Shown: positions 1-57,082, counted from the stretch's first letter. The stretch: 57,082 nucleotides of DNA from Candidatus Woesearchaeota archaeon (GCA_018303625.1 JAGVXV010000003.1:1-57082); one strand, 5' to 3'. Notes: generated from the letters alone by a model not told the origin. Numbers and translations are program-made.

Positions 1-460
1 TTCTCCTGACTAAATTCTTTTTCTCAAAACCAGTAAGAATCTGGCTTACTTTTGCCTTTGAAAGGTCTGTCCTAAAGCGCAATGTTGTCTGGGTTATGCC
101 ATCCTGCTCTTTTATTGCATTAATGATCTTTTTTTCATTGTCATCAAGCATTTTCAGCATGAGCTCAAACTTATTAAGCTCAAGCTTGGTGTTTTTTTCC
201 TCTTCCAGCCTTTTCAGGATTGCTTCTTCGCCTTTGTTAAAGAACAATAAATAAAAGCCCAGTGCAAAAATAAAGGAAATAAGGCCAATTGCAATATGGG
301 ACATGTTGAGCAAAGAGCCAACTCTCTGGCAGCCTTCCTTGTTTTGGTAGCAGCCCAATTCACTGCCCTGCACATTCAGCCTGCCCATATAGCTGAATAA
401 AATGAAAGCAATGACTACTGCAAATCCAGTTAAAAGAAATCCAAGCTTCTTGTTTTCCAT
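1..460 (-). CDS. Membrane-anchored winged-helix regulator (3' end beyond window)
   Basis: The frame is open from an ATG at 460 to the window edge, so the gene is partial at its C-terminus. The N-terminus (MENKKLGF) is followed by two membrane segments separated by a short Cys-containing loop. A cytoplasmic helical linker comes next, then a MarR-like winged-helix region with the pattern D-D-N-E-K-K-I-I and T-D-L-S-K-A-K-V-S-Q. It is a clear paralogue of the gene at 11481-12023, which has the same topology. It lies 25 bp downstream of the copper ATPase and its TATA-like sequence (about 493-500) overlaps the ATPase 3' end. A membrane-tethered transcription factor sensing the cell surface is inference. 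The regulated genes cannot be told from sequence. Confidence 0.75.
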   Translation of the reverse strand, partial: MENKKLGFLLTGFAVVIAFILFSYMGRLNVQGSELGCYQNKEGCQRVGSLLNMSHIAIGLISFIFALGFYLLFFNKGEEAILKRLEEEKNTKLELNKFELMLKMLDDNEKKIINAIKEQDGITQTTLRFRTDLSKAKVSQILTGFEKKNLVRR

Positions 461-485
461 AATCCCCCCTTTTACCGTGAATTAT

Positions 486-3110
486 TTACTTTGATATAAA
501 AATATTGTGCTTTTTAAAAGGATACAAAACCCCTGCGGCAACCGGGATGCCAATTATATTGTAAATAAACGCCCAGAACAGGTTTTGCTTTATTTTTTTC
601 AAGGTATAGCGGCTTAAGTCAATAGCTGTGACAACATCCCTTAGGTCATTTTTAATCAAGACTATGTCTCCAGTTTCAATTGCGATGTCAGTCCCGGAGC
701 CTATTGCAATGCCCAAATCTGCCTGGGCCAAAGCAGGCGCGTCATTTATTCCATCGCCTACCATTGCAACCTTTTTCTTTTCTGCCTGCAGTTTTTTGAT
801 TTCATTTGCCTTCTCCTGCGGCAGAACTTCTGCCAGAACCCTGTCAATTCCAAGCTGCCTTGCTATTGCATTCGCAGTCCTTTCATTATCGCCGGTTATC
901 ATTGCAATTTCCTTGCCCATTTTATGCAATTGCCTTACCGCTTCCTTTGAGTATTCCTTTAAAGTGTCAGCCACTGCAATCATGCCTATAATCTTTTTAT
1001 TTAAAGCTACAATCATTACTGTTTTTCCCTCTTCCTCCAAAATTCTTATTTTATTTTCTAAATTTTCAATATTAATTTTATTTTTCCCAATTAATTTTCT
1101 ATTTCCCAATAAAATCTTATTATTTTTATAAAATGCCTCAACGCCTTTTCCTGTTATCGAATTGAATTTTTTTGGCTCGTCAATTTTTATTCTCAGATCT
1201 TTTGCCTTGTTCACAATTGCTTCTGCCAGAGGATGCTCCGACCTTTTTTCTGCAATTGCCGCAAATTTCAAGACATCTTTTCCCTTTCCATTTTTAATTG
1301 AAATTATGTCAGTAACTTCTGGCTTTCCTTTTGTTAATGTTCCAGTCTTGTCAAAAATAATTGTCTGTATGCTTTTAGCCAGCTGCAGGCTTTCAGCATT
1401 CTTGAACAAAATGCCGTTTTTAGCTCCTAAGCCGGTGCCTACCATTATGGCTGTCGGTGTTGCAAGGCCTAATGCGCAGGGGCATGCTATAATCAGAACA
1501 GCAATAAACACTGTTAAGGCAAAAACAAAGCCAAAGCCCAGAGAATACCATGCTAAAAATGCAATTACGCCTATAACAGCAACAATCGGCACGAAATAAG
1601 CTGAAATCAAATCTGCTAATCTCTGTATGGGAGCCTTGCTTCCCTGGGCTTCCTCAACCATCCTTACAATATGCGCCAGAACAGTATCTTTTCCCACCTT
1701 TGTTGCCTTGAACTTGAAGCTTCCAGTTTTATTTATAGTTGCTCCTATAACCTTGTCACCTTTTGCTTTTTCAACAGGGATGCTTTCACCGGTAACCATG
1801 CTTTCATCAACAGAGCTGTGGCCGTCAACAATAACTCCGTCAACAGGTATTTTTTCGCCAGGCTTGACAATAATTATGTCATTAACCACGACATCATCAA
1901 CATTAATTTTTTGCTCCCTGCCGTTTCTTATAACAACAGCGGTTTTTGCCTGCAACCCAAGAAGCTTTCTTATTGCTTCGGATGTTTTTCCTTTTGCAAT
2001 CGCCTCAAGCAGTTTTCCCAATAAAATGAACATAATAAGCAGGCCTGCAATTTCATAATACAGGTCATGAGCGCCGTAACCCTTCCCAAAAAACCAGATC
2101 AGCATCGAAATCACAAGGCTATAGGCATATGCAGCCCCTGTGCCAAGCGCAATTAAAGTATCCATGTTTGCAGTCCTGTTTTTTATCAGGCTCCTGAAGC
2201 CCCTCAAGAAGAATTCATATCCTACAACCATTATTGGTGTGGTTAATAAAAATTGTATAATAACGAGATTTTGCCCGATGTATCTAGGAATCTCCAGTCC
2301 AATCTGAGGCGCCATTACAAAATAAAGCAGGGGCAATCCCAAAACCAGAGAAATAAAAAATTTCCACTTTAATGCCTTTATTTCCTGCTGCCTGGCTTCC
2401 TTTTCCCTGTCAATATCCTCTTTAAATTCTTCAGGCTCGTAGCCTGCGTCAACTATTATTTTTTTTATTTTTTCAATTGAGACTTTTTCAGGATCAAAGT
2501 CAATTATCGCCCTTTCAATCGCAAAGCTCACATCAATGTTTTTTATTCCATCCAGTTTTCTCAGGCTGCTTTCAACCACGCCAGCGCAGTGCTGGGATGA
2601 CATGCCGCGGACGCGCAAAGTAATCATTCCTGTTCTGCCGCCGGTTTTAATGACATTATAGCCGACATCCTCAACTGCCTTTTCCAAATCATTTTCATTC
2701 GCTTTTCCGGCATCAAACTCAACAGCGGCTTTTTCAGAGGCAAAGTTTACATTTGCATCTTTTACTCCAGCAATTCTTTTCAGGGATTTTTCAATTGTCA
2801 TTGCGCAAGAAGCGCAATGCATTCCCTTTATGGGCAAAATTATCTTTTTTGTTTGTCCGTCAGATTCTTTTTTTATTATTAAATTCGCTGGAAAATCCTT
2901 TGGATTTTCGGCGTCCCGAAAATCTTCGATTTTCGTGGATTTTATTGATTCGTCTTTTAATGGTTTTTTAGATATTGTTACCTTCCTTTGACTTAAAAAC
3001 TTATCATAGCAGTTTTTTGAGCAGAAATAGTATTCTTTCCCTTTTCTAACTAGCTTGAACTTTGCCTTTTTTTCATCAACTTCCATTCTGCAGACTGGGT
3101 CTCTTGCCAT
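486..3110 (-). CDS. copA: Copper-translocating P1B-type ATPase, CopA-like, C-terminally short
   Basis: This membrane pump exports Cu(I) using ATP. Domains in order: an N-terminal YHS/TRASH-like metal site (VCRM and YFCSKNC, residues about 6-37), a first HMA domain with GMHCASC (about 94-100), a second degenerate HMA keeping only one Cys (GMSSQHC, about 169-175), membrane segments, the ion site CPC (about residue 543), the phosphorylation motif DKTGT (about 586), an SEHP motif, and GDGINDAP (about 787). The protein ends soon after the helix carrying the YN motif. The family's last helix with the M-x2-S-S copper ligands is missing and replaced by a short basic tail. Only 25 bp separate its stop from the next gene. 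It may be a deletion product with impaired transport, or a shortened variant. Confidence 0.9.
2891..2935. repeat. Two adjacent perfect hairpins inside copA linker
   Basis: GAAAATCC-TTT-GGATTTTC (2891-2909) is followed by CGAAAATC-TTC-GATTTTCG (2917-2935). Both are perfect 8-bp stems with 3-nt loops, and they share the GAAAATC/GATTTTC arms. They lie in frame in the part of the ATPase gene that encodes the linker between the YHS and first HMA domains, a place that tolerates insertion. They look like a small palindromic element accepted in a coding linker, but chance low complexity in an AT-rich gene is possible. Confidence 0.55.
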
Positions 3111-3131
3111 TTATTCTTTGCAATCTCCTGT

Positions 3132-3332
3132 TTATTGGCTTTTATTGTTTATGCCAAGCAAATTGTGCAGCCAGCACCAGCCGAAAAAGCTCTCGACCAA
3201 TGCAATCCAGCCAACAACAAAAATCGCCCAGTTTACCCATTCAATGCTGTATTGCAGCTTCCATGGCCCCAGCCACCAAAATGCCAGTGCAAACCTCAAA
3301 ACCCTGTCCGTTTTGCCCAAATTTTGCTTCAT
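3132..3332 (-). CDS. DUF2892-type small membrane protein
   Basis: From the chosen Met the protein begins MKQNLGKTDRVLRF, the hallmark of the DUF2892 family (the membrane part of YgaP-like proteins), followed by two hydrophobic helices rich in Trp. The family is often found beside rhodanese and heavy-metal genes, but its function is unknown. An upstream in-frame Met at 3362 would add ten residues (MFFAKQEGEK). The family pattern favours 3332. The gene follows HxH lipoprotein gene 3372-3878 and precedes the copper ATPase on the same strand, so the three are probably co-transcribed. Confidence 0.75.
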   Translation of the reverse strand: MKQNLGKTDRVLRFALAFWWLGPWKLQYSIEWVNWAIFVVGWIALVESFFGWCWLHNLLGINNKSQ

Positions 3333-3371
3333 TTTTTCGCCCTCCTGCTTTGCAAAAAACATCAGTCTATC

Positions 3372-3878
3372 TCAATAGTCCTTAGCCTTATCTGTTACAG
3401 ATTCCTGCTGCTTTCTTATTTCTTCTTCGCTTTCAGCTCCGTAAGTTACCAGTATTTTGTCCAAATCATTTATGACGTAATCAGCAGGGCTGTATAACTG
3501 CTCCCAATTTCCGCCTTGGGGATTGAGGTAAACTTTTAATGTAGCGCTTCCAAGGCTGCAGTATTTGTTTCCAGCGTCAACCTTAATGCATTCATTGTCA
3601 ATTTCAAAGTTCAAAGTTTTCAAAAAAAATCCTAGTGCAATGCCGGTTGCATGCGTATGCAGGACATCGCCGTCATTGTTCTCTACATGCGTTAAATCAT
3701 GCTTTACCATGTATTGCGGCCTTGAAAAGTCAAGGGCATTTCCCAAGATATATACTTTGAAGTCAGCATGCTGATGCGCAGAGTTTAAAGGGCCAAACTT
3801 TTCTTTTTTCGCGCAGCCTGTTACAACTATAATAAAAATTAATAAAAAATAAAGTGCTATTTTATTTGTTTTTTTCAT
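3372..3878 (-). CDS. HxH-motif lipoprotein, paralogue of 13388-14146
   Basis: A hydrophobic signal ends in a lipobox (VVTGC at about residue 22), so the mature protein is probably lipid-anchored outside the cell. The body has HQHADFKVYILGN and, later, VLHTHATGIALGFF, giving two His-x-His pairs that could bind a metal. It ends with a charged helix after LVTYGAESEEEI. The same order of motifs occurs in the larger protein at 13388-14146. I do not recognise a named family. A role in copper or other metal handling is inferred from the His pairs and from the neighbouring copper ATPase. Confidence 0.7.
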   Translation of the reverse strand: MKKTNKIALYFLLIFIIVVTGCAKKEKFGPLNSAHQHADFKVYILGNALDFSRPQYMVKHDLTHVENNDGDVLHTHATGIALGFFLKTLNFEIDNECIKVDAGNKYCSLGSATLKVYLNPQGGNWEQLYSPADYVINDLDKILVTYGAESEEEIRKQQESVTDKAKDY

Positions 3879-3911
3879 TTAATTATTGTTTATTTTATGA
3901 TTTAAAATTTT

Positions 3912-4073
3912 TTATTGGTGCTTTCTGATTTTTTTAATCTCAGCCAAAAGCTTCGAAGGCATGGGCATGCATGAGCATTTTTTTGCATGCTCAATGTGCC
4001 ATTTAATCCTTTCCTCTGTTGTTGCATTTTTTGGCATTTTATGGTTTTTATGCCACTCTTTGTTTATTTGCAT
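3912..4073 (-). CDS. Small 53-residue His/Cys-containing protein
   Basis: The ORF begins MQINKEWHKNHKMPKNATTE and contains IKWHIEHAKKCSCMPMP before a basic C-terminal helix. It is short and soluble, with a CSC motif and several His residues. It starts three bases after the stop of the short-chain dehydrogenase gene upstream, which supports translation. I recall similar W-H-x-x-N-x-M-P-x-N small proteins in archaea, but no function. Metal binding is possible because of its Cys and His content and its place between metal-island genes. Confidence 0.65.
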   Translation of the reverse strand: MQINKEWHKNHKMPKNATTEERIKWHIEHAKKCSCMPMPSKLLAEIKKIRKHQ

Positions 4074-4076
4074 CTT

Positions 4077-4835
4077 CTATCTTGCTGTCCATCCGCCATC
4101 AACAACTAAGTTGTGGCCTGTTATGAAGCTTGATTCATCCATGGCCAGAAAAACAGCGGCATTCCCTATGTCTTCAGGCTGCCCAAACCTCCCGACAGGC
4201 GTATTCTCCATAAGCGATTTATTTGTTTTTTTATCCCCAAGCATGCCTTTTGTCATGTCGGTTACAATAACTCCGGGATTGATTGCATTAACTGTTATGC
4301 CGTCTTTTGCATGGTCTAAAGCAGCTTCCCTTGTGAATTCAGTCACGCCTCCCTTAGATGCGCAGTAAGCGCTTATTCCAGGAAAGCCAACCAAACCGGC
4401 AATTGAGGATATGTTAATTATCCTTCCCCCGTTTCCCTGCTTTTTCATTTGCTGGACTGCATACTTTGTGCCGAAAAACACGCCTTTGAGGTTGACTGCC
4501 ATCTGCCTATCCCATTCTTTTTCTGTCAATTGCTCCACAGTGCCAAAAACAAGGATTCCTGCATTATTCGCCATTATGTCCAGCTTTCCGAATTTTTCAA
4601 CAGCTTTTTTTATTAAATTTTTCATGTCTTTTTCCTTTGAGACATCGGCCTTCACAAATATTGCGTCGCTGCCGAGATTTTTTATTTCCCTGACAACCTC
4701 GTCTGCATCTTTGCCATGCACATGCGAATTAACAACAACCTTGCATCCTTCATTCGCAAATGCGATTGCAATGCCTTTTCCAATTCCGCGATTTGAGCCT
4801 GTCACAACTGCAACCTTGCCATTCAGCCTTTTCAT
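4077..4835 (-). CDS. Short-chain dehydrogenase/reductase (FabG-like)
   Basis: An NAD(P)-dependent oxidoreductase of the classical SDR family, cytoplasmic, substrate unknown. From the chosen start it reads MKRLNGKVAVVTG, with the cofactor motif TGSNRGIG, the structural NNAG, the catalytic Ser in NISS, the YCASK active-site pair and the PG motif after the sixth strand. It has the usual family length of about 250 residues. The ATG at 4835 is preceded by GAGGTG at good spacing. An upstream ATG at 4895 would add 20 unconserved residues and overlap the preceding lipoprotein gene. In a copper island it may be a passenger gene, since nothing ties its substrate to metals. Confidence 0.85.
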   Translation of the reverse strand: MKRLNGKVAVVTGSNRGIGKGIAIAFANEGCKVVVNSHVHGKDADEVVREIKNLGSDAIFVKADVSKEKDMKNLIKKAVEKFGKLDIMANNAGILVFGTVEQLTEKEWDRQMAVNLKGVFFGTKYAVQQMKKQGNGGRIINISSIAGLVGFPGISAYCASKGGVTEFTREAALDHAKDGITVNAINPGVIVTDMTKGMLGDKKTNKSLMENTPVGRFGQPEDIGNAAVFLAMDESSFITGHNLVVDGGWTAR

Positions 4836-4851
4836 TTTTTCCACCTCGTTT

Positions 4852-5286
4852 TCAAGCCCATTCAAATACCCTTTCCTCAATATTGGGAATACCATTTATA
4901 ATTATTTTGAAATTTTCCGGCAATTTACCGATATTAAATATTAATTCTCCTGAGGTGTGATGGCCGCTTAGTGCCGGCGCTGATGAAGGCTTAATCTGAT
5001 TTTCATTATACTCCAAAGTTGTTAGCTGCATCAAATCAAACCGGCCAAGGTCTACTGAATGGGTGTTGGCTACAAGATTAACTACAAATTTCCCGTCTTT
5101 CATGCCAGCAGGTGTTAATTCAATCAAAACATCATTCATTTGAGTGCTGCCCGTAGCAACAGTGTTTAATTTCTTGTTTTCAATTGCATTTTGGCTGTTT
5201 TTCTGCAATTCCGGGCTGGTGCACCCATTAATCATTAAAAATAAAAAAATAACAAGTAGAATAATAATGGCTCTTTTATTTTTCAT
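4852..5286 (-). CDS. Predicted lipoprotein of unknown function
   Basis: The N-terminus is a Lys-rich start, a long hydrophobic stretch and the lipobox MINGC (about residues 18-22), so it is predicted to be lipid-anchored on the outer face. The body contains NTHSVDLGRFDLMQL, SAPALSGHHTSGEL and a C-terminal IPNIEERVFEW, which resemble a family seen in bacteria and archaea near metal genes. The paired His in SGHHTSG could be ligands. The start overlaps the end of the upstream membrane protein gene by about ten bases, indicating co-translation. Confidence 0.7.
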   Translation of the reverse strand: MKNKRAIIILLVIFLFLMINGCTSPELQKNSQNAIENKKLNTVATGSTQMNDVLIELTPAGMKDGKFVVNLVANTHSVDLGRFDLMQLTTLEYNENQIKPSSAPALSGHHTSGELIFNIGKLPENFKIIINGIPNIEERVFEWA

Positions 5287-5698
5287 GCTCGCACCTTTTT
5301 TTCTCTATTTTTTCCTTAATAAAAAATGAAATTCCTGCTAATGCCAGAATTCCCCCTATAGTCCAGAAAAAAACTGAAAATTTCTGCAATGGCTGGAAAG
5401 GGATTCCTGCTACAAGGAGGCCAGAATTCAATATAATTAAATTCTTAGAAATGCATTTTTTCCTTGTGTAAATTAAAATTGTAACAAAAAGCAAAATGAC
5501 TGCAATAGTCCACATCGGAACTGCTATCTTTGTAAAAAAGAGCAAAGGCATTCCGACAACTGTTATTCCTATAACTCCAAGCAATGCTATGAGCCCTAAG
5601 CAGATATTATGGCAGACCTGCCACGAGCCCAGGATGCTTGCAGCTCCTGATAAGCTCCCTGTTGCCCCTATTATTTTTTCCTTCAGGTTTTTTGCCAT
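5276..5698 (-). CDS. Four-helix membrane protein with conserved Cys, paralogue of 12958-13386
   Basis: This integral membrane protein has about four hydrophobic helices. The first contains GSWQVCHNICLGLIALLGV, followed by GITVVGMPLLFF and a later RKKCISKNLIILNSG. The pattern is closely repeated in the gene at 12958-13386, so these are paralogues of one family. The paired Cys (C-H-N-x-C) in a helix recalls the layout of small mercury or copper transport proteins such as MerC/MerT, but I see no firm match. Start chosen at MAKNLKEK (5698), which aligns with the paralogue. An upstream ATG at 5728 would add ten residues. Confidence 0.65.
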   Translation of the reverse strand: MAKNLKEKIIGATGSLSGAASILGSWQVCHNICLGLIALLGVIGITVVGMPLLFFTKIAVPMWTIAVILLFVTILIYTRKKCISKNLIILNSGLLVAGIPFQPLQKFSVFFWTIGGILALAGISFFIKEKIEKKRCEHEK

Positions 5699-5760
5699 GC
5701 ATTCCAAAATTAATAATTTTTTATTCAATTAAAAAATAAAGTACATAAAAAAATAAAAAT

Positions 5761-5793
5761 TCAGCAGCAGCCTTTTGTTTTTCCTTTTCCCAT
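5761..5793 (-). CDS. Tiny ORF, 10 residues ending in GCC
   Basis: An ATG at 5793 is preceded by GGAGGT (5801-5806) at ideal distance and followed by ten codons reading MGKGKTKGCC and a stop. It lies 16 bp after the osmC-like gene on the same strand. The strong ribosome site with no other gene to serve suggests that the peptide is made. A basic peptide with a terminal Cys pair could bind a metal or act as a thiol. Function unknown, and it could also be a relic. Confidence 0.4.
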   Translation of the reverse strand: MGKGKTKGCC

Positions 5794-5809
5794 TTTACCA
5801 ACCTCCAAA

Positions 5810-6319
5810 TTACTTTATTTCCAGCTTTATAGCATTAGTCAGGCAATAAACCCCAGGGCATCTTTGTCCTGCCAGTTTTTTGATTTCATCCAAGTTCTCC
5901 CCCTTTTCTCCTGAGGCTTTTACTTCTAAGATAGCTTTTTCGACAATTGGCTCGTTGCTTAATCCTAAAGCCTTGCTTAAGTTCACCTTGTTTTCAGCGG
6001 CAACATTCAACTGCTTAAGCTTAATGCCTTTTTCCGCAGCTATAGAGGCAAATGTCTGCGCATAGCAGGCTGCCAGGCCAAACAGGCAGTACTGCACCGG
6101 ATCCGGCTTAATTCCAGAGCCTCCCATAAAAACAGGTCCATCTGCTTCAACAACTGTGGAGCCCTGCGCATGCTCTAAGGTCGAAGTAAACTGGACTTTT
6201 CCATCTTTTAGGTTCCAAGTTCCTTCGATTCTTTTAATTTTCAGCGCTTTGCTTTTGTCCTTTTTGGCCTCTTCAACAAATGCGGCTGCCCTTCCTAAAT
6301 CTACATTGTTTATTTTGAT
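5810..6319 (-). CDS. OsmC family protein, start codon not canonical
   Basis: OsmC/Ohr-fold proteins reduce organic peroxides through reactive cysteines. Here YCLFGLAACYAQTFASI and the later GQRCPGVYCLTNAI match the archaeal OsmC-like group, with FMGGSG-PDPVQ before the first. The family N-terminus is also present in frame, reading INNVDLGRAAAFVEEAKKD and then a Trp-containing strand, up to about 6319. No ATG, GTG or TTG exists at the proper place. The sequence GGAAAGGGGG lies just upstream, so ATC at 6319 or ATA at 6313 may be used, or the start was lost by mutation. The first ATG (6127) would drop about 60 conserved residues. Confidence 0.75.
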   Translation of the reverse strand: MKINNVDLGRAAAFVEEAKKDKSKALKIKRIEGTWNLKDGKVQFTSTLEHAQGSTVVEADGPVFMGGSGIKPDPVQYCLFGLAACYAQTFASIAAEKGIKLKQLNVAAENKVNLSKALGLSNEPIVEKAILEVKASGEKGENLDEIKKLAGQRCPGVYCLTNAIKLEIK

Positions 6320-6321
6320 TT

Positions 6322-6942
6322 TTAAACCCCCTTTCCTTTGAATACGCTATATATGAAAATTTGACTAACTCCCCAAGGAGTTGTATGCTCCTCTTCAAAG
6401 CTTTTTATATGCTCAAAATCACTGAACAGTTTTTTCATAGAATCTTCAGAGTATTGATTTATATCCAGCCCACTGCATTTTTTTGGCCCATTCTCTGAAA
6501 ATGTTGAAAGAATTAAGCAACCATTTGGTTTTAAGGATCGCCTTACAACTTCTGCATATTTATTAATGTCCTCTTCTCTTGTTAAGAAATGAAGCACCGC
6601 CCTGTCATGCCAGAGGCCATATCTGTCGCTTGTTTCAAATTCCCTTAAATCAGATACCACCCATTTAACAGCGTTTGCTCTATTCCCTAGCCTTTTCTTT
6701 GCTTTTTCCAACGCCGCAGATGATACATCTAAAATAGTTATATTTCTAAAACCAATATTAAGAAGATTATCTACAAGATTTGAATCTCCAGCGCCAATGT
6801 CAATAATCCTACTATCTTTATCCAAACCGGTTTCAGCTATCAAATTAAGCGACGTTTTGGGTTTTTCCTGATACCAGCTTACTTCATTAGGCTTTTTTGT
6901 TTGATAAATGCTTTCCCAGTGTGCTTTTGCATCATACGTCAT
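6322..6942 (-). CDS. Class I SAM-dependent methyltransferase
   Basis: A cytoplasmic methyltransferase with unknown acceptor. The N-terminus, with AHWESIYQTKKPNEVSWYQ, is typical of a widespread group annotated only as class I methyltransferase. The SAM-binding motif I is IIDIGAGDSN, followed by the acidic end of strand two in ITILDVSSAALEKAKK and then the motif VVSDLREF. Length (206 residues) is normal for the group. Its stop overlaps the putative osmC start region, so the two are co-transcribed. Members are sometimes linked to detoxification of metalloids or thiols, but there is no direct evidence of that here. Confidence 0.85.
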   Translation of the reverse strand: MTYDAKAHWESIYQTKKPNEVSWYQEKPKTSLNLIAETGLDKDSRIIDIGAGDSNLVDNLLNIGFRNITILDVSSAALEKAKKRLGNRANAVKWVVSDLREFETSDRYGLWHDRAVLHFLTREEDINKYAEVVRRSLKPNGCLILSTFSENGPKKCSGLDINQYSEDSMKKLFSDFEHIKSFEEEHTTPWGVSQIFIYSVFKGKGV

Positions 6943-6954
6943 TTTTTGTTGCCT

Positions 6955-7494
6955 TCATTTTTCCTGCTTTTTCTTGGGCAAGCTTCTCCATAGCTTTATA
7001 ATCCACAAGTAGACCAGGATAATGAGCCCAATGACTAAAACCAGGTATAGAAAATTAAAAAATCCCCAGTAGCCGTAGCCTCCCATCATTCCAGAGCCGT
7101 AATTTCCCATCATGCCGTATCCCATCATTCCACCTCCATAGTTTTTTCCATAACCCATCATTCCTTGCCCCATCATCATTCCCATCATCCCATACTGCGC
7201 CATTCCGCTTATGTCATTGCAATATATTCTTTTTGCCATTGCAATGTGCATTTGTTTCAAGCTTTCAGAGCCCTCGCCGCCCATCATCTCGTCCATAACC
7301 TCATGCGCTTCCCCGGGGTGCATCTGCTCCATATAATAATCGCCCATAGCCTCAAGCTGGCTTTCGCTTAATTCTGAGCATGGGGTCTTGGCGTCAATAA
7401 TCTGCTTTGCCTCTTCAAATTCCTCCATATCGGCAAAAACAATCCCGATACTAAATAAAGCAATCAAAACATACAAAAAATAATTTTTTTTCAA
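6955..7494 (-). CDS. Met/Gly-rich membrane protein, likely copper binding
   Basis: A signal-like helix (ends about IVFADMEEF) is followed by an acidic helical domain with several Met and His. A low-complexity stretch of repeated MMG, GMMGYG and GGGMMG units comes next, then one membrane helix and a basic tail. Clusters of Met are classic Cu(I) ligands in exported copper proteins. The best start is TTG at 7494, spaced after GAGGTGA. GTG at 7503 lies inside that ribosome site. It is divergent from the PadR-type regulator, and the shared intergenic region holds a perfect palindrome, so metal-dependent control by that regulator is likely. Confidence 0.75.
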   Translation of the reverse strand: MKKNYFLYVLIALFSIGIVFADMEEFEEAKQIIDAKTPCSELSESQLEAMGDYYMEQMHPGEAHEVMDEMMGGEGSESLKQMHIAMAKRIYCNDISGMAQYGMMGMMMGQGMMGYGKNYGGGMMGYGMMGNYGSGMMGGYGYWGFFNFLYLVLVIGLIILVYLWIIKLWRSLPKKKQEK

Positions 7495-7546
7495 ATTAAT
7501 CACCTCAAGTTAATATGTCCTACTTTGGTGCTTTGTAATACCATCT

Positions 7547-7556
7547 TATATTTAAA
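7547..7556 (-). promoter_or_regulatory. TATA element for the Met-rich protein gene
   Basis: On the minus strand the sequence TTTAAATATA lies about 50 bp before the start of the Met-rich protein gene. It is a good archaeal TATA box and sits 11 bp from the palindrome at 7568-7584. Confidence 0.5.
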
Positions 7557-7567
7557 CTTTTTGATTT

Positions 7568-7584
7568 ATATCCGATTTGGATAT
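7568..7584. promoter_or_regulatory. Perfect palindromic operator ATATCC-N5-GGATAT
   Basis: ATATCC-GATTT-GGATAT is a perfect 6+6 inverted repeat. It lies between the TATA box of the Met-rich gene (minus) and that of the PadR-type gene (plus, 7601-7609), where a dimeric regulator could block or aid both. A further ATATCC half-site at 7606-7611 overlaps the plus-strand TATA box. It is most simply the binding site of the adjacent PadR-TRASH regulator. Confidence 0.6.
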
Positions 7585-7600
7585 GTCAAAAAAAGAAAGA

Positions 7601-7609
7601 TATTTATAT
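7601..7609 (+). promoter_or_regulatory. TATA element for PadR-type regulator
   Basis: TATTTATAT lies 22-30 bp before the ATG at 7631, the spacing expected for a leaderless archaeal transcript. Its right edge overlaps a half-site (ATATCC) of the nearby palindrome. Confidence 0.5.
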
Positions 7610-7630
7610 CCAATTGAATTAATTGTAGTT

Positions 7631-8053
7631 ATGCCAAAGGTGAAAGTAAACAATATGGTGAAATTCTGCACCTTGTACCTCCTGGCTTCCGGCCCGAAGC
7701 ATGGCTACGAATTAATGAAGGAGCTTGAGGACAAATTGGGAAGAAACATAAGCGCGAGCAATGTCTACCCTTTTCTGGATACATTGATAAAAAATAAGCT
7801 GATAAAAATTAAAAAAACTGGGAAAAGGGAGAAAAAAACCTATGCTCTGACAAATGAAGGCAGGAAATTTGCAAAAAACATGTTTAACAGGTTTGGAGAT
7901 TTGATTGACATTGCTATAGAGCCTAGATTAACTGCATGCGCTCACTGCAACTGCAAGGTATTTGAAGGTGGCCACACAGAGAAAGTCAAAGGAAAAGCAT
8001 TGAAATTCTGCTGCATGCACTGCGCAAGCTCCTATAAAAGGCACCATAATTAA
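7631..8053 (+). CDS. PadR-like regulator with C-terminal TRASH-like metal site
   Basis: The N-terminal part is a PadR winged helix (GPKHGYELMKELEDKLG, then SNVYPFLDTLIKNKLI and TYALTNEGRKFAK). The C-terminal 45 residues hold CAHCNC and KFCCMHCASSYKRHH, a TRASH-like arrangement known from archaeal copper sensors and close to the YHS site on the copper ATPase. The protein should therefore bind DNA in a metal-dependent way. The start at 7631 fits the TATA spacing. The longer TTG frame from 7577 would run through the palindrome and TATA box. It is transcribed with the zinc-ribbon ORF one base downstream. Confidence 0.8.
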   Translation: MPKVKVNNMVKFCTLYLLASGPKHGYELMKELEDKLGRNISASNVYPFLDTLIKNKLIKIKKTGKREKKTYALTNEGRKFAKNMFNRFGDLIDIAIEPRLTACAHCNCKVFEGGHTEKVKGKALKFCCMHCASSYKRHHN

Positions 8054-8054
8054 A

Positions 8055-8216
8055 ATGGTAAAAACAATAGAAAAAAACAACAAAAAATATTTTCAGTGCG
8101 AAATATGCGGATTTGTGTATAAAACTAAAGAATTAGCGCAGAAATGCGAAGTATGGTGTGAGAAATACAAAAGCTGCAATGTGGAAATTACAAAGTATGC
8201 TGTCAGTCTTGAGTAA
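8055..8216 (+). CDS. Small 53-residue zinc-ribbon-like protein
   Basis: ATG follows the regulator stop by one base. The peptide begins MVKTIEKNNKKYFQCEICGF and continues with KCEVWCEKYKSC, so it has CxxC and then C-x3-C-x5-C spacing that could hold zinc or another soft metal. I do not know the family name, though short Cys-rich proteins of this look accompany copper and mercury genes in archaea. Coupled translation with the metal sensor suggests a role in metal buffering or in assisting the regulator. Confidence 0.7.
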   Translation: MVKTIEKNNKKYFQCEICGFVYKTKELAQKCEVWCEKYKSCNVEITKYAVSLE

Positions 8217-8220
8217 ATTC

Positions 8221-8604
8221 CTACTCAAACCCGAATCCTTTATTTGCCCAGTCTATTGTGCCGCCAAGATGGTTGTAGACATTCTTGTAGCCGAGCTTTG
8301 CAAGGGTTTCAGCAGCAGTTTTGCTCATGCTGCCCGAGCGGCAGTATAATGCTATTTTTGCGTTTTTATCCTTTGGCAACCTGCCAGTGTTCTGCTCTAT
8401 CTCATTATACGGAATAAACGCATCTGTGCCTTTTATGTGTTTTTGCTCGGGGATATGGACATCAACCAGAAAAATATCTTGTTCATTCATTAAATTGTTG
8501 AGTTCCTCGCTTGTAATGTCCTTATAGCCTGTTATTTTTTCGTCAGAAGCGCAGCCATAAACCAATGTAGGCAATAAAATCAAGATTATCAACAAATTTT
8601 TCAT
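8221..8604 (-). CDS. Lipid-anchored rhodanese-like protein
   Basis: After a hydrophobic signal and the lipobox VYGC there is one rhodanese domain, with the Cys loop YCRSGSMS as the sulfur-carrying site and the typical end TAAETLAKLGYKNVYNHLGG. It would act outside the membrane, moving sulfane sulfur or binding thiophilic metals. The ATG at 8604 has an AAAGGAAG ribosome site. An upstream start at 8649 adds 15 residues and is less likely. It converges with the zinc-ribbon gene, with four bases between their stops. Confidence 0.85.
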   Translation of the reverse strand: MKNLLIILILLPTLVYGCASDEKITGYKDITSEELNNLMNEQDIFLVDVHIPEQKHIKGTDAFIPYNEIEQNTGRLPKDKNAKIALYCRSGSMSKTAAETLAKLGYKNVYNHLGGTIDWANKGFGFE

Positions 8605-8698
8605 TTTCTTCCTTTTTAACAATACCCCTGTATCTTTTGTGCGAAGCACATATTTAAAGATTTACTTCCCAAACATAAACAACAAATGATTTAAACTC

Positions 8699-9202
8699 TT
8701 ACCATTCCTTGCAGCAATCAATGATTTTTTTCATTAAATCCGACAATTTTGAAAAATATGTTTTCTCCTTGCTGAAATTTTCATCAGCAATTAATTTTTC
8801 CGGCTTAATCATCTTGAGGTTTATTGCAAAAAACAATGAATAAAGGTTAAACGCCTGTGTAAAGAATTTGTTTGCTTCCTCTTTATCTCCTTTTGAAAAC
8901 TCTTTTGTCCCTACTTCAATAAGGCGCATGCTTGCTGCAAGGAGATGCTTGCTTATGCACCATTCCTCGCCTTCAGGGTTTTTTACAATTTTTTTCATCA
9001 ATTCTTTCCTTGTTTCCCTTACGGAATGAAGCATATTGAGGTATTTCTGGTCTTCTGTCTTTACGGCAGTAAAGAAAAAATGCTCCTCAAGGCTTATAAG
9101 GTTCATCAATGCAATGCTTAAATCCTCGTCCCTTGACAGATCAACATTGCCGTTCTTTATTTCCTGGATTTTCTCCATCCATTGCTTTACTTCATTTTCC
9201 AT
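8699..9202 (-). CDS. Helical cytoplasmic protein of unknown function
   Basis: A 167-residue, all-helical, charged protein without signal or membrane segments. It contains SLEEHFFFTAVKTEDQKYL, then EEWCISKHLLAASMRLIEVG and, at the end, KKIIDCCKEW. The H/E-rich helix and terminal CC-x-E-W could bind a metal, but no family is recognised. It starts one base after the stop of the HCPLC membrane protein gene and is probably last in the long minus-strand operon. Confidence 0.6.
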   Translation of the reverse strand: MENEVKQWMEKIQEIKNGNVDLSRDEDLSIALMNLISLEEHFFFTAVKTEDQKYLNMLHSVRETRKELMKKIVKNPEGEEWCISKHLLAASMRLIEVGTKEFSKGDKEEANKFFTQAFNLYSLFFAINLKMIKPEKLIADENFSKEKTYFSKLSDLMKKIIDCCKEW

Positions 9203-9203
9203 T

Positions 9204-9728
9204 TTAGATTATAACCTCTGCTATCAGGCTTGAAATAATCAATAATAAGAATGTAAGCAAAATTCCCTGGAAAGGAACAAATTTTCCATGCCTTAAGTGC
9301 GTTATTTTTTCACTTAGCCATGGAGTTAGTGATGTTATAATACCTCCGAAAATGCTGCCCAGCAAAAACAAATTAATCAAATAAGTTCTATTGAGCAATG
9401 TTCCATACTCCCCGAAAAGAAAAATTCCCAAGGGATACTGGCTTTCCACCATTGGCATTAAAGGGATTACTGTTGCAAAAAATGAAAACAGTATTATTGC
9501 AGATTTTTGCAACGGAATAAATTTTCTTTTTATCAATTTTGAGGAATACCATCCAATGGAAACTGCAAATGCGCCTATAAAAATCCCAATTATTGCTTTA
9601 TTTAACCCGAAATATGATGCAGTTCCTGCTGCCGCTGCAGCGCCTATTGTGCATAATGGGCAATGCGCATATGCCGTTTTCAGCAATAAGGGAAACAGAG
9701 CAAAAGAAAGCAGTTTTTTCTTTCCCAT
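9204..9728 (-). CDS. Membrane protein with AHCPLCT motif
   Basis: A signal-like helix ends in AYAHCPLCTIGAAAAAG, followed by four or five further membrane helices. The HCPLC motif lies just outside the first helix, a place suited to a redox-active or metal-binding Cys pair. The fusion protein at 16006-17244 has a comparable GAICPVCQSIG motif within its membrane part. I recall this as an uncharacterised membrane family and cannot name it. Its neighbours DUF411 and the MVGGC proteins suggest a role in outside thiol or metal chemistry. Confidence 0.7.
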   Translation of the reverse strand: MGKKKLLSFALFPLLLKTAYAHCPLCTIGAAAAAGTASYFGLNKAIIGIFIGAFAVSIGWYSSKLIKRKFIPLQKSAIILFSFFATVIPLMPMVESQYPLGIFLFGEYGTLLNRTYLINLFLLGSIFGGIITSLTPWLSEKITHLRHGKFVPFQGILLTFLLLIISSLIAEVII

Positions 9729-9747
9729 TTTAATGTACTCCCAGCCC

Positions 9748-10224
9748 CTATATCCTCATAAATTCAGATGTGGAGCCGTCTTTGTTTATTGCGTAAACAA
9801 TAAAAGGCCCCTGTTTTGACCCGGGCATTCCCGGGCTTCCTGATGGCATGCCGGGCAATGCAATCCCCTTGATATCGGGCTTTTCAAGCATTAATTTTTC
9901 AACAGCCTCAATGGGAACATGGCCTTCTACAAAATAATCCCCAATAACTGTTGTATGGCAGCTTCGCATTGAATACGGAATTCCGTATTTTTCTTTTACT
10001 GATTCCATATTTGTGGTTTTTGTATCAGCATTAAACCCTTTTTTCACCATATAGCTTACATAAACATCGCAGCATCCGCATGAGGAATCTTTGAGTATCG
10101 TGACAGAATCTGCTGCAACAGAGTTTCCCGTTATTGCATTTGAATTTCCTTTTGAGCAGCCTGCTGTTATCAAGGCTAAACTTAGGATTAAAATTATAAA
10201 AAAGTATAATCTTTTACCCGCCAT
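9748..10224 (-). CDS. DUF411 metal-binding protein, membrane-tethered
   Basis: An N-terminal hydrophobic segment with a Cys (LITAGC, lipobox-like) leads to a DUF411 domain. This has VTILKDSSCGCCDVY with the C-x-C-C motif, the RSCHT loop, and YFVEGHVPIEAVEKL. The family is linked to copper and silver resistance in many bacteria. A Pro/Gly/Met-rich tail follows. The start at 10224 comes directly after the stop of the upstream MVGGC gene and is spaced from GGGGGA in that gene's last codons. The upstream ATG at 10254 would overlap that gene. Confidence 0.85.
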   Translation of the reverse strand: MAGKRLYFFIILILSLALITAGCSKGNSNAITGNSVAADSVTILKDSSCGCCDVYVSYMVKKGFNADTKTTNMESVKEKYGIPYSMRSCHTTVIGDYFVEGHVPIEAVEKLMLEKPDIKGIALPGMPSGSPGMPGSKQGPFIVYAINKDGSTSEFMRI

Positions 10225-10225
10225 A

Positions 10226-10423
10226 TCAGCATCCCCCAACCATCTGAGGAACATTTGCGGCAGGCTGGTTGTAGGTATTTATGGCACTGGGGTTAGATTG
10301 CGCGACAACAGCGCTGCTATCCCCACTAAAGCTTTTCTTTATATTGTTAATCTGGGCGCTTTGCACAAAGCTGATTATCACCAGAATTGCCAATAAAAAA
10401 ACTATCAAAATTTTCATGTTCAT
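10226..10423 (-). CDS. Small membrane-anchored protein ending MVGGC (copy 1)
   Basis: From ATG 10423 it reads a short hydrophobic anchor (MNMKILIVFLLAILV), then SFVQSAQINNIKK, a Ser/Ala/Asn/Gln-rich flexible stretch and the end VPQMVGGC. The only Cys is the last residue. It belongs to a set of four proteins in this window with the same plan. The start lies one base after the upstream stop, with GGAGG formed by the last codons of the upstream gene. No known family. A tethered arm presenting a terminal thiol outside the cell is inference. Confidence 0.7.
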   Translation of the reverse strand: MNMKILIVFLLAILVIISFVQSAQINNIKKSFSGDSSAVVAQSNPSAINTYNQPAANVPQMVGGC

Positions 10424-10424
10424 T

Positions 10425-10679
10425 TTAACAGCCTCCAACCATAGATGCGCTGGCTGAACCGCCTTTACCAAACCTTGCTGGGATTATGCCATGCATATCA
10501 TAGTTCATTATTTCATTCTCGGTCCAACCCGCGGTATCAATCTGGTCTGTTCCTGTAGCGGCTACTGCGCCAGTCGTTGACAGCCTATTTTTTAGCCCAT
10601 TCAATTGGAAAGCCTGCACAACAGACACTATAAGCACAGCACCAAGAAAGATCACTATAACCCTGTTTTTTATGTTCAT
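10425..10679 (-). CDS. Small membrane-anchored protein ending MVGGC (copy 2)
   Basis: It has a single N-terminal hydrophobic helix (MNIKNRVIVIFLGAVLIV), the motif SVVQAFQLNGLKNRL, an acidic and Gly/Ser-rich middle part with NYDMHGIIPARFGKG, and the terminus ASMVGGC. As in copy 1 the only Cys is the final residue. ATG 10679 follows the upstream stop by one base and uses GGAGG in that gene's Gly-Gly codons as its ribosome site. No named family. The middle (D-M-H-G-I-I-P-A-R-F) differs from the other copies, so each may have its own partner. Confidence 0.7.
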   Translation of the reverse strand: MNIKNRVIVIFLGAVLIVSVVQAFQLNGLKNRLSTTGAVAATGTDQIDTAGWTENEIMNYDMHGIIPARFGKGGSASASMVGGC

Positions 10680-10680
10680 T

Positions 10681-11355
10681 TTAACAGCCTCCCACCATTC
10701 CTCCTGCAGATAGACCCTGCTCAATTCCCCTGTATTTGTTTGATGCTAAATTAATATAATTTAACTCAACTCCCTGCTGGCTTAGAATCTGGGCTTTTGC
10801 CTGTATCTGCCCGGGAAAAAACAAGGTTTTCCATTTTCCAAGCTCCTCTAAAATTTCATCATCGCTAAACTCATTCGGATGGTTTCTTATAATGTATTTT
10901 GCAACGCCCCTCATTGCATAGCTATGGGCGCAACCGCATGCCGCCTGTCCATTCGAAAAAATTATTGACTCTGCGCCGCAGCAGTACTCGCAGCTTATTT
11001 TTGACGCTATGCCAATATACCTCTTCATCTGATCTTCGTTTAATTGTGTTGCATCATCAAGATAGCCAAGCCTTCTTATTGTTGTGTCAGCTTTTTGCTG
11101 GTCAATCGGGCTTATGTCATCGTAGCTTACTTTTAATTCCTGGCCGTAAATTTTCGGAATTCCAGTTGGAACTACACTTGCTCCGAGTGTTTGTACATTA
11201 TTGGTTGCTGCCCCGTTATTAGTAGCAACTGCAAAGCCAGTTGGGCTTATTTTTAATACAGCATTTATTTGCATCTGGTTGTAAGCTAAAATAACCGTCA
11301 ATACAGCCATAAGCAAAATGATTGCCCTGTCAAGATTTTTTTCCTTCATCTTCAT
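10681..11355 (-). CDS. Anchored protein with C-Y-C-C-G/C-G-C-A-H-S domain and MVGGC end
   Basis: One N-terminal membrane helix is followed by a linker (NQMQINAVLKISPTGFAV), a folded domain, and the terminus SAGGMVGGC. The domain has SCEYCCGAESIIF, ACGCAHSYAMRGVAKYII and a C-terminal EILEELGKWKTLFFPG. The same domain ends the larger protein at 16006-17244, where the residues in FTCDYCCG and RCGCAHSLAAQGMAKWF match. Five clustered Cys plus His suggest a metal or disulfide-exchange site, vaguely like the PCYCG family. I cannot assign it. It heads a run of genes with one-base spacing. Confidence 0.7.
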   Translation of the reverse strand: MKMKEKNLDRAIILLMAVLTVILAYNQMQINAVLKISPTGFAVATNNGAATNNVQTLGASVVPTGIPKIYGQELKVSYDDISPIDQQKADTTIRRLGYLDDATQLNEDQMKRYIGIASKISCEYCCGAESIIFSNGQAACGCAHSYAMRGVAKYIIRNHPNEFSDDEILEELGKWKTLFFPGQIQAKAQILSQQGVELNYINLASNKYRGIEQGLSAGGMVGGC

Positions 11356-11480
11356 TTTTTATTTTTATAATTCAGTTGGGATATATAATTAACTTCTAAA
11401 ACTATTAATAAAATAAGAGTTTTGGTATTTAATCAAGCCTTTTTATTGTTTACAATTGTTCAGAATTCAAAAATAAGCAT

Positions 11481-12023
11481 TTATAGTGCTTTTTTCATGA
11501 AAATATTGTTTATTTTCCCTTTTTTAACTTTTGCGATAAGCCCTTTTTTCTCAAGCTGCGATAACACTATTGATAATTTGGTTTTGGACAAATCAACCCT
11601 GTACATCAATGTTGACTGTGAAATGCCGTCCTGCTCCTTAACTGCCTGTATGACTTTCTTTTCATCTTCGTCCAGCCCTGTTAATAGAATTTTGAACCTT
11701 TCTTCTTTTGATTCCTCTGTTTTTGCAGCCTTAATGTTTTTGAGGATATTTTCTTGAACGTTTTCAAAAGACTTGGCTGTTCTGGAAAATAATACCAAAT
11801 AAGCCCCAAGGCTTAATGTAAGCGCTATTGCCGCAATACCAATGCCGAAAGGCAGAAAGCTCCTCTCATGGATGCATTTTCCGCTCTCCAGCACGCAATT
11901 GCCGCTGCCCAGATTCATCAACTGGTCGTTCATCTGGTTAAGCTGGATTTTCAGAATAGATAAGATCACAATAAATATTATGCCTATAAAAACAACTAGA
12001 TAGCCAATTTTTTTATTGTCCAT
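11481..12023 (-). CDS. Membrane-anchored winged-helix regulator
   Basis: From ATG 12023 it starts MDNKKIGYLVVF, matching the paralogue at 1-460. Two membrane helices flank an outside loop with two Cys (GNCVLESGKC), followed by a helical linker and a MarR-like winged helix (EQDGISQSTLMYRVDLSKTK, SQLEKKGLIAKVKKG). The outside Cys loop suggests a sensor of redox state or metal that passes a signal to the DNA-binding part. It lies between two blocks of metal genes and probably controls one of them. An upstream in-frame ATG at 12041 is less likely. Confidence 0.75.
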   Translation of the reverse strand: MDNKKIGYLVVFIGIIFIVILSILKIQLNQMNDQLMNLGSGNCVLESGKCIHERSFLPFGIGIAAIALTLSLGAYLVLFSRTAKSFENVQENILKNIKAAKTEESKEERFKILLTGLDEDEKKVIQAVKEQDGISQSTLMYRVDLSKTKLSIVLSQLEKKGLIAKVKKGKINNIFMKKAL

Positions 12024-12065
12024 AGTTTTAAGGTAATTCAATCCTTTATAAAAATCTTATTGATT

Positions 12066-12521
12066 TCATTTATTTTTTGATTTATTATCTAAACTTAAAA
12101 TGCCTGCCCCCGAAAATACCACTGAAAGGGCCATTAAGCTTAATCCAAAGTCTCTTATTGCAATGTCGTTGTAGCCAAGCGAAAATGCAATTGAAAGCAA
12201 ATGCAAAGCCGCAATAAAGGCAGTTAATCTTGTATAAAACCCCATCAGCAATAACAATCCAAGAAGAGTATCAGCAATCCCGTTAAATGTTAAAACCACG
12301 TGCACTGAAGGCTTTGGAATGTTATGCATAAGCTGCAATGGATGCTCGTGCATCATTTGCTGCGGATGCTCATACATCCATTGCGGAATGTACCCTAAAA
12401 AAGATTCCGGGTTAATGAGCTGGCTGATTCCAAACCACAATAAGACCAAAGCAAGGCTCATCCTTACTATAAATATTGAATAATCCTTGTTTTTGATAAA
12501 AAAATCCTTTATTTTTTCCAT
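12066..12521 (-). CDS. DoxX-family membrane protein with His/Met-rich loop
   Basis: Four helices with the DoxX pattern (VRMSLALVLLWFGISQL at the start; FNGIADTLLGLLLLMGFYTR, then a long ALHLLSIAF helix). Between helices one and two is an insertion with YEHPQQMMHEHPLQLMH, a run of His and Met that would bind copper outside the membrane. DoxX proteins are tied to quinone and thiosulfate oxidation or to thiol-stress complexes. The loop appears as a specific adaptation here. Its neighbour upstream is the CuA-type cupredoxin. Confidence 0.8.
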   Translation of the reverse strand: MEKIKDFFIKNKDYSIFIVRMSLALVLLWFGISQLINPESFLGYIPQWMYEHPQQMMHEHPLQLMHNIPKPSVHVVLTFNGIADTLLGLLLLMGFYTRLTAFIAALHLLSIAFSLGYNDIAIRDFGLSLMALSVVFSGAGILSLDNKSKNK

Positions 12522-12568
12522 GGGCTAAAATCAATTTTAATGTTGTTTATACTTATATGCTTTTGAGG

Positions 12569-12961
12569 TTATTTTACTGTTAAATCCCCTTTCATGGAGC
12601 TGTGGCCTTCCCCGCAGTAAACAGTGCATAAAAACGGGAAAGTTCCCTGCTTGCTTGCGGTAAACTCTATTGTTACCTGCTTTCCTGCCGGCACCTGCTC
12701 GTTGATGTTGAAATCCGGCAGTGCAAAGCCATGAGCAACATCCTGGCTTTTTATTATCAACCTTACCACTTCACCTTTGTTTACGATTATGGTATTTGGC
12801 TCGAAATTGAATCTGGATGCTTTGATATTAATAACTCTTACATTATCATCAAATTTTCCAGAGCCGTCTAATATTTCCGGGCTTTTTGTGCAGCCAAAAA
12901 TAAATATAATAGCTGCTAAAAATGTCGCTAAAATTATCTTTCTCATAATGAATTTAATCAT
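12569..12961 (-). CDS. CuA-type cupredoxin lipoprotein
   Basis: The signal ends with the lipobox IFGC. A cupredoxin domain follows with the strand FNFEPNTIIVNKGEVVRL, a His ligand in VAHGFALP, and the loop CTVYCGEGHSSM. The last gives the C-x3-C-x3-H-x2-M ligand set of the binuclear CuA site of cytochrome oxidase subunit II and nitrous oxide reductase. The Glu found between the Cys in most oxidases is Val. No oxidase subunit I is present, so it may store or carry copper or electrons. The start overlaps the preceding stop (ATGA). Confidence 0.85.
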   Translation of the reverse strand: MIKFIMRKIILATFLAAIIFIFGCTKSPEILDGSGKFDDNVRVINIKASRFNFEPNTIIVNKGEVVRLIIKSQDVAHGFALPDFNINEQVPAGKQVTIEFTASKQGTFPFLCTVYCGEGHSSMKGDLTVK

Positions 12962-13386
12962 TTTATTTTTATTTTATTTTTTTGAAATTTTCCTTTGATA
13001 TAAAAGAGCAGGCTCAAAACAAACAAGGTTCCTCCAATTATCCAAAATATTGCCAAATAGCTTTGCAATGCTTTGAAAGGAACACCTGCTATTATGATTC
13101 CGGAATTCAGCATTAATAAATTTTTTGAAATGCACTTCTTTTTAAAATAAAAAATTAATGTAATTGCAAATAGCAAAACAGCAGCTGTCCAGAATGGGAT
13201 TGCAACTTTCTGCAAAAAAAGCAAAGGCATTCCAACTATTGTAATGCCTATAAATGAAAGCAATGCAATTATGCCTAGGCAGACATTATGGCATACCTGA
13301 TAGCCTCCCAGGAAGCTTAATGCCCCTGACAGGGAGCTTGAGAAAGATGTTGCCTTCTCTACTATAAACTTTTTTGCCTTATCCAT
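12958..13386 (-). CDS. Four-helix membrane protein with conserved Cys, second paralogue
   Basis: It mirrors 5276-5698: GGYQVCHNVCLGIIALLSFIG, GITIVGMPLLFLQKVAIPF, KKKCISKNLLMLNSG and a final pair of helices. Strong retention of C-H-N-x-C and of KKCISKN between the copies points to functional residues. It starts one base after the HxH protein gene upstream and overlaps the cupredoxin start downstream, so it belongs to the same operon. A role in moving copper or other soft metal across the membrane is inference. Confidence 0.7.
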   Translation of the reverse strand: MDKAKKFIVEKATSFSSSLSGALSFLGGYQVCHNVCLGIIALLSFIGITIVGMPLLFLQKVAIPFWTAAVLLFAITLIFYFKKKCISKNLLMLNSGIIIAGVPFKALQSYLAIFWIIGGTLFVLSLLFYIKGKFQKNKIKIK

Positions 13387-13387
13387 T

Positions 13388-14146
13388 CTAATGATTTTTT
13401 GAAAAATCAGTTATTGAGCTAATTTGCTGCTTTATTTCTTTCTCGCCCTCATCCCCATAACTTACCAAAATCTTGTCATTATCATTAAATACATATTCTT
13501 CATATTCAGGATTTTCAATTCCGTTAACAAAAAATTTCAAATTATTATTCCTGTCATTGCAATAACTTTCTTTATTATCTAAAACAAAACATTCTTTGTT
13601 AAATTTTATTCCAATGCTCTTGAAGAATACCCATAATGGGACTCCTGTTGCATGCATATGGATGACATCGCCTTCTTTTTCCGGGAATGAGGCTCCTTTA
13701 TCAAAGTGAATAAAGCTGCTGGTTATCCGGCTGTCCATTTTTGACATATCCATAGCCAGCGGCCCTAACACATTTTCATCCAATACATTCCCCAATATAT
13801 ATATTTTCAAGTCGGCATGAAGGTGCTGCGAGCCTAAAATGCCAATAGTTGACTTTGAATCCATGTTGCATTGAAGCTGCCCAGAACTAATGCACATATC
13901 TACTGGCATTCCGCAGCTGTCGCATTGCCCGTCATTATTTTTGTCCATAAACTCCTTTGCTAATTGGGTGTCAAATGGCGTGAGCGACATTGCACTCATT
14001 CTCGATCCCATGCCCGATATTGTATTTGAATTTGGATTAATTTGCGATGGAAAAAACAATGATTTTGAAACATAAAATAGTGAAAAAAGAGCTACAATAA
14101 TAGTTAATACTATAAAACCTGTTAATATTTTCTCTGCATTAGCCAT
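13388..14146 (-). CDS. HxH-motif exported protein with Cys-rich metal motif
   Basis: An N-terminal membrane anchor is followed by MDKNNDGQCDSCGMPVDMC, a motif that looks like a calcium-like D-x-N-x-D-G loop merged with a CxxC-G-M metal site. The body then shares with 3372-3878 the motifs HLHADLKIYILGN and VIHMHATGVPLWVFF. It ends DKILVSYGDEGEKEI, also as in the paralogue. The His pairs and Cys/Met motif make soft-metal binding likely. It is longer than its paralogue by the N-terminal metal motif. No named family recognised. Confidence 0.7.
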   Translation of the reverse strand: MANAEKILTGFIVLTIIVALFSLFYVSKSLFFPSQINPNSNTISGMGSRMSAMSLTPFDTQLAKEFMDKNNDGQCDSCGMPVDMCISSGQLQCNMDSKSTIGILGSQHLHADLKIYILGNVLDENVLGPLAMDMSKMDSRITSSFIHFDKGASFPEKEGDVIHMHATGVPLWVFFKSIGIKFNKECFVLDNKESYCNDRNNNLKFFVNGIENPEYEEYVFNDNDKILVSYGDEGEKEIKQQISSITDFSKNH

Positions 14147-14149
14147 TTT

Positions 14150-14623
14150 TCAAGTTGTATCAATATTCTCTCCGTATGGATGTATCAATTTCCATCCTGG
14201 AATTACATCCCCTTGCCTGTATTTTAATGTGAATGTTCCGTCAAATTTGCTTTTTGCCCCGTTTGCAAAGGAAAACTCTACGCTATAATCAACCGCCGCT
14301 GTATTGCCATCATTTGAACTTTCTTTTATTGACAATATTCTTGCATTATCAATGCCCTGCGATTCTGCATATTCTTTGAATGCCCCCAAATCCTTTGCTG
14401 TAGGCTCTATTTTCTTAAAGCCGTCTGAAATTGCAGCGTACATATCCGGATAATTCTTATTGCTCCATGCAGTAAAATACTGCTCAACTACCTTTTCAGG
14501 CGATGGTGTTTCATATTCTGGGATATTGTTTTTTTTAGTAAGCGTTATGTAAGCAATGCCTGCAATCAAAAACGCAATAAAAACCAAGATTGTTGCCAGA
14601 TTTTTCCCCTTCATCCCAACCAT
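14150..14623 (-). CDS. Membrane-anchored NTF2-like protein
   Basis: One N-terminal helix is followed by a domain of about 115 residues with EKVVEQYFTAWSNKNYPDMY, a middle strand VDYSVEFSFANGAKSKFDG and an end GWKLIHPYGENI. This is the layout of NTF2-like/DUF4878-type exported domains, which often bind small ligands or stabilise partners. The gene starts after the triple thioredoxin gene on the same strand. A second in-frame ATG lies three codons later. No Cys in the domain, so it is more likely a structural partner than a thiol carrier. Confidence 0.65.
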   Translation of the reverse strand: MVGMKGKNLATILVFIAFLIAGIAYITLTKKNNIPEYETPSPEKVVEQYFTAWSNKNYPDMYAAISDGFKKIEPTAKDLGAFKEYAESQGIDNARILSIKESSNDGNTAAVDYSVEFSFANGAKSKFDGTFTLKYRQGDVIPGWKLIHPYGENIDTT

Positions 14624-14638
14624 TTTAATGATATAAGT

Positions 14639-15757
14639 TTATTGCACTTGTACAATTTCCCCTGATGCCAAGTCTTTGTAAGTTCCCAAACTTTCAGGCT
14701 TTCTCATGACATACCAGCCATCACCCTCAATAGTGCCAACGCTTTGCCATACCTGGACAAAAGCAGGATACTCCGAAACCTCTGGCGACAATAGAAGCGC
14801 AGGAACTTTTTCTATATTGTACTTCGCAATTAATTCCCTGACCTCATTTGAAGAAACATCATAAGCCTCTTCTTCATTTACAAAAACCCCGAACCTTGGA
14901 AGTATCTGCTTGTTTATACTGACATCATAGCATTCCCCGCATGAGCTGTCATCAAGCAGGATTATTTTTACCAAGCCAATAACTTTTCCCTGTTTTAAAT
15001 CCCTATAAGGCGCTGATGTGGCATGCAACGCATAAAAGCCATTTTTCTCTTCAGCAAGCTGCTGAATTTGCTCTTTAACATCATAATAATTAACTTCGTT
15101 TGATATTAATATTGCTGGAATTCTGCTGATGTCAAACCTGTTAATAAGCCCTATGCCTTCACTGGAAAAATACTCATAGGTCTTTTCTTCTGTTATTGCA
15201 ACACCTGACTGTTTCAAGGCATCTGCAACCTGGCTTAACGGTATGCATTCCTCACACAAAGAATCCACAACATTTATTACCGAGACTTTTCCTACAACTC
15301 TAGACAAAGTAACATCATAGTATGGGGGCTTTAGGCTCGTAAAAACCACATTTTTTTCATCTGGAAAATCTCCGATATTGCCAAAAAAAGACTTTAGCTG
15401 CTCTGTCTTGTTTGTTTCCCCTGAAATTATTAATGTCGGAATTTTTTCAATATTATACTTATCTATAATTTCTTTTGCATAATTCTCATTTAAGTAAATA
15501 GTTCTTTCTTCAGTCACATTGACATTCTGCTTTTTTATGCTTTCCAATGCAGTTTCTATGTCAAAGCATTCTTCGCAGTCAGAAAGCAATATTTTTGTCA
15601 CTTCTAATTTGGCGGGCCTTAGAAACTCTTTAGCTATTTCTTTTGCCTCATTAACCTTTTCTGCCCTGCCTTGAATAATGTAAATATTCATTAAGGATAT
15701 TGCTCCTATTAAGGCAAGCATCACATATAGCAATACCTCTACTCTGTTTTTTTTCAA
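14639..15757 (-). CDS. Exported protein with three thioredoxin-like domains
   Basis: One membrane anchor is followed by three tandem thioredoxin-like repeats of about 105 residues. Each has its own CxxC (LSDCEEC near residue 62, SLCEEC near 167, SSCGEC near 273) and, about 50 residues later, a cis-Pro strand (EKIPTLIIS, SRIPAILIS, EKVPALLLS). All three keep both Cys, so three active redox sites would face outside. The TTG at 15757 follows GGGAG at good spacing. GTG at 15766 lies within that signal. It sits between an MVGGC gene and an NTF2-like gene and is a candidate to oxidise or reduce their thiols. Confidence 0.8.
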   Translation of the reverse strand: MKKNRVEVLLYVMLALIGAISLMNIYIIQGRAEKVNEAKEIAKEFLRPAKLEVTKILLSDCEECFDIETALESIKKQNVNVTEERTIYLNENYAKEIIDKYNIEKIPTLIISGETNKTEQLKSFFGNIGDFPDEKNVVFTSLKPPYYDVTLSRVVGKVSVINVVDSLCEECIPLSQVADALKQSGVAITEEKTYEYFSSEGIGLINRFDISRIPAILISNEVNYYDVKEQIQQLAEEKNGFYALHATSAPYRDLKQGKVIGLVKIILLDDSSCGECYDVSINKQILPRFGVFVNEEEAYDVSSNEVRELIAKYNIEKVPALLLSPEVSEYPAFVQVWQSVGTIEGDGWYVMRKPESLGTYKDLASGEIVQVQ

Positions 15758-15777
15758 TCCAACCACTCCCTAATTCA

Positions 15778-15987
15778 TTAACAGCCGCCAACCATTGAAG
15801 GCAGATTTTCCAAACTGGCGGGAGTTGAAACTCCAGAACTTACACCAGTCGCGCTTGGAGCTGCGCTGCCTCCAGATGTTACAACAACCGGATTGTTGCT
15901 TAAAGACACCAACTGCACTGCCTGAACAACTGTTGTCAGGACTAAAACAGTTATCAGCACAATCAGCAAAATTTCTTTTCTTTCCAT
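15778..15987 (-). CDS. Small membrane-anchored protein ending MVGGC (copy 3)
   Basis: It reads MERKEILLIVLITVLVLTTV, then VQAVQLVSLSNNP, a Ser/Gly/Ala/Thr-rich linker and the end LPSMVGGC. The plan is identical to the small proteins at 10226 and 10425, and the sole Cys is again terminal. The codons for the Gly-Gly pair (GGC GGC) do not form a ribosome site here, unlike the other copies, so the motif is kept for the protein. The gene itself has a good GAGGTG ribosome site. It lies between the Cys-domain fusion and the triple thioredoxin. Confidence 0.75.
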   Translation of the reverse strand: MERKEILLIVLITVLVLTTVVQAVQLVSLSNNPVVVTSGGSAAPSATGVSSGVSTPASLENLPSMVGGC

Positions 15988-16005
15988 TTTTTCACCTCAA
16001 AAATT

Positions 16006-17244
16006 TTAAACTTGAGCCTCTAATAGGATTCTTTTGACAGTAGGACCTGGATACCACAAGGCATACCATCTTGCCATCTCCCCATAAATTTCCTCATCAG
16101 AGTAGCTGCTGCCGTAATTTTTAATGAACCACTTTGCCATGCCTTGTGCTGCCAGTGAATGCGCGCAGCCGCATCTTGTTATTATTGTCGGGTTTTGCGG
16201 GCTTCCGCAGCAGTAATCGCATGTAAATGAATTCACAATTCTGCCCCATCTCTGCTCTTCCTGCGGGCTTAATTGTATTGCTCTGCCTTTTGCCCATAGG
16301 TTTTGCGCTGTTATAGGATCGTCAAAGCTTACTCCTGCTTGCTGCCCATACCAAGGAGTTCCGCTTGGCACAACATTATTCACTAAATCCTGGGCAGCAT
16401 TCCCTGTCAAGGGCTTCATTTGAAGCTCGCTTATGGTTGGAATGGGCTTTACCTTTGATCTGTAGCCTTGTATTGCAGGCTGCTCGCCCTGAGCCAAAGG
16501 CATTGGCTTCAAGGTTATTTTCGGGCCATATTCAAAACTTCCCAAATTGGCTGTGCCTCCAGATACTGAAGATAAAGCAGTTGTCGCAAATGCCTTGGGT
16601 ATCATTAAATTGTTAAAAACAAGCAAAAGTGTCAGAACAACAAGGCTGCCAAAAGCTATATTGTTTTTGTATAAGAACATTTCCTTATTTTTATCATGCC
16701 TCTCAACCTTTACCTCGCAGCTTTTGCATTTTTTGCTGTGAATACTATCGGCTTTGAAATAAACAGCCATTCCAAGCAATCCAATAGAAGCAACTTTTAA
16801 AAAGCCAAGATACGGCGTTAAAAAGGCAGTAGGAATGTTAAGCAGTGTGCTTCCAAAAGCAACTATTCCTATGCTTTGGCATACTGGGCATATTGCCCCT
16901 ACAATTCCTGCAAATCCACCGCCAACCCCGCCTATTGAAGATGCTGAAGCAAGCTTACTCCTTCTCTCATACAAGAACAACGATAAAAAAATGGATGTAA
17001 GGGCAGAAACAGCAATGACAAACAGGTAATCAAAAAATCCAATGCCGGATAGCCTGTTAATTCCAAAGTCTATAATAGGTATTTTCCAGAATCCATACAG
17101 GAAACTGTAAACTATCAAAAAAGCAGTTATAGATATCAGTAGAATTTTCTTGCTTTCTTCCCTTTTTAGAATTTCAATACTGGTTGAGAGAATATTTTCC
17201 TTTTTCTCTTCTTTCATGGCTTTGTGTTTTCCTTCTGATTCCAT
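16006..17244 (-). CDS. Polytopic membrane protein fused to C-Y-C-C-G/C-G-C-A-H-S domain
   Basis: The first 220 residues hold about six membrane helices with GGVGGGFAGIVGAICPVCQSIG, a Cys pair in a helix, and a cytoplasmic or outside loop KKCKSCEVKVERHDKN. A Pro-rich linker (LKPMPLAQGEQP) leads to the domain FTCDYCCG...RCGCAHSLAAQGMAKWF...MARWYALWYPG, shared with 10681-11355. Thus the Cys domain occurs once fused to a transporter-like unit and once on a single-helix anchor with an MVGGC tail. No known family covers the fusion. It begins the operon 17244 to about 12066, suggesting a metal or thiol export complex. Confidence 0.7.
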   Translation of the reverse strand: MESEGKHKAMKEEKKENILSTSIEILKREESKKILLISITAFLIVYSFLYGFWKIPIIDFGINRLSGIGFFDYLFVIAVSALTSIFLSLFLYERRSKLASASSIGGVGGGFAGIVGAICPVCQSIGIVAFGSTLLNIPTAFLTPYLGFLKVASIGLLGMAVYFKADSIHSKKCKSCEVKVERHDKNKEMFLYKNNIAFGSLVVLTLLLVFNNLMIPKAFATTALSSVSGGTANLGSFEYGPKITLKPMPLAQGEQPAIQGYRSKVKPIPTISELQMKPLTGNAAQDLVNNVVPSGTPWYGQQAGVSFDDPITAQNLWAKGRAIQLSPQEEQRWGRIVNSFTCDYCCGSPQNPTIITRCGCAHSLAAQGMAKWFIKNYGSSYSDEEIYGEMARWYALWYPGPTVKRILLEAQV

Positions 17245-17375
17245 TTTGCTGTAATTATCAATACTTATTAATATTTTATTCCTTAAAACTGAATTTTAAT
17301 AATTAAACTTTTATAATGTATTTGATATATAAACCTTATCTTAAAAACAAAGAAAAGTATAAGGCTTTGTTTTGC

Positions 17376-17414
17376 CTGAAAAGGCTTATTTGGGTTTATT
17401 ATCGTTCATAAGGG
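17376..17414. repeat. 39-nt intergenic repeat, copy 1
   Basis: The sequence CTGAAAAGGCTTATTT and onward to CGTTCATAAGGG matches 36 of 39 positions with 35866-35904. Both copies lie between the 3' end of a minus-strand gene (here lgt) and the promoter region of the next. Here the start forms a small GCCT-GAAA-AGGC hairpin. It could be a 3' UTR element, a terminator or a small RNA. Confidence 0.6.
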
Positions 17415-17436
17415 ATTATTTTTGCTTTTTTATTAA

Positions 17437-18204
17437 TTAAAGTACCTTATATCTCTTATGCAAAAAATAAAACCCAATTCCAAACATAATAATGCTTAAA
17501 ATCTGCCCCATTGAAAGCCAGCCAAAAAAGAAGCCAAGCTGCTCATCAGGCTGCCTGAAAAACTCGACAACGAACCTCAAAAATGAATACATTGTGACGA
17601 AAAGCCAGAAAAGAAAGCCTTTTGGCAGCTTCTTGTCCTTAACATTCCATAAAACGGCAAAAATAAAAAGATTTTTCAGGGACTCGTAAATCTGGCTCGG
17701 ATGGCGAAATCCTTCCGCATCCTGGAACTGGACAGCCCATGGCACATTTGTTATGCGGCCGTAAAGCTCGCCATTTATAAAATTCCCAAGCCTGCCCAAA
17801 GCCAAGCCCAAGGCCAGCGGGATGACAAAAATATCTGCCAATTCATAAAAATCAATTTTTCTTTTTTTTGCAAAAATTATGCCTGCAGCTACCGCTCCCA
17901 ACAAGCCGCCGTGAAAGCTCAAGCCGCCGTGCCATACGGCAAAAATTTCCAATGGGTTTGCAAGGTAGGATTTCAGATTGTAAATGAAAACATAAAAAAT
18001 CCTGGCGCCCAATATCACCCCGATTATTTCATAAAGCAGAAAGTCTGAAATGTCGTCTTTTGTAAGGCTAAGGCGCCTTTTATTTGCAAGGTATGCAAGC
18101 ATGAAATATGCAATAATAAACCCCAAAACAAAGAAAAGCCCGTAATAGCGTATTTCAAAAGGACCCAGCCTCAGAAGAACCGGATTAATATTGTGGTAAA
18201 ACAT
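17437..18204 (-). CDS. lgt: Prolipoprotein diacylglyceryl transferase
   Basis: Lgt transfers diacylglycerol to the Cys of a lipobox. The protein has about seven helices, with the opening NPVLLRLGPFEIRYYGLFF, the loop AVWHGGLSFHGGLLGA and the signature GRLGNFINGELYGRITNVPWA, all diagnostic of the bacterial enzyme. Length 255 is normal. Lgt is not the usual route in archaea, so lateral gain is likely. In the same window many exported proteins carry a lipobox (3372, 4852, 8221, 12569, 24404, 25411, 26740, 34790, 38625), giving it likely substrates. How it works with archaeal lipids is unknown. Confidence 0.93.
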   Translation of the reverse strand: MFYHNINPVLLRLGPFEIRYYGLFFVLGFIIAYFMLAYLANKRRLSLTKDDISDFLLYEIIGVILGARIFYVFIYNLKSYLANPLEIFAVWHGGLSFHGGLLGAVAAGIIFAKKRKIDFYELADIFVIPLALGLALGRLGNFINGELYGRITNVPWAVQFQDAEGFRHPSQIYESLKNLFIFAVLWNVKDKKLPKGFLFWLFVTMYSFLRFVVEFFRQPDEQLGFFFGWLSMGQILSIIMFGIGFYFLHKRYKVL

Positions 18205-18219
18205 AATGCCTTTTTGCAG

Positions 18220-19008
18220 TTATTTTTTTAAAAATTTTTCCTTTACAATTAAATAAAAATACGCCCTGTTGAAGAATATTATCAGGTAAATGACAATGCC
18301 TGTCAGTATTGTAAATACCTTTAGGTAAATATTAAAGTACATTGCATAAGACTGGATTTTGCTCAATGCAGAGCCTACCAAGTAATATACGGCAAAATAA
18401 ATGCTGAAAATAATAATGCCGCTTAAATAAATTCCTCCATAGGATTTTATGTTTGTGAAAGCTATTTTTATTGTTTTTTCCAAAATTTCCCTTATTTTTG
18501 TTAAATTAACGAACAAGGAATGCGCAATGTTTATTATTGCATAGGAAAAGAATGCAAATGGCACTAAAATCAATAAAAAAACATACGGGGCTATCTGGCT
18601 TTTGACATTAAGCAGAAGTATGCCGTTCAGCGCAATAAATATGCCAAATAAGGACAGCATTATAATAAAATTCAATAAAAGAAAGCTTCCAAACCTTTTG
18701 AAATTTATTTTTTCACTGCCAAACATTTTTTTCAGGTAATGCAGGACAATAAACTTAAAGAAAGAATAAATAACAATCAAAATCAGATAATAAGCCAGGA
18801 TAAAAGCCATCAAAGGCGCTGTTGAATATGACTGCAACGGCTGCCTGAATAAGCTTATGCCTAAAGATTCCGCAAGGTTCGTAAACAGCAATAAGGCTGC
18901 AAAAAACCATACGTCAAAGATAAAAATCAGGAATGCATTGTCTTTATTGTTTTTTAACAAGTAAAAGGTCTGCCTGAAATAGCTGGTTTTTAGTTTTTTT
19001 ATTGCCAT
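18220..19008 (-). CDS. Polytopic membrane protein, unknown
   Basis: 262 residues with about six hydrophobic helices and a Lys-rich start and end. There are no conserved charged motifs in the helices that I recognise. KIREILEKTIKIAFTNIKSYGG between helices four and five looks like an amphipathic linker of the kind seen in archaeal DUF-type membrane proteins. It starts 88 bp after the S74 fibre gene on the same strand and lies ahead of lgt. Role unknown. Confidence 0.6.
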   Translation of the reverse strand: MAIKKLKTSYFRQTFYLLKNNKDNAFLIFIFDVWFFAALLLFTNLAESLGISLFRQPLQSYSTAPLMAFILAYYLILIVIYSFFKFIVLHYLKKMFGSEKINFKRFGSFLLLNFIIMLSLFGIFIALNGILLLNVKSQIAPYVFLLILVPFAFFSYAIINIAHSLFVNLTKIREILEKTIKIAFTNIKSYGGIYLSGIIIFSIYFAVYYLVGSALSKIQSYAMYFNIYLKVFTILTGIVIYLIIFFNRAYFYLIVKEKFLKK

Positions 19009-19095
19009 TTAAAATAATAATTTCCTCTTTTGTTTTTAAATTTATTGAATTTTTAGGATAAGATGTTAAAATACTTTGTTTCTACTTTTTACTGT

Positions 19096-20211
19096 TTACT
19101 TGCTCTCCAAAGCAGCTACTCTTGCTTTTAATTCCTCTATCTGCTTTTGCTGTTCCTGCATTGCCTTTACTAAAATAGGTGTTAAGCCACCATAACCAAT
19201 GCTCATATTCCCTTCCTCTCCATAAACAATCTCAGGAACAACATTTTTTAATTCTTGTGCTATAAACCCAAAGCTATGGTTTCCTGTTTCCTTATAATCG
19301 TATTCTCTTGGCTTAATTTGCATAACTTCATTGAGTCCATATTTTGTCATATCGATTATGTTTTCTTTTAAAGATAAATCACTTTCAACAGTCCAGCATC
19401 CTGCTCCATCGCATTCTGCCTGTCCTTCAACATCTAATTCTATTCCAGAAGTAGGAGAAGTTGTGCCGATGCCGATATCACCAGTGCTGTCAATGGTCAT
19501 CCTTGTAGAGCCGTCTGCTGTTCTAAAGTAAATGTTAGGGTTAATATGCCCCAAATAAACATCATCAGCACTTAGCCCAACCATAAATATATCAGCAGTA
19601 TTAGCGGCATTTCTCGCATAAATATATCCTTCTGCGGGCAATCTTAAACTGCCTGTTGTTGCGGCATTTGCCCCTATTGATACTGCGCTCCTGACATCAA
19701 GCGCTGCTGTTGGGCTGCTTGTCCCAATCCCTACGTTGCCTGTGGGAAACACCACTCGGTTATTAGCGCCCCCATCAGCATAAACGCCAAGATATTCTGC
19801 CAGGACGCCACCGTTTGCAACTGACAAATTAAATGGATGGTTAGAGTTATATGGTGAGTGCAATGTTGCATAGTAATTAGCTGCATCAGAGCTTGTTTCT
19901 ATCCTCAGCTGCCCTGAATCGGATTTAAGCGTTAACAGCTTGCTTGGGCTCGTTGTTCCTATGCCTACCCTGTTGTTAGCTGAATCGGCATATAATGTGT
20001 TTGTGTTGACTAATAAATTGTTTGAGACATTTAAGGCGCCATTCTCTACAATTACATTACCTGCATTGATAAACAAAGCTGCCATTAAGAATAGAGCTAA
20101 CGCTAAGGTTAGCTTTAATATCGAGGTGAAAGAAAAGAATTTTGATGTTTTATTTATTGTATACTTTTGTTTTTTGTTATTTTCCATATATGCTCTATTT
20201 TCTTTTTTCAT
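19096..20211 (-). CDS. Surface fibre with C-terminal S74 self-cleaving chaperone domain
   Basis: A short cytoplasmic start and one membrane helix precede beta-rich repeats with the recurring NVGIGTSSP and RVGIGTTSP units found in tail fibres. The last 100 residues form an S74 intramolecular chaperone: SDLSLKENI holds the Ser-Lys pair, followed by GNHSFGFIAQELKNVVPEIV and a C-terminal coiled coil (MQEQQKQIEELKARVAALE). Such domains trimerise the fibre and then cut themselves off. The ATG at 20211 has a GAGGTG ribosome site. Location in a surface-protein cluster suggests an adhesin or cell-contact fibre rather than a prophage tail. Confidence 0.85.
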   Translation of the reverse strand: MKKENRAYMENNKKQKYTINKTSKFFSFTSILKLTLALALFLMAALFINAGNVIVENGALNVSNNLLVNTNTLYADSANNRVGIGTTSPSKLLTLKSDSGQLRIETSSDAANYYATLHSPYNSNHPFNLSVANGGVLAEYLGVYADGGANNRVVFPTGNVGIGTSSPTAALDVRSAVSIGANAATTGSLRLPAEGYIYARNAANTADIFMVGLSADDVYLGHINPNIYFRTADGSTRMTIDSTGDIGIGTTSPTSGIELDVEGQAECDGAGCWTVESDLSLKENIIDMTKYGLNEVMQIKPREYDYKETGNHSFGFIAQELKNVVPEIVYGEEGNMSIGYGGLTPILVKAMQEQQKQIEELKARVAALESK

Positions 20212-20239
20212 TTGTTTTCACCTCAAATAAAATTTAATT

Positions 20240-23200
20240 TTATGGGTTTCCATTTTCCGTCAAAGTTCCTTTTAGGAAAACATAACCCGTTTCATTAACA
20301 TTTATCATTAGAGTTCCATTATTTTTAATCCTAAAATCATTTCTGTTAATGTCAGAATTTATTGTTGCTTGATTTTCCTGCAAAGTTCCATCAATATACA
20401 TGCTGCCATTATTTTCAATTATTAAAACATCATTTGCATTGTTTCTTATTACAAAGGCAAAATTAGAAGTTCTTTGGAAGTTTGAGGATTGTTCTAGGGG
20501 ACCTTTAAGAACTATATTTCCTGCATCTCCGAACCATGCTATGTTGTTGCCTGTATTGTCTTTGATGAAGAATTTGTTTTGGTCGAGAAGTGTAGTTATA
20601 TTAACAGTAACAGTAAAATTACTATTGCCCCAATCGCTTTGAGAAACATTATCGTAAGCTAAACAGTTCCAGATATAATTTCCATTAGGAATATTATTTA
20701 TTGCGAAGGTTTCATAATCTACTGTTCCTGTTAATGTTTTTGTTTCATTTGATGACCAAATTCCAGAAATATTATGGTATAAGGTTATATTAGCTAAATT
20801 ATTGTCATCAGTTGCCGAGCAATTGAAGAGTATGTTTCCTGTTGTGCTTACATTGTTATTTTGTGGATTTACTAGGGTTACATTTGGAGGATCGTTCACT
20901 GGATTCACAGTCATCCTAAAGGTATCTGTATCAGTCAATGAACCAGTATCTGTAACTTTAACGGTAACATCAGAATAGCCGTACTGATTTTGGGCTGGTG
21001 TACCACAATCCACATACCTGTCTGAAACCACAGTACAACTAATCAACGAAGAGTTTGATTGAGAGTCTATAGAGAAAGTTAGCTGTGCGTCCGTATCCTC
21101 TATATCGCTGGCATTGGTGTACAAATCTATAAAGTTATCAGGTGGGGTCACATCCTCGTCTGTCGACTTGTCTGGTATTCCAGTCAAGACTGGAGCATCA
21201 TTCACAGAATTTACGGTTACCCTAAATGTATCGGTATTAGAACCCCCATCACTATCATCAACCTGAACCGTAATATCTGAATAGCCATATTGATCTTGTG
21301 CTGGAGTTCCGCAATCAACGTACCTGTTTGAATCTATGGAACAGTCTATCAACGACGAATTAGTTTCAGAAATTATTGCATATGTCATAAAAGAATCCCC
21401 ATCCTCTGTATCACTAGCATAACTATACAAATCTATCCAGTTATCTGGAGGAGTTGTATCCTCATCTGTATTTTTGTCAGGTACCCCAGATAGTGAAGGC
21501 TGGTTATTTGAAACTATTATAACATCGTTTTGTGTAGTCCAGGCAGATGTTCCTCCATCAGTATCTGTAAACATGCCACTTATATCCCAAGTTCCCAACT
21601 GAGAGTCAGCTGTTGTAGTTGTGACCGTACAATACCATCTGTGGTTACCAGAATCCCAATACTCAGTGCAATCATTCCATCCAGGATTTCCAGGTAATTG
21701 GTACTGGATGGTTGATGTTAGCTCAGATTCTGCATCTTCGGTATCAGAACCATGCAAATAGATTGTGAAACTTTGGGTTCTATATAGAGATGTTGTTGAT
21801 TTATCTAAGCTAACAACTGCTGGATTGTTATTTGAAACTGTTACAGTATTGTAATTATAAGTCCATCCAGACTCTTCTATACTATCGTTAACTTTCGTCC
21901 TAGAATCCCAAGTTCCCAATTGGTTATCGTTGATAGTTGTCGTAATATCACAATACCATCTGTGGTTTCCTGAATCCCAGTACTCTGTACAACTATTCCA
22001 CCCATCATTTGCAGGTCTTTGATATTCTATTGTAGATGTCAGACTGCTTTCAGAAGTTTCAGTGTCACTGTAGTGGGCATAGATCTTGAAGGTCTGAGTC
22101 CTGTAAAGGCTTGTTGGGGTTTGGTCCAAGCTTGTGACTGTTGGAGCATTGTTCATGTCAACACCACGATCCCAGAAAATTGGATTCATTTTTTGGAGCT
22201 CATTATAGTTGAAAGCTGGATCAAACCATCCATCCCAAAACTGAGTTATATTCCACGGATGGTTATTAGGAGCAGGATCGGGAGGATTATAGGTAGTAGA
22301 AACAGCCCATATTTCATTAAAATCTTCCCATAGAGTATCAGTGCCAGCTATATTAACAAAGTTATCTTGGTTATTATCATAAATATCCCAAAGAATAGAT
22401 GCAACTGCACCTTCAACATCATCTCCCCTAGGATTTCCCTCAAGTCCAGGAAGCTCAAGAGTCACATTCCATATTGTTTCAACATACCTATCAGAATCTG
22501 AATAATTAAAATGATCTCTAACTGCAGATTGGAAAAAATCTGGCCAACCTTCAATCCAAGCAGTTTCAGGATCTTCATGGGATGTCCACGAATGTGAGCA
22601 GGGAGGTTCCCAAGGATCATGACAATAATCCACATTCGGAGGATTTAAGTCTGCATAGTTATCCGTAATGAAATGACCATATTCATGCAGTATTACAGAC
22701 TCATCCCATTCGTCAGGGTCGCTTGAACTAGGGCCTTCTATATAGACCACGTTGTTACTATATCCTGAAAAATTATCAGAATCTGTATCAGGCCATTCTG
22801 CTCTTACTTGAGATGGAGCAGTATCAAAAATGTCCGCATACTGATATCCTTGAGTTATTGTATTGAGAATGTTATAAGCACCATCATGTGCATCTGGGAC
22901 AGCCTTATTTTCCATATTATAAGACCCATCAGGCACATCATCAACAGGTGGATCTGTTTTAGCAACATATAGATTATTATTGCTGTCTGTGACATTAACA
23001 GCAGAAGCCTCAGCTTTAACCTTTACATAAATATCTTGCCTCCCAAATAGAAAACCTTCCCAATTACTAACCGGACCGAGAGAATAGTATCCTGCCGAAT
23101 TTGTCGAACCTGTTTTGAGTAGATCATCATCCAACGGAAACAGGTCATCGTCCCACAATTCCACCGCGGCGTATTTTACTGGTTGATAAGATGCACTATC

Positions 23201-24322
23201 ATCATCCCAATAATAGAAGTAACCATAAACAGTTATCTCTCCTGCTAAAACACCTTCTACTTCTATATCATCAATATACCACCCTTCATTCCTTACAGAA
23301 GAATCGGTGTGGAAATTCCATTCTATTGTGGCAGTGCTTCCAACATAACTGCTTAGATCTATTGTTTCTTTTGTCCAGGAAGTGACTGTAGTGTCATACC
23401 TTTCTACTTCAGCTCCATTCACTTTGAATTGTCCATAATCATATGGGCTTCCTTCTATTGTGGGCATGAGATGCCAGAACTCGACGGAGGCATTAATATA
23501 ATCAGTTAAATCTATTGTTTGCTTCATATAGGCATCCATATTATCATCATATCTATGTAATTGTGAGTTAGCGGTAGTTTTAGTAGCTGTAAGTGTTACG
23601 TCATCAACATATGCCCCTTCATAAGTATTACTATAGTCTGAATAGAAGTAGAATCCTATGCTGAATTGAGAGGTTAAATACTGAGATGGAATGCTCACGC
23701 TGTGATATCCCCATCCACTGCTGCCATCTAATTTATCTCCAATCAAATACCAATTAGTCCCACCATTTCCAGTAACTCGTACTTGGAGATAATCATAATT
23801 ACTTTCAGTTTCGTACCAAGCATAATATGTTAAAGTAGCTGAATCCCAATCGCTTGCATCTGTTAGATACTTCCTCACCATATAAGCTTGCATGTCATTA
23901 TCATAGCTTACACAGTCAGTTTGATCTCCAATATCAGCAGACCATGCACTCCAACTTCCCCAATGTGATTTACAGGATAAATCATCCCAATAGTCTTCGC
24001 CACTATTTGCGTTGGAATCTCCAACTAACCAATTGTCACCAGGAAAAGCACCCTCAACATCTTCTGTGAAAACCGTAATTGTTTCAGTTTGATATCCAAT
24101 ATCAGCAGACCATGCACTCCAACTTCCCAAATGAGCATTATAGGATGTATCATCCCAATAATCAGATCCATCATTGCTATTGCTATCACCAACGGTCCAA
24201 CTACCTGGAAATGCCCCTTCGAAATTTTCAGATAGTATCGTAGCACTTTGAACAGGGGACACAATCAATAAACTTATAAGAAGCATGTAAACGAGCAAGG
24301 AGTATCTTTTTAGATTTATCAT
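20240..24322 (-). CDS. Large secreted metalloprotease with Ig-like repeats
   Basis: A signal peptide (ends PVQSA) is followed by two copies of an EGAFPG-W-VGDSN-DYWDD unit, then MAM/jelly-roll-like domains with YVDDVTL and WYIDDIEV. Near residue 545 is VILHEYGHFI, an HExxH zinc motif, with a downstream ETAWIEGWPDFF that supplies the third ligand as in gluzincins. After that come two repeats with YRTQTFKIY and CTEYWDSGNHRWYC, two cadherin-like repeats (DEDTTPPDN) and an Ig-like repeat. The last 110 residues are a module shared with 28004-31198. It is a surface or secreted peptidase with unknown target. Confidence 0.8.
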   Translation of the reverse strand: MINLKRYSLLVYMLLISLLIVSPVQSATILSENFEGAFPGSWTVGDSNSNDGSDYWDDTSYNAHLGSWSAWSADIGYQTETITVFTEDVEGAFPGDNWLVGDSNANSGEDYWDDLSCKSHWGSWSAWSADIGDQTDCVSYDNDMQAYMVRKYLTDASDWDSATLTYYAWYETESNYDYLQVRVTGNGGTNWYLIGDKLDGSSGWGYHSVSIPSQYLTSQFSIGFYFYSDYSNTYEGAYVDDVTLTATKTTANSQLHRYDDNMDAYMKQTIDLTDYINASVEFWHLMPTIEGSPYDYGQFKVNGAEVERYDTTVTSWTKETIDLSSYVGSTATIEWNFHTDSSVRNEGWYIDDIEVEGVLAGEITVYGYFYYWDDDSASYQPVKYAAVELWDDDLFPLDDDLLKTGSTNSAGYYSLGPVSNWEGFLFGRQDIYVKVKAEASAVNVTDSNNNLYVAKTDPPVDDVPDGSYNMENKAVPDAHDGAYNILNTITQGYQYADIFDTAPSQVRAEWPDTDSDNFSGYSNNVVYIEGPSSSDPDEWDESVILHEYGHFITDNYADLNPPNVDYCHDPWEPPCSHSWTSHEDPETAWIEGWPDFFQSAVRDHFNYSDSDRYVETIWNVTLELPGLEGNPRGDDVEGAVASILWDIYDNNQDNFVNIAGTDTLWEDFNEIWAVSTTYNPPDPAPNNHPWNITQFWDGWFDPAFNYNELQKMNPIFWDRGVDMNNAPTVTSLDQTPTSLYRTQTFKIYAHYSDTETSESSLTSTIEYQRPANDGWNSCTEYWDSGNHRWYCDITTTINDNQLGTWDSRTKVNDSIEESGWTYNYNTVTVSNNNPAVVSLDKSTTSLYRTQSFTIYLHGSDTEDAESELTSTIQYQLPGNPGWNDCTEYWDSGNHRWYCTVTTTTADSQLGTWDISGMFTDTDGGTSAWTTQNDVIIVSNNQPSLSGVPDKNTDEDTTPPDNWIDLYSYASDTEDGDSFMTYAIISETNSSLIDCSIDSNRYVDCGTPAQDQYGYSDITVQVDDSDGGSNTDTFRVTVNSVNDAPVLTGIPDKSTDEDVTPPDNFIDLYTNASDIEDTDAQLTFSIDSQSNSSLISCTVVSDRYVDCGTPAQNQYGYSDVTVKVTDTGSLTDTDTFRMTVNPVNDPPNVTLVNPQNNNVSTTGNILFNCSATDDNNLANITLYHNISGIWSSNETKTLTGTVDYETFAINNIPNGNYIWNCLAYDNVSQSDWGNSNFTVTVNITTLLDQNKFFIKDNTGNNIAWFGDAGNIVLKGPLEQSSNFQRTSNFAFVIRNNANDVLIIENNGSMYIDGTLQENQATINSDINRNDFRIKNNGTLMINVNETGYVFLKGTLTENGNP
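20243..20580 (-). repeat. Shared C-terminal module, copy A (metalloprotease)
   Basis: This stretch encodes residues beginning FFIKDNTGNNIAWF and ending YVFLKGTLTENG. About four-fifths of its positions are identical by eye to the end of the PHP-domain protein (28007-28330), including VLIIENNGSMYIDGTL and SDINRNDFRIKNNG. It consists of short beta repeats. Because it ends two otherwise unrelated surface proteins, it is probably an anchoring, sorting or assembly module. Confidence 0.75.
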
Positions 24323-24403
24323 TCTTTTTGTCCCTCTTTTATAATCTTGAGGTGCTTATTTTCCTCAGACGGTTTCCAGCGGATCATTAAGGTACATCAC
24401 AGA

Positions 24404-25399
24404 TTACTTCCCCTGATTTAGGGGTAGATCGATTGTCGTTGCAATTGGTATCTCATAGTTTTTTTGTTGCTGTTGTTGTGGAGTAAGACTACTGACGGTG
24501 ATTTCACTACCTGATGCATTTATATACAAATAATTAGCCTGTTCGTAAGACTGCTTCCCAACACCTACCTTTATTTCCCAATACCCTTCTTTGACTACTT
24601 TAATAGTGGTGTCGAACTGTACCTTTTCTCCTTTAGCCACGGGACCTTCTATTTTTTTTATTAGATCTACCTCATCAACAATACCTTCAGGTAGCACTTT
24701 CCCTCCAGGTAGAACTATACCCTCAGGCAGCAACATCCCTATTACAAAGTCAGGACTATCTGAAGTGGGTGTTACAGTAACTCTAAGATTAACTGGATTG
24801 TTCAAATAAGGAGTTTCAGTGAGTTCAAGTTTAATGTCATAATCAAAGATTCTTTCTTTTCGTTTAGTAGGATCTGGGTAATCAAAAGGAAGTTGCCTTA
24901 CTTCCCCTGAATTTTCAGATACATTAATGTATAGAGAATCCCGATTTGTAAAATCCCCCCCCAGAGGATAGTAATTTATCACCTTCGCTTGAATTACCCC
25001 CATACCAGTTTCAGTTGCTTTTACCAAAGATTTGATTTGAACTTTCTCACCTGCAGATACCTCTCCATTAAAGGTTAAATTTCCGTTGACTAGAACAAAC
25101 CCTTCAGGTAAAAATATATTCATTGTTACATTTTTAGCATTGAAATCAAATTTAGAACTGAAAGTAAGCTCCACCACTTGACCCAATGATGGCACCCCGG
25201 ACATAGACAAATCTGCCGTAATGGGGGGTGATTGTTCACCTGATTGTGGTATCTTTTCTTTTGGTAGTGTGGTTATACTTTTTTTTGAGATTGGTGTTTG
25301 TGTTTCTTTTGCTACACATCCCACTCCAAAAATAACAACCAACAATAAACCAAATACTAAAAACCTGCATTCCCATTTTTTTAATTCATTTTTTTTCAT
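24404..25399 (-). CDS. Lipoprotein with two CARDB/DUF11-like beta domains
   Basis: The signal ends in the lipobox GVGC, followed by a Thr/Pro/Lys linker and two beta domains of about 110 residues. Each has the order LSMSGVPSLGQVVELTF / LTETPYLNNPVNLRVTV, then a strand with LPEG and a turn with GEKVQ. These look like Ig-fold surface domains. A Gln-rich tail follows. ATG 25399 is spaced from GAGG, while ATG 25414 overlaps the preceding stop. It is a paralogue of the next gene upstream, which has one such domain. Likely a cell-surface structural or binding lipoprotein. Confidence 0.7.
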   Translation of the reverse strand: MKKNELKKWECRFLVFGLLLVVIFGVGCVAKETQTPISKKSITTLPKEKIPQSGEQSPPITADLSMSGVPSLGQVVELTFSSKFDFNAKNVTMNIFLPEGFVLVNGNLTFNGEVSAGEKVQIKSLVKATETGMGVIQAKVINYYPLGGDFTNRDSLYINVSENSGEVRQLPFDYPDPTKRKERIFDYDIKLELTETPYLNNPVNLRVTVTPTSDSPDFVIGMLLPEGIVLPGGKVLPEGIVDEVDLIKKIEGPVAKGEKVQFDTTIKVVKEGYWEIKVGVGKQSYEQANYLYINASGSEITVSSLTPQQQQQKNYEIPIATTIDLPLNQGK

Positions 25400-25410
25400 T
25401 TTTATCAACC

Positions 25411-26052
25411 TCATTTATTTGTATCTATGTGTTGAGTGGGTGATGGAGTGGAAATATTTTCGTCTGATGTTTCATTTACTGATGGTGTAATAAGATTAGG
25501 AGGTAGTTGTGCGGTCATTGTCTTATTGGAGCGAGAATAAATTTGTAGTGGGGATTCACTGACACTTGCTGTTGTTTCAGATATATTGGTGAATAGTTTA
25601 TCTGTTTTTCCAAAGCCAAATTTCATACTTCTTGCAGACGCTTCAATAGTCCAATACCCCGTTTCAACTGATTTTACAGTTGCGTTTAATTGAAAAACCT
25701 CGTTTTTGGAAATATTACCTTTCCAAGACAAGTCTCCACTTACTAAGGAAAAGCCTGTAGGCAACTGAATGTCAACGACAGTATCGGGAGCATCAACAAG
25801 CGGCATTACAGTAAAAATTAAATCAACAGGCTGATTTAGTAAAGGTGTTCCAATCATAGACAAATTTACAATCATTGGAGCAGAGGGTTTGTCGCCTAAT
25901 GGTACTGGTGTCTCTTCTTGTTCTGGTAACGTCTTTTCAGGGACTTCTTTGGATGATACCTTCTCCACACACCCAAATTCAGAAATAACAACTAACAACA
26001 AACCAAATATCAAAATTACACTTTTCCAGTTTTTCAATTTAAGGTTATTCAT
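25411..26052 (-). CDS. Lipoprotein with one CARDB/DUF11-like domain, IS element at its 5' side
   Basis: The signal ends SEFGC (lipobox-like), followed by a Pro/Glu linker and one beta domain (LSMIGTPLLNQPVDLIFTV, LPTGFSLVSGDLSWKGNISKNEVFQL, TGYWTIEASARS). It is closely related to each domain of 24404-25399. The C-terminal part is Pro/Ser/Thr rich. The ATG at 26052 lacks a good ribosome site, and the left end of an IS200-like element lies within 20 bp upstream. Its original promoter has probably been displaced. An in-frame TTG at 26064 is inside or beside the element end. Confidence 0.65.
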   Translation of the reverse strand: MNNLKLKNWKSVILIFGLLLVVISEFGCVEKVSSKEVPEKTLPEQEETPVPLGDKPSAPMIVNLSMIGTPLLNQPVDLIFTVMPLVDAPDTVVDIQLPTGFSLVSGDLSWKGNISKNEVFQLNATVKSVETGYWTIEASARSMKFGFGKTDKLFTNISETTASVSESPLQIYSRSNKTMTAQLPPNLITPSVNETSDENISTPSPTQHIDTNK

Positions 26053-26072
26053 TTCCGTAGGCAAGGATACTC

Positions 26073-26088
26073 GCAGACTTTAGTCTGC
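26073..26088. repeat. Left-end hairpin of IS200-like element
   Basis: GCAGACT-TT-AGTCTGC is a perfect 7-bp stem. It matches the right-end hairpin in loop and inner stem and would be the transposase binding site. Confidence 0.65.
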
Positions 26089-26208
26089 AGATGAATTGCC
26101 TTGCTACCTCCATAAACTTTTTCTACCATTTTTATCATAAAGCAGGTGCGCAACGCACTCGGCGCACGCACCCACAAAACCCATTTAGCGTGAGCTGTAA
26201 AAAATTCG

Positions 26209-26226
26209 TTGCGCGGAGGCAACGAA
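26209..26226 (+). promoter_or_regulatory. Hairpin overlapping the tnpA ribosome site
   Basis: CGTTGC-GCGGAG-GCAACG is a perfect 6-bp stem just before the transposase ATG at 26228, and the ribosome site GGAGG lies in its loop and 3' arm. Folding would restrict translation, as known for IS200 transposase messages. Confidence 0.5.
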
Positions 26227-26227
26227 A

Positions 26228-26656
26228 ATGGAATATGTAAACATTGAATTGGAGCATTACAACCATAAGGTTGGCATAAACTTCTGGCATCTGACTTGGC
26301 AAACCAAGTACCGCTACAAGATGTTTGCCAAGTTTGAATATAAAAATCTTTGCGAAGCTTCAATTCGCAAAGCAGCTTCAAGGCATAACATCAAAATCCA
26401 TATCCTTAATGTTCTACCAGACCATTTACACACACTTGTTACATTGCCAAAAGGCATGGCTGATGAAAAAGCCATGCAGCTTTTGAAAGGCTGTTCTGCA
26501 TACAGCTTCTTCAAAAACCACCCTAAAGCCCGTCTTAGATATCCGCAAGGACATCTTTGGAGCAGAGGCGGTTCTGCCGTGACAGTTGGCTATAACCAAC
26601 TGAGCGATACCATTTTGTACATCTTAAACCAAGCTAAGCATCATGGTTTAGCTTGA
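26228..26656 (+). CDS. tnpA: IS200/IS605 family Y1 transposase TnpA
   Basis: A small HUH transposase that cuts and joins single-stranded DNA at element ends. It has NFWHLTWQTKYRYKMF at the start, the metal-binding DHLHTLVTLP (HUH, about residue 66), LLKGCSAYSFFK in the middle, and the catalytic Tyr in DTILYILNQAKHHG (about residue 131). Length (142) fits the family. The opposite-strand ORF over the same place is a shadow. The intact frame suggests recent activity. Confidence 0.9.
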   Translation: MEYVNIELEHYNHKVGINFWHLTWQTKYRYKMFAKFEYKNLCEASIRKAASRHNIKIHILNVLPDHLHTLVTLPKGMADEKAMQLLKGCSAYSFFKNHPKARLRYPQGHLWSRGGSAVTVGYNQLSDTILYILNQAKHHGLA

Positions 26657-26677
26657 AATTCCCGACGCGGGATACTG

Positions 26678-26691
26678 CGGACTTTAGTCCG
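26678..26691. repeat. Right-end hairpin of IS200-like element
   Basis: CGGACT-TT-AGTCCG is a perfect 6-bp stem with the same loop as the left-end hairpin. A second small hairpin, CCCG-ACG-CGGG, lies at 26661-26671. Confidence 0.65.
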
Positions 26692-26739
26692 TCAGAGGAG
26701 GTCATTTTTTCTCTATGCAAGCTTATTCGGACAATAACT

Positions 26740-26949
26740 TTATTCAGTACTATTTTTTTCAAGAGCACTTATAATTGCTTCTTTTATTTGCTCTTTTAAT
26801 TCTTCACTTTGATTTACAGACGTTTGATTCATCACTATATTTTGATTTCCTTGAACACTTCTTACTGTAACCTCTTTTTCAATTCTCTGTCCGACACACC
26901 CACTTATGAGTAAAATAACCATTAATATTATTACAGTTTTTATCAACAT
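26740..26949 (-). CDS. Small lipoprotein, 69 residues
   Basis: A hydrophobic start ends in the lipobox LISGC, followed by RIEKEVTVRSVQGNQNIVMNQTSVN and an acidic helix SEELKEQIKEAIISALE. The N-linked sequons (NQT, NQS) suit an archaeal surface protein. It starts nine bases after the stop of 26959-27969, so the two are co-transcribed. Function unknown. Confidence 0.6.
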   Translation of the reverse strand: MLIKTVIILMVILLISGCVGQRIEKEVTVRSVQGNQNIVMNQTSVNQSEELKEQIKEAIISALEKNSTE

Positions 26950-26958
26950 TTTAATTTA

Positions 26959-27969
26959 CTATTCCGATTTATTGGAAGGAGGATGCATTACCTGTAAGGA
27001 TTCGCCTGTGGGAGGTGTAACCACTATAGGTGTAACATATTCAGATTTATCACTTGTCTGGGTTTCTTTAGATTCCTCATCCTGAAAGGTGACATTTGAA
27101 AATGATGATACGTTTAGCTGTGATTTTTGAGATCCATCTCCTTCTTTGACCTTTGGGATAGGAAGTGATAGAGTTGCTTCGCTTTTTATTAAACCTAGCA
27201 TGTAAGCATCGGGAAGACCAACTGATCTGGAGATGTTCTGTATTTTATAAACTGGGCATAACCCAGTAGATTTACTATAGGTTAAATTACCTAGATTTTT
27301 CTTTAGGTAATAGATGTTCCTGCCAATGATTTCCTCATAGCACACATCAAGCACATACACGCTTATCTCTTCTATGATAGGTTCCCCTGCTTTGTCTTGA
27401 TTTATCACTTTATCTTCATTGTCCCTTATGGGAACGAATAGTTCTGTTTTGTTCCCTTTTTTGTAGTATTCTCCTGTCCAAGTTAATTGGGTTATATTTC
27501 TTCCAGTTTTATATTGAACTGGCACGATACTCATACTAGACTTTGGGATATCTATCTCTCCAGATTTTGTGAACACTAAATCCAACTCAAAGCTGCCAGA
27601 ACGACTCCAAAGCTCTCTTAATATAGGTAAATGTTCCAAGGTTCCATTGCTTCTTTCTTCTAAGAAATAATGGTATCTTGCGGTGCCTGCAAGAATTGCC
27701 TCGTCACCAAATTCAAAGTAAAATATTGGATCAGTCCATTCCGTTTCCGGAGCACCCAGCTTGTGAAGCCTTACTGCTCCAAATATGAAATATTCTGGAT
27801 ATCCACTGGGACCAATCATATAACCATCTATTACATAGACTACATCTATATTATTGAATTCAATTCCACTCATTTTCTCCGTAGAAAGGTCTTGACTAGA
27901 AACTAAACTAATAAACATAAATAATATTATAGTACACAAAAATATTATTTTTTTACACACATTAACCAA
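26959..27969 (-). CDS. Secreted protein of unknown function
   Basis: It has an N-terminal signal (FLCTIILFMFISLVSSQ) and a 300-residue beta-rich body with several N-x-S/T sequons. Three Cys are widely spaced (VLDVCYEEI, TGLCPVYK). The last 60 residues are Ser/Thr/Pro rich (TPIVVTPPTGESLQV), probably a stalk. I do not recognise a family. It lies between the PHP-domain protein and two lipoproteins and shares their low GC content, so it is probably part of the same surface assembly. Confidence 0.55.
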   Translation of the reverse strand: MVNVCKKIIFLCTIILFMFISLVSSQDLSTEKMSGIEFNNIDVVYVIDGYMIGPSGYPEYFIFGAVRLHKLGAPETEWTDPIFYFEFGDEAILAGTARYHYFLEERSNGTLEHLPILRELWSRSGSFELDLVFTKSGEIDIPKSSMSIVPVQYKTGRNITQLTWTGEYYKKGNKTELFVPIRDNEDKVINQDKAGEPIIEEISVYVLDVCYEEIIGRNIYYLKKNLGNLTYSKSTGLCPVYKIQNISRSVGLPDAYMLGLIKSEATLSLPIPKVKEGDGSQKSQLNVSSFSNVTFQDEESKETQTSDKSEYVTPIVVTPPTGESLQVMHPPSNKSE

Positions 27970-28003
27970 CCCCCCTTTATGCTATTCAGATATGAACTCC
28001 TAT

Positions 28004-31000
28004 TTAAACATTCTGCGTTAAAGTTCCTTTCAAAAATAAATAACCAGTTTCATTTACATTAATAACCAAATTTCCATTATTTTTAATTCTAAAATCATTT
28101 CTGTTTATATCAGAAGTTATTGTTGCTTGGTTTTCTGCTAAAGTTCCGTCAATATACATGCTGCCATTGTTTTCTATAATTAGAACATCTTTTTGATTGT
28201 TTCTTATCACAAAGGCAAAAGTAGATGTTCTTTGGAAGTTTGAGTTTTGCTCTAGAATTCCTTTTAGGACTAATTTTCCGGTAGTACTGAACCTAGCTAT
28301 ATTGTTTCCTGAACTATCTTTAATATAAAATGGCTTGCAGGAAGTATCAGAACTACAATCACTATCATCACAATCTAAATTACCATCATTATCATTGTCT
28401 ATACTATCGGCACATGTATTTTGACAGACAGAATAGCTATCTACACATATAGATGTACCCTCGCCACCTTCTGCTTTATCACAAGTAGGACTAGAACTTC
28501 CATAATCACAACCACCAGTGCCATCACAAAATCCCTGACTTGGAATTTTGTAATCTAAATTATTGTATGCATTATTTCCCCCAGATGAACCAGAGCATGC
28601 ATAATTAGAATTGCATAATGAAGATGTACCATAGAAACTGCAGCTTCCTAAGGCAGTTCCAGTGCAGCTAGAAGAATCAATAAAGGTACATGTACTACAA
28701 GAATATTGCGGCTGATCATTTGATTGAGTGCTGCAATCAACTGTGTTGGCATCTTTACAATTTCCAAAACCTTCACATCTATTTGAAGTTATATCTTGCT
28801 TATTGTAACAAGTCTCTGTTGCAGTGGGGCTTTCTGTGCCTGATTGAGCATAGTATCCTCCACACTCTATTACTCCGCAAGCAGTATCATCTAATGGAGT
28901 TCCTGAGCAGGTTCCCCCAGAACAGGTCATGCAAGTTCCACAGCTTTGGCCATTACAAACAGAATCAGCACAATCTGTTTGGCTATTGCAATTGTTGTCT
29001 TTACTATCACCGCAAATCTCAGGCCTTCCAGGATATATGTTAGGATCATTATCATCACAATCGGTTCCTAACGAACAATCTTGTCCGTAACCGTCTCCAT
29101 CATTGTCTGTGCAAGGCTTACAATACAATATCTCTACTGTTGCATCTCCAGCATTCTGCATGTACCATTCATCTTGAGCTGGTTCAGGCCACCAGGAATA
29201 AGCCATTAACCAATCTTTTTGTCTCCATAACTCATCCTTATACTGTTCAGTTACATCTAAATTATTAAATCCAATCTTACAATTTCCTGCTCCTTCGTCA
29301 ACTTTTTCATAATTGGATTTATCTGTAAGTTTCTCCTCATAATTTTCTGCGTCATCAAGGTTCTCCTCATTTTTTATATAAAAATAAAGATCTGTATTCT
29401 TGCAACTACTTGCTCCAAAATTATTATACCATTCTAAATCTACATCTACAATATCATTTTCCTTTGTTTCGTCTAGGTAATTATCGCAATCATTTATATC
29501 AAAACTTGCTGCATAACCAAAATCCTCATCACAGTCGTCTCTGCCGCATACCAATACGGGAGCTGAACTGCCTATATTATGTGCTTGTTTGGCAGTTATC
29601 TCTAACTCAACCATTGATGTTGGATCATGTTCACACTGCTCTAATGTCTCATCATCCCTACATTCCCATGGATTCCCACATGAAGTATCAAATACACATC
29701 TTGATTCTGTGTTGCAACTAGAAGGGTTGCAGCTTCTAGTTTGCAACATTTGGTTTGAGTCACAGCTGCCAGCACCACAACCAGCATCAACATAACTGCC
29801 GCATAAACATACACTTCCTCCACAATCTGAATCACTTCCATCCGTCAATAAATCACAATCATTGTCTTTTCCATCGCTGCATAACGTTTCAGCAGAGTTT
29901 GGATGTATTGTTGAATCAGCATCATTGCAATCACTAGCACTGCAAAAGCCGTCATTGTCTGCATCTGTCGTACTTATCTCTACCCAGACAGGATTTGTGT
30001 AAATTCGGTACTCATTATTGCTTCCACCAATGCATTCTGCTCGGTAATACGAATTTTGAGTGACAGAAGGATCCTCTCCGACAACTGTTGGAGGCTCTGG
30101 ACCAGTGCCAGATTTAGAGCCAAAATTAAAACCAGTTGGATCTTCACTTCCTTGATCTATTCTCCCTTTAAATACAACTAGATTACATGTATCTTGTACA
30201 TTACTATAATGAGGCCGAATGGTAACTTTATCACCTGAACAAACAGTAGCTGTCCCTCCTTGCATTGTATAGCCGGCTTGGTTTTGTCCTTTAGCTTCAA
30301 TCCAGACAAGGCCGTTGTTGGAGACTGTTACTTTGCCAGAGACTGTTACTTTGCCATTACTAAGAGCAGATTTTAGATTCGCCTGAGTCAAACTTCCATC
30401 TAGGTAAACACTATTATACACATATAATGGTATGACCTCATCATGAGAATCTGAACCACTATAAGCATAGACTTTTACATTGTTTTGTAAAAGATTAATC
30501 CAAGCGTTTAGAGAATCCTGATTATCTTCGCTCCAAACACCATTCCACACTTCAATACCTGTTTCGCCAGCAATTTCAAACATAGACTCAAAATCTATAA
30601 ATCTTCCTTCTGGTTGAGGATGATTAATAATTGAAATTCCATTTTCATTAGTGATGTTGTTAATACCTCCTTGATTTGTTGGGTTTGTGGGGCAGTGGCG
30701 ATTTCTCGGAGTCTGCTCTATAAAATTATCAATGCCATAAGCACCAATATGTGCCTCTCCTAGAGTACCTTCACAAGTATTAGAAAGTTCTAGGATTATT
30801 TCATTATCATTTAATCTATCTGAAACACTCAACTCTTCACCTACTAAGCAAGTAAAATCGGGATCATTATCTGCAGCACTGCAGTTTTGATTTACTATTT
30901 GAAATTCTGTTTCATTGATACAATATGAATGATCTGAAAATCCCAAAAAATCTAAATTAGCCTGTTCTGCTTCAACTGCTAGGTCCAAAACAGTTCTTCC

Positions 31001-31198
31001 GTTGTCATGCCCCTCCAAAATTCTTGGCAAGCAATCATCTTCAGGAGTATCAGAATTTCCGTCATATCCATGGTCTGTACTAAATCCAGTATGTTGATGA
31101 AGGCTGCCATAATACCATCCTGCGGCCAAAGCTTTTGTGGAGATTAAAATAATTAAAATAATCAAAAATATTACAAATAAATGATTGTTTAGTTTCAT
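28004..31198 (-). CDS. Secreted PHP-domain protein with MopE-like motifs
   Basis: After a signal (ends STKALAA) there is a PHP metal-hydrolase domain: GSLHQHTGFSTDHG, FLGFSDHSYC, CLVGEEL, GISIINHPQPEG and YAYSGSDSHD supply the usual ligands. It is followed by a beta domain, then two MopE-type calcium/copper-like motifs (DNDGFCSASDCNDAD; DGYGQDCSLGTDCDDND), a Cys-rich region and the shared C-terminal module. The start at 31198 overlaps the stop of the upstream gene (ATGA); the longer frame from 31261 is not supported. PHP domains usually hydrolyse phosphoesters, so this would be a surface hydrolase with unknown substrate. Confidence 0.8.
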   Translation of the reverse strand: MKLNNHLFVIFLIILIILISTKALAAGWYYGSLHQHTGFSTDHGYDGNSDTPEDDCLPRILEGHDNGRTVLDLAVEAEQANLDFLGFSDHSYCINETEFQIVNQNCSAADNDPDFTCLVGEELSVSDRLNDNEIILELSNTCEGTLGEAHIGAYGIDNFIEQTPRNRHCPTNPTNQGGINNITNENGISIINHPQPEGRFIDFESMFEIAGETGIEVWNGVWSEDNQDSLNAWINLLQNNVKVYAYSGSDSHDEVIPLYVYNSVYLDGSLTQANLKSALSNGKVTVSGKVTVSNNGLVWIEAKGQNQAGYTMQGGTATVCSGDKVTIRPHYSNVQDTCNLVVFKGRIDQGSEDPTGFNFGSKSGTGPEPPTVVGEDPSVTQNSYYRAECIGGSNNEYRIYTNPVWVEISTTDADNDGFCSASDCNDADSTIHPNSAETLCSDGKDNDCDLLTDGSDSDCGGSVCLCGSYVDAGCGAGSCDSNQMLQTRSCNPSSCNTESRCVFDTSCGNPWECRDDETLEQCEHDPTSMVELEITAKQAHNIGSSAPVLVCGRDDCDEDFGYAASFDINDCDNYLDETKENDIVDVDLEWYNNFGASSCKNTDLYFYIKNEENLDDAENYEEKLTDKSNYEKVDEGAGNCKIGFNNLDVTEQYKDELWRQKDWLMAYSWWPEPAQDEWYMQNAGDATVEILYCKPCTDNDGDGYGQDCSLGTDCDDNDPNIYPGRPEICGDSKDNNCNSQTDCADSVCNGQSCGTCMTCSGGTCSGTPLDDTACGVIECGGYYAQSGTESPTATETCYNKQDITSNRCEGFGNCKDANTVDCSTQSNDQPQYSCSTCTFIDSSSCTGTALGSCSFYGTSSLCNSNYACSGSSGGNNAYNNLDYKIPSQGFCDGTGGCDYGSSSPTCDKAEGGEGTSICVDSYSVCQNTCADSIDNDNDGNLDCDDSDCSSDTSCKPFYIKDSSGNNIARFSTTGKLVLKGILEQNSNFQRTSTFAFVIRNNQKDVLIIENNGSMYIDGTLAENQATITSDINRNDFRIKNNGNLVINVNETGYLFLKGTLTQNV
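28007..28330 (-). repeat. Shared C-terminal module, copy B (PHP protein)
   Basis: It encodes residues from FYIKDSSGNNIARF to YLFLKGTLTQN, closely matching copy A at 20243-20580. Both DNA and protein are similar, which indicates recent duplication or gene conversion between two surface genes. Confidence 0.75.
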
Positions 31199-31506
31199 GT
31201 AGTTTTTATCTTCATTTTTTCTTCGATTAAATATGCAATAACTGCCCCAATTATGACCCATAAAATTATATTTGATAAAATTGAAGTGATTAGAATAATA
31301 TTTGTCATAGTTGATGACAACCCAGACTCTGCTAATCCCAAAAGTGGGGATATCAGTAAAGACATAGTGAACATAGACATTTTAAAGGGGATTAACCATA
31401 TTTGGTTGATATAAGCTTTAAGAAAAATTTGAACTATAGTGGGTATTAAAGCGTATATCCCTCCGATAATCCCTCCGATAAAAATATCTTTATGTTTTAT
31501 TTTCAT
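31195..31506 (-). CDS. Small polytopic membrane protein
   Basis: From ATG 31506 it reads MKIKHKDIFIGGIIGGIYAL with three or four hydrophobic helices and a Lys-rich end (EEKMKIKTT). The stop overlaps the start of the PHP-domain gene by four bases, showing coupled translation. No family recognised. It may help to insert or anchor the following surface protein. An upstream ATG at 31548 would add 14 residues of unlikely sequence. Confidence 0.6.
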   Translation of the reverse strand: MKIKHKDIFIGGIIGGIYALIPTIVQIFLKAYINQIWLIPFKMSMFTMSLLISPLLGLAESGLSSTMTNIILITSILSNIILWVIIGAVIAYLIEEKMKIKTT

Positions 31507-31631
31507 GTTCGTATTCCCCCACTCAGTAAAATATTGAGTTTGTACCACCTACACCACAGTACAATTAGAAGTATTATACTAATAAAAGGTAGTACAGTTA
31601 ATAACGAGACGTTTTTTGTCATTTTAGTTGA

Positions 31632-34214
31632 TTAAATCCAAATTCCTGAACGTATTGTTATAGTAATATTATCCGTCGTTTCATACTCTTTTCCTTGATG
31701 ATAATATTTAATTGAAAAATTCAATCCAGCCGTATTGTTAACAGTAAAATTATTGTCAAATATTTCATTAGGTGTTATATTGATTAATTGCGGATGAATT
31801 ATAAGGTAGTTACTATTAAAATTTGAACCGCTGGACATATTTTTCGAATAATAAAGATCTCCATCAGCCTCATAAATGTTAAGAAGGCCTAAGGTCAAGG
31901 AATTATTTAGGTATTCGCTGTAACTCAACACAACATATTTGGATGTATTAATATTGTTCACTATCCAACTACCAATATGGTGAAGTAAGTTTACCTCAAT
32001 ACTAACATTAACATCAAAAACATCACTCCATTGCTCCTGGGAAGAATTATCTTTTGCAACACATTCCCACTGGTAATTTCCATTTGACAAATTAGTTACA
32101 TTAAACATAACACCATTTGTTAATCCAGATAATGGTTTAGTTTCACGCAAAGTTAAATTTCCAGTCAAATTAAAATACAAAGACATATTTGTTAAAGCAT
32201 AGTCATCAGTAGCATTGCATGAAAAGAAAATATAGCCGTCAGTATCAACTGTATTATTTGCAGGAGAAGTTAAAATGAATCTGGGCTTGGTATCACTGCC
32301 TTCATAAACAGTAAAAGTGGCATTATTGCTGCTTATATTCATCCCATGTTTATCAAATGTGGTAAAAACAACAGTAACATTTCCAAACCAGTTTTTAGCC
32401 GATTCCAAAACAGCAATATTACTTTCATTATTAAGCATAATAGTAACATTTCCAGTATGTTTTTCAATATAAGTTAAATCGTCTCCTTTAGGATCTGAAA
32501 AATAGTTGCTCAAATTCAAAGTTAAAATTCCATCTTCTGTCCAGAATAAGTTGGGAATGGTGGAAACTGTAGGAGGATACTTATCAACTACAAGCATAAA
32601 ATTGGAAAACCCTCCCCAATCAGAGTTTGGAACCCGTGCATCATCATAGCAAATAACGTTCCAGTCAAATTCCCCACTCGGAACATTATTTATAGTAAAA
32701 TACAAAGAAACGTTTGTCTGCACAAAAGTGTTTGATTGGTTTGGTAAAAAAGAGCCGCTAATGTTATGGTACAAAGTGCAATTCCTAAGCAAGCCATCAT
32801 CTTGAACTGTATAGTTAAATGTAATATCTCCATCATTGTCATCAGAGCCATAAATAGGTGTGTTTAGAGTTACAACAGGCTCTTTATTTACTATTAACTC
32901 CCATGAATTTGAAGAGCCGACATTAGCATTTGGAGACGTATCTGTGCAGTTTATTCTCCACTCATAGCTGCCATAATTAAGATTTTTAATAGTAAAATTT
33001 TGCCTTTCTAGTTCAGTTATAGTGGTATTGGTTTGGTTTGTTATGTCATCAATAATCAGCCTACAGCTAGAAACATCATAGCTAAAATCGCTAACCATGT
33101 ACTCAAATGTTACATTTCCTAAAATATCTATTTCACCATTTTCTGGCTCTATAAGAGATATAACTGGGGAAGAATTATCCCTAACTTCAAAACTTCTTTG
33201 TACAGAGCTGCCAACATTTGCGTCTGTTGACAAATCAGTGCAATTAACAGACCAAGTGTAGTTGTTATCTTTTAAACCTATTAAACCAAAAAACTGTGTT
33301 TTAGATTCCAAAACTAATGAATCAGTCATATTTATTTTACCATTAATAATTAAGGAACATCTATCAATGGCAGAAGTTACATCTGATACATTATAGCTAA
33401 ATATTATTGCTCCATCAGAATCTGTTACTGAATCTGCTGGTTCCACTAAATTTACTGTTGGAGTTTCTAAATCATCGCCAATCTTAAAGCTATTATTTAT
33501 TCCAAATGCAGAAAATGACTCATTATCATAAGCCAAGCAGCTCCATAGATAATCTCCATTTGGAATATTGTTTAATGTCAAGGTTGTAGTATTAACAGTT
33601 CCTGATACCAATGTTGTTTGGTTTAATCGCCATGCTCCACTTACATTATTATATAAGGAAATATTAACAAGTTTGTTGTAAGTTCTAGAAGTGCAATTAA
33701 AAATCAAGCTACCATCCTTATCAGTTGTTTGATTCAAAGGTTTATTTAGAAAAACTTCGACAGGATTTACAGGCTCTGCAATGAAAATGTAATCAGTCAC
33801 ATTTAATAGATCATAACCAGATTTAGAACCGTTGCAAAGCACGTTCCAGCTATTATTTCCGCTTGCATTAATTTGTCTTTCAAACCTGTATAATTTTCTA
33901 AAAGAATTGTAGCTCATGTTTTCTAAAGCAGTCCAGCTTCCGCCGATATTAAATCTTATTTGGCAAAAAGATGCTGCATCTGAAATCGGTTCTCCAGTTG
34001 AATTATCCGTAAAATTAGCGGAAAATGTAACAAATTCTTGAATTAGTATTGTCCTATTGCCTCCTTCCACATCTACTTCATCCCAAATAACCAATTTGGA
34101 ATTATTTCCTTGAGTTTCAGAAATAGCATACACTAATAAGATAGAAACAGCTAATAACACAACTATAGAAAATATAACTAACTGGCTCCTCTTTTCACCA
34201 ACCGTCAAAACCAC
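31632..34214 (-). CDS. Giant Ig-like repeat surface protein
   Basis: One N-terminal membrane helix is followed by about seven Ig-fold repeats. Each has the pattern V-x-L-x-x-P-x-x-x-x-x-D-x-D-G, F-x-C/Y, and an end such as NIPNGDYLWSCLAYDN or LKDNNYTWSVNCTD. It is very rich in N-x-S/T sequons, so heavy N-glycosylation is likely. Similar repeats end the metalloprotease at 20240 (NIPNGNYIWNCLAYDN). This type of protein is common on Woesearchaeota and Pacearchaeota cells and probably forms part of the outer coat or a contact structure. The C-terminal part, without membrane helix, does not repeat. Confidence 0.75.
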   Translation of the reverse strand: MVLTVGEKRSQLVIFSIVVLLAVSILLVYAISETQGNNSKLVIWDEVDVEGGNRTILIQEFVTFSANFTDNSTGEPISDAASFCQIRFNIGGSWTALENMSYNSFRKLYRFERQINASGNNSWNVLCNGSKSGYDLLNVTDYIFIAEPVNPVEVFLNKPLNQTTDKDGSLIFNCTSRTYNKLVNISLYNNVSGAWRLNQTTLVSGTVNTTTLTLNNIPNGDYLWSCLAYDNESFSAFGINNSFKIGDDLETPTVNLVEPADSVTDSDGAIIFSYNVSDVTSAIDRCSLIINGKINMTDSLVLESKTQFFGLIGLKDNNYTWSVNCTDLSTDANVGSSVQRSFEVRDNSSPVISLIEPENGEIDILGNVTFEYMVSDFSYDVSSCRLIIDDITNQTNTTITELERQNFTIKNLNYGSYEWRINCTDTSPNANVGSSNSWELIVNKEPVVTLNTPIYGSDDNDGDITFNYTVQDDGLLRNCTLYHNISGSFLPNQSNTFVQTNVSLYFTINNVPSGEFDWNVICYDDARVPNSDWGGFSNFMLVVDKYPPTVSTIPNLFWTEDGILTLNLSNYFSDPKGDDLTYIEKHTGNVTIMLNNESNIAVLESAKNWFGNVTVVFTTFDKHGMNISSNNATFTVYEGSDTKPRFILTSPANNTVDTDGYIFFSCNATDDYALTNMSLYFNLTGNLTLRETKPLSGLTNGVMFNVTNLSNGNYQWECVAKDNSSQEQWSDVFDVNVSIEVNLLHHIGSWIVNNINTSKYVVLSYSEYLNNSLTLGLLNIYEADGDLYYSKNMSSGSNFNSNYLIIHPQLINITPNEIFDNNFTVNNTAGLNFSIKYYHQGKEYETTDNITITIRSGIWI

Positions 34215-34320
34215 CCCTAATTCTCATTCCCGCGGTAAACTTATATTTATAATTTTCTCTTATTCTAAATTATAAAGAAATCTGGCGCATGAAGAATTTA
34301 TTACTAAAAATTTTATCTTT

Positions 34321-34788
34321 TCATTTAATTGAGCATCCTGTCAGTTCAGAAAGCCTGTCAAATGACTGGACTCTTTCAACTAATCTTCCATTAATTTCCC
34401 ATGTCGGGGTTATCCTTACATCAGGATTTTCGCTGAAGTCTTTGTAGTTTATGAATTTAAAAGATTTGCCGAACATGCCTTTCTGCGCACTGGAGTACTG
34501 GCAGAAAGAAGCGCCATACATTACAGCACCCTTTTCAGTCAGGCATTTCGCGAAATTATCATAGCTTCCAGGTTTTTTTGCATTAATGAATGCATAAGCC
34601 CCTATAAAAACAATAAGAATAGAAAAAACAATTGCTATTATTATATAAACCCTCGTTTTTTTGCTTTTTGCAGCCTGCTGTTCTTGAGTTTCTTTGTGCT
34701 TTTTCTGCTCAAACTCAAGCCTTGACTGCTCGCTTTGCTGCCTTAGCTTCTCCAGCCTTAGCTTTTTTCTTTCTTCCCTGCTAAGCAT
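34321..34788 (-). CDS. Membrane-anchored Trx-like protein with CxxS site
   Basis: It has a charged coiled-coil start (REERKKLRLEKLRQQSEQSR), one membrane helix and an outside thioredoxin-like domain like the one attached to VKOR proteins: FAKCLTEKGAVMYGASFCQYSSAQKGMFG, then the cis-Pro strand TPTWEINGRLV and FDRLSELTGC. In that family the site is normally CPHC; here it is FCQYS, so the second Cys is Ser. Such a change gives a protein that can form but not readily resolve a mixed disulfide, hence an isomerase or thiol trap. It starts one base after the lipoprotein gene and belongs to the dsbA operon. Confidence 0.75.
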   Translation of the reverse strand: MLSREERKKLRLEKLRQQSEQSRLEFEQKKHKETQEQQAAKSKKTRVYIIIAIVFSILIVFIGAYAFINAKKPGSYDNFAKCLTEKGAVMYGASFCQYSSAQKGMFGKSFKFINYKDFSENPDVRITPTWEINGRLVERVQSFDRLSELTGCSIK

Positions 34789-34789
34789 T

Positions 34790-34993
34790 TTACAGGTTTG
34801 TTGCTGCCGGACTTACAACTGGAGTTCCTGTATTTTCAGCAGGCGCAACTCCGCAGCCTCCGCCATAGTACTGGTTGGGGTTTTGCTGCTGCTGCGGATA
34901 TGCCGCATAGCCTGTTGGCGCGTTGCTTCTGGCGCATCCTACAACCAATAATGCCAGCACTAAAATCAAAACTAAAATAGCGCTTTTCTTCAT
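34790..34993 (-). CDS. Small lipoprotein with YGGGCG motif
   Basis: The signal ends in VVGC (lipobox). The mature part is 45 residues long, flexible and rich in Gln, Pro, Ala and Thr, with YYGGGCGVAP in the middle. Apart from the lipobox Cys it has a single Cys, in a Gly-rich setting that recalls the MVGGC tails of region 1. AGGAGG lies before the ATG. Its place between dsbA and a Trx-like gene suggests that it is a thiol substrate or carrier; that is inference. Confidence 0.65.
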   Translation of the reverse strand: MKKSAILVLILVLALLVVGCARSNAPTGYAAYPQQQQNPNQYYGGGCGVAPAENTGTPVVSPAATNL

Positions 34994-35002
34994 TTTAACC
35001 TC

Positions 35003-35737
35003 CTAGCTTGACAATTCAGTATCTATTATCTGCTTGAAGCTCTCGTAAGGATGAGCTCCGACAAGCTTTATGCCATTAATAAAAAAGGTTGGGGTTCCTG
35101 AAACACCGACCTGAGACCCATAGTTGAAGTCGTCCAGTATTTCCTGCTTATATTTGCTGCTGTCCAGGCATTCATTAAATTTCTTTGTGTCCAGGCCAAT
35201 TTTTTGCGCAAATTGCTTGTATGCAGCATTGCCCATGCTATCCTGATTTTGGAATATTGAGTCGTGCATTTCCCAATACTTGCCCTGCTCGCCTGCGCAA
35301 TTTGCAGCTTCGGCTGCCGGCTCGGCTTCAGGATGGAAGCTTAATGGGAAATCGCGGTAAATATACTTTACTTTTCCGGTGTCTATATAATCTTTCTTTA
35401 TCAGCGGGAAAGTCTGCTGGAATGCCCTTCCGCAGAACGGGCATTGGTAGTCTTCAAACGATACTATTGTGACAGGGGCATTTTTATCGCCCAAAGTAGG
35501 ATCATCATCTTCATCAATTGTAAGCCTTAATTGCTCGCCCGAATCCTGCGGCTGTTGCTGAGTCGGCACTTGAGCCTGGGCAGGAGCTGCTTGGTTGCTG
35601 CCGCCAAACTTTCCAAAAAACATAACTATAATCACAATACCTAATACCGCGGCTATGCCTTGCCATACCCTCTCTTTTTTAATCACATAAACTTTATCGT
35701 TTTTAGCTGCATGATGCGCATGCTCATTGTCTTCCAT
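35003..35737 (-). CDS. DsbA-like thiol oxidase, membrane-anchored
   Basis: It makes disulfides in exported proteins. A cytoplasmic start with HAHHAAKN, one membrane helix and a Gln/Pro linker precede a DsbA domain: SFEDYQCPFCGRAFQQTF (CPFC near residue 100), helical insertion, KYIYRDFPLSFHPEA and GTPTFFINGIKLVGAHPYE with the cis-Pro. It matches the BdbD/DsbA-like group of archaea and Gram-positive bacteria. The TATA box at 35773-35782 serves it. Partners in the operon are the YGGGCG lipoprotein and the CxxS Trx-like protein. No VKOR or DsbB is seen nearby. Confidence 0.9.
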   Translation of the reverse strand: MEDNEHAHHAAKNDKVYVIKKERVWQGIAAVLGIVIIVMFFGKFGGSNQAAPAQAQVPTQQQPQDSGEQLRLTIDEDDDPTLGDKNAPVTIVSFEDYQCPFCGRAFQQTFPLIKKDYIDTGKVKYIYRDFPLSFHPEAEPAAEAANCAGEQGKYWEMHDSIFQNQDSMGNAAYKQFAQKIGLDTKKFNECLDSSKYKQEILDDFNYGSQVGVSGTPTFFINGIKLVGAHPYESFKQIIDTELSS

Positions 35738-35772
35738 TTTAACACCCCATTTTTGTTGTTGAAACTTTTGTT

Positions 35773-35782
35773 TTTATATAAA
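35773..35782 (-). promoter_or_regulatory. TATA element for dsbA-like operon
   Basis: TTTATATAAA lies 36-45 bp before the dsbA start, at the distance expected for a short leader. It stands between the gene and the 39-nt repeat copy 2. Confidence 0.5.
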
Positions 35783-35853
35783 TTTTTCTTATTTTTGGTA
35801 TTTTAACAGAATAACTATATATAGCTAACTTTGGAAACCATGCTTGAAAAAAC

Positions 35854-35921
35854 GCCTGTTTTCCGCTGAAAAGGCTTATTTAAGTTTATTACCGTTCATA
35901 AGGGCTTAAACAGGCTTTTTT
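35854..35921 (-). terminator. 39-nt repeat copy 2 within an inverted repeat, terminator-like
   Basis: The repeat core is 35866-35904 (36 of 39 positions equal to 17376-17414). It is enclosed by GCCTGTTT (35854-35861) and AAACAGGC (35908-35915), a perfect 8-bp stem, with A/T runs on both outer sides. Read on the minus strand it follows the ZIP gene and ends in GCGTTTTTT, so it may end that transcript. The conserved core suggests an added role. Confidence 0.5.
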
Positions 35922-35922
35922 A

Positions 35923-36678
35923 TCATTCCAAAAATATCAAAGCAACCATTACCAAAATTCCTAAAATCAACGCAATAAGCTGCATAAATGAAATTATCGG
36001 CTTTGTCTCTTTATGGAGTTCTGGAATCAAGTCAGAGCCTGCAATGTAAATAAAGCCTCCTGCTGTAAATGGCACAAGGAAAATGGAAAATTTTTCTACA
36101 GAATTGCCTATAATTAATACTAAAACAGCACCTATTAAAGCCAAAATTGCGGACAAGAAGTTAAATGCCAGGGCTTTTTTCTTTGTAAAGCCGCCATGCA
36201 GCAAAATCCCAAAATCGCCAATCTCCTGGGGAATCTCGTGCAAAATAACAGCTATGGTTGTTGCAATGCCTAATGGGATTGAGGCAATATAGCTGCCTGC
36301 AATTATCATGCCATCAAAGAAATTGTGCAGGCCGTCTCCGATTAAATTCATGAAAGCCAATGGGTGGGGATGCTCATTTGTTGTCGGCAGGTGGCAGTGC
36401 CTCCAGTGAATGAACTTTTCCAATATAAAAAAAATTAAAATTCCCAATAATAAGTAAATTGATAATTCTAATGTGAATCCAGATTCCTCAACAGCTTCAG
36501 GAAGCAAGTGTATGAAAGAGTCCCCAAGCAATGCGCCTGCTGCAAAGCTGACTAAAAACAATAAAATATTTTTTAAATTGATTTTCTTGAATAATAGCGT
36601 TAATGCGCCTATCAGTGAAATAAAGCTGACTAGCAAAACGCTTATTATTGAGTAAGCCCAGATGCTTGGCATAACCAT
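35923..36678 (-). CDS. ZIP family metal transporter
   Basis: It imports divalent metals such as zinc. About eight helices, with FIHLLPEAVEESG in the second, the conserved HNFFDGMIIAGSY in the fourth and HEIPQEIGDFGILLHGG in the fifth, which form the metal path, and a short His loop (HWRHCHLPTTNEHPH) between them. Length 251 is normal for the GufA-like group. The gene is convergent with nothing and lies before the TrmB regulator gene on the same strand. Metal specificity cannot be read from the sequence. Confidence 0.9.
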   Translation of the reverse strand: MVMPSIWAYSIISVLLVSFISLIGALTLLFKKINLKNILLFLVSFAAGALLGDSFIHLLPEAVEESGFTLELSIYLLLGILIFFILEKFIHWRHCHLPTTNEHPHPLAFMNLIGDGLHNFFDGMIIAGSYIASIPLGIATTIAVILHEIPQEIGDFGILLHGGFTKKKALAFNFLSAILALIGAVLVLIIGNSVEKFSIFLVPFTAGGFIYIAGSDLIPELHKETKPIISFMQLIALILGILVMVALIFLE

Positions 36679-36706
36679 AGATAAACAAGCCAGTTTTAAA
36701 AGCTTT

Positions 36707-37438
36707 TTATTTTTTTGCTATAGCCCAAAAATGGTTAAAGTAAGATCTAAAGGAATCAGATACTTTCTTGCTTGTAATAAGAATGTTAAACATTGGCTTT
36801 TCCCAGATTGTAACTTGAATTTTACTATTGTAGATTAAAACTGTTACAGGGCTTATTAATTCTTTTGGAAGATATTTAAAAAAAGAGTTTTTGGATTTTT
36901 CTATTTTTCCCCTTAAATCTTCCCTTACCAGAACATTTTCTTTTTTTCTTTCTCTTTCAAGCCTTTTTAGGTATTGTTTGTATATTATCGGATAATTTTT
37001 TTGTGCCTGCCCCTGCTCTCCAAATACGAGAAAAATTCTTTCTTTGCTTTTGAATATGTCATTCAAAACTGCCTTCATCCCTTCTACTCCTTTATAAATA
37101 TCAACTTTAACTTCCTCTTCATAGGGCTGTTTCATTAAGGTTTGTAACGCAGGCAAAATTCCTTTCAACTTAAGTTCTTTTTCTTTCAATTCTTCTAAAA
37201 TCTTTTCAGGATTGGCAGCAGAATAGTATTTCACATTATTTTTTAATTTAAAGCTAACTAGACCTTTATTAATGAGTTTTTCAATGATATAATACACCAA
37301 TGTTCTTTCTATATTGGTTTCTTTTGATATTTTTGTAGCTGTTGTTTCTCCTATTTTTGCCAATGCTAAATATACTTGTGTTTCTTTTTCATCAAATCCA
37401 ATTTCTTCCAGTGTTTTCTTTATAGTTTCTATTTCCAT
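36707..37438 (-). CDS. TrmB-family transcription regulator
   Basis: The first 70 residues are a TrmB winged helix (LEEIGFDEKETQVYLALAKIGETTATKIS, ERTLVYYIIEKLINKGLVSF), followed by a coiled helix and a C-terminal effector domain of the short type (IFLVFGEQGQAQKNYPIIYKQYLKRLERER, then VTVLIYNSKIQVTIWE and an end FNHFWAIAKK). It is divergent from the aminotransferase gene, and the AT-rich 98-bp space between them probably holds its binding site. Its own regulon is not known, though ZIP downstream and the aminotransferase are candidates. Confidence 0.85.
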   Translation of the reverse strand: MEIETIKKTLEEIGFDEKETQVYLALAKIGETTATKISKETNIERTLVYYIIEKLINKGLVSFKLKNNVKYYSAANPEKILEELKEKELKLKGILPALQTLMKQPYEEEVKVDIYKGVEGMKAVLNDIFKSKERIFLVFGEQGQAQKNYPIIYKQYLKRLERERKKENVLVREDLRGKIEKSKNSFFKYLPKELISPVTVLIYNSKIQVTIWEKPMFNILITSKKVSDSFRSYFNHFWAIAKK

Positions 37439-37536
37439 ATCAGCAATGAATAATTAAATAGTATTTAAATATTGTGGAAAAAATTTTACAACATAAATTA
37501 TTAAAGTCTGAGAGTTATCTAAATCAAGTAATAAAA

Positions 37537-38619
37537 ATGTCAATCGAACCGTTTTCAGTTGAAAAAATATGGGTGCCCACGGATTTTACTGAGTTTGGAA
37601 AGCCAAAAGAAAATTTAGTGAATGTTGCAGGATGTGAAAACAGCCATACATCGGGAATTGTAATGAAAGTGCTTCAAGAATCTTTAGGCAGTAATCCTGC
37701 ATTGCTAATAGACCATTGGCAATCTCAAGACACAACTTTAAGGAAGAAATTGGCGGAATTGCACGATGTTGCGCTAGAACAAGTTTATCTGACTGCTGGA
37801 GCTCTTGCTGGAATTCAATATTCTTTTGGAATTTTTGTTAATGAAAATACAAATGTTGGCTTATTAAAGCCAGATTTTCCAGGCTTTGTTTATTTTTCTA
37901 AATGGAAGAAGGCTAATACACATTGGCTAAAAAATACAGAATTTCCATTTTATATTGGAAATAGGGATATTGCTGATTTTGTAAGAAAAAATATCGTAGA
38001 TTTTTTAATATTATCAAACCCAAGCGCTGTAATGGGCACTCAAAAAGAAACAAAAGAAATTGAGGATTTAGTTAAAGCTTCTCCCAATACGATTTTTATT
38101 GTTGATGAAGCAGACTCAATCCATCCTGATTCTTCCAGTGCGCACTTATCCAAATCTTATAATAATGCAATATTCTTGGGAAGCTTCTCTAAATTCTATG
38201 GCTTGTCTGGATTAAGGGTGGGTTATTTAATCACTCCAAAAAAATTTTCTGAGCATTTTGACAGAACAATAAGTCCAGCAGAATTAACAAGCCTTGCGAT
38301 ATTAGCTGCAACTCACGTTCTTGATGATAAGCAATATCAGCGGGAAACTCAGGAAAAGGTTAGAAAAAACTTATCCTCTTTGGAAAGTGCTTGTGAAGGT
38401 ATTCCTTATAGGGTTGTTCCCGGAAGCAGATGCTTTGCATCTTACTTATGGGCAGATGGAGGAGTTGAGGATCCGTATCAAACACTTCAAGGATACGGAA
38501 TTAAAATTTTAAAGGGCTCAAATTTTGGAATAGAAAGAGGAGGAAGAGTAAACTTAAGCAGTACTGAAAATATTGGTAAATTAACCGGTGCAGTTAAACA
38601 AATCTTTCCCACCAGATAG
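37537..38619 (+). CDS. PLP-dependent class I/II aminotransferase
   Basis: An aspartate-aminotransferase-fold enzyme, of the HisC-like side of the family. It has LTAGALAGIQYSFGIF as cofactor phosphate region, LSNPSAVMGT, the Asp of IVDEADSIHPD, and the PLP Lys in GSFSKFYGLSGLRVGYL (near residue 218). A C-terminal small domain ends GRVNLSSTENIGKLTGAVKQIF. ATG 37537 was chosen because it begins the conserved part (MSIEPFSVEKIW). The frame upstream to 37474 has no homology. Its amino donor and product are unknown, and there are no histidine-pathway neighbours. Confidence 0.8.
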   Translation: MSIEPFSVEKIWVPTDFTEFGKPKENLVNVAGCENSHTSGIVMKVLQESLGSNPALLIDHWQSQDTTLRKKLAELHDVALEQVYLTAGALAGIQYSFGIFVNENTNVGLLKPDFPGFVYFSKWKKANTHWLKNTEFPFYIGNRDIADFVRKNIVDFLILSNPSAVMGTQKETKEIEDLVKASPNTIFIVDEADSIHPDSSSAHLSKSYNNAIFLGSFSKFYGLSGLRVGYLITPKKFSEHFDRTISPAELTSLAILAATHVLDDKQYQRETQEKVRKNLSSLESACEGIPYRVVPGSRCFASYLWADGGVEDPYQTLQGYGIKILKGSNFGIERGGRVNLSSTENIGKLTGAVKQIFPTR

Positions 38620-38624
38620 GATTA

Positions 38625-39437
38625 CTACTTTTTCAAATTCCTGTCCAAAAATGCAACTGTTTTTTTCCATGCATCCTCTGTCTTTTCGGGATCATGCCCG
38701 GGGTTTGAGGGGTTTGCAAAGGCATGGCCTACACCCTCATAAATGTAAATCTCATTTTCAACACCAAGGTCATCAAGTGCAGCATCAAATTCATTCACCG
38801 AGGAGACAGGAATTCCAGTATCCTCTTCTCCAAACACGCCCAAAACAGGCCAATTTATATTTGACAATTTGCTTTCATTGGTTTCAAGGTTTCCGTAATA
38901 AATCACTGTCGCAGCCAAATCCTCGTTTAAAGAGAGCTGCAATGACATCCCGCCGCCAAAGCACCATCCCATCGAAGCAATATTGTCTTTTGAAACAAAG
39001 TCGCTTTCCCTTAAAAATGAGACTGCGCTTTTCAAATGCCATAGGGTCCTGTCCATATTGTTTCTTGCCTTGCTTGAATATCCCCTTGCCTCTTCCGGAG
39101 TTTCAGCAACTTTTCCATCAAACAAATCAACTGCCAAGACAACATAGCCCTGCCCTGCAAGCTCATGCGCCATGTTCTTTATATTCTGGTTTAAGCCCCA
39201 CCATTCATGTATCATAATGACTGCCGGAAATCTGCCTTCTCCAAGCGGCTTTACAAGATAATCTTTGAAATTATCGCCGTAAGTGACCCATTCTGCGTTC
39301 ATGGCTTCTTCAGGCTCGACAACAAGGACTTCGGTGCCGTGCTCATCGCCCTGCAAATCAGGAGGGACCTCAGGCTCAATCTGAGTGCATGCGGCAATAA
39401 GAAACAAAACGGATAAAATTATAAAACTATATTTCAT
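38625..39437 (-). CDS. Lipid-anchored dienelactone hydrolase family protein
   Basis: An alpha/beta hydrolase. The signal ends LIAAC (lipobox) and a linker rich in Glu leads to the DLH domain: VIMIHEWWGLNQNI (oxyanion region), MGWCFGGGMSLQLSL with Cys as nucleophile, GEEDTGIPVSS with the Asp, and GVGHAFANPS with the His. It would hydrolyse esters or lactones outside the membrane. The ATG at 39437 lies nine bases after GGGGG; ATG 39443 is an alternative. Convergent with the aminotransferase gene. Confidence 0.85.
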   Translation of the reverse strand: MKYSFIILSVLFLIAACTQIEPEVPPDLQGDEHGTEVLVVEPEEAMNAEWVTYGDNFKDYLVKPLGEGRFPAVIMIHEWWGLNQNIKNMAHELAGQGYVVLAVDLFDGKVAETPEEARGYSSKARNNMDRTLWHLKSAVSFLRESDFVSKDNIASMGWCFGGGMSLQLSLNEDLAATVIYYGNLETNESKLSNINWPVLGVFGEEDTGIPVSSVNEFDAALDDLGVENEIYIYEGVGHAFANPSNPGHDPEKTEDAWKKTVAFLDRNLKK

Positions 39438-39511
39438 CAACATCAGCCCCCTTTTATTTGTTTTTAATAATTATTTTAACAAATTTTTATAATGTTTTTA
39501 AAATTTTTGGT

Positions 39512-40474
39512 TTAATCTCCGATGTACTTTGAAACCAGCGATTTTGCCCTTTCAGGGCTTTTTTCCTTTATTAAAACCCTGCCATCATTAAAAATTGCCA
39601 TATCCTCAAAAAACAAGCAAAAATCTGTTTCCTTTACCTTTCCGATTTTTTTTAATTTATTTTTAATTTCATTGAAATTTTTGTTTTTCAAATAAAACTG
39701 GTAATTATTGTTTCCACAGTATATTACTATACCTTTTTCTTTTTTCCCCTGCAAATACTCGTAAATTCCATTGCACACAGGGCATTTTTCATTTTTACTT
39801 ACTTTTATTTTTGTAATGTCATTATCCCAAATGTCAAATCTTATTAATTCCTGCTCAATTTTTTCATTTAAAATCAGCTTTAATGCCTGCGTGACAGCTA
39901 TGCTTGCAATTGCAGTTGATACAGTATTTATAATCCCTGCTGTGTCGCATGTTTCATCGCTTTCTGCCTCATTGAAAACGCACCTGAAGCAGGCTTTTTC
40001 CGGCAAAACTGCCATAACATTCCCATAACCCTTTACTGCAGCAGAATAAACCCATTTAATTCTGCTTTTTTTGCAGTAATCGTTGATTAAATATCTCGTA
40101 TAAAAGTTGTCGGTGCAGTCCAGGATAATGTCTGCAAAAAGCAGTTTGCTTATATTTTTGTGGTTTAAGTCAGAGACAAAAAAATCTATTTTAACATCGG
40201 AGTTTATTTTTTCCAGCTTCTTTGCAGCTGTTTCAGCCTTGAATTTTCCAATATCCTCTTCATTGTAAAGAGCCTGCCTCTGCAAATTGCTTTCTTCAAT
40301 GAAGTCCCTGTCTATCAAAATCAGCTTTCCAATGCCTGCCCTTGTTAATTGCTCGGCAGCAACAGTGCCTAAAGCCCCTAAGCCGACTATTGCAATTGAA
40401 GCCTTTCTTATTTTTTCCTGGCCTTTCCTGCCTATCTTATTGAATATTATTTGTCTTGAGTATTTGTTGTCCAT
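39512..40474 (-). CDS. E1-like ThiF/MoeB/HesA family adenylyltransferase
   Basis: It activates the C-terminal Gly of a ubiquitin-like sulfur carrier by adenylation. The first 240 residues hold IVGLGALGTVAAEQLTRAG (nucleotide loop), DRDFIEESNLQRQ, DCTDNFYTRYLIND, the paired zinc Cys in CFRC and CPVC, and the active Cys in ETCDTAGI. The last 80 residues, with GIVIYCGNNNYQFYLKNKN and GRVLIKEKSPERA, look like a fused ubiquitin-like ThiS/MoaD fold without a Gly-Gly end. That would be a self-regulatory or remnant domain. No free carrier gene is found close by. Confidence 0.85.
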   Translation of the reverse strand: MDNKYSRQIIFNKIGRKGQEKIRKASIAIVGLGALGTVAAEQLTRAGIGKLILIDRDFIEESNLQRQALYNEEDIGKFKAETAAKKLEKINSDVKIDFFVSDLNHKNISKLLFADIILDCTDNFYTRYLINDYCKKSRIKWVYSAAVKGYGNVMAVLPEKACFRCVFNEAESDETCDTAGIINTVSTAIASIAVTQALKLILNEKIEQELIRFDIWDNDITKIKVSKNEKCPVCNGIYEYLQGKKEKGIVIYCGNNNYQFYLKNKNFNEIKNKLKKIGKVKETDFCLFFEDMAIFNDGRVLIKEKSPERAKSLVSKYIGD

Positions 40475-40546
40475 ATAACTCCATCCCCTTTGGGTATAAT
40501 CCAGGCTTATTTAAATGTTTTTTGTGAGGGAAAGGAAATCACAAAA

Positions 40547-40555
40547 TTTATATAA
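40547..40555 (+). promoter_or_regulatory. TATA element for membrane protein gene
   Basis: TTTATATAA lies 21-29 bp ahead of the ATG at 40576, giving a leaderless transcript. The same spacing recurs at the GlyRS gene (TATA 47663-47670, ATG 47694). Confidence 0.5.
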
Positions 40556-40575
40556 CTTATTCATAAAATTTGATT

Positions 40576-41190
40576 ATGGAAGAACAGACTACATTGAAAC
40601 TGATGCTGGCATTTACCATTGGTTACCTGTCTGTATTTACAGTTTTGGCGCTTTTGAACAAAAATTACGAATTTTTATATTACACGATTGTTATGTCTAT
40701 AGCGCTTTTTGTTATAATATTATACCACAAAAAAGTGCATTTGTCATCCCATGTCATGGCAGGCTTAACCATTGTCGGGGCTATGCACATCTTTGGAGGG
40801 AATATTTACCTGAATGAGACAAGGTTGTACGACTTGTGGCTTGTTCCTAACTTGTTTAAATATGACAACTTTGTGCATTTCATAGGGACATTCACTGCGA
40901 CATTTATTGTGTATAGCTTGCTATACCCCCATTTAGACAAAAAATTAGAGCATAATAAAATATTATTGTCCATCCTACTGATTATGATTGCTTCAGGCTT
41001 TGGGGCATTCAATGAAGTCCTAGAGCTGGGCGCTGTTGCCTATTTGAATGCAGCCAAGCAGGTTGGCGATTATTTCAACAATGCATTTGACCTTCTGTTT
41101 AACATGCTTGGCTCGATAATTGCGTGCTTTTTTCTAATGCGCTACCATAAATATAAAAAATCTTATTCTGCCATTAAGCGGCAGGCATAA
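40576..41190 (+). CDS. DUF2238-like polytopic membrane protein
   Basis: Six hydrophobic helices with a conserved core: LWLVPNLFKYDNFVHFIGTF, then ASGFGAFNEVLELGAVAYL and FNNAFDLLFNMLGSIIACFFLMRYH. The acidic and His residues in these helices (D-N-x-V-H; F-N-E-x-x-E; D-x-x-x-N-x-x-G) match the DUF2238/YjdF pattern, whose function is unknown. The start at 40576 fits the TATA box. The frame opened at 40570 adds two residues only. It stands alone on the plus strand. Confidence 0.7.
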   Translation: MEEQTTLKLMLAFTIGYLSVFTVLALLNKNYEFLYYTIVMSIALFVIILYHKKVHLSSHVMAGLTIVGAMHIFGGNIYLNETRLYDLWLVPNLFKYDNFVHFIGTFTATFIVYSLLYPHLDKKLEHNKILLSILLIMIASGFGAFNEVLELGAVAYLNAAKQVGDYFNNAFDLLFNMLGSIIACFFLMRYHKYKKSYSAIKRQA

Positions 41191-41278
41191 TCCATTAAAT
41201 CCAGAACTCTTTTTTATAAGCAAAATCCCTTTTTTATATAATTCCTGACAGATTTTTATATAATTTATAAAAGATAGA

Positions 41279-41290
41279 TTTAAATATAAG
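41279..41290 (+). promoter_or_regulatory. TATA element for structured RNA/33-residue ORF
   Basis: TTTAAATATAAG is a strong archaeal TATA box. Transcription would begin near 41310, just ahead of the first stem of the folded leader. Confidence 0.5.
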
Positions 41291-41311
41291 CTCTTCTTTT
41301 ACTGAGTTTAA

Positions 41312-41425
41312 TGATACAACACTATATGGCTAGGCAAGTGGAACCTACTTTTACATTTACACTTAGCCATATTATTATGTGTTGAGTCATCCTGAGCTTC
41401 TAACGATTTTTGACTCAATACATAA
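41312..41425 (+). ncRNA. Structured RNA leader with competing stems
   Basis: Three pairings are visible. CAACAC (41317-41322) pairs with GTGTTG (41379-41384). TATGGCTA and AAGTG (41325-41340) pair with CACTTAGCCATA (41360-41371). ATGTGTTGAGTCA (41377-41389) pairs with TGACTCAATACAT (41411-41423) over 13 bp including one G-U. The first and third share bases 41379-41384 and so exclude each other, like a two-state switch. It lies between a TATA box and the ribosome site of a 33-residue ORF. No known RNA family is recognised. Confidence 0.5.
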
Positions 41426-41458
41426 CTAAAATCTATAATATGCTCGAGGTGAAAAAAC

Positions 41459-41560
41459 ATGAAAAAGCAAAAACTATATGCGAAAGATGAAGATTACATA
41501 GAGAAGCTGCTGGACTCGGAAGCCAACAGAAATGTAGTTGAAGATTTGAGCCTGAAGTAA
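41459..41560 (+). CDS. 33-residue ORF after structured leader
   Basis: GAGGTG at good distance precedes the ATG. The peptide begins MKKQKLYAKDEDYIEKLLDS and ends VEDLSLK, a charged helix. It is the only ORF served by the structured leader at 41312-41425, and tRNA-Cys follows about 100 bp on. It may be a regulatory peptide or simply a small protein. No homologue known to me. Confidence 0.45.
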   Translation: MKKQKLYAKDEDYIEKLLDSEANRNVVEDLSLK

Positions 41561-41626
41561 AATGCCCATCTTCAAGGCCCAAATCCGGTTTATTGTAACT
41601 GATTCACATAGCTATAATAGGCAAAA

Positions 41627-41636
41627 ATATTTATAT
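41627..41636 (+). promoter_or_regulatory. TATA element for tRNA-Cys
   Basis: ATATTTATAT lies 29-38 bp before the first base of the tRNA, a normal archaeal tRNA promoter distance. Confidence 0.5.
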
Positions 41637-41701
41637 TGTTGCTAGTTCTGGTAGTTTTACTTATGCGAGGGTGCCCAAGTGGCTAAGGGGCGCGGCTGCA
41701 A

Positions 41702-41713
41702 TTTATTGCTGAG
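41702..41713 (+). other. Canonical intron of tRNA-Cys
   Basis: Twelve bases between tRNA positions 37 and 38. The intron contains TTGC, complementary to GCAA of the anticodon region, as expected for the central helix of a bulge-helix-bulge splice site. Confidence 0.75.
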
Positions 41714-41736
41714 CCCGCGTATTCATGGGTTCGAAT

Positions 41737-41759
41737 GTTCCAAGATTGGATCCGAATGT
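41737..41759 (+). other. T-loop intron of tRNA-Cys
   Basis: Twenty-three bases split the T arm. They contain the hairpin TCCA-AGAT-TGGA and end in a repeat (CGAATGT) of the exon junction. Removing them restores a 5-bp T stem and the 7-nt loop TTCGAAT. Confidence 0.75.
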
Positions 41760-41973
41760 CCCATCCCTCGCTTTTAATATCAAGTTCCATTGACAGCAGA
41801 AATGGCTTAAAACACAAAAAGGTGTATTAATTTAGTGATTTACAAAGTTATTTTTTCATTTTTTAAAAATTTTAATAAAAAAATAATAAAAAATTAAAAC
41901 ACAATCAAAAGCGCAATTATTTGTTAATGTATTTGTGAGCCTAATGTTAAAAATTAATCAATGCTAATAAAAA

Positions 41974-43332
41974 ATGGCCCTAAAAGTCTATAATACCCTG
42001 ACAAGGAAAAAAGAAATATTTAAACCACGTAAAGATAAAAATGTCAACTTTTTTTGTTGTGGAATTACACCATACGATTTTGCGCATATAGGGCATGCAA
42101 AAACCTATGTGCAGTTCGATGTTATTGTTAAGTATCTGAGATACAGCGGCTATGATGTTTTCTACCTGCAGAATGTTACTGATATAGATGACAAGATAAT
42201 ACAAAGGGCAAAAGAGAAAAATCAAAAACCAATGGAACTGGTAAGAAATTATGAAAAAGAATATCTTAAGGATATGGAAGCGTTGAGCATTAATTCTGTA
42301 AACAAGTTTGCAAGGGCAACAGAGCATATAAAGGAAATAATAAAGCAGGTCAAAACATTAATGGATAGGGGCTTTGCATACATCATAGAAAATGACGGGA
42401 TTTATTTCGACTTAAGCAAATTCCCTGAGTATGGGAAGCTCTCAGGAAGAAAGACAGAAGAGGCTGAAGATGCTGTAACAAGGATTGATGAAAGCGTGAA
42501 TAAAAGGAATAAAGGAGACTTTTGCCTTTGGAAAAAATCAAAAAAAGACGAGCCAAGCTGGAAAGACCCTTGGTTTAATAATGGCAGGCCCGGATGGCAT
42601 ATTGAGGATACTGCAATAAGCGAAAAATATTTCGGAAAGCAGTATGATGTGCATGGCGGCGCTCGCGACTTAATTTTCCCCCACCATGAGGCGGAGATTG
42701 CGCAGATGGAGGCAGCATCGGGAAAAAAGCCGTTTGTAAAGTACTGGCTGCATACAGGCTTCCTAAATGTAAAAGGCCAGAAGATGGCAAAGTCTTTGGG
42801 CAACTTTATCACAATAAGGGATGCCCTGAAAAAATACGATGCAAAAGCGCTGAGGCTTTTTTACATTTCAGCGCATTACAGAAGCCCGATTGATTTTTCC
42901 GAGGAATTATTGGAGCAGGCAAAAAACAGCCTGCAAAGGCTCAATGATTTTATTTTAAAATCAAAAAATAGCGAAGAAAAGGATGACTTAAAACTGATTG
43001 AAAAGGCAAAAAAAGAATTCATAAAATGCATGGATGACGATTTTGACACTGTAAAGGCATTGGCTGTTATTTTTGATTTTATAAGGGAGGCAAACAAAAA
43101 AGGGGCTGGCAAGAAGAGCTATGAATTAATGCTGGAATTTGATAAACTCTTCAATGTTTTAACCTTGGAAGAGACTGAATTAAGCCCAGAAATAAAAAAG
43201 CTGATTGATGAAAGGGAAAAGGCAAGAAAAGAAAAGGATTTTGGCAAAGCCGATAAAATAAGGCAGGAGTTAAGGAAAAAAGGCATTGTTCTTGAGGACA
43301 CTAAGGAAGGAGTTAGGTGGAAAAAAGCGTAA
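41974..43332 (+). CDS. cysS: Cysteinyl-tRNA synthetase
   Basis: A class I synthetase that charges tRNA-Cys. It has FFCCGITPYDFAHIGHAKTY with the HIGH motif, FYLQNVTDIDDKII, PGWHIEDTAISEKYFG, the zinc-site YDVHGGARDLIFPHHEAEI and KMAKS as the second signature. A C-terminal helical domain ends EREKARKEKDFGKADKIRQELRKKGI. In the bacterial enzyme the motif W-H-I-E-C supplies a zinc Cys; here the residue is Asp. Length 452 is normal. It lies directly after the tRNA-Cys gene, an unusual pairing of enzyme and substrate genes. This gives a direct route to Cys-tRNA, so the SepRS route is not needed. Confidence 0.95.
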   Translation: MALKVYNTLTRKKEIFKPRKDKNVNFFCCGITPYDFAHIGHAKTYVQFDVIVKYLRYSGYDVFYLQNVTDIDDKIIQRAKEKNQKPMELVRNYEKEYLKDMEALSINSVNKFARATEHIKEIIKQVKTLMDRGFAYIIENDGIYFDLSKFPEYGKLSGRKTEEAEDAVTRIDESVNKRNKGDFCLWKKSKKDEPSWKDPWFNNGRPGWHIEDTAISEKYFGKQYDVHGGARDLIFPHHEAEIAQMEAASGKKPFVKYWLHTGFLNVKGQKMAKSLGNFITIRDALKKYDAKALRLFYISAHYRSPIDFSEELLEQAKNSLQRLNDFILKSKNSEEKDDLKLIEKAKKEFIKCMDDDFDTVKALAVIFDFIREANKKGAGKKSYELMLEFDKLFNVLTLEETELSPEIKKLIDEREKARKEKDFGKADKIRQELRKKGIVLEDTKEGVRWKKA

Positions 43333-43403
43333 GTTTTATAAAAGCATTAACTATCCTATTTCCTAAAATTTATATAAATTATATAAAAATAAGGTTTGAG
43401 AGA

Positions 43404-43865
43404 ATGTTTCATTTAAGCGGTTATTTAGGGCTTACAGGAGGGAGTGTTGAATTAATTCAAGCTAGATTGAAGCAGGCTCAAGAAAATCCTTTAGAAAGCA
43501 GAGTATTACAAGAGGCCATGAACGGTTCTGCAAGGCATTATGTTGGCAGAGGTCAGGAAACAATAAATCGGCAAGTAGCAAGTGTAGAGACCGAAGGCAT
43601 TCACGCAACTATAGTCCCATTCGATTCAGATGATATTGTCTACATGAACCAATTTTTATGCGGAAGGAATGGCTGGAAAAGAGAGACAGTCCTAGAGGAC
43701 GGTGCTGATCACAGAGGCTTATTAGTGTTTAAATACGACCCTTCTCAAGTTAAATTGACTTTGGGCCAGGAAGTAATTAAGTGGGCGAGACATCACCATA
43801 GATATTGGGATGAAAAAGGAAGAGAGCCTCCTACATTCACGCCTTCATTATTTTCTGAGAAATAA
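43404..43865 (+). CDS. Uncharacterised 153-residue soluble protein
   Basis: From ATG 43404 it reads MFHLSGYLGLTGGSVELIQARL, then a mixed alpha/beta body with SARHYVGRGQETINRQVASVE, VPFDSDDIVYMNQFLCGRNGW and KWARHHHRYWDEKG. There is no signal or membrane segment. A TATA-like TTTATATAAATTATAT stands at 43368-43383. The frame opened at 43317 overlaps the CysRS end and is not used. I recognise no family. The codon use is like that of its neighbours. Confidence 0.6.
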   Translation: MFHLSGYLGLTGGSVELIQARLKQAQENPLESRVLQEAMNGSARHYVGRGQETINRQVASVETEGIHATIVPFDSDDIVYMNQFLCGRNGWKRETVLEDGADHRGLLVFKYDPSQVKLTLGQEVIKWARHHHRYWDEKGREPPTFTPSLFSEK

Positions 43866-43924
43866 TTACTTATTTTTTTAATTAATTTTATACAACATTA
43901 TACCAAATTCTTTAAAATAAGAAT

Positions 43925-46339
43925 CTAAATCTCAATAACCGTCTCATAATCCATCTTGGACTCTTTCAGCAGCTTTTCAAAAACAATTTCCTCTGCATTT
44001 GTTACTGCAGCCAAATCATCTTTTATCTGCAGGAATTCCTCCTTGGCTATTTTGCCCTTTGCTATAATTTTTCTGACGGGCTTTTTCATTGATAAATTTT
44101 TCTCTGCTTTTGCCTTCCTTACATCCTGCAAGATTGAAATGAAAAAATCGCCGATTTTTTCCGCATCTTCGTCAATCATGCTGAAAGAGGGCCATTTTGA
44201 GATATGGACGCTTTTGCTTTTCTCAGATTTCCTGAAATATAACTGGTACAATTCTTCTGTTATGTGCGGCATTATAGGCGCCATGAGATTTATTATTGTT
44301 AATAGGGTATGGTATAACCCATATTGCGCGGACAATCTTGCTTCTTTTCCCCTTTTGTCGGCATTGTAAAGCCTGTCCTTGGCTATCTCAAGATAGTTGT
44401 CGCAAAAGATGTGCCAGAAGAATGTTTCTGTCTCAAGTTTTGTGTGGGAATATTCATAGTTCAGGATATTCTCTGTGGCAGTCTTCACAACTTTGCTGAG
44501 CTTTGACAAAATCCACCTGTCCATCGGCTCCAGTTTTGCAGGCTTTTGCCCTTTGTAATCGTCAAGGTGCATGAATGCAAATTTTGAGGCATTCCATATC
44601 TTTGTTGCGAACTTCTGCCCCGTAACCAAGTCTTTTTCCTGGAACGGCAAATCATCTCCAAGCCTTGAGCCTGCTGCCCAAAACCTTAATGAGTCAGCAG
44701 AGTACCTTGCAATCATCTCCCTTGGGTCAATCACATTTCCCTTGCTCTTGCTCATCTTTTTGCCGTGTGGGTCTAAAGCCCATCCTGAAATCATTGCATT
44801 GCGCCATGGAATTTCTTTGTGATGAAAATAGCTTTTCACAACTGTGTTAAACAGCCAGAATGTTATGATGTCATGCGCCTGAGGCCTTAGGCTCATTGGA
44901 AGCAGTCTTTTGTATATTTTTTTATCTTCAAACAATTCAACTGCAATGTCCGGAGTCAAAGAAGAGGTTGCCCATGTGTCAAGAACATCTTTTTCCCCAA
45001 CAAATTCATTCGAGCCGCATTTGCATTTTTTTAACGGCTTGTCAACCAATGGATCAATTGGCAGCTGCTTTTCATCCGCAACAACAACTTCATTGCATTT
45101 TTTGCAGTACCATACGGGAATCGGGATTCCAAAATGCCTCTGCCTTGAGATGTTCCAGTCCCATTTCAAACCCTTGATCCAGTTTTCATACCTTGCGCGC
45201 ATATGCTCAGGATACCATTTTATTTTTCTCCCGTATTCTATGAACTCATCTTTCAGGTCAAGGTACTTTATGAACCACTGGTCTGTTGTCAGGATTTCAA
45301 TATCTGTTTCGCACCTTTCATGGACATTGACAACGTGCTTTATCGGCTCGATTTTTGCAATTCTGTTTTCCTCTTCCAGCGCCTTTATTACAGCGTCCCT
45401 TGCCTTCTTCACGTGCAGCCCCTTGAATTGCCCTGCCTTTTCATTCAAAGTGCCGTCTTTGTTCATGATTTCAATCGGCTCTATCCTGAATTCCTCCATC
45501 CACTTGACATCATCCATGTCGCCGAAGGTGCAGTGGTAAACAATGCCTGAGCCGAATTCCATGTCAACATCCTTGTTTGCTGTGATTGTAACTTCCCTGC
45601 TTGAAAAAGGTATTTTTGCCTTTGCGCCAATGAGATGATTGTGCTTTTTGTCATCAGGATGAATATGAATTGCAACACAGGCTGGCAATAATTCCGGGCG
45701 AGTCGTTGCGATTGTTATTTGCTCCTTTAAGCTTGTGTCAAACTTCATGTAAACAAGTTTGCTTTCCCTTTCGCTGTCTTTCATCTCCACCTGCGCAATT
45801 GCAGTCTGGCATTCAGGGCACCACACAAAAGGGGCTCTTTTTTTGTAAATCCTTTTCATTTTGTATAATTCAATAAAAGAGCGCTGGGAAATTTTTTGGG
45901 AATGCTTGTTGATTGTTGAATAGAAAATATCAAAGTCTGCGCTTACTCCAATTCCCTTCCAATCCTGAACGAAGTCGTGCCTTATTTCTTCCACAGTCTG
46001 ATAACATAGCTTTACAAACTCCTGTCTGAGCATAAATTGCCCTTTAACATTCTTCATTTTTTCAATCATTCTTTCAGTGGCTAACCCGTTATCATCCACT
46101 CCAAACGGATAAAACACATTTTTTCCAAGCATCCTATGAAACCTTGCAATGAAGTCCTGCTGTGAATAGGAAAAAGAATGCCCGAGGTGCATCTTGCCGG
46201 AAACAGTAGGCGGCGGAGTGTCTATAGAATAAATTTCAGCCTTGCTTTCAGGGTCAAACTTATAGATTCCCTGCTCTTCCCAGAACTTCTGCCATTTCTG
46301 CTCAGATTCCTTTGCATCATAATGCTTTGGCAATTCCAT
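43925..46339 (-). CDS. valS: Valyl-tRNA synthetase
   Basis: A class I synthetase of the archaeal, shorter type (804 residues). It has TPPPTVSGKMHLGHSFSYSQQDF with the HIGH-like motif, an editing domain (ATTRPELLPACVAIHIHPDD), RQRHFGIPIPVWYCKKC and a zinc-ribbon-like CKCGSNEF, then WALDPHGKKMSKSKGNVIDP with KMSKS and a helical anticodon domain. It lies convergent with the preceding ORF and divergent from rfcL, which starts 72 bp away on the other strand. Bidirectional promoters probably lie in 46340-46411. Confidence 0.95.
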   Translation of the reverse strand: MELPKHYDAKESEQKWQKFWEEQGIYKFDPESKAEIYSIDTPPPTVSGKMHLGHSFSYSQQDFIARFHRMLGKNVFYPFGVDDNGLATERMIEKMKNVKGQFMLRQEFVKLCYQTVEEIRHDFVQDWKGIGVSADFDIFYSTINKHSQKISQRSFIELYKMKRIYKKRAPFVWCPECQTAIAQVEMKDSERESKLVYMKFDTSLKEQITIATTRPELLPACVAIHIHPDDKKHNHLIGAKAKIPFSSREVTITANKDVDMEFGSGIVYHCTFGDMDDVKWMEEFRIEPIEIMNKDGTLNEKAGQFKGLHVKKARDAVIKALEEENRIAKIEPIKHVVNVHERCETDIEILTTDQWFIKYLDLKDEFIEYGRKIKWYPEHMRARYENWIKGLKWDWNISRQRHFGIPIPVWYCKKCNEVVVADEKQLPIDPLVDKPLKKCKCGSNEFVGEKDVLDTWATSSLTPDIAVELFEDKKIYKRLLPMSLRPQAHDIITFWLFNTVVKSYFHHKEIPWRNAMISGWALDPHGKKMSKSKGNVIDPREMIARYSADSLRFWAAGSRLGDDLPFQEKDLVTGQKFATKIWNASKFAFMHLDDYKGQKPAKLEPMDRWILSKLSKVVKTATENILNYEYSHTKLETETFFWHIFCDNYLEIAKDRLYNADKRGKEARLSAQYGLYHTLLTIINLMAPIMPHITEELYQLYFRKSEKSKSVHISKWPSFSMIDEDAEKIGDFFISILQDVRKAKAEKNLSMKKPVRKIIAKGKIAKEEFLQIKDDLAAVTNAEEIVFEKLLKESKMDYETVIEI

Positions 46340-46411
46340 AGCCTTTTGTTTTTCTCAGCTATTTATAAATTTTAAGGAAAATTTAATAAAATCACTGATA
46401 ATCCCCGGTTT

Positions 46412-47620
46412 ATGCACCCTTACACCAAGAAGTATATTCCTGAAAAAAGCTCTGATATAATAGGCCAGGACGCAGCCCTGAAGGAGTTGAAGGATTTTGT
46501 AATTAACTTTAAGAGGAAAAAAAACAAGGCAGCCTTGCTCTACGGCCCTTCCGGAACAGGAAAAACGGGCAGCGTTTATGCAATAGCGAATGAGCTGGGC
46601 CTGGAAATACTGGAGGTTAACGCTTCTGATTTCAGGAATGCTGAGCAGATAGATTCTAGGGCAGGAATGGCTGCAGGGCAGCAAAGCCTGTTCTTTAAAA
46701 GCAAGATAATCCTCGTTGATGAAGTAGATGGCTTGTCAGGAACGCAGGACAGGGGAGGCATACAGGCAATAATAAAGCTGGTTGAAAAAAGTGCTTTTCC
46801 TATAATCCTGACTGCAATGAACCCCTGGGACCATAAATTCGCAGCATTGAGAAGAAAATCAAATATGGTCGAATTCCAGCCTCTTGATGCAAACTCAATT
46901 TTTAGAATCCTTAAAAAGATATGTGATGAGGAGAAAATAAAGCACGAAGAGGAAGTTCTAAAAGGGCTGGCAAGAAGAAGCGCCGGGGATGCAAGGGCTG
47001 CAATAAACGATCTTCAAACATTAACTATTGAAAAAAACGAGCTGACAAAAGAAAGCCTTGAGGAGCTGCACGAGAGAAACAAGGTTGACAGCATCATCAA
47101 TGCATTAATAAAAATCTTCAGGACAACCGACCCTAAAATTGCTTTAAGCGCATTTGAAAATGTCGAGGAAAATCTCGATGAGCAGCTGTTGTGGATAGAC
47201 GAGAATCTGCCAAGGGAATACACCAAAGCAGAGGACCTTGCAAATGCCTATGACAAGCTGAGCAAGGCGGATGTTTTCAGCAGGCGCATAAGGAGGTGGC
47301 AGCATTACCGCTTTTTGGTTTATATAAATGAGCTGATAACGGCAGGAATTGCCCTGTCAAAGGAAAAGAAATACGAGCATCATGTCCAGTACAAGCCGAC
47401 CGGCAAATTATTGAAGCTGTGGTGGGCAAAGCAGAAGTCAATGAAGAAAATGGCAATAGCGGAAAAAATAGCTGAAAAGACGCATACTTCAAAAAAAAAG
47501 GCTCTGCAAAATACCCTGCCCTACATGCAGGTTGCATTTAAAAAGAATAAGGAGTTCAGGGAAAATTTCATCCGGGAGATGGACTTGGGCGAAGAGGAGA
47601 TTGAGTGGCTCAAAAAATAG
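46412..47620 (+). CDS. rfcL: Replication factor C large subunit
   Basis: The large subunit of the clamp loader that opens and loads PCNA. It starts with PYTKKYIPEKSSDIIGQDAAL, then Walker A LYGPSGTGKTGSVYAIANEL, VNASDFRN, Walker B IILVDEVDGLSG and sensor 1 FPIILTAMNPWD, then ARRSAGDARAAINDLQ (sensor 2) and a C-terminal collar. Length 402 is in the range of the archaeal protein, though the long acidic tail and PIP box of larger versions are not evident. It stands 73 bp before GlyRS on the same strand. Confidence 0.93.
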   Translation: MHPYTKKYIPEKSSDIIGQDAALKELKDFVINFKRKKNKAALLYGPSGTGKTGSVYAIANELGLEILEVNASDFRNAEQIDSRAGMAAGQQSLFFKSKIILVDEVDGLSGTQDRGGIQAIIKLVEKSAFPIILTAMNPWDHKFAALRRKSNMVEFQPLDANSIFRILKKICDEEKIKHEEEVLKGLARRSAGDARAAINDLQTLTIEKNELTKESLEELHERNKVDSIINALIKIFRTTDPKIALSAFENVEENLDEQLLWIDENLPREYTKAEDLANAYDKLSKADVFSRRIRRWQHYRFLVYINELITAGIALSKEKKYEHHVQYKPTGKLLKLWWAKQKSMKKMAIAEKIAEKTHTSKKKALQNTLPYMQVAFKKNKEFRENFIREMDLGEEEIEWLKK

Positions 47621-47693
47621 CTTTTTGGTGGTTTTTAAATTACATTAAAACAAACAACAAAATTTATATAACCATAAAAAACTTTTTCTCATT

Positions 47694-49217
47694 ATGGCAC
47701 TCTCGATAGAAGAAATGGCAGTTTTCTGTAAAAAGAAAGGCTTTGTTTACCCCAGCAGCGAAATCTACGGCGGATTTTCTGGCTTTTTTGATTACGGGCA
47801 CCTGGGAGTCGAGTTGAAAAACAATATCAAAGCCCGGTGGTGGAAAGCCTTTGTGCAGCAGAGGGAGGATATTGTCGGCATTGACGGGAGCATTATAACC
47901 CACCCAAGCGTATGGAAAGCATCAGGACATCTTGATGGCTTTGCTGATGTCATGGTTGAATGCAGGAAATGCGGCTCGAGATTCAGGGCAGACCAGCTTA
48001 TAGAAGACAAGCTCAGGATTCCCACAGCAGGCATGACAATAGGGGGAATGCATGCTGAAATAAAAGAAAATAAAATAAAATGCCAGAAATGCGGCTCTGA
48101 TTTAGGAGAGCCAAAAAAATTCAATTTGATGTTTGCGACAAATGTGGGGCCTGTGCAGACAAGCAGCTCTGCCGCTTATTTAAGGCCTGAGACAGCCCAG
48201 GTAATATTTGCGAATTTTAAGTTAGTGCAAGAAAATGCAAGGCTCAAGCTGCCTTTTGGAATTGCGCAGATTGGAAAGGCGTTCAGGAATGAAATATCCC
48301 CAAGGGATTTCCTTTTCAGGATGAGGGAATTTGAGCAGATGGAGATTGAGTATTTTGTGCACCCTGAAAAGCAGGATGAATGCATATTCATTAATGAAGT
48401 TTTGGATTATGAATTAAATGTCTTATCTGCTGATATGCAAAAAAACAGCAAAAAAATGCAGAAGATGAAAATAAAAGAATGCCTAAATAAAAAGATAATA
48501 AAAACAAAATGGCATGCTTACTGGCTTGCTATGGCGCACAAGTGGTTTGTTGAGCTAGGCGCCAATGCAGAAAATTTCAGGATAAGGCAGCATGTCAAGG
48601 ATGAGCTTTCGCATTACGCTTTGGACACTTGGGATTTGGAATATGAGTTCCCATTTGGATGGAAGGAGCTGCAAGGGCTTTCCAACAGGACTGATTTTGA
48701 CTTAAAGCAGCATATGCAGCATTCAAAAACAGACTTAAGCATTTTTGATGAGGAAAGCAAGAAGAAGATTCTGCCGCATGTCATCTGCGAGCCTTCGCAG
48801 GGAGTTGACAGGGCTTTCTTAGTCTTTATGTTTGATGCCTATAGCTATGATAAGGAAAGGGGAAATGTTGTTTTGAGATTGCATCCTAAACTGGCTCCGG
48901 TTAAAGTTGGGATTTTTTCATTGGTTAATAAGTTAGATGAAGAAGCCAGGAAAGTTTATGATTCACTGAAAAAGGAATTTGCCTGCACTTTTGACAGGAG
49001 CGGAAGCATTGGAAGAAGGTATGCAAGGGCGGATGAAATTGGAATTCCTTACTGTGTTACAATTGACTTTGACACTTTGAAGAATAAGGATGTCACTATA
49101 AGGGACAGGGATACAACAGAGCAGATAAGGGTTAAGATTGACGATTTAAAGAAAACAATGAGCAAATTAACCAATTCTGAAATTGAATTCGGAAAAGCAG
49201 GCAAATCGATTAAATAA
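47694..49217 (+). CDS. glyS: Glycyl-tRNA synthetase, archaeal/eukaryotic type
   Basis: A class II alpha2 enzyme. It has FCKKKGFVYPSSEIYGGFSGFFDYGHLGVELK, of which the GF-x-DYGHLG part is diagnostic, and an insertion with two CxxC pairs (CRKCGS, CQKCGS). The class II motifs follow: AYLRPETAQVIFANF, QIGKAFRNEISPRDFLFRMREFEQME and SQGVDRAFL, then an anticodon-binding domain (LHPKLAPVKVGIF). A TATA box at 47663-47670 gives a leaderless start at 47694. Length 507 is normal for short archaeal forms. Confidence 0.95.
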   Translation: MALSIEEMAVFCKKKGFVYPSSEIYGGFSGFFDYGHLGVELKNNIKARWWKAFVQQREDIVGIDGSIITHPSVWKASGHLDGFADVMVECRKCGSRFRADQLIEDKLRIPTAGMTIGGMHAEIKENKIKCQKCGSDLGEPKKFNLMFATNVGPVQTSSSAAYLRPETAQVIFANFKLVQENARLKLPFGIAQIGKAFRNEISPRDFLFRMREFEQMEIEYFVHPEKQDECIFINEVLDYELNVLSADMQKNSKKMQKMKIKECLNKKIIKTKWHAYWLAMAHKWFVELGANAENFRIRQHVKDELSHYALDTWDLEYEFPFGWKELQGLSNRTDFDLKQHMQHSKTDLSIFDEESKKKILPHVICEPSQGVDRAFLVFMFDAYSYDKERGNVVLRLHPKLAPVKVGIFSLVNKLDEEARKVYDSLKKEFACTFDRSGSIGRRYARADEIGIPYCVTIDFDTLKNKDVTIRDRDTTEQIRVKIDDLKKTMSKLTNSEIEFGKAGKSIK

Positions 49218-49266
49218 ACCGTTTTTCAGCATAATCTTTATAAACCTAATTAGAAAACTATACCCT

Positions 49267-49725
49267 ATGGCAATCAAGGACTTGAAAATAAGGCAGGGCA
49301 ATGTCGATGTTACGGTTGACATTGTTGACGTTGGTGATACAAGGGAATTTGAAAAATTCGGAAAGCGTGGAAGGGTTGCGACAGCTGTAGCCAAGGACGA
49401 TACAGGGGATATAAAGCTTACTTTGTGGAACGAGGACATTGACAGGATAAAGCCGGGAGATAAGGTGCACATAACCAACGGCTATGTTTCCGAATGGCAG
49501 GGCGAGCCTCAATTGACAACAGGGAAGTTTGGAAAGATAGAAGTAATGGGAGAAAGCAAAATAGCAAAAGAGGAAATGACAATGCCCCCAGATGAGGAGG
49601 AGGACAAAAGGCTTTACAGGGAAGCGGAGAAAAAGACAAAAAAGGCTGAAAAGGAGGCGTACCACGAGGAAGAGGGAGAATTAAGCGAGGAGCCTGTTTT
49701 TGATGAGGAGCAGATTGAAGATTAA
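49267..49725 (+). CDS. OB-fold single-strand DNA-binding protein (RPA/SOSS-B-like)
   Basis: From ATG 49267 it reads MAIKDLKIRQGNVDVTVDIVD, then an OB fold with RGRVATAVAKDDTGDIKLTLWNEDIDRIKPGDKVHITNGYVSEWQGEPQLTTGKFGKIEV. The second half is an acidic, charged tail (AEKKTKKAEKEAYHEEEGELSEE), as in many single-strand binding proteins where the tail binds partners. It resembles the short archaeal SSB/SOSS-B group. A TATA box about 25 bp upstream (near 49240) gives a leaderless start. The upstream ATG at 49183 lies in the GlyRS gene and is not used. Confidence 0.85.
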   Translation: MAIKDLKIRQGNVDVTVDIVDVGDTREFEKFGKRGRVATAVAKDDTGDIKLTLWNEDIDRIKPGDKVHITNGYVSEWQGEPQLTTGKFGKIEVMGESKIAKEEMTMPPDEEEDKRLYREAEKKTKKAEKEAYHEEEGELSEEPVFDEEQIED

Positions 49726-49776
49726 TTCTTAAAAACATAACATATTTAAACCAAAAATAAATTCATTTTCTTTATT

Positions 49777-49863
49777 GGGACCGTAGCTCAGTCTGGGAGA
49801 GCACTACGCTGAAGAACTGCTTTTGAAACGTAGGTGTCGTGGATTCAAATTCCACCGGTCCCA
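49777..49863 (+). tRNA. tRNA-Phe(GAA) with one intron
   Basis: Acceptor GGGACCG pairs with CGGTCCC, with discriminator A. The D arm is GCTC/GAGC, and the T arm GTGGA-TTCAAAT-TCCAC is perfect. The anticodon stem CTACG (49804-49808) pairs with CGTAG after a 20-nt loop. Removing 13 nt (49815-49827) at the canonical 37/38 site leaves CT-GAA-G plus A, anticodon GAA. GAAG of the exon can pair with CTTT of the intron. A TATA box at 49742-49750 precedes it. CCA is not encoded. Confidence 0.88.
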
Positions 49864-49889
49864 TTTGCCTTTAAACTTCTTGCAGCAGC

Positions 49890-50459
49890 CTAAAACGCAT
49901 TTGGCCCTTCTTTTAACGATTCCGGATCAGGTATTATCCTGTCTATCATCTCAATGACAAAATATCCCAGAGGGAAGAACAGCACAACAGAAAAGACGAA
50001 TTGCCATGTTAATTCAACCACATTGTAAAATATAGGAGTGAACACAATAACAATATAAGTGACAATGCGGATCCTGCCAATATACTTTGTCAGCGCTTTC
50101 CCTTTCGCGCCTTTGTAAATTATGAAGATTCCATACAGCAGCACAAAGACGGCCACCAAAAACTTCCCCGCGATTTGCTTCCATGTCATTTTTGTTCCTT
50201 CAATGAGGGCGTTAGTTGTCGTTCTGGTCCAGTCAATGCCCACCCACAGTGCAATTACGCCGTTGGAAATCGCATTCCCTATCGATGTGCCTTTTTTCTC
50301 CTGAAAAACTTCTGTAAAAAGCCAGCCGAGGTAGATTGGCACCAAAACCCACAGCATGTTTAGATTTTCAAAAGGGGCAACAAAAATGGCATGGAGCCAA
50401 AGCTTCAGCAAAGCCCACAGGTACAGACCTATAGAACTCAGTATTGATAAAAAGCTCAT
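49890..50459 (-). CDS. Polytopic membrane protein, unknown
   Basis: 189 residues with four or five helices. Notable stretches are WVLVPIYLGWLFTEVFQEKKGTSIGNAISNG between the second and third, and an end VIEMIDRIIPDPESLKEGPNAF that is likely cytoplasmic. It belongs to an uncharacterised archaeal membrane type to my recollection. It is convergent with the tRNA-Phe gene and separated from the Tad genes by a 210-bp region with an inverted repeat. Confidence 0.6.
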   Translation of the reverse strand: MSFLSILSSIGLYLWALLKLWLHAIFVAPFENLNMLWVLVPIYLGWLFTEVFQEKKGTSIGNAISNGVIALWVGIDWTRTTTNALIEGTKMTWKQIAGKFLVAVFVLLYGIFIIYKGAKGKALTKYIGRIRIVTYIVIVFTPIFYNVVELTWQFVFSVVLFFPLGYFVIEMIDRIIPDPESLKEGPNAF

Positions 50460-50577
50460 GCGGCAGATGTTGAGGAAGTACTATAAATAATTTGTTGTAA
50501 ATTCCAAAGGCTGGCTCTTTGATTTTCTTTGGGAGGGTTTGATATTCCTAAAAGAATAATTTTAACATAAAAATATT

Positions 50578-50599
50578 TATATAGGAATAATCCTATATA
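50578..50599. promoter_or_regulatory. Perfect inverted repeat over a TATA-like sequence
   Basis: TATATAGGA-ATAA-TCCTATATA is a perfect 9+9 inverted repeat. Its left arm continues a TATA-like ATTTATATA, so a bound repressor would block transcription toward the small ORF at 50612. It lies in the 210-bp gap between two minus-strand genes. Confidence 0.5.
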
Positions 50600-50611
50600 G
50601 CAGGAGAGGTG

Positions 50612-50674
50612 GTGAAATTCGAGATTATAAGTGAGATTTTAAGGAGCAAAGGGCTGGTTATAGGGCCTATTTAG
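50612..50674 (+). CDS. 20-residue ORF behind inverted-repeat promoter
   Basis: A GTG start lies behind GGAGAGGTG and reads MKFEIISEILRSKGLVIGPI before a stop inside the end of the tadC-like gene. The promoter palindrome and ribosome site make it plausible as a short gene or as the remaining start of a lost regulator. It could also be an antisense leader over the tadC 3' end. Weakly supported. Confidence 0.3.
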   Translation: MKFEIISEILRSKGLVIGPI

Positions 50675-52845
50675 GCATTCAGCGTGGTAGTCAGGATTGT
50701 AGAGGCAAGTACATTGAATAGTATCATTACAATCAGCGATATAATGCAGTAAAGAATCGTGCTTTTTGTCAGATTCTGGCCTAATTGGTATTTTTCCATC
50801 AGCGTGTCAGAGCCGTTTTCAATGCCGTTTGCCAAAACTGTCAGTATATACGTAATCTGGACAACATAGATGCCGACAATTATCTGGAAATGATATGTGG
50901 GGATGCCTTCTCCGAAAAGCCCGACTAAGCCTATATTCGCCCCTTCGGTGCCTTCTGATGTAAGCTGCCCGAGCTGCTGCCCAAGCTTTCCCAGAATTGT
51001 CCCGACCATAGATGTTATGCCTATCACGATTCCTGCTATTGCAGGCGTCAAAAACTTGATTTGAGAAACCATGGAAGAGATTATATCAGCCATCAGGTCT
51101 TTGAGGCGCTCATTAACCTTATGTATCTCTTTGATGTACCTTGAAACATTTGTCAGCGCCTGGGCTGCTATCAAGGGACCTTTTTTCAATGACTGCGTTA
51201 AGACCTTCATTGAGCTTTCAATCAGGTTGGATGGGAACTTTACCAAAGCGCCATGCAGCGGGTCAAAAATAGCGGTTTGCACGGACATGCCAAGCTTTCT
51301 TATGTTTGTGCTTACAAGCTCGAAAAAGCTTCCTGAGACAGTCCCTTCCATGACTGAAGCGACTTTGCCGAATGCAATTTCAGCCGGAAGCCCGTCGCCA
51401 AGCCTGTTGCCCAGCTGGAACATGGCATTTGCAAATTCAAGCTCAAGCTGCTTTGACCTTTCCCTTATCTTGATTATATTCTTTGACCTCAGCTTGTAAA
51501 ATATGCCTATTGAGAGGCCTAATGCCAAAGTAACAGATAAGCTCAGTAGCGCAGCCCCCAATCCATAAGGCCCTGTTTCCTGCCCGGTAGTTTCATTTTC
51601 CCTGTAGCTTAGCAGGCAAAACTTTTTTCCGCAGCTGCTGGTTAAGTCCTCCTCGCCAAATCCGATATCGGGGGAGTTTACTGCATGCAATATCAATGGG
51701 CTTAAGCCTAAAATCAGCAGAAAAATGCCCAGCAGCACGCTTACTACGAGGGGGCTGAGGCTTAATTCAGCATTTCCTACCTTTATTATTATATTCTTGT
51801 ACCTTTTTAATTCAGGATTTTCCTCTGAAATGTCATTTTCCCCGTAACCAGTAGGCCTTCTGCTGAGTATGTTTTTGCCCAGGAAATAAACTGCAATCGG
51901 CAATGTTACATTGTAGATTGTTGCGATATGGTACCATTTCGCATTTTCCATAAATGCCACGACCAACGGCAGAATGACCAAGCCCAGAATAGGCAGGATT
52001 ATCCCAAGCATGTGCAGCATTGTTATCGGGCTTTGCAGATTATGGGCGTAGTGCAGCATTTTTTCATAAGTTTCGTCCAGAATAACATCAAGGGCCTTGT
52101 CAAGGGAGTTAAGCCTGCGGCTTTCAGAAGTCTCGTACAATGATGCCTCAACCAAATGGAAAGACTCTATAAACTCCAGATTCCATTTTTTCCATGTTTC
52201 AAGGTACATGTCCATGCTTTCCTTTATTGATGCATACTTCTCAGACTCAACATCCCATAAGACTTTTTTAAGGTCGAGGCTTAAGGGGGGCGCCAGGTGC
52301 TCTGACGCGAATTCTATTGCATTCTCAAGATTAGAGGTGTGCCTCATGTAAGTCACGACATAGAAAGTGCACAAAACCATCTGGTTTGAGGCTTTCAGGC
52401 GCCAGCTGTTGGCGGCATATTCAGGAAATTTTGCCAGCGGCCTCATCAAAGACAGGCCGACAATGAAGAAAAACATTATGAAAAATGTCGACTGCAGCAG
52501 GGCAAATGAGAGCAATGAGCCGAAAAGTATTATGAATATCGGCGCAAAGTAGGAAAAGGAGAGCACTCCTGCGGGCGTTGCATTTAAGTGCGCAATGCTG
52601 ATATTTTCCTGCATTGATTGCGCATTTTTTTCATTTGGCTTTACCTTTATGAATTTCTCGCTTAGGCTGCATAATTTTTCGTACAGGCTCAAATGCCGGG
52701 GCATGTATTGCTTCTTGAATTCCTGGTACTCTGTTGAAGAAATCTGCTTGGGCTGCTGCAGCTTTGCGCCTAGCTCGCGCTCTATGTTCCTCTTGTAAAC
52801 CTCAACAAGATTCCTTAATCTCTCCCTGTCTATCTCGGATGGCAT
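50671..52845 (-). CDS. TadC/FlaJ-type membrane protein of a type IV pilus-like system
   Basis: The membrane platform of a type IV filament or Tad system. It has two T2SS-F-type domains, each a helical bundle followed by membrane helices. The first contains VVTYMRHTSNLENAIEFASEHLAPPLSLDLKKVLWDVES, and the second LEFANAMFQLGNRLGDGLPAEIAFGKVA and SLKKGPLIAAQALTNVSRYIKE. It totals about nine helices. Length 724 is that of archaeal TadC-like proteins with both halves fused. Its gene follows the ATPase at 68 bp distance on the same strand. No pilin or peptidase gene is in the window. Confidence 0.85.
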   Translation of the reverse strand: MPSEIDRERLRNLVEVYKRNIERELGAKLQQPKQISSTEYQEFKKQYMPRHLSLYEKLCSLSEKFIKVKPNEKNAQSMQENISIAHLNATPAGVLSFSYFAPIFIILFGSLLSFALLQSTFFIMFFFIVGLSLMRPLAKFPEYAANSWRLKASNQMVLCTFYVVTYMRHTSNLENAIEFASEHLAPPLSLDLKKVLWDVESEKYASIKESMDMYLETWKKWNLEFIESFHLVEASLYETSESRRLNSLDKALDVILDETYEKMLHYAHNLQSPITMLHMLGIILPILGLVILPLVVAFMENAKWYHIATIYNVTLPIAVYFLGKNILSRRPTGYGENDISEENPELKRYKNIIIKVGNAELSLSPLVVSVLLGIFLLILGLSPLILHAVNSPDIGFGEEDLTSSCGKKFCLLSYRENETTGQETGPYGLGAALLSLSVTLALGLSIGIFYKLRSKNIIKIRERSKQLELEFANAMFQLGNRLGDGLPAEIAFGKVASVMEGTVSGSFFELVSTNIRKLGMSVQTAIFDPLHGALVKFPSNLIESSMKVLTQSLKKGPLIAAQALTNVSRYIKEIHKVNERLKDLMADIISSMVSQIKFLTPAIAGIVIGITSMVGTILGKLGQQLGQLTSEGTEGANIGLVGLFGEGIPTYHFQIIVGIYVVQITYILTVLANGIENGSDTLMEKYQLGQNLTKSTILYCIISLIVMILFNVLASTILTTTLNA

Positions 52846-52913
52846 TTTAATTCAGAATTGAAGAAATTCCAATGTTTTTATCACCTCTTTTCAAAAATTT
52901 TTATTAGCAATCC

Positions 52914-55202
52914 TTAAATATTCATTTTCTTGGCTGTCCTTTGCAGCCACTGGTTCCATTCCGCAAGTATCCTTTTTGAGTCCAGAGCGCCAACTTCTTC
53001 CTTGATTTTATCAGCAATTTTGTGGTACTGGTCGTTTGAGTTTATTACAAAATCGGCTTCGAGCAAATTCGGCATTTTCGCCTTATCGGAAAATTGCACA
53101 AGCGTTTCCTTGATTTTTGTCCTTAGCAGGATATTATCCCAGACAGCATCCCAGTTGCCTGCCCATTCCTTTACATTTCCCGCAACACCTTTTAGGATTT
53201 CGCTCTCGCCATTAATCAGGTCATCGCTGGGCTCTAACTGGTCTGTTCTTGAGTCGTATTTCATCAGGTCGGAAAAGCCGTTTTCAAGCAATGGATCCTG
53301 CTCCCAGTGCTTCCTTACTTCAGTTAATTGAGTGACTCTGCGCCAGCGATGCAGCCCGTCTGCGCTTCTTATAGGATTTGCAACAACAATAATGTCTGTT
53401 GCCTTGAAGCTTGTCCTTGGAACCTGCAAATCATTGACAACCCTGTCAAAAACGCCATATGGGGAATCTCCATGAATTGTTCCTGCCACGACATTAGCCA
53501 AAGCTCCTATCCTCATTGCCTCATATAGGGCAAGAGCTTCTTTGCTTCTTATTTCACCGACAATTAAAGCAGAGTCTCCCATTCTTAGTGTAGTCCTTAT
53601 GCCCTCATCAGCGGGAACTTCAGAGCCACCTTTAGACAAAGCAGCTGCAACTTTCATCGCCTGTATATTATAGCCTAATTTTCTTAATGATGATGTTGGC
53701 AGTTCTAGTGTATCCTCAATCGTTATAACGCGGTATTTTCTCATTAATTCAACAAGCAATGCCCCAAGCAAAGAGGTTTTTCCTGCTGACCTTGTTCCAG
53801 CGACAAGTATTGTTCTCGCGCCGTCTATCAAAAAGCTCAGGATTCCTGCCGACAGCGGGTTTATCATCCTGTTTTTTATAAACAGAGGAAGTGTCCACGG
53901 CTTATCGCGGTGCCTTCTGAATGCATAAGCCAGCCCAAAAGGGTTTAATGGCGGAGCAACAACAGCAACTCTTGCCCTCGCTTCCGGAATTTCCAGCTCT
54001 GTGTCCAAAATCGGGTTGGCTTCGTCCAGAGGCCTGCCGGAAATCAATCTTAATTTTGAAGCCCAGCTTTCCGCCTCTGGTATTGTCGGCACGATATTTG
54101 TCCTGCAGTCAGCATAATCCTGGTGCACAATAAACATAGGAACCTCGCCCATAGGCGAGTTTATTGTTATATCCTGCACTTTTTCATCCTTAAGCAAAAG
54201 CTCTATAAGCCCGAAACCGACTGTGTATCTCACCAGAATTTCGGTCAGCTGCTCGATTTCCTCTGCCTTGAGCTTTAAATTCCTGTAGCTGCTTAGCTCT
54301 TCAATCAAGTCTTGGCCTACATTGGAGAAAACCTGCCTCATCCTTTCAGGATTCACAAATTCGTCTTTCGATGGCTTGTGCTCTGCCATTATCTTTCTTG
54401 CAGTGTCCAGAATTTCATATTTTTCCTCTGAAAGCTTGAATTCAGGAGGCACCATGTGATAAAGGTAATGCACGCTGTCCGGCAGCTCAAAAATAGTCAC
54501 TTCCGTGTCGCCTACAGTGTATGTATCAATCTCTTCTGCATCGTGCGGAAAAGTTGCCATCAGCCTTGTAAACATAAAGTCAGGCCTTATCGTAGCTGCG
54601 AAGATTTTACTGTAAACTGACCTGTCACCTATTTTATAGCCGGCAATGTATGGCTTTGCAATCGCTATAAGCCTTGTTTTTTCCAGCAGGCCTATCAGGT
54701 AGTCAATCAGCGCCGTATATTTCTGGGTGCATTTTATATACTGCTGGTCAGGGGATTTTTCCGAGCTTATCCTTTCTTCCCTGCTCAGCCTTACCAATTC
54801 AACATAAGCCCCTATCGGATCAGCCCTTAGCAAATTTGAGATGGTGTTTTGTATCGAGGCATACCATGTATTGGCCCATTTCCCGCAGGTTATATCTGAA
54901 AGAAGCGCAGTATAGCTGAAAAAATCCTTTCTTTTTGTCAGCTGCTTGTATAAATTCGCGATTTCCTGTATAAGAAGAGTTTGGCCGTAGTCATACTCAT
55001 AGTTCCTTTTCTGCAGGAAAACGATCTTTGTTATTTTTCCCGACTCTATTATCAGGTCGCATGTTTTTGCCATCACAACAGGGTCATCTTCCAGAGAAGG
55101 GACTTTTTGGTATTCTTCCAAGTCTATCATCAATATCGTCTCTTCGCCTTCCCTTACTATGTCATAGCTGAAGGGCTTCTTGCTCTCTCCAAACAAAGCC
55201 AT
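52914..55202 (-). CDS. TadA/GspE-family secretion ATPase
   Basis: The hexameric ATPase that drives a type IV filament. A long N-terminal region (about 350 residues, including DITINSPMGEVPMFIVHQDY) precedes the motor: Walker A VAGTRSAGKTSLLGAL near residue 463, the Asp box VITIEDTLELP, Walker B LIVGEIRSKEALALYEAMR and the His box AGTIHGDSPYGVFDRVV. A C-terminal extension of 130 residues ends EWNQWLQRTAKKMNI. Its ATG overlaps the stop of the ribbon-helix-helix gene by one base. Together with the FlaJ-like partner it forms a minimal export or adhesion machine. Confidence 0.92.
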   Translation of the reverse strand: MALFGESKKPFSYDIVREGEETILMIDLEEYQKVPSLEDDPVVMAKTCDLIIESGKITKIVFLQKRNYEYDYGQTLLIQEIANLYKQLTKRKDFFSYTALLSDITCGKWANTWYASIQNTISNLLRADPIGAYVELVRLSREERISSEKSPDQQYIKCTQKYTALIDYLIGLLEKTRLIAIAKPYIAGYKIGDRSVYSKIFAATIRPDFMFTRLMATFPHDAEEIDTYTVGDTEVTIFELPDSVHYLYHMVPPEFKLSEEKYEILDTARKIMAEHKPSKDEFVNPERMRQVFSNVGQDLIEELSSYRNLKLKAEEIEQLTEILVRYTVGFGLIELLLKDEKVQDITINSPMGEVPMFIVHQDYADCRTNIVPTIPEAESWASKLRLISGRPLDEANPILDTELEIPEARARVAVVAPPLNPFGLAYAFRRHRDKPWTLPLFIKNRMINPLSAGILSFLIDGARTILVAGTRSAGKTSLLGALLVELMRKYRVITIEDTLELPTSSLRKLGYNIQAMKVAAALSKGGSEVPADEGIRTTLRMGDSALIVGEIRSKEALALYEAMRIGALANVVAGTIHGDSPYGVFDRVVNDLQVPRTSFKATDIIVVANPIRSADGLHRWRRVTQLTEVRKHWEQDPLLENGFSDLMKYDSRTDQLEPSDDLINGESEILKGVAGNVKEWAGNWDAVWDNILLRTKIKETLVQFSDKAKMPNLLEADFVINSNDQYHKIADKIKEEVGALDSKRILAEWNQWLQRTAKKMNI

Positions 55203-55345
55203 TATTTATCAACCTCTTTTTTCAGATTATCCAGTGCAATTTCAATCAAATGGGACTTGTTCCTGTAGCTTTTTTTGCCTTTAATCTCCTTTTCAATCCA
55301 TTTAATGAGCTCTTCGTCAATTGTGGCGCTTATTGGCTTTTTCAT
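55202..55345 (-). CDS. Ribbon-helix-helix protein, 47 residues
   Basis: It begins MKKPISATIDEELIKWIEKE and continues KSYRNKSHLIEIALDNLKKE, the beta-helix-helix pattern of a MetJ/Arc-type DNA-binding protein. The stop TAA shares its last base with the ATG of the ATPase gene, so the two are translated together. The dimer probably binds its own AT-rich upstream region (55346-55440) and controls the filament operon. Confidence 0.8.
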   Translation of the reverse strand: MKKPISATIDEELIKWIEKEIKGKKSYRNKSHLIEIALDNLKKEVDK

Positions 55346-55468
55346 TATATTATGATATATATTTTATATTTTTTACAATATTTTTTATTATTTTATATAC
55401 TTTATAATATATCAGTATTTAAAGGTTTTGGTCACAAAATATTAAAAGCCGAATTAAAAACCAGCTAT

Positions 55469-55579
55469 AGCAAATGACTTTAATAATCGTAAGTTTAAAG
55501 ATTCTCAAAAGTCATTTGCTTATTAGGAAAAGATATTAAGTATCTTAAGCAATCATACGAAAATTAATGTCTTTTCCTA
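55469..55579. repeat. Intergenic region with two strong inverted repeats
   Basis: AGCAAATGACTTT (55469-55481) and AAAGTCATTTGCT (55508-55520) form a perfect 13-bp stem with a 26-nt loop. TAGGAAAAGA (55524-55533) and TCTTTTCCTA (55570-55579) form a perfect 10-bp stem, and the inner AAGATA-TTAAG-TATCTT competes with it. The block lies between the RHH gene and a 78-residue ORF. It may be a small structured RNA or regulator sites. No family known. Confidence 0.45.
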
Positions 55580-55594
55580 TATGTTGATGACAAA

Positions 55595-55831
55595 ATGGAA
55601 TATAACACTCTAGTTGAGAAAATTGAAGGCATTCTTAATAGCTACGTTCGTAATTCCCAACGTATTGTAAATGAATTTAGAAGGGAATCTTCTATACCCG
55701 GAATATGGAGAGCTATGTACCCTAATGTTTACATAGCAAAAGGCATAAGGGAGGCTGTAATGTTTGCGGTAAATCCTTCTGGCAGAATTGAAAAATGGGC
55801 AAAATATTATAAAAATACCGGTAAAAAATGA
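55595..55831 (+). CDS. 78-residue basic helical protein, unknown
   Basis: It reads MEYNTLVEKIEGILNSYVRN, then QRIVNEFRRESSIPGIWRAMYPN and IREAVMFAVNPSGRIEKWAKYY. It is soluble and basic, with no recognised family. The ATG lies 15 bp after the inverted-repeat block and lacks a clear ribosome site. The opposite-strand ORF over the same place has no better support. Real but uncertain. Confidence 0.45.
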   Translation: MEYNTLVEKIEGILNSYVRNSQRIVNEFRRESSIPGIWRAMYPNVYIAKGIREAVMFAVNPSGRIEKWAKYYKNTGKK

Positions 55832-55934
55832 AAACAAAAAAGCACTAACCATTTTTTATAAATTATATAAAAAAATTAAAATCCGCAAGGTTTATATATA
55901 ACCTTTTCCAGAGAATATTGTTAAGCATTTTACT

Positions 55935-56348
55935 ATGGCAGAGCAACCGCTTAATGAAACATTTTTTGTTTTTGTCAGACAAAGAGGACCAGCTATAGAT
56001 TCTCGGTATGCTGTACTGTCTGTATCCACTAATCCAGATCAACTTCTGCCTTCTTATGATGGGCATGAAGGATAGGCAGATGTGAAAGGAGGCATTACAT
56101 TTCACTTTCGCCAATTCTTTGCACCTGATAATTATTTGGCAGCTATTGGACTGGATTATTTTAAAAAGGGCTTAACGACTATTTATGCTAAGAATAAGGG
56201 CAGTGGAGAATTTGATTCTGTATTATTTAGAGGGGCTGATGAGTACATCAATACCATTATTGGTGGTTTAAAAGAGAAAGTGTCAGAACCTCTTCCGGAA
56301 GATCCTTCTTTAGAGCCTATTGTTCAGGGAGAATTTGAAAATAGGTAA
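55935..56348 (+). pseudogene. ORF interrupted by in-frame TAG
   Basis: A TATA box near 55890 precedes ATG 55935. The frame runs MAEQPLNETFFVFVRQRGP to SYDGHEG, then TAG (56073-56075), then continues in the same frame ADVKGGITFHFRQFFAPDN to a second stop at 56348. The second part could restart at GTG 56082, nine bases after AAGGA. So this is either one gene broken by a nonsense change, two coupled genes, or a read-through gene. The protein is soluble and not recognised. No pyrrolysine genes are in the window. Confidence 0.5.
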
Positions 56349-56352
56349 CTAA

Positions 56353-57082
56353 CTATCTTAATACCTTTTCAACCACCAATCCATAAACAGCCGCATGAAT
56401 ATTGTAATTTTTGTATTCTTCGGAAAAAGCCAATAAGATGCTTTCTGCCATTTTCTTGAATTCATCGTTGTTTTTGATTTTTGACAATCTATCTCAATAA
56501 ATTCTCTGCTGCTATGGAATTCTCAATAATAGGCTTGTCCCTGAATTTCAAAAAGCCGATGTCATCTTTTGCCTCAATCTTGTCAAAAAATGCACCGTCC
56601 TTCTCATCAAAAAAGTTTTTTATTGCAAAATCATTCAGCTTTTCAGCAAATTCAAGGTAGTAATTGTCTTTTGCGGCTTCAAAAGCGTCCAGCAGGGCTT
56701 TGATAAAATAAACATTATCTGCTAAAATCCCCGGCAAGAACTTGTTTTTTCCGTCAAAGTAATGGAACATTCCAAAATTCTCATCATATGAGTTTTTTAT
56801 GAGAAATTTTATTGTCTTTAATGCAAATTCCTTGTAAAAATTGTCCTTTAAAACATTATAGGCTTCAAAAAACGTGCCCAGCATCATTGAATTAAAGTCC
56901 GTGTAAATATTCCTGTCAATAAAGGGCTTTTTTAATTTTTTTCTTTCAGTTAAATTTAGTTTATAATACTCTTCGTCAGCATTCTGGCTGCCATAAAAGC
57001 CACCCTCAATGTTAATTAAATTATTTTTTAAATAATTAAAACACTTTGATGCTATTTCTTTGTAATTTTTGTTTTTTGTTAT
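56353..57082 (-). pseudogene. COG1331/YyaL-like (DUF255) gene, partial and frameshifted
   Basis: The frame is open to the window edge. It contains EGGFYGSQNADEEYY and later DRNIYTDFNSMMLGTFFEAY and SYDENFGMFHYFDG, which fit the C-terminal (alpha/alpha)6 barrel of the thioredoxin-containing YyaL family. It stops at TAG 56489-56491, right in AENLLR. The expected remainder, LSKIKNNDEFKKMAESILLAF and on, is present in the next frame down to a stop at 56353-56355. A tandem AGATAGAT (56487-56494) at the junction shows a 4-bp duplication. Removing one copy restores the frame. A sequencing error is also possible. Confidence 0.75.

Follow-up and report, generated by a model that had tools for sequence, protein, structure and literature searches.

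The window analyzed here, a stretch of 57,082 nucleotides from a Candidatus Woesearchaeota archaeon, contains a locus made up of two neighboring strings of genes, both on the minus strand. In order of transcription, the first string begins with a membrane-anchored winged-helix regulator (11481-12041) that has two transmembrane segments (TMs), an outside C...C motif, and a cytosolic wHTH domain (DUF7343; Pfam PF24034, E = 5.2e-12). This gene is followed by CYCC1 (10681-11355; 224 residues), which is composed of an N-terminal TM, a domain that we refer to as CYCC, a short linker, and the C-terminal sequence MVGGC. The next two genes encode small proteins that also carry an N-terminal TM anchor and end in MVGGC: sm2 (10425-10679; 84 residues), with the Met/His box W-T-E-N-E-I-M-N-Y-D-M-H-G, and sm1 (10226-10423; 65 residues), with a V-Q-S-A-Q-I box and a flexible outside part. 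ATG is the better start for both small genes, and with it their apparent overlaps disappear. Gaps of 1 nt separate the genes from CYCC1 through sm2 and sm1 to a DUF411/CopG-type copper protein (9748-10224; motifs C-G-C-C, C-H-T, and GM...GM). The string continues with HCPLC (9204-9728), a membrane protein in which the motif A-H-C-P-x-C directly follows a signal/anchor helix, and ends with a helical soluble protein (8699-9202) whose C-terminus reads KKIIDCCKEW.

The second string opens with CYCC2 (16006-17244; 412 residues), followed by sm4 (15778-15987; 69 residues), which has an N-terminal TM anchor, a V-Q-A-V-Q-L box, and the C-terminus LPSMVGGC. Downstream of these are a triple thioredoxin with an N-terminal TM (14639-15766; CEEC, CEEC, and CGEC), several small genes, and a CuA-type cupredoxin (12569-12961; C-x3-C-x3-H-x2-M). 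The domain that CYCC2 was predicted to share with CYCC1 is indeed present, but it is joined to a CPVC membrane domain in a protein that lacks the MVGGC tail. Likewise, the V-Q-x-x-Q-[LI] box attributed to all four tailed proteins occurs in the three small ones, whereas the 224-residue protein reads N-Q-M-Q-I.

All four of the MVGGC C-termini on which the original prediction was built are present on the minus strand, and sm1, sm2, and sm4 contain no Cys other than the terminal one. These proteins and CYCC1 are the only four in the 1.34-Mb genome to end in this way. Within the window, GGC followed by a stop codon occurs four times against an expectation of 0.59, a count reached in 0 of 100 shuffles, and a search of the whole genome for [x]VGGC-stop returned four sites versus none in the reversed control. 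In related loci (110 loci and 1.1 Mb, with the same genome appearing twice among some of them), 216 of 7929 ORFs end in GGC and all 216 end in MVGGC, which puts GGC approximately six-fold ahead of the next C-terminal tripeptide, with its 33 occurrences. No single-position deviant from MVGGC was found among 6652 ORFs. A chance origin of the tail is ruled out by the shuffles, the reversed control, and these ORF-end counts, and the enrichment of the motif in other genomes, chosen beforehand as the result on which the prediction should stand or fall, lies far above chance.

The differing codons among the four copies, from which selection on the peptide had been argued, extend to 225 distinct tailed proteins, in which Val, Gly, and Cys are each encoded by every available codon (two in the case of Cys) and each of the three stop codons terminates some copies. 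This diversity bears on the idea that the tail is a nucleotide effect, in which a GGAGG formed by the Gly-Gly codons serves as the Shine-Dalgarno sequence of the next gene. GGAGG is indeed present in 85 of the 127 copies that have an ATG within 10 nt, versus 38 of the 98 others (67% vs 39%, p = 3e-5). However, both GGAGG and a nearby start are missing from 60 copies, and the Met, Val, and Cys residues are conserved as well, with every synonymous codon used. A Shine-Dalgarno function would thus account for codon choice and not for the peptide, and we regard it as having a negligible chance of being the main cause of the tail. Selection of MVGGC at the protein level is supported instead.

Conservation of the tail ends abruptly at residue -6, which varies, and all 225 distinct tailed proteins end at Cys. 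Two variant tails occur. QVGSC terminates the small protein that follows a tail-less CYCC1 in two related genomes (L047/L014 and L060/L018), and IVGEC terminates a lone CYCC protein in a third genome (G075, locus L163). The strict core is therefore the terminal V-G-x-Cys, with the Met and second Gly very strongly, yet not absolutely, conserved; no tailed protein was seen without the terminal Cys. As Met is missing from both variants, it is not an obligatory metal ligand.

The small tailed proteins share a simple architecture. The outside part, which is rich in Ser, Gly, Ala, and Pro, has a median length of 48 residues before the tail, and the only Cys after the TM is the terminal one in 111 of 111 proteins. 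Lys and Arg are more frequent before the TM than after it in 85 of 136 small proteins and less frequent in 25, a bias that makes an N-in, C-out orientation likely. Homologs of sm2 were found at 61 loci, and among 189 distinct tailed proteins Met/His boxes of the WTENEKMNYEMHGTIPAR type occur in 36 and of the YEEMMARMHPDQ type in 5. On this plan, the small MVGGC protein would be a thiol held to the membrane by a flexible tether.

That unrelated proteins from several archaeal phyla carry the same five-residue tag implies specific molecular recognition. One form this could take is processing of the C-terminus, with MVGGC as the signal that directs a dedicated enzyme to perform lipidation, thioester cross-linking, or proteolytic sorting. 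A short, near-exact motif with a sharp end at -6 resembles known C-terminal signals, and the cell biology of DPANN archaea, tiny organisms known almost solely from metagenomes, is little understood. Nevertheless, the tailed proteins have an N-terminal anchor anyway, each genome has few targets, nearly all at one locus, and unbiased clustering of neighboring genes yielded no recurrent transferase, sortase, or peptidase, although such an enzyme could be encoded elsewhere. In archaeosortase substrates of the PGF-CTERM type, moreover, the motif precedes a TM and basic residues, whereas MVGGC proteins end at the motif, have their TM at the N-terminus, and lack the C-terminal TM and basic stop. We therefore disfavor a processing signal and consider it improbable.

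The CYCC domain is a candidate for the recognizing partner. In CYCC1 it follows the pattern C122-E-Y-C125-C126-G ... C140-G-C142-A-H144-S ... W175 ... SN-YR, and across 59 aligned CYCC sequences C122-E-Y-C125-C126-G, C140, C142, H144-S, W175, F180-P181, S205-N206-x-Y-R, and the tail are invariant. Five Cys and one His thus constitute a candidate Cys/His site. The domain of CYCC2 is recognized by the profile (E = 3.3e-71) and is approximately 39-42% identical to that of CYCC1. No sequence relatives of CYCC were detected in PDB, NCBIfam, or Pfam, and PCYCGC (PF13798) is absent from the Pfam matches of the 59 CYCC proteins at E <= 1, for which 25 of 26 families were listed. An AF2 model of CYCC1 (224 residues; mean pLDDT 88.5) returned no fold matches in PDB or BFVD at E <= 0.001, so the modeled fold appears to be new. 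Within this model, pLDDT is below 50 in the N-terminal linker (residues 39-53) and falls from 82 to 74 along the tail, which hints that the tail may lie against the CYCC domain.

Domain and tail are distributed together. Of 288 genomes from the order to which the window's genome belongs, 93 match the CYCC profile and 92 contain the pattern ATG-GTN-GGN-GGN-TGY-stop; 91 have both, two have the domain only, one has the tail only, and 194 have neither. Co-occurrence therefore extends to 91 of the 94 genomes having either feature (Fisher p of approximately 7e-72, ignoring phylogeny), which makes the CYCC domain plus MVGGC-stop a near-perfect genomic marker for the pathway. There are few tails per genome, and nearly all of those among the matches listed adjoin a CYCC domain. 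A scan of contigs with the domain profile identified 166 loci, of which 80 were retained. By name, these 80 belong to Woese-, Pace-, Aenigmat-, and Micrarchaeota, Diapherotrites, "Nanoarchaeota", and plain "archaeon", with one record from Bacteroidetes. A whole-genome tail search in 31 of these genomes found one to five tails in each, mostly clustered, and among Micrarchaeota the tail is present in 8 of 146 genomes, with none in the reversed control. The system thus spans several DPANN phyla: Woese-, Pace-, Aenigmat-, and Micrarchaeota and Diapherotrites. The Bacteroidetes record (locus L072) lies at the edge of a short contig in a groundwater bin, and the domain was found in 0 of 98 other Bacteroidetes genomes. 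Mis-binning is therefore likely, and we do not count this record as a bacterial occurrence. The plasmids searched gave no match.

Three types of system can be distinguished, with CYCC subfamilies at 22-40% identity. Type A corresponds to the first string of the window: the regulator (present in 66 of 80 loci), CYCC1 with or without a tail, and one or two small MVGGC proteins, followed by DUF411 (44 of 80), HCPLC (61 of 80), and a protein that ends in a CC tail. In type B, for which 18 loci were examined, a tailed CYCC protein that is 32-40% identical to CYCC1 is accompanied by a small MVGGC protein, a triple thioredoxin (16 of 18), a DsbD/CcdA-like protein (13-14 of 18), and sometimes a CuA cupredoxin, mostly without adjacent DUF411 and HCPLC. 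Type C is the second string of the window, with its tail-less CYCC-CPVC membrane fusion, small MVGGC protein, and triple thioredoxin. In CYCC1 proteins without a tail, the sequence ends right past SNKYRG(I/A)E, with the tail supplied by the small gene that comes next. DUF411 is present at 0 of 8 of these tail-less CYCC1 loci versus 44 of 72 others. As a cause of the CYCC1 tail, however, DUF411 is not general, given that type B proteins are tailed yet mostly lack an adjacent DUF411. What is constant across the three types is a CYCC domain and, next to it, a tail that is supplied either in cis or in trans. The CYCC domain is therefore the most economical receptor for the tail and, judging from these gene arrangements, the likeliest one.

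A receptor of this kind could instead serve assembly. If MVGGC were a docking tag that fits a pocket in CYCC, with its Cys forming a permanent disulfide or acting as a structural metal ligand, the result would be a heteromeric complex that carries no cargo. In its favor, cis and trans partners carry the same tail, all five residues are nearly invariant although a simple metal arm would not demand this, and the tail of CYCC is joined in most genomes by one or more tails on small proteins. On the other hand, some loci (for example, L057) have only a single tail, and there would be no need for the redox and copper partners, which are conserved and expose Cys residues. On balance, a purely structural tag seems unlikely to us, but it deserves more weight than a processing signal.

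These partners are the main indication of what the tail might do. The DUF411 gene matches PF04214 (E = 2.4e-24) and the CopG structures 6wis and 6wje (E = 5.9e-26), and both this family match and its CxCC and CHT motifs place it within CopG, a protein described in PMC8456105 (citing Hausrath 2020) as carrying a Cys-bridged tetranuclear Cu cluster. The cupredoxin matches 2cua_A (E = 2.7e-14) and 2lln (E = 2.3e-14) and has the ligand motif of a CuA domain. The triple thioredoxin matches Thioredoxin_3 above cut-off (E = 7.5e-9), with three CxxC motifs evident by eye. In one type B protein (L183:6525-7994), a triple thioredoxin and a CuA domain are joined, which ties the thiol branch to copper. 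When genomes with CYCC are compared with those without (all p values ignoring phylogeny), DUF411 is present in 20 of 35 versus 3 of 83 (p = 2e-10), HCPLC in 21 of 35 versus 0 of 83 (p = 2e-14), CuA cupredoxin in 19 of 35 versus 10 of 83 (p = 3e-6), and DsbD_TM in 27 of 35 versus 33 of 83 (p = 2e-4). Together with the neighbor counts, these co-occurrences bear out the proposed linkage of the tail to the CYCC domain, DUF411, triple thioredoxins, and HCPLC. Nearly every genome of the order has a Cu-ATPase, whose association with CYCC is weak (p = 0.004, ignoring phylogeny), so that it is not a discriminating marker. COX1 had no match above cut-off in any of the 118 genomes; this removes a terminal oxidase as the client of the CuA cupredoxin, which would operate outside a standard oxidase and without an obvious client.

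Because DUF411 matches CopG structures and because a CuA cupredoxin, a triple thioredoxin, and DsbD-type proteins occur alongside, the best-supported reading, to which we assign a probability of roughly 0.5, is an extracytoplasmic Cu(I)/thiol relay that is specific to DPANN archaea, tethered to the membrane, and built from CYCC and a swinging-arm terminal thiol. Its core would be a CYCC protein and at least one MVGGC tail, carried by CYCC itself or by neighboring single-TM small proteins. The tail would remain on the mature protein as a flexible arm with the terminal Cys thiol as its working group, dock on CYCC at its Cys/His site, and move Cu(I), or electrons or a disulfide for Cu(I) handling, to partners such as CopG/DUF411, HCPLC, and the CuA cupredoxin. 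Keeping the thiols reduced would fall to the triple thioredoxin, joined in type B genomes by a DsbD-type membrane protein. We infer the orientation, CYCC docking, copper cargo, and direction of flow from gene content and sequence; the outside relay through tethered terminal thiols put forward in the original prediction thus stands as the preferred interpretation, while the metal or disulfide on the Cys and the receiving partner keep the status of proposals. Counting against copper, type B loci resemble redox systems more than copper systems. In addition, DsbD_TM had no match in the genome from which the window derives, a point against the relay as regards its electron supply there.

A different cargo is suggested by SoxYZ, in which SoxY is extracytoplasmic and shuttles cargo between partners on a flexible C-terminal Gly-Gly-Cys arm (PMC6067878). 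On this analogy, MVGGC would be a sulfur carrier arm bearing persulfide, thiosulfate, or sulfane. Like the GGCGG of SoxY, it would place Gly-Gly-Cys on a flexible C-terminal stretch that lies outside the membrane, and rhodanese-like genes are present at 15 loci. Rhodanese is nonetheless a minority partner where copper and thioredoxin partners predominate, and Pfam scans of the window proteins and the 59 CYCC proteins contained no match to SoxY. MVGGC also stops at the Cys, and its proteins are TM-anchored, paired with CYCC, and neighbored by copper and thioredoxin genes. SoxY is thus best viewed as a precedent of design, not as a relative, and a sulfur cargo strikes us as about as improbable as a processing signal, if not slightly more so.

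Other known systems resemble the proposed Cu(I)/thiol relay in part. CopG (6wis, 6wje) has a clear homolog here, but it is one component only and bears no relation to the CYCC or MVGGC proteins. CcdA/DsbD-thioredoxin pathways recall the type B combination of DsbD_TM with TM-anchored thioredoxin domains beside Cys proteins and, in one case, the thioredoxin-CuA fusion; they differ in lacking terminal-Cys tails and CYCC, whereas the thioredoxin here is triple and the window's own genome is without DsbD_TM. In mercuric reductase (MerA), a soluble flavoenzyme, a C-terminal Cys pair relays a soft metal onward to a partner site. This serves as a lead only, in that the MerA Cys pair resides on a soluble enzyme, whereas a single tethered Cys is found here. 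A search of the open-access literature for MVGGC found nothing relevant, and the suspicion that no described system has this layout holds for the libraries searched and that literature, in which the domain, the tail, and their pairing are undescribed.

HCPLC, which was seen only in CYCC-positive genomes, has an A-H-C-P-x-C motif whose A, H, C, P, and C are invariant in 62 of 62 sequences, and it matched no known family, nor did its AF2 model (pLDDT 90.8) match any fold in PDB. We would guess from this motif that, if signal peptidase cleaves after the Ala, the mature protein starts with His-Cys-Pro. A broader scheme, which we entertain tentatively and consider less probable than not by a wide measure, is a path across the membrane, with two sides, along which Cu(I) or thiol electrons would travel; it would consist of a cytosolic [DE]CC[KR]xW tail, HCPLC in the membrane, and MVGGC docking on CYCC outside. 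The first of these elements is the second C-terminal Cys tail of the same operon, borne here by the 8699-9202 protein; in all, it occurs on two proteins that are non-homologous and mutually exclusive.

A second C-terminal Cys tail is common to two proteins of the operon that encodes the MVGGC-tailed proteins, and is found in the window (8699-9202), in related loci from other genomes (L051:10083-10547 and L069:9954-10400), and in further loci. One carrier, a soluble helical protein ending in ...VDCCKEW, is encoded after HCPLC, and the other, an unrelated multi-TM membrane protein ending in ...VECCKKW, occupies the identical slot. The two are mutually exclusive, the soluble protein occurring in 38 loci, the membrane protein in 19, and both together in none. 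In HCPLC itself (9204-9728, minus strand), the Ala preceding the His-Cys-Pro-x-Cys motif is invariant, which suggests cleavage by signal peptidase that would leave an exposed N-terminal His.

Two genes typical of copper loci adjoin those for the Cys-rich CYCC domain and the MVGGC tail: one for a membrane protein rich in Met and Gly (6955-7503), the other for a regulator of the PadR type bearing a TRASH-like CxxC...CC domain (7577-8053). The window also contains a copper ATPase ORF with YHS and heavy-metal domains (486-3110), with a second membrane winged-helix regulator lying directly beyond it. This ORF covers positions 2-515 of the 542-position profile and terminates in the unrelated-looking residues ...KKHNIFISK; its C-terminal end looks truncated.

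Elsewhere, a triple thioredoxin and a CuA-type cupredoxin are joined in a natural fusion (L183:6525-7994). A lone CYCC protein whose tail has drifted to IVGEC (L163:4796-5401) has no small partner protein nearby. Finally, a Bacteroidetes bin contains one CYCC/MVGGC gene (L072), located at one end of a short contig; this DNA is probably archaeal and mis-binned.
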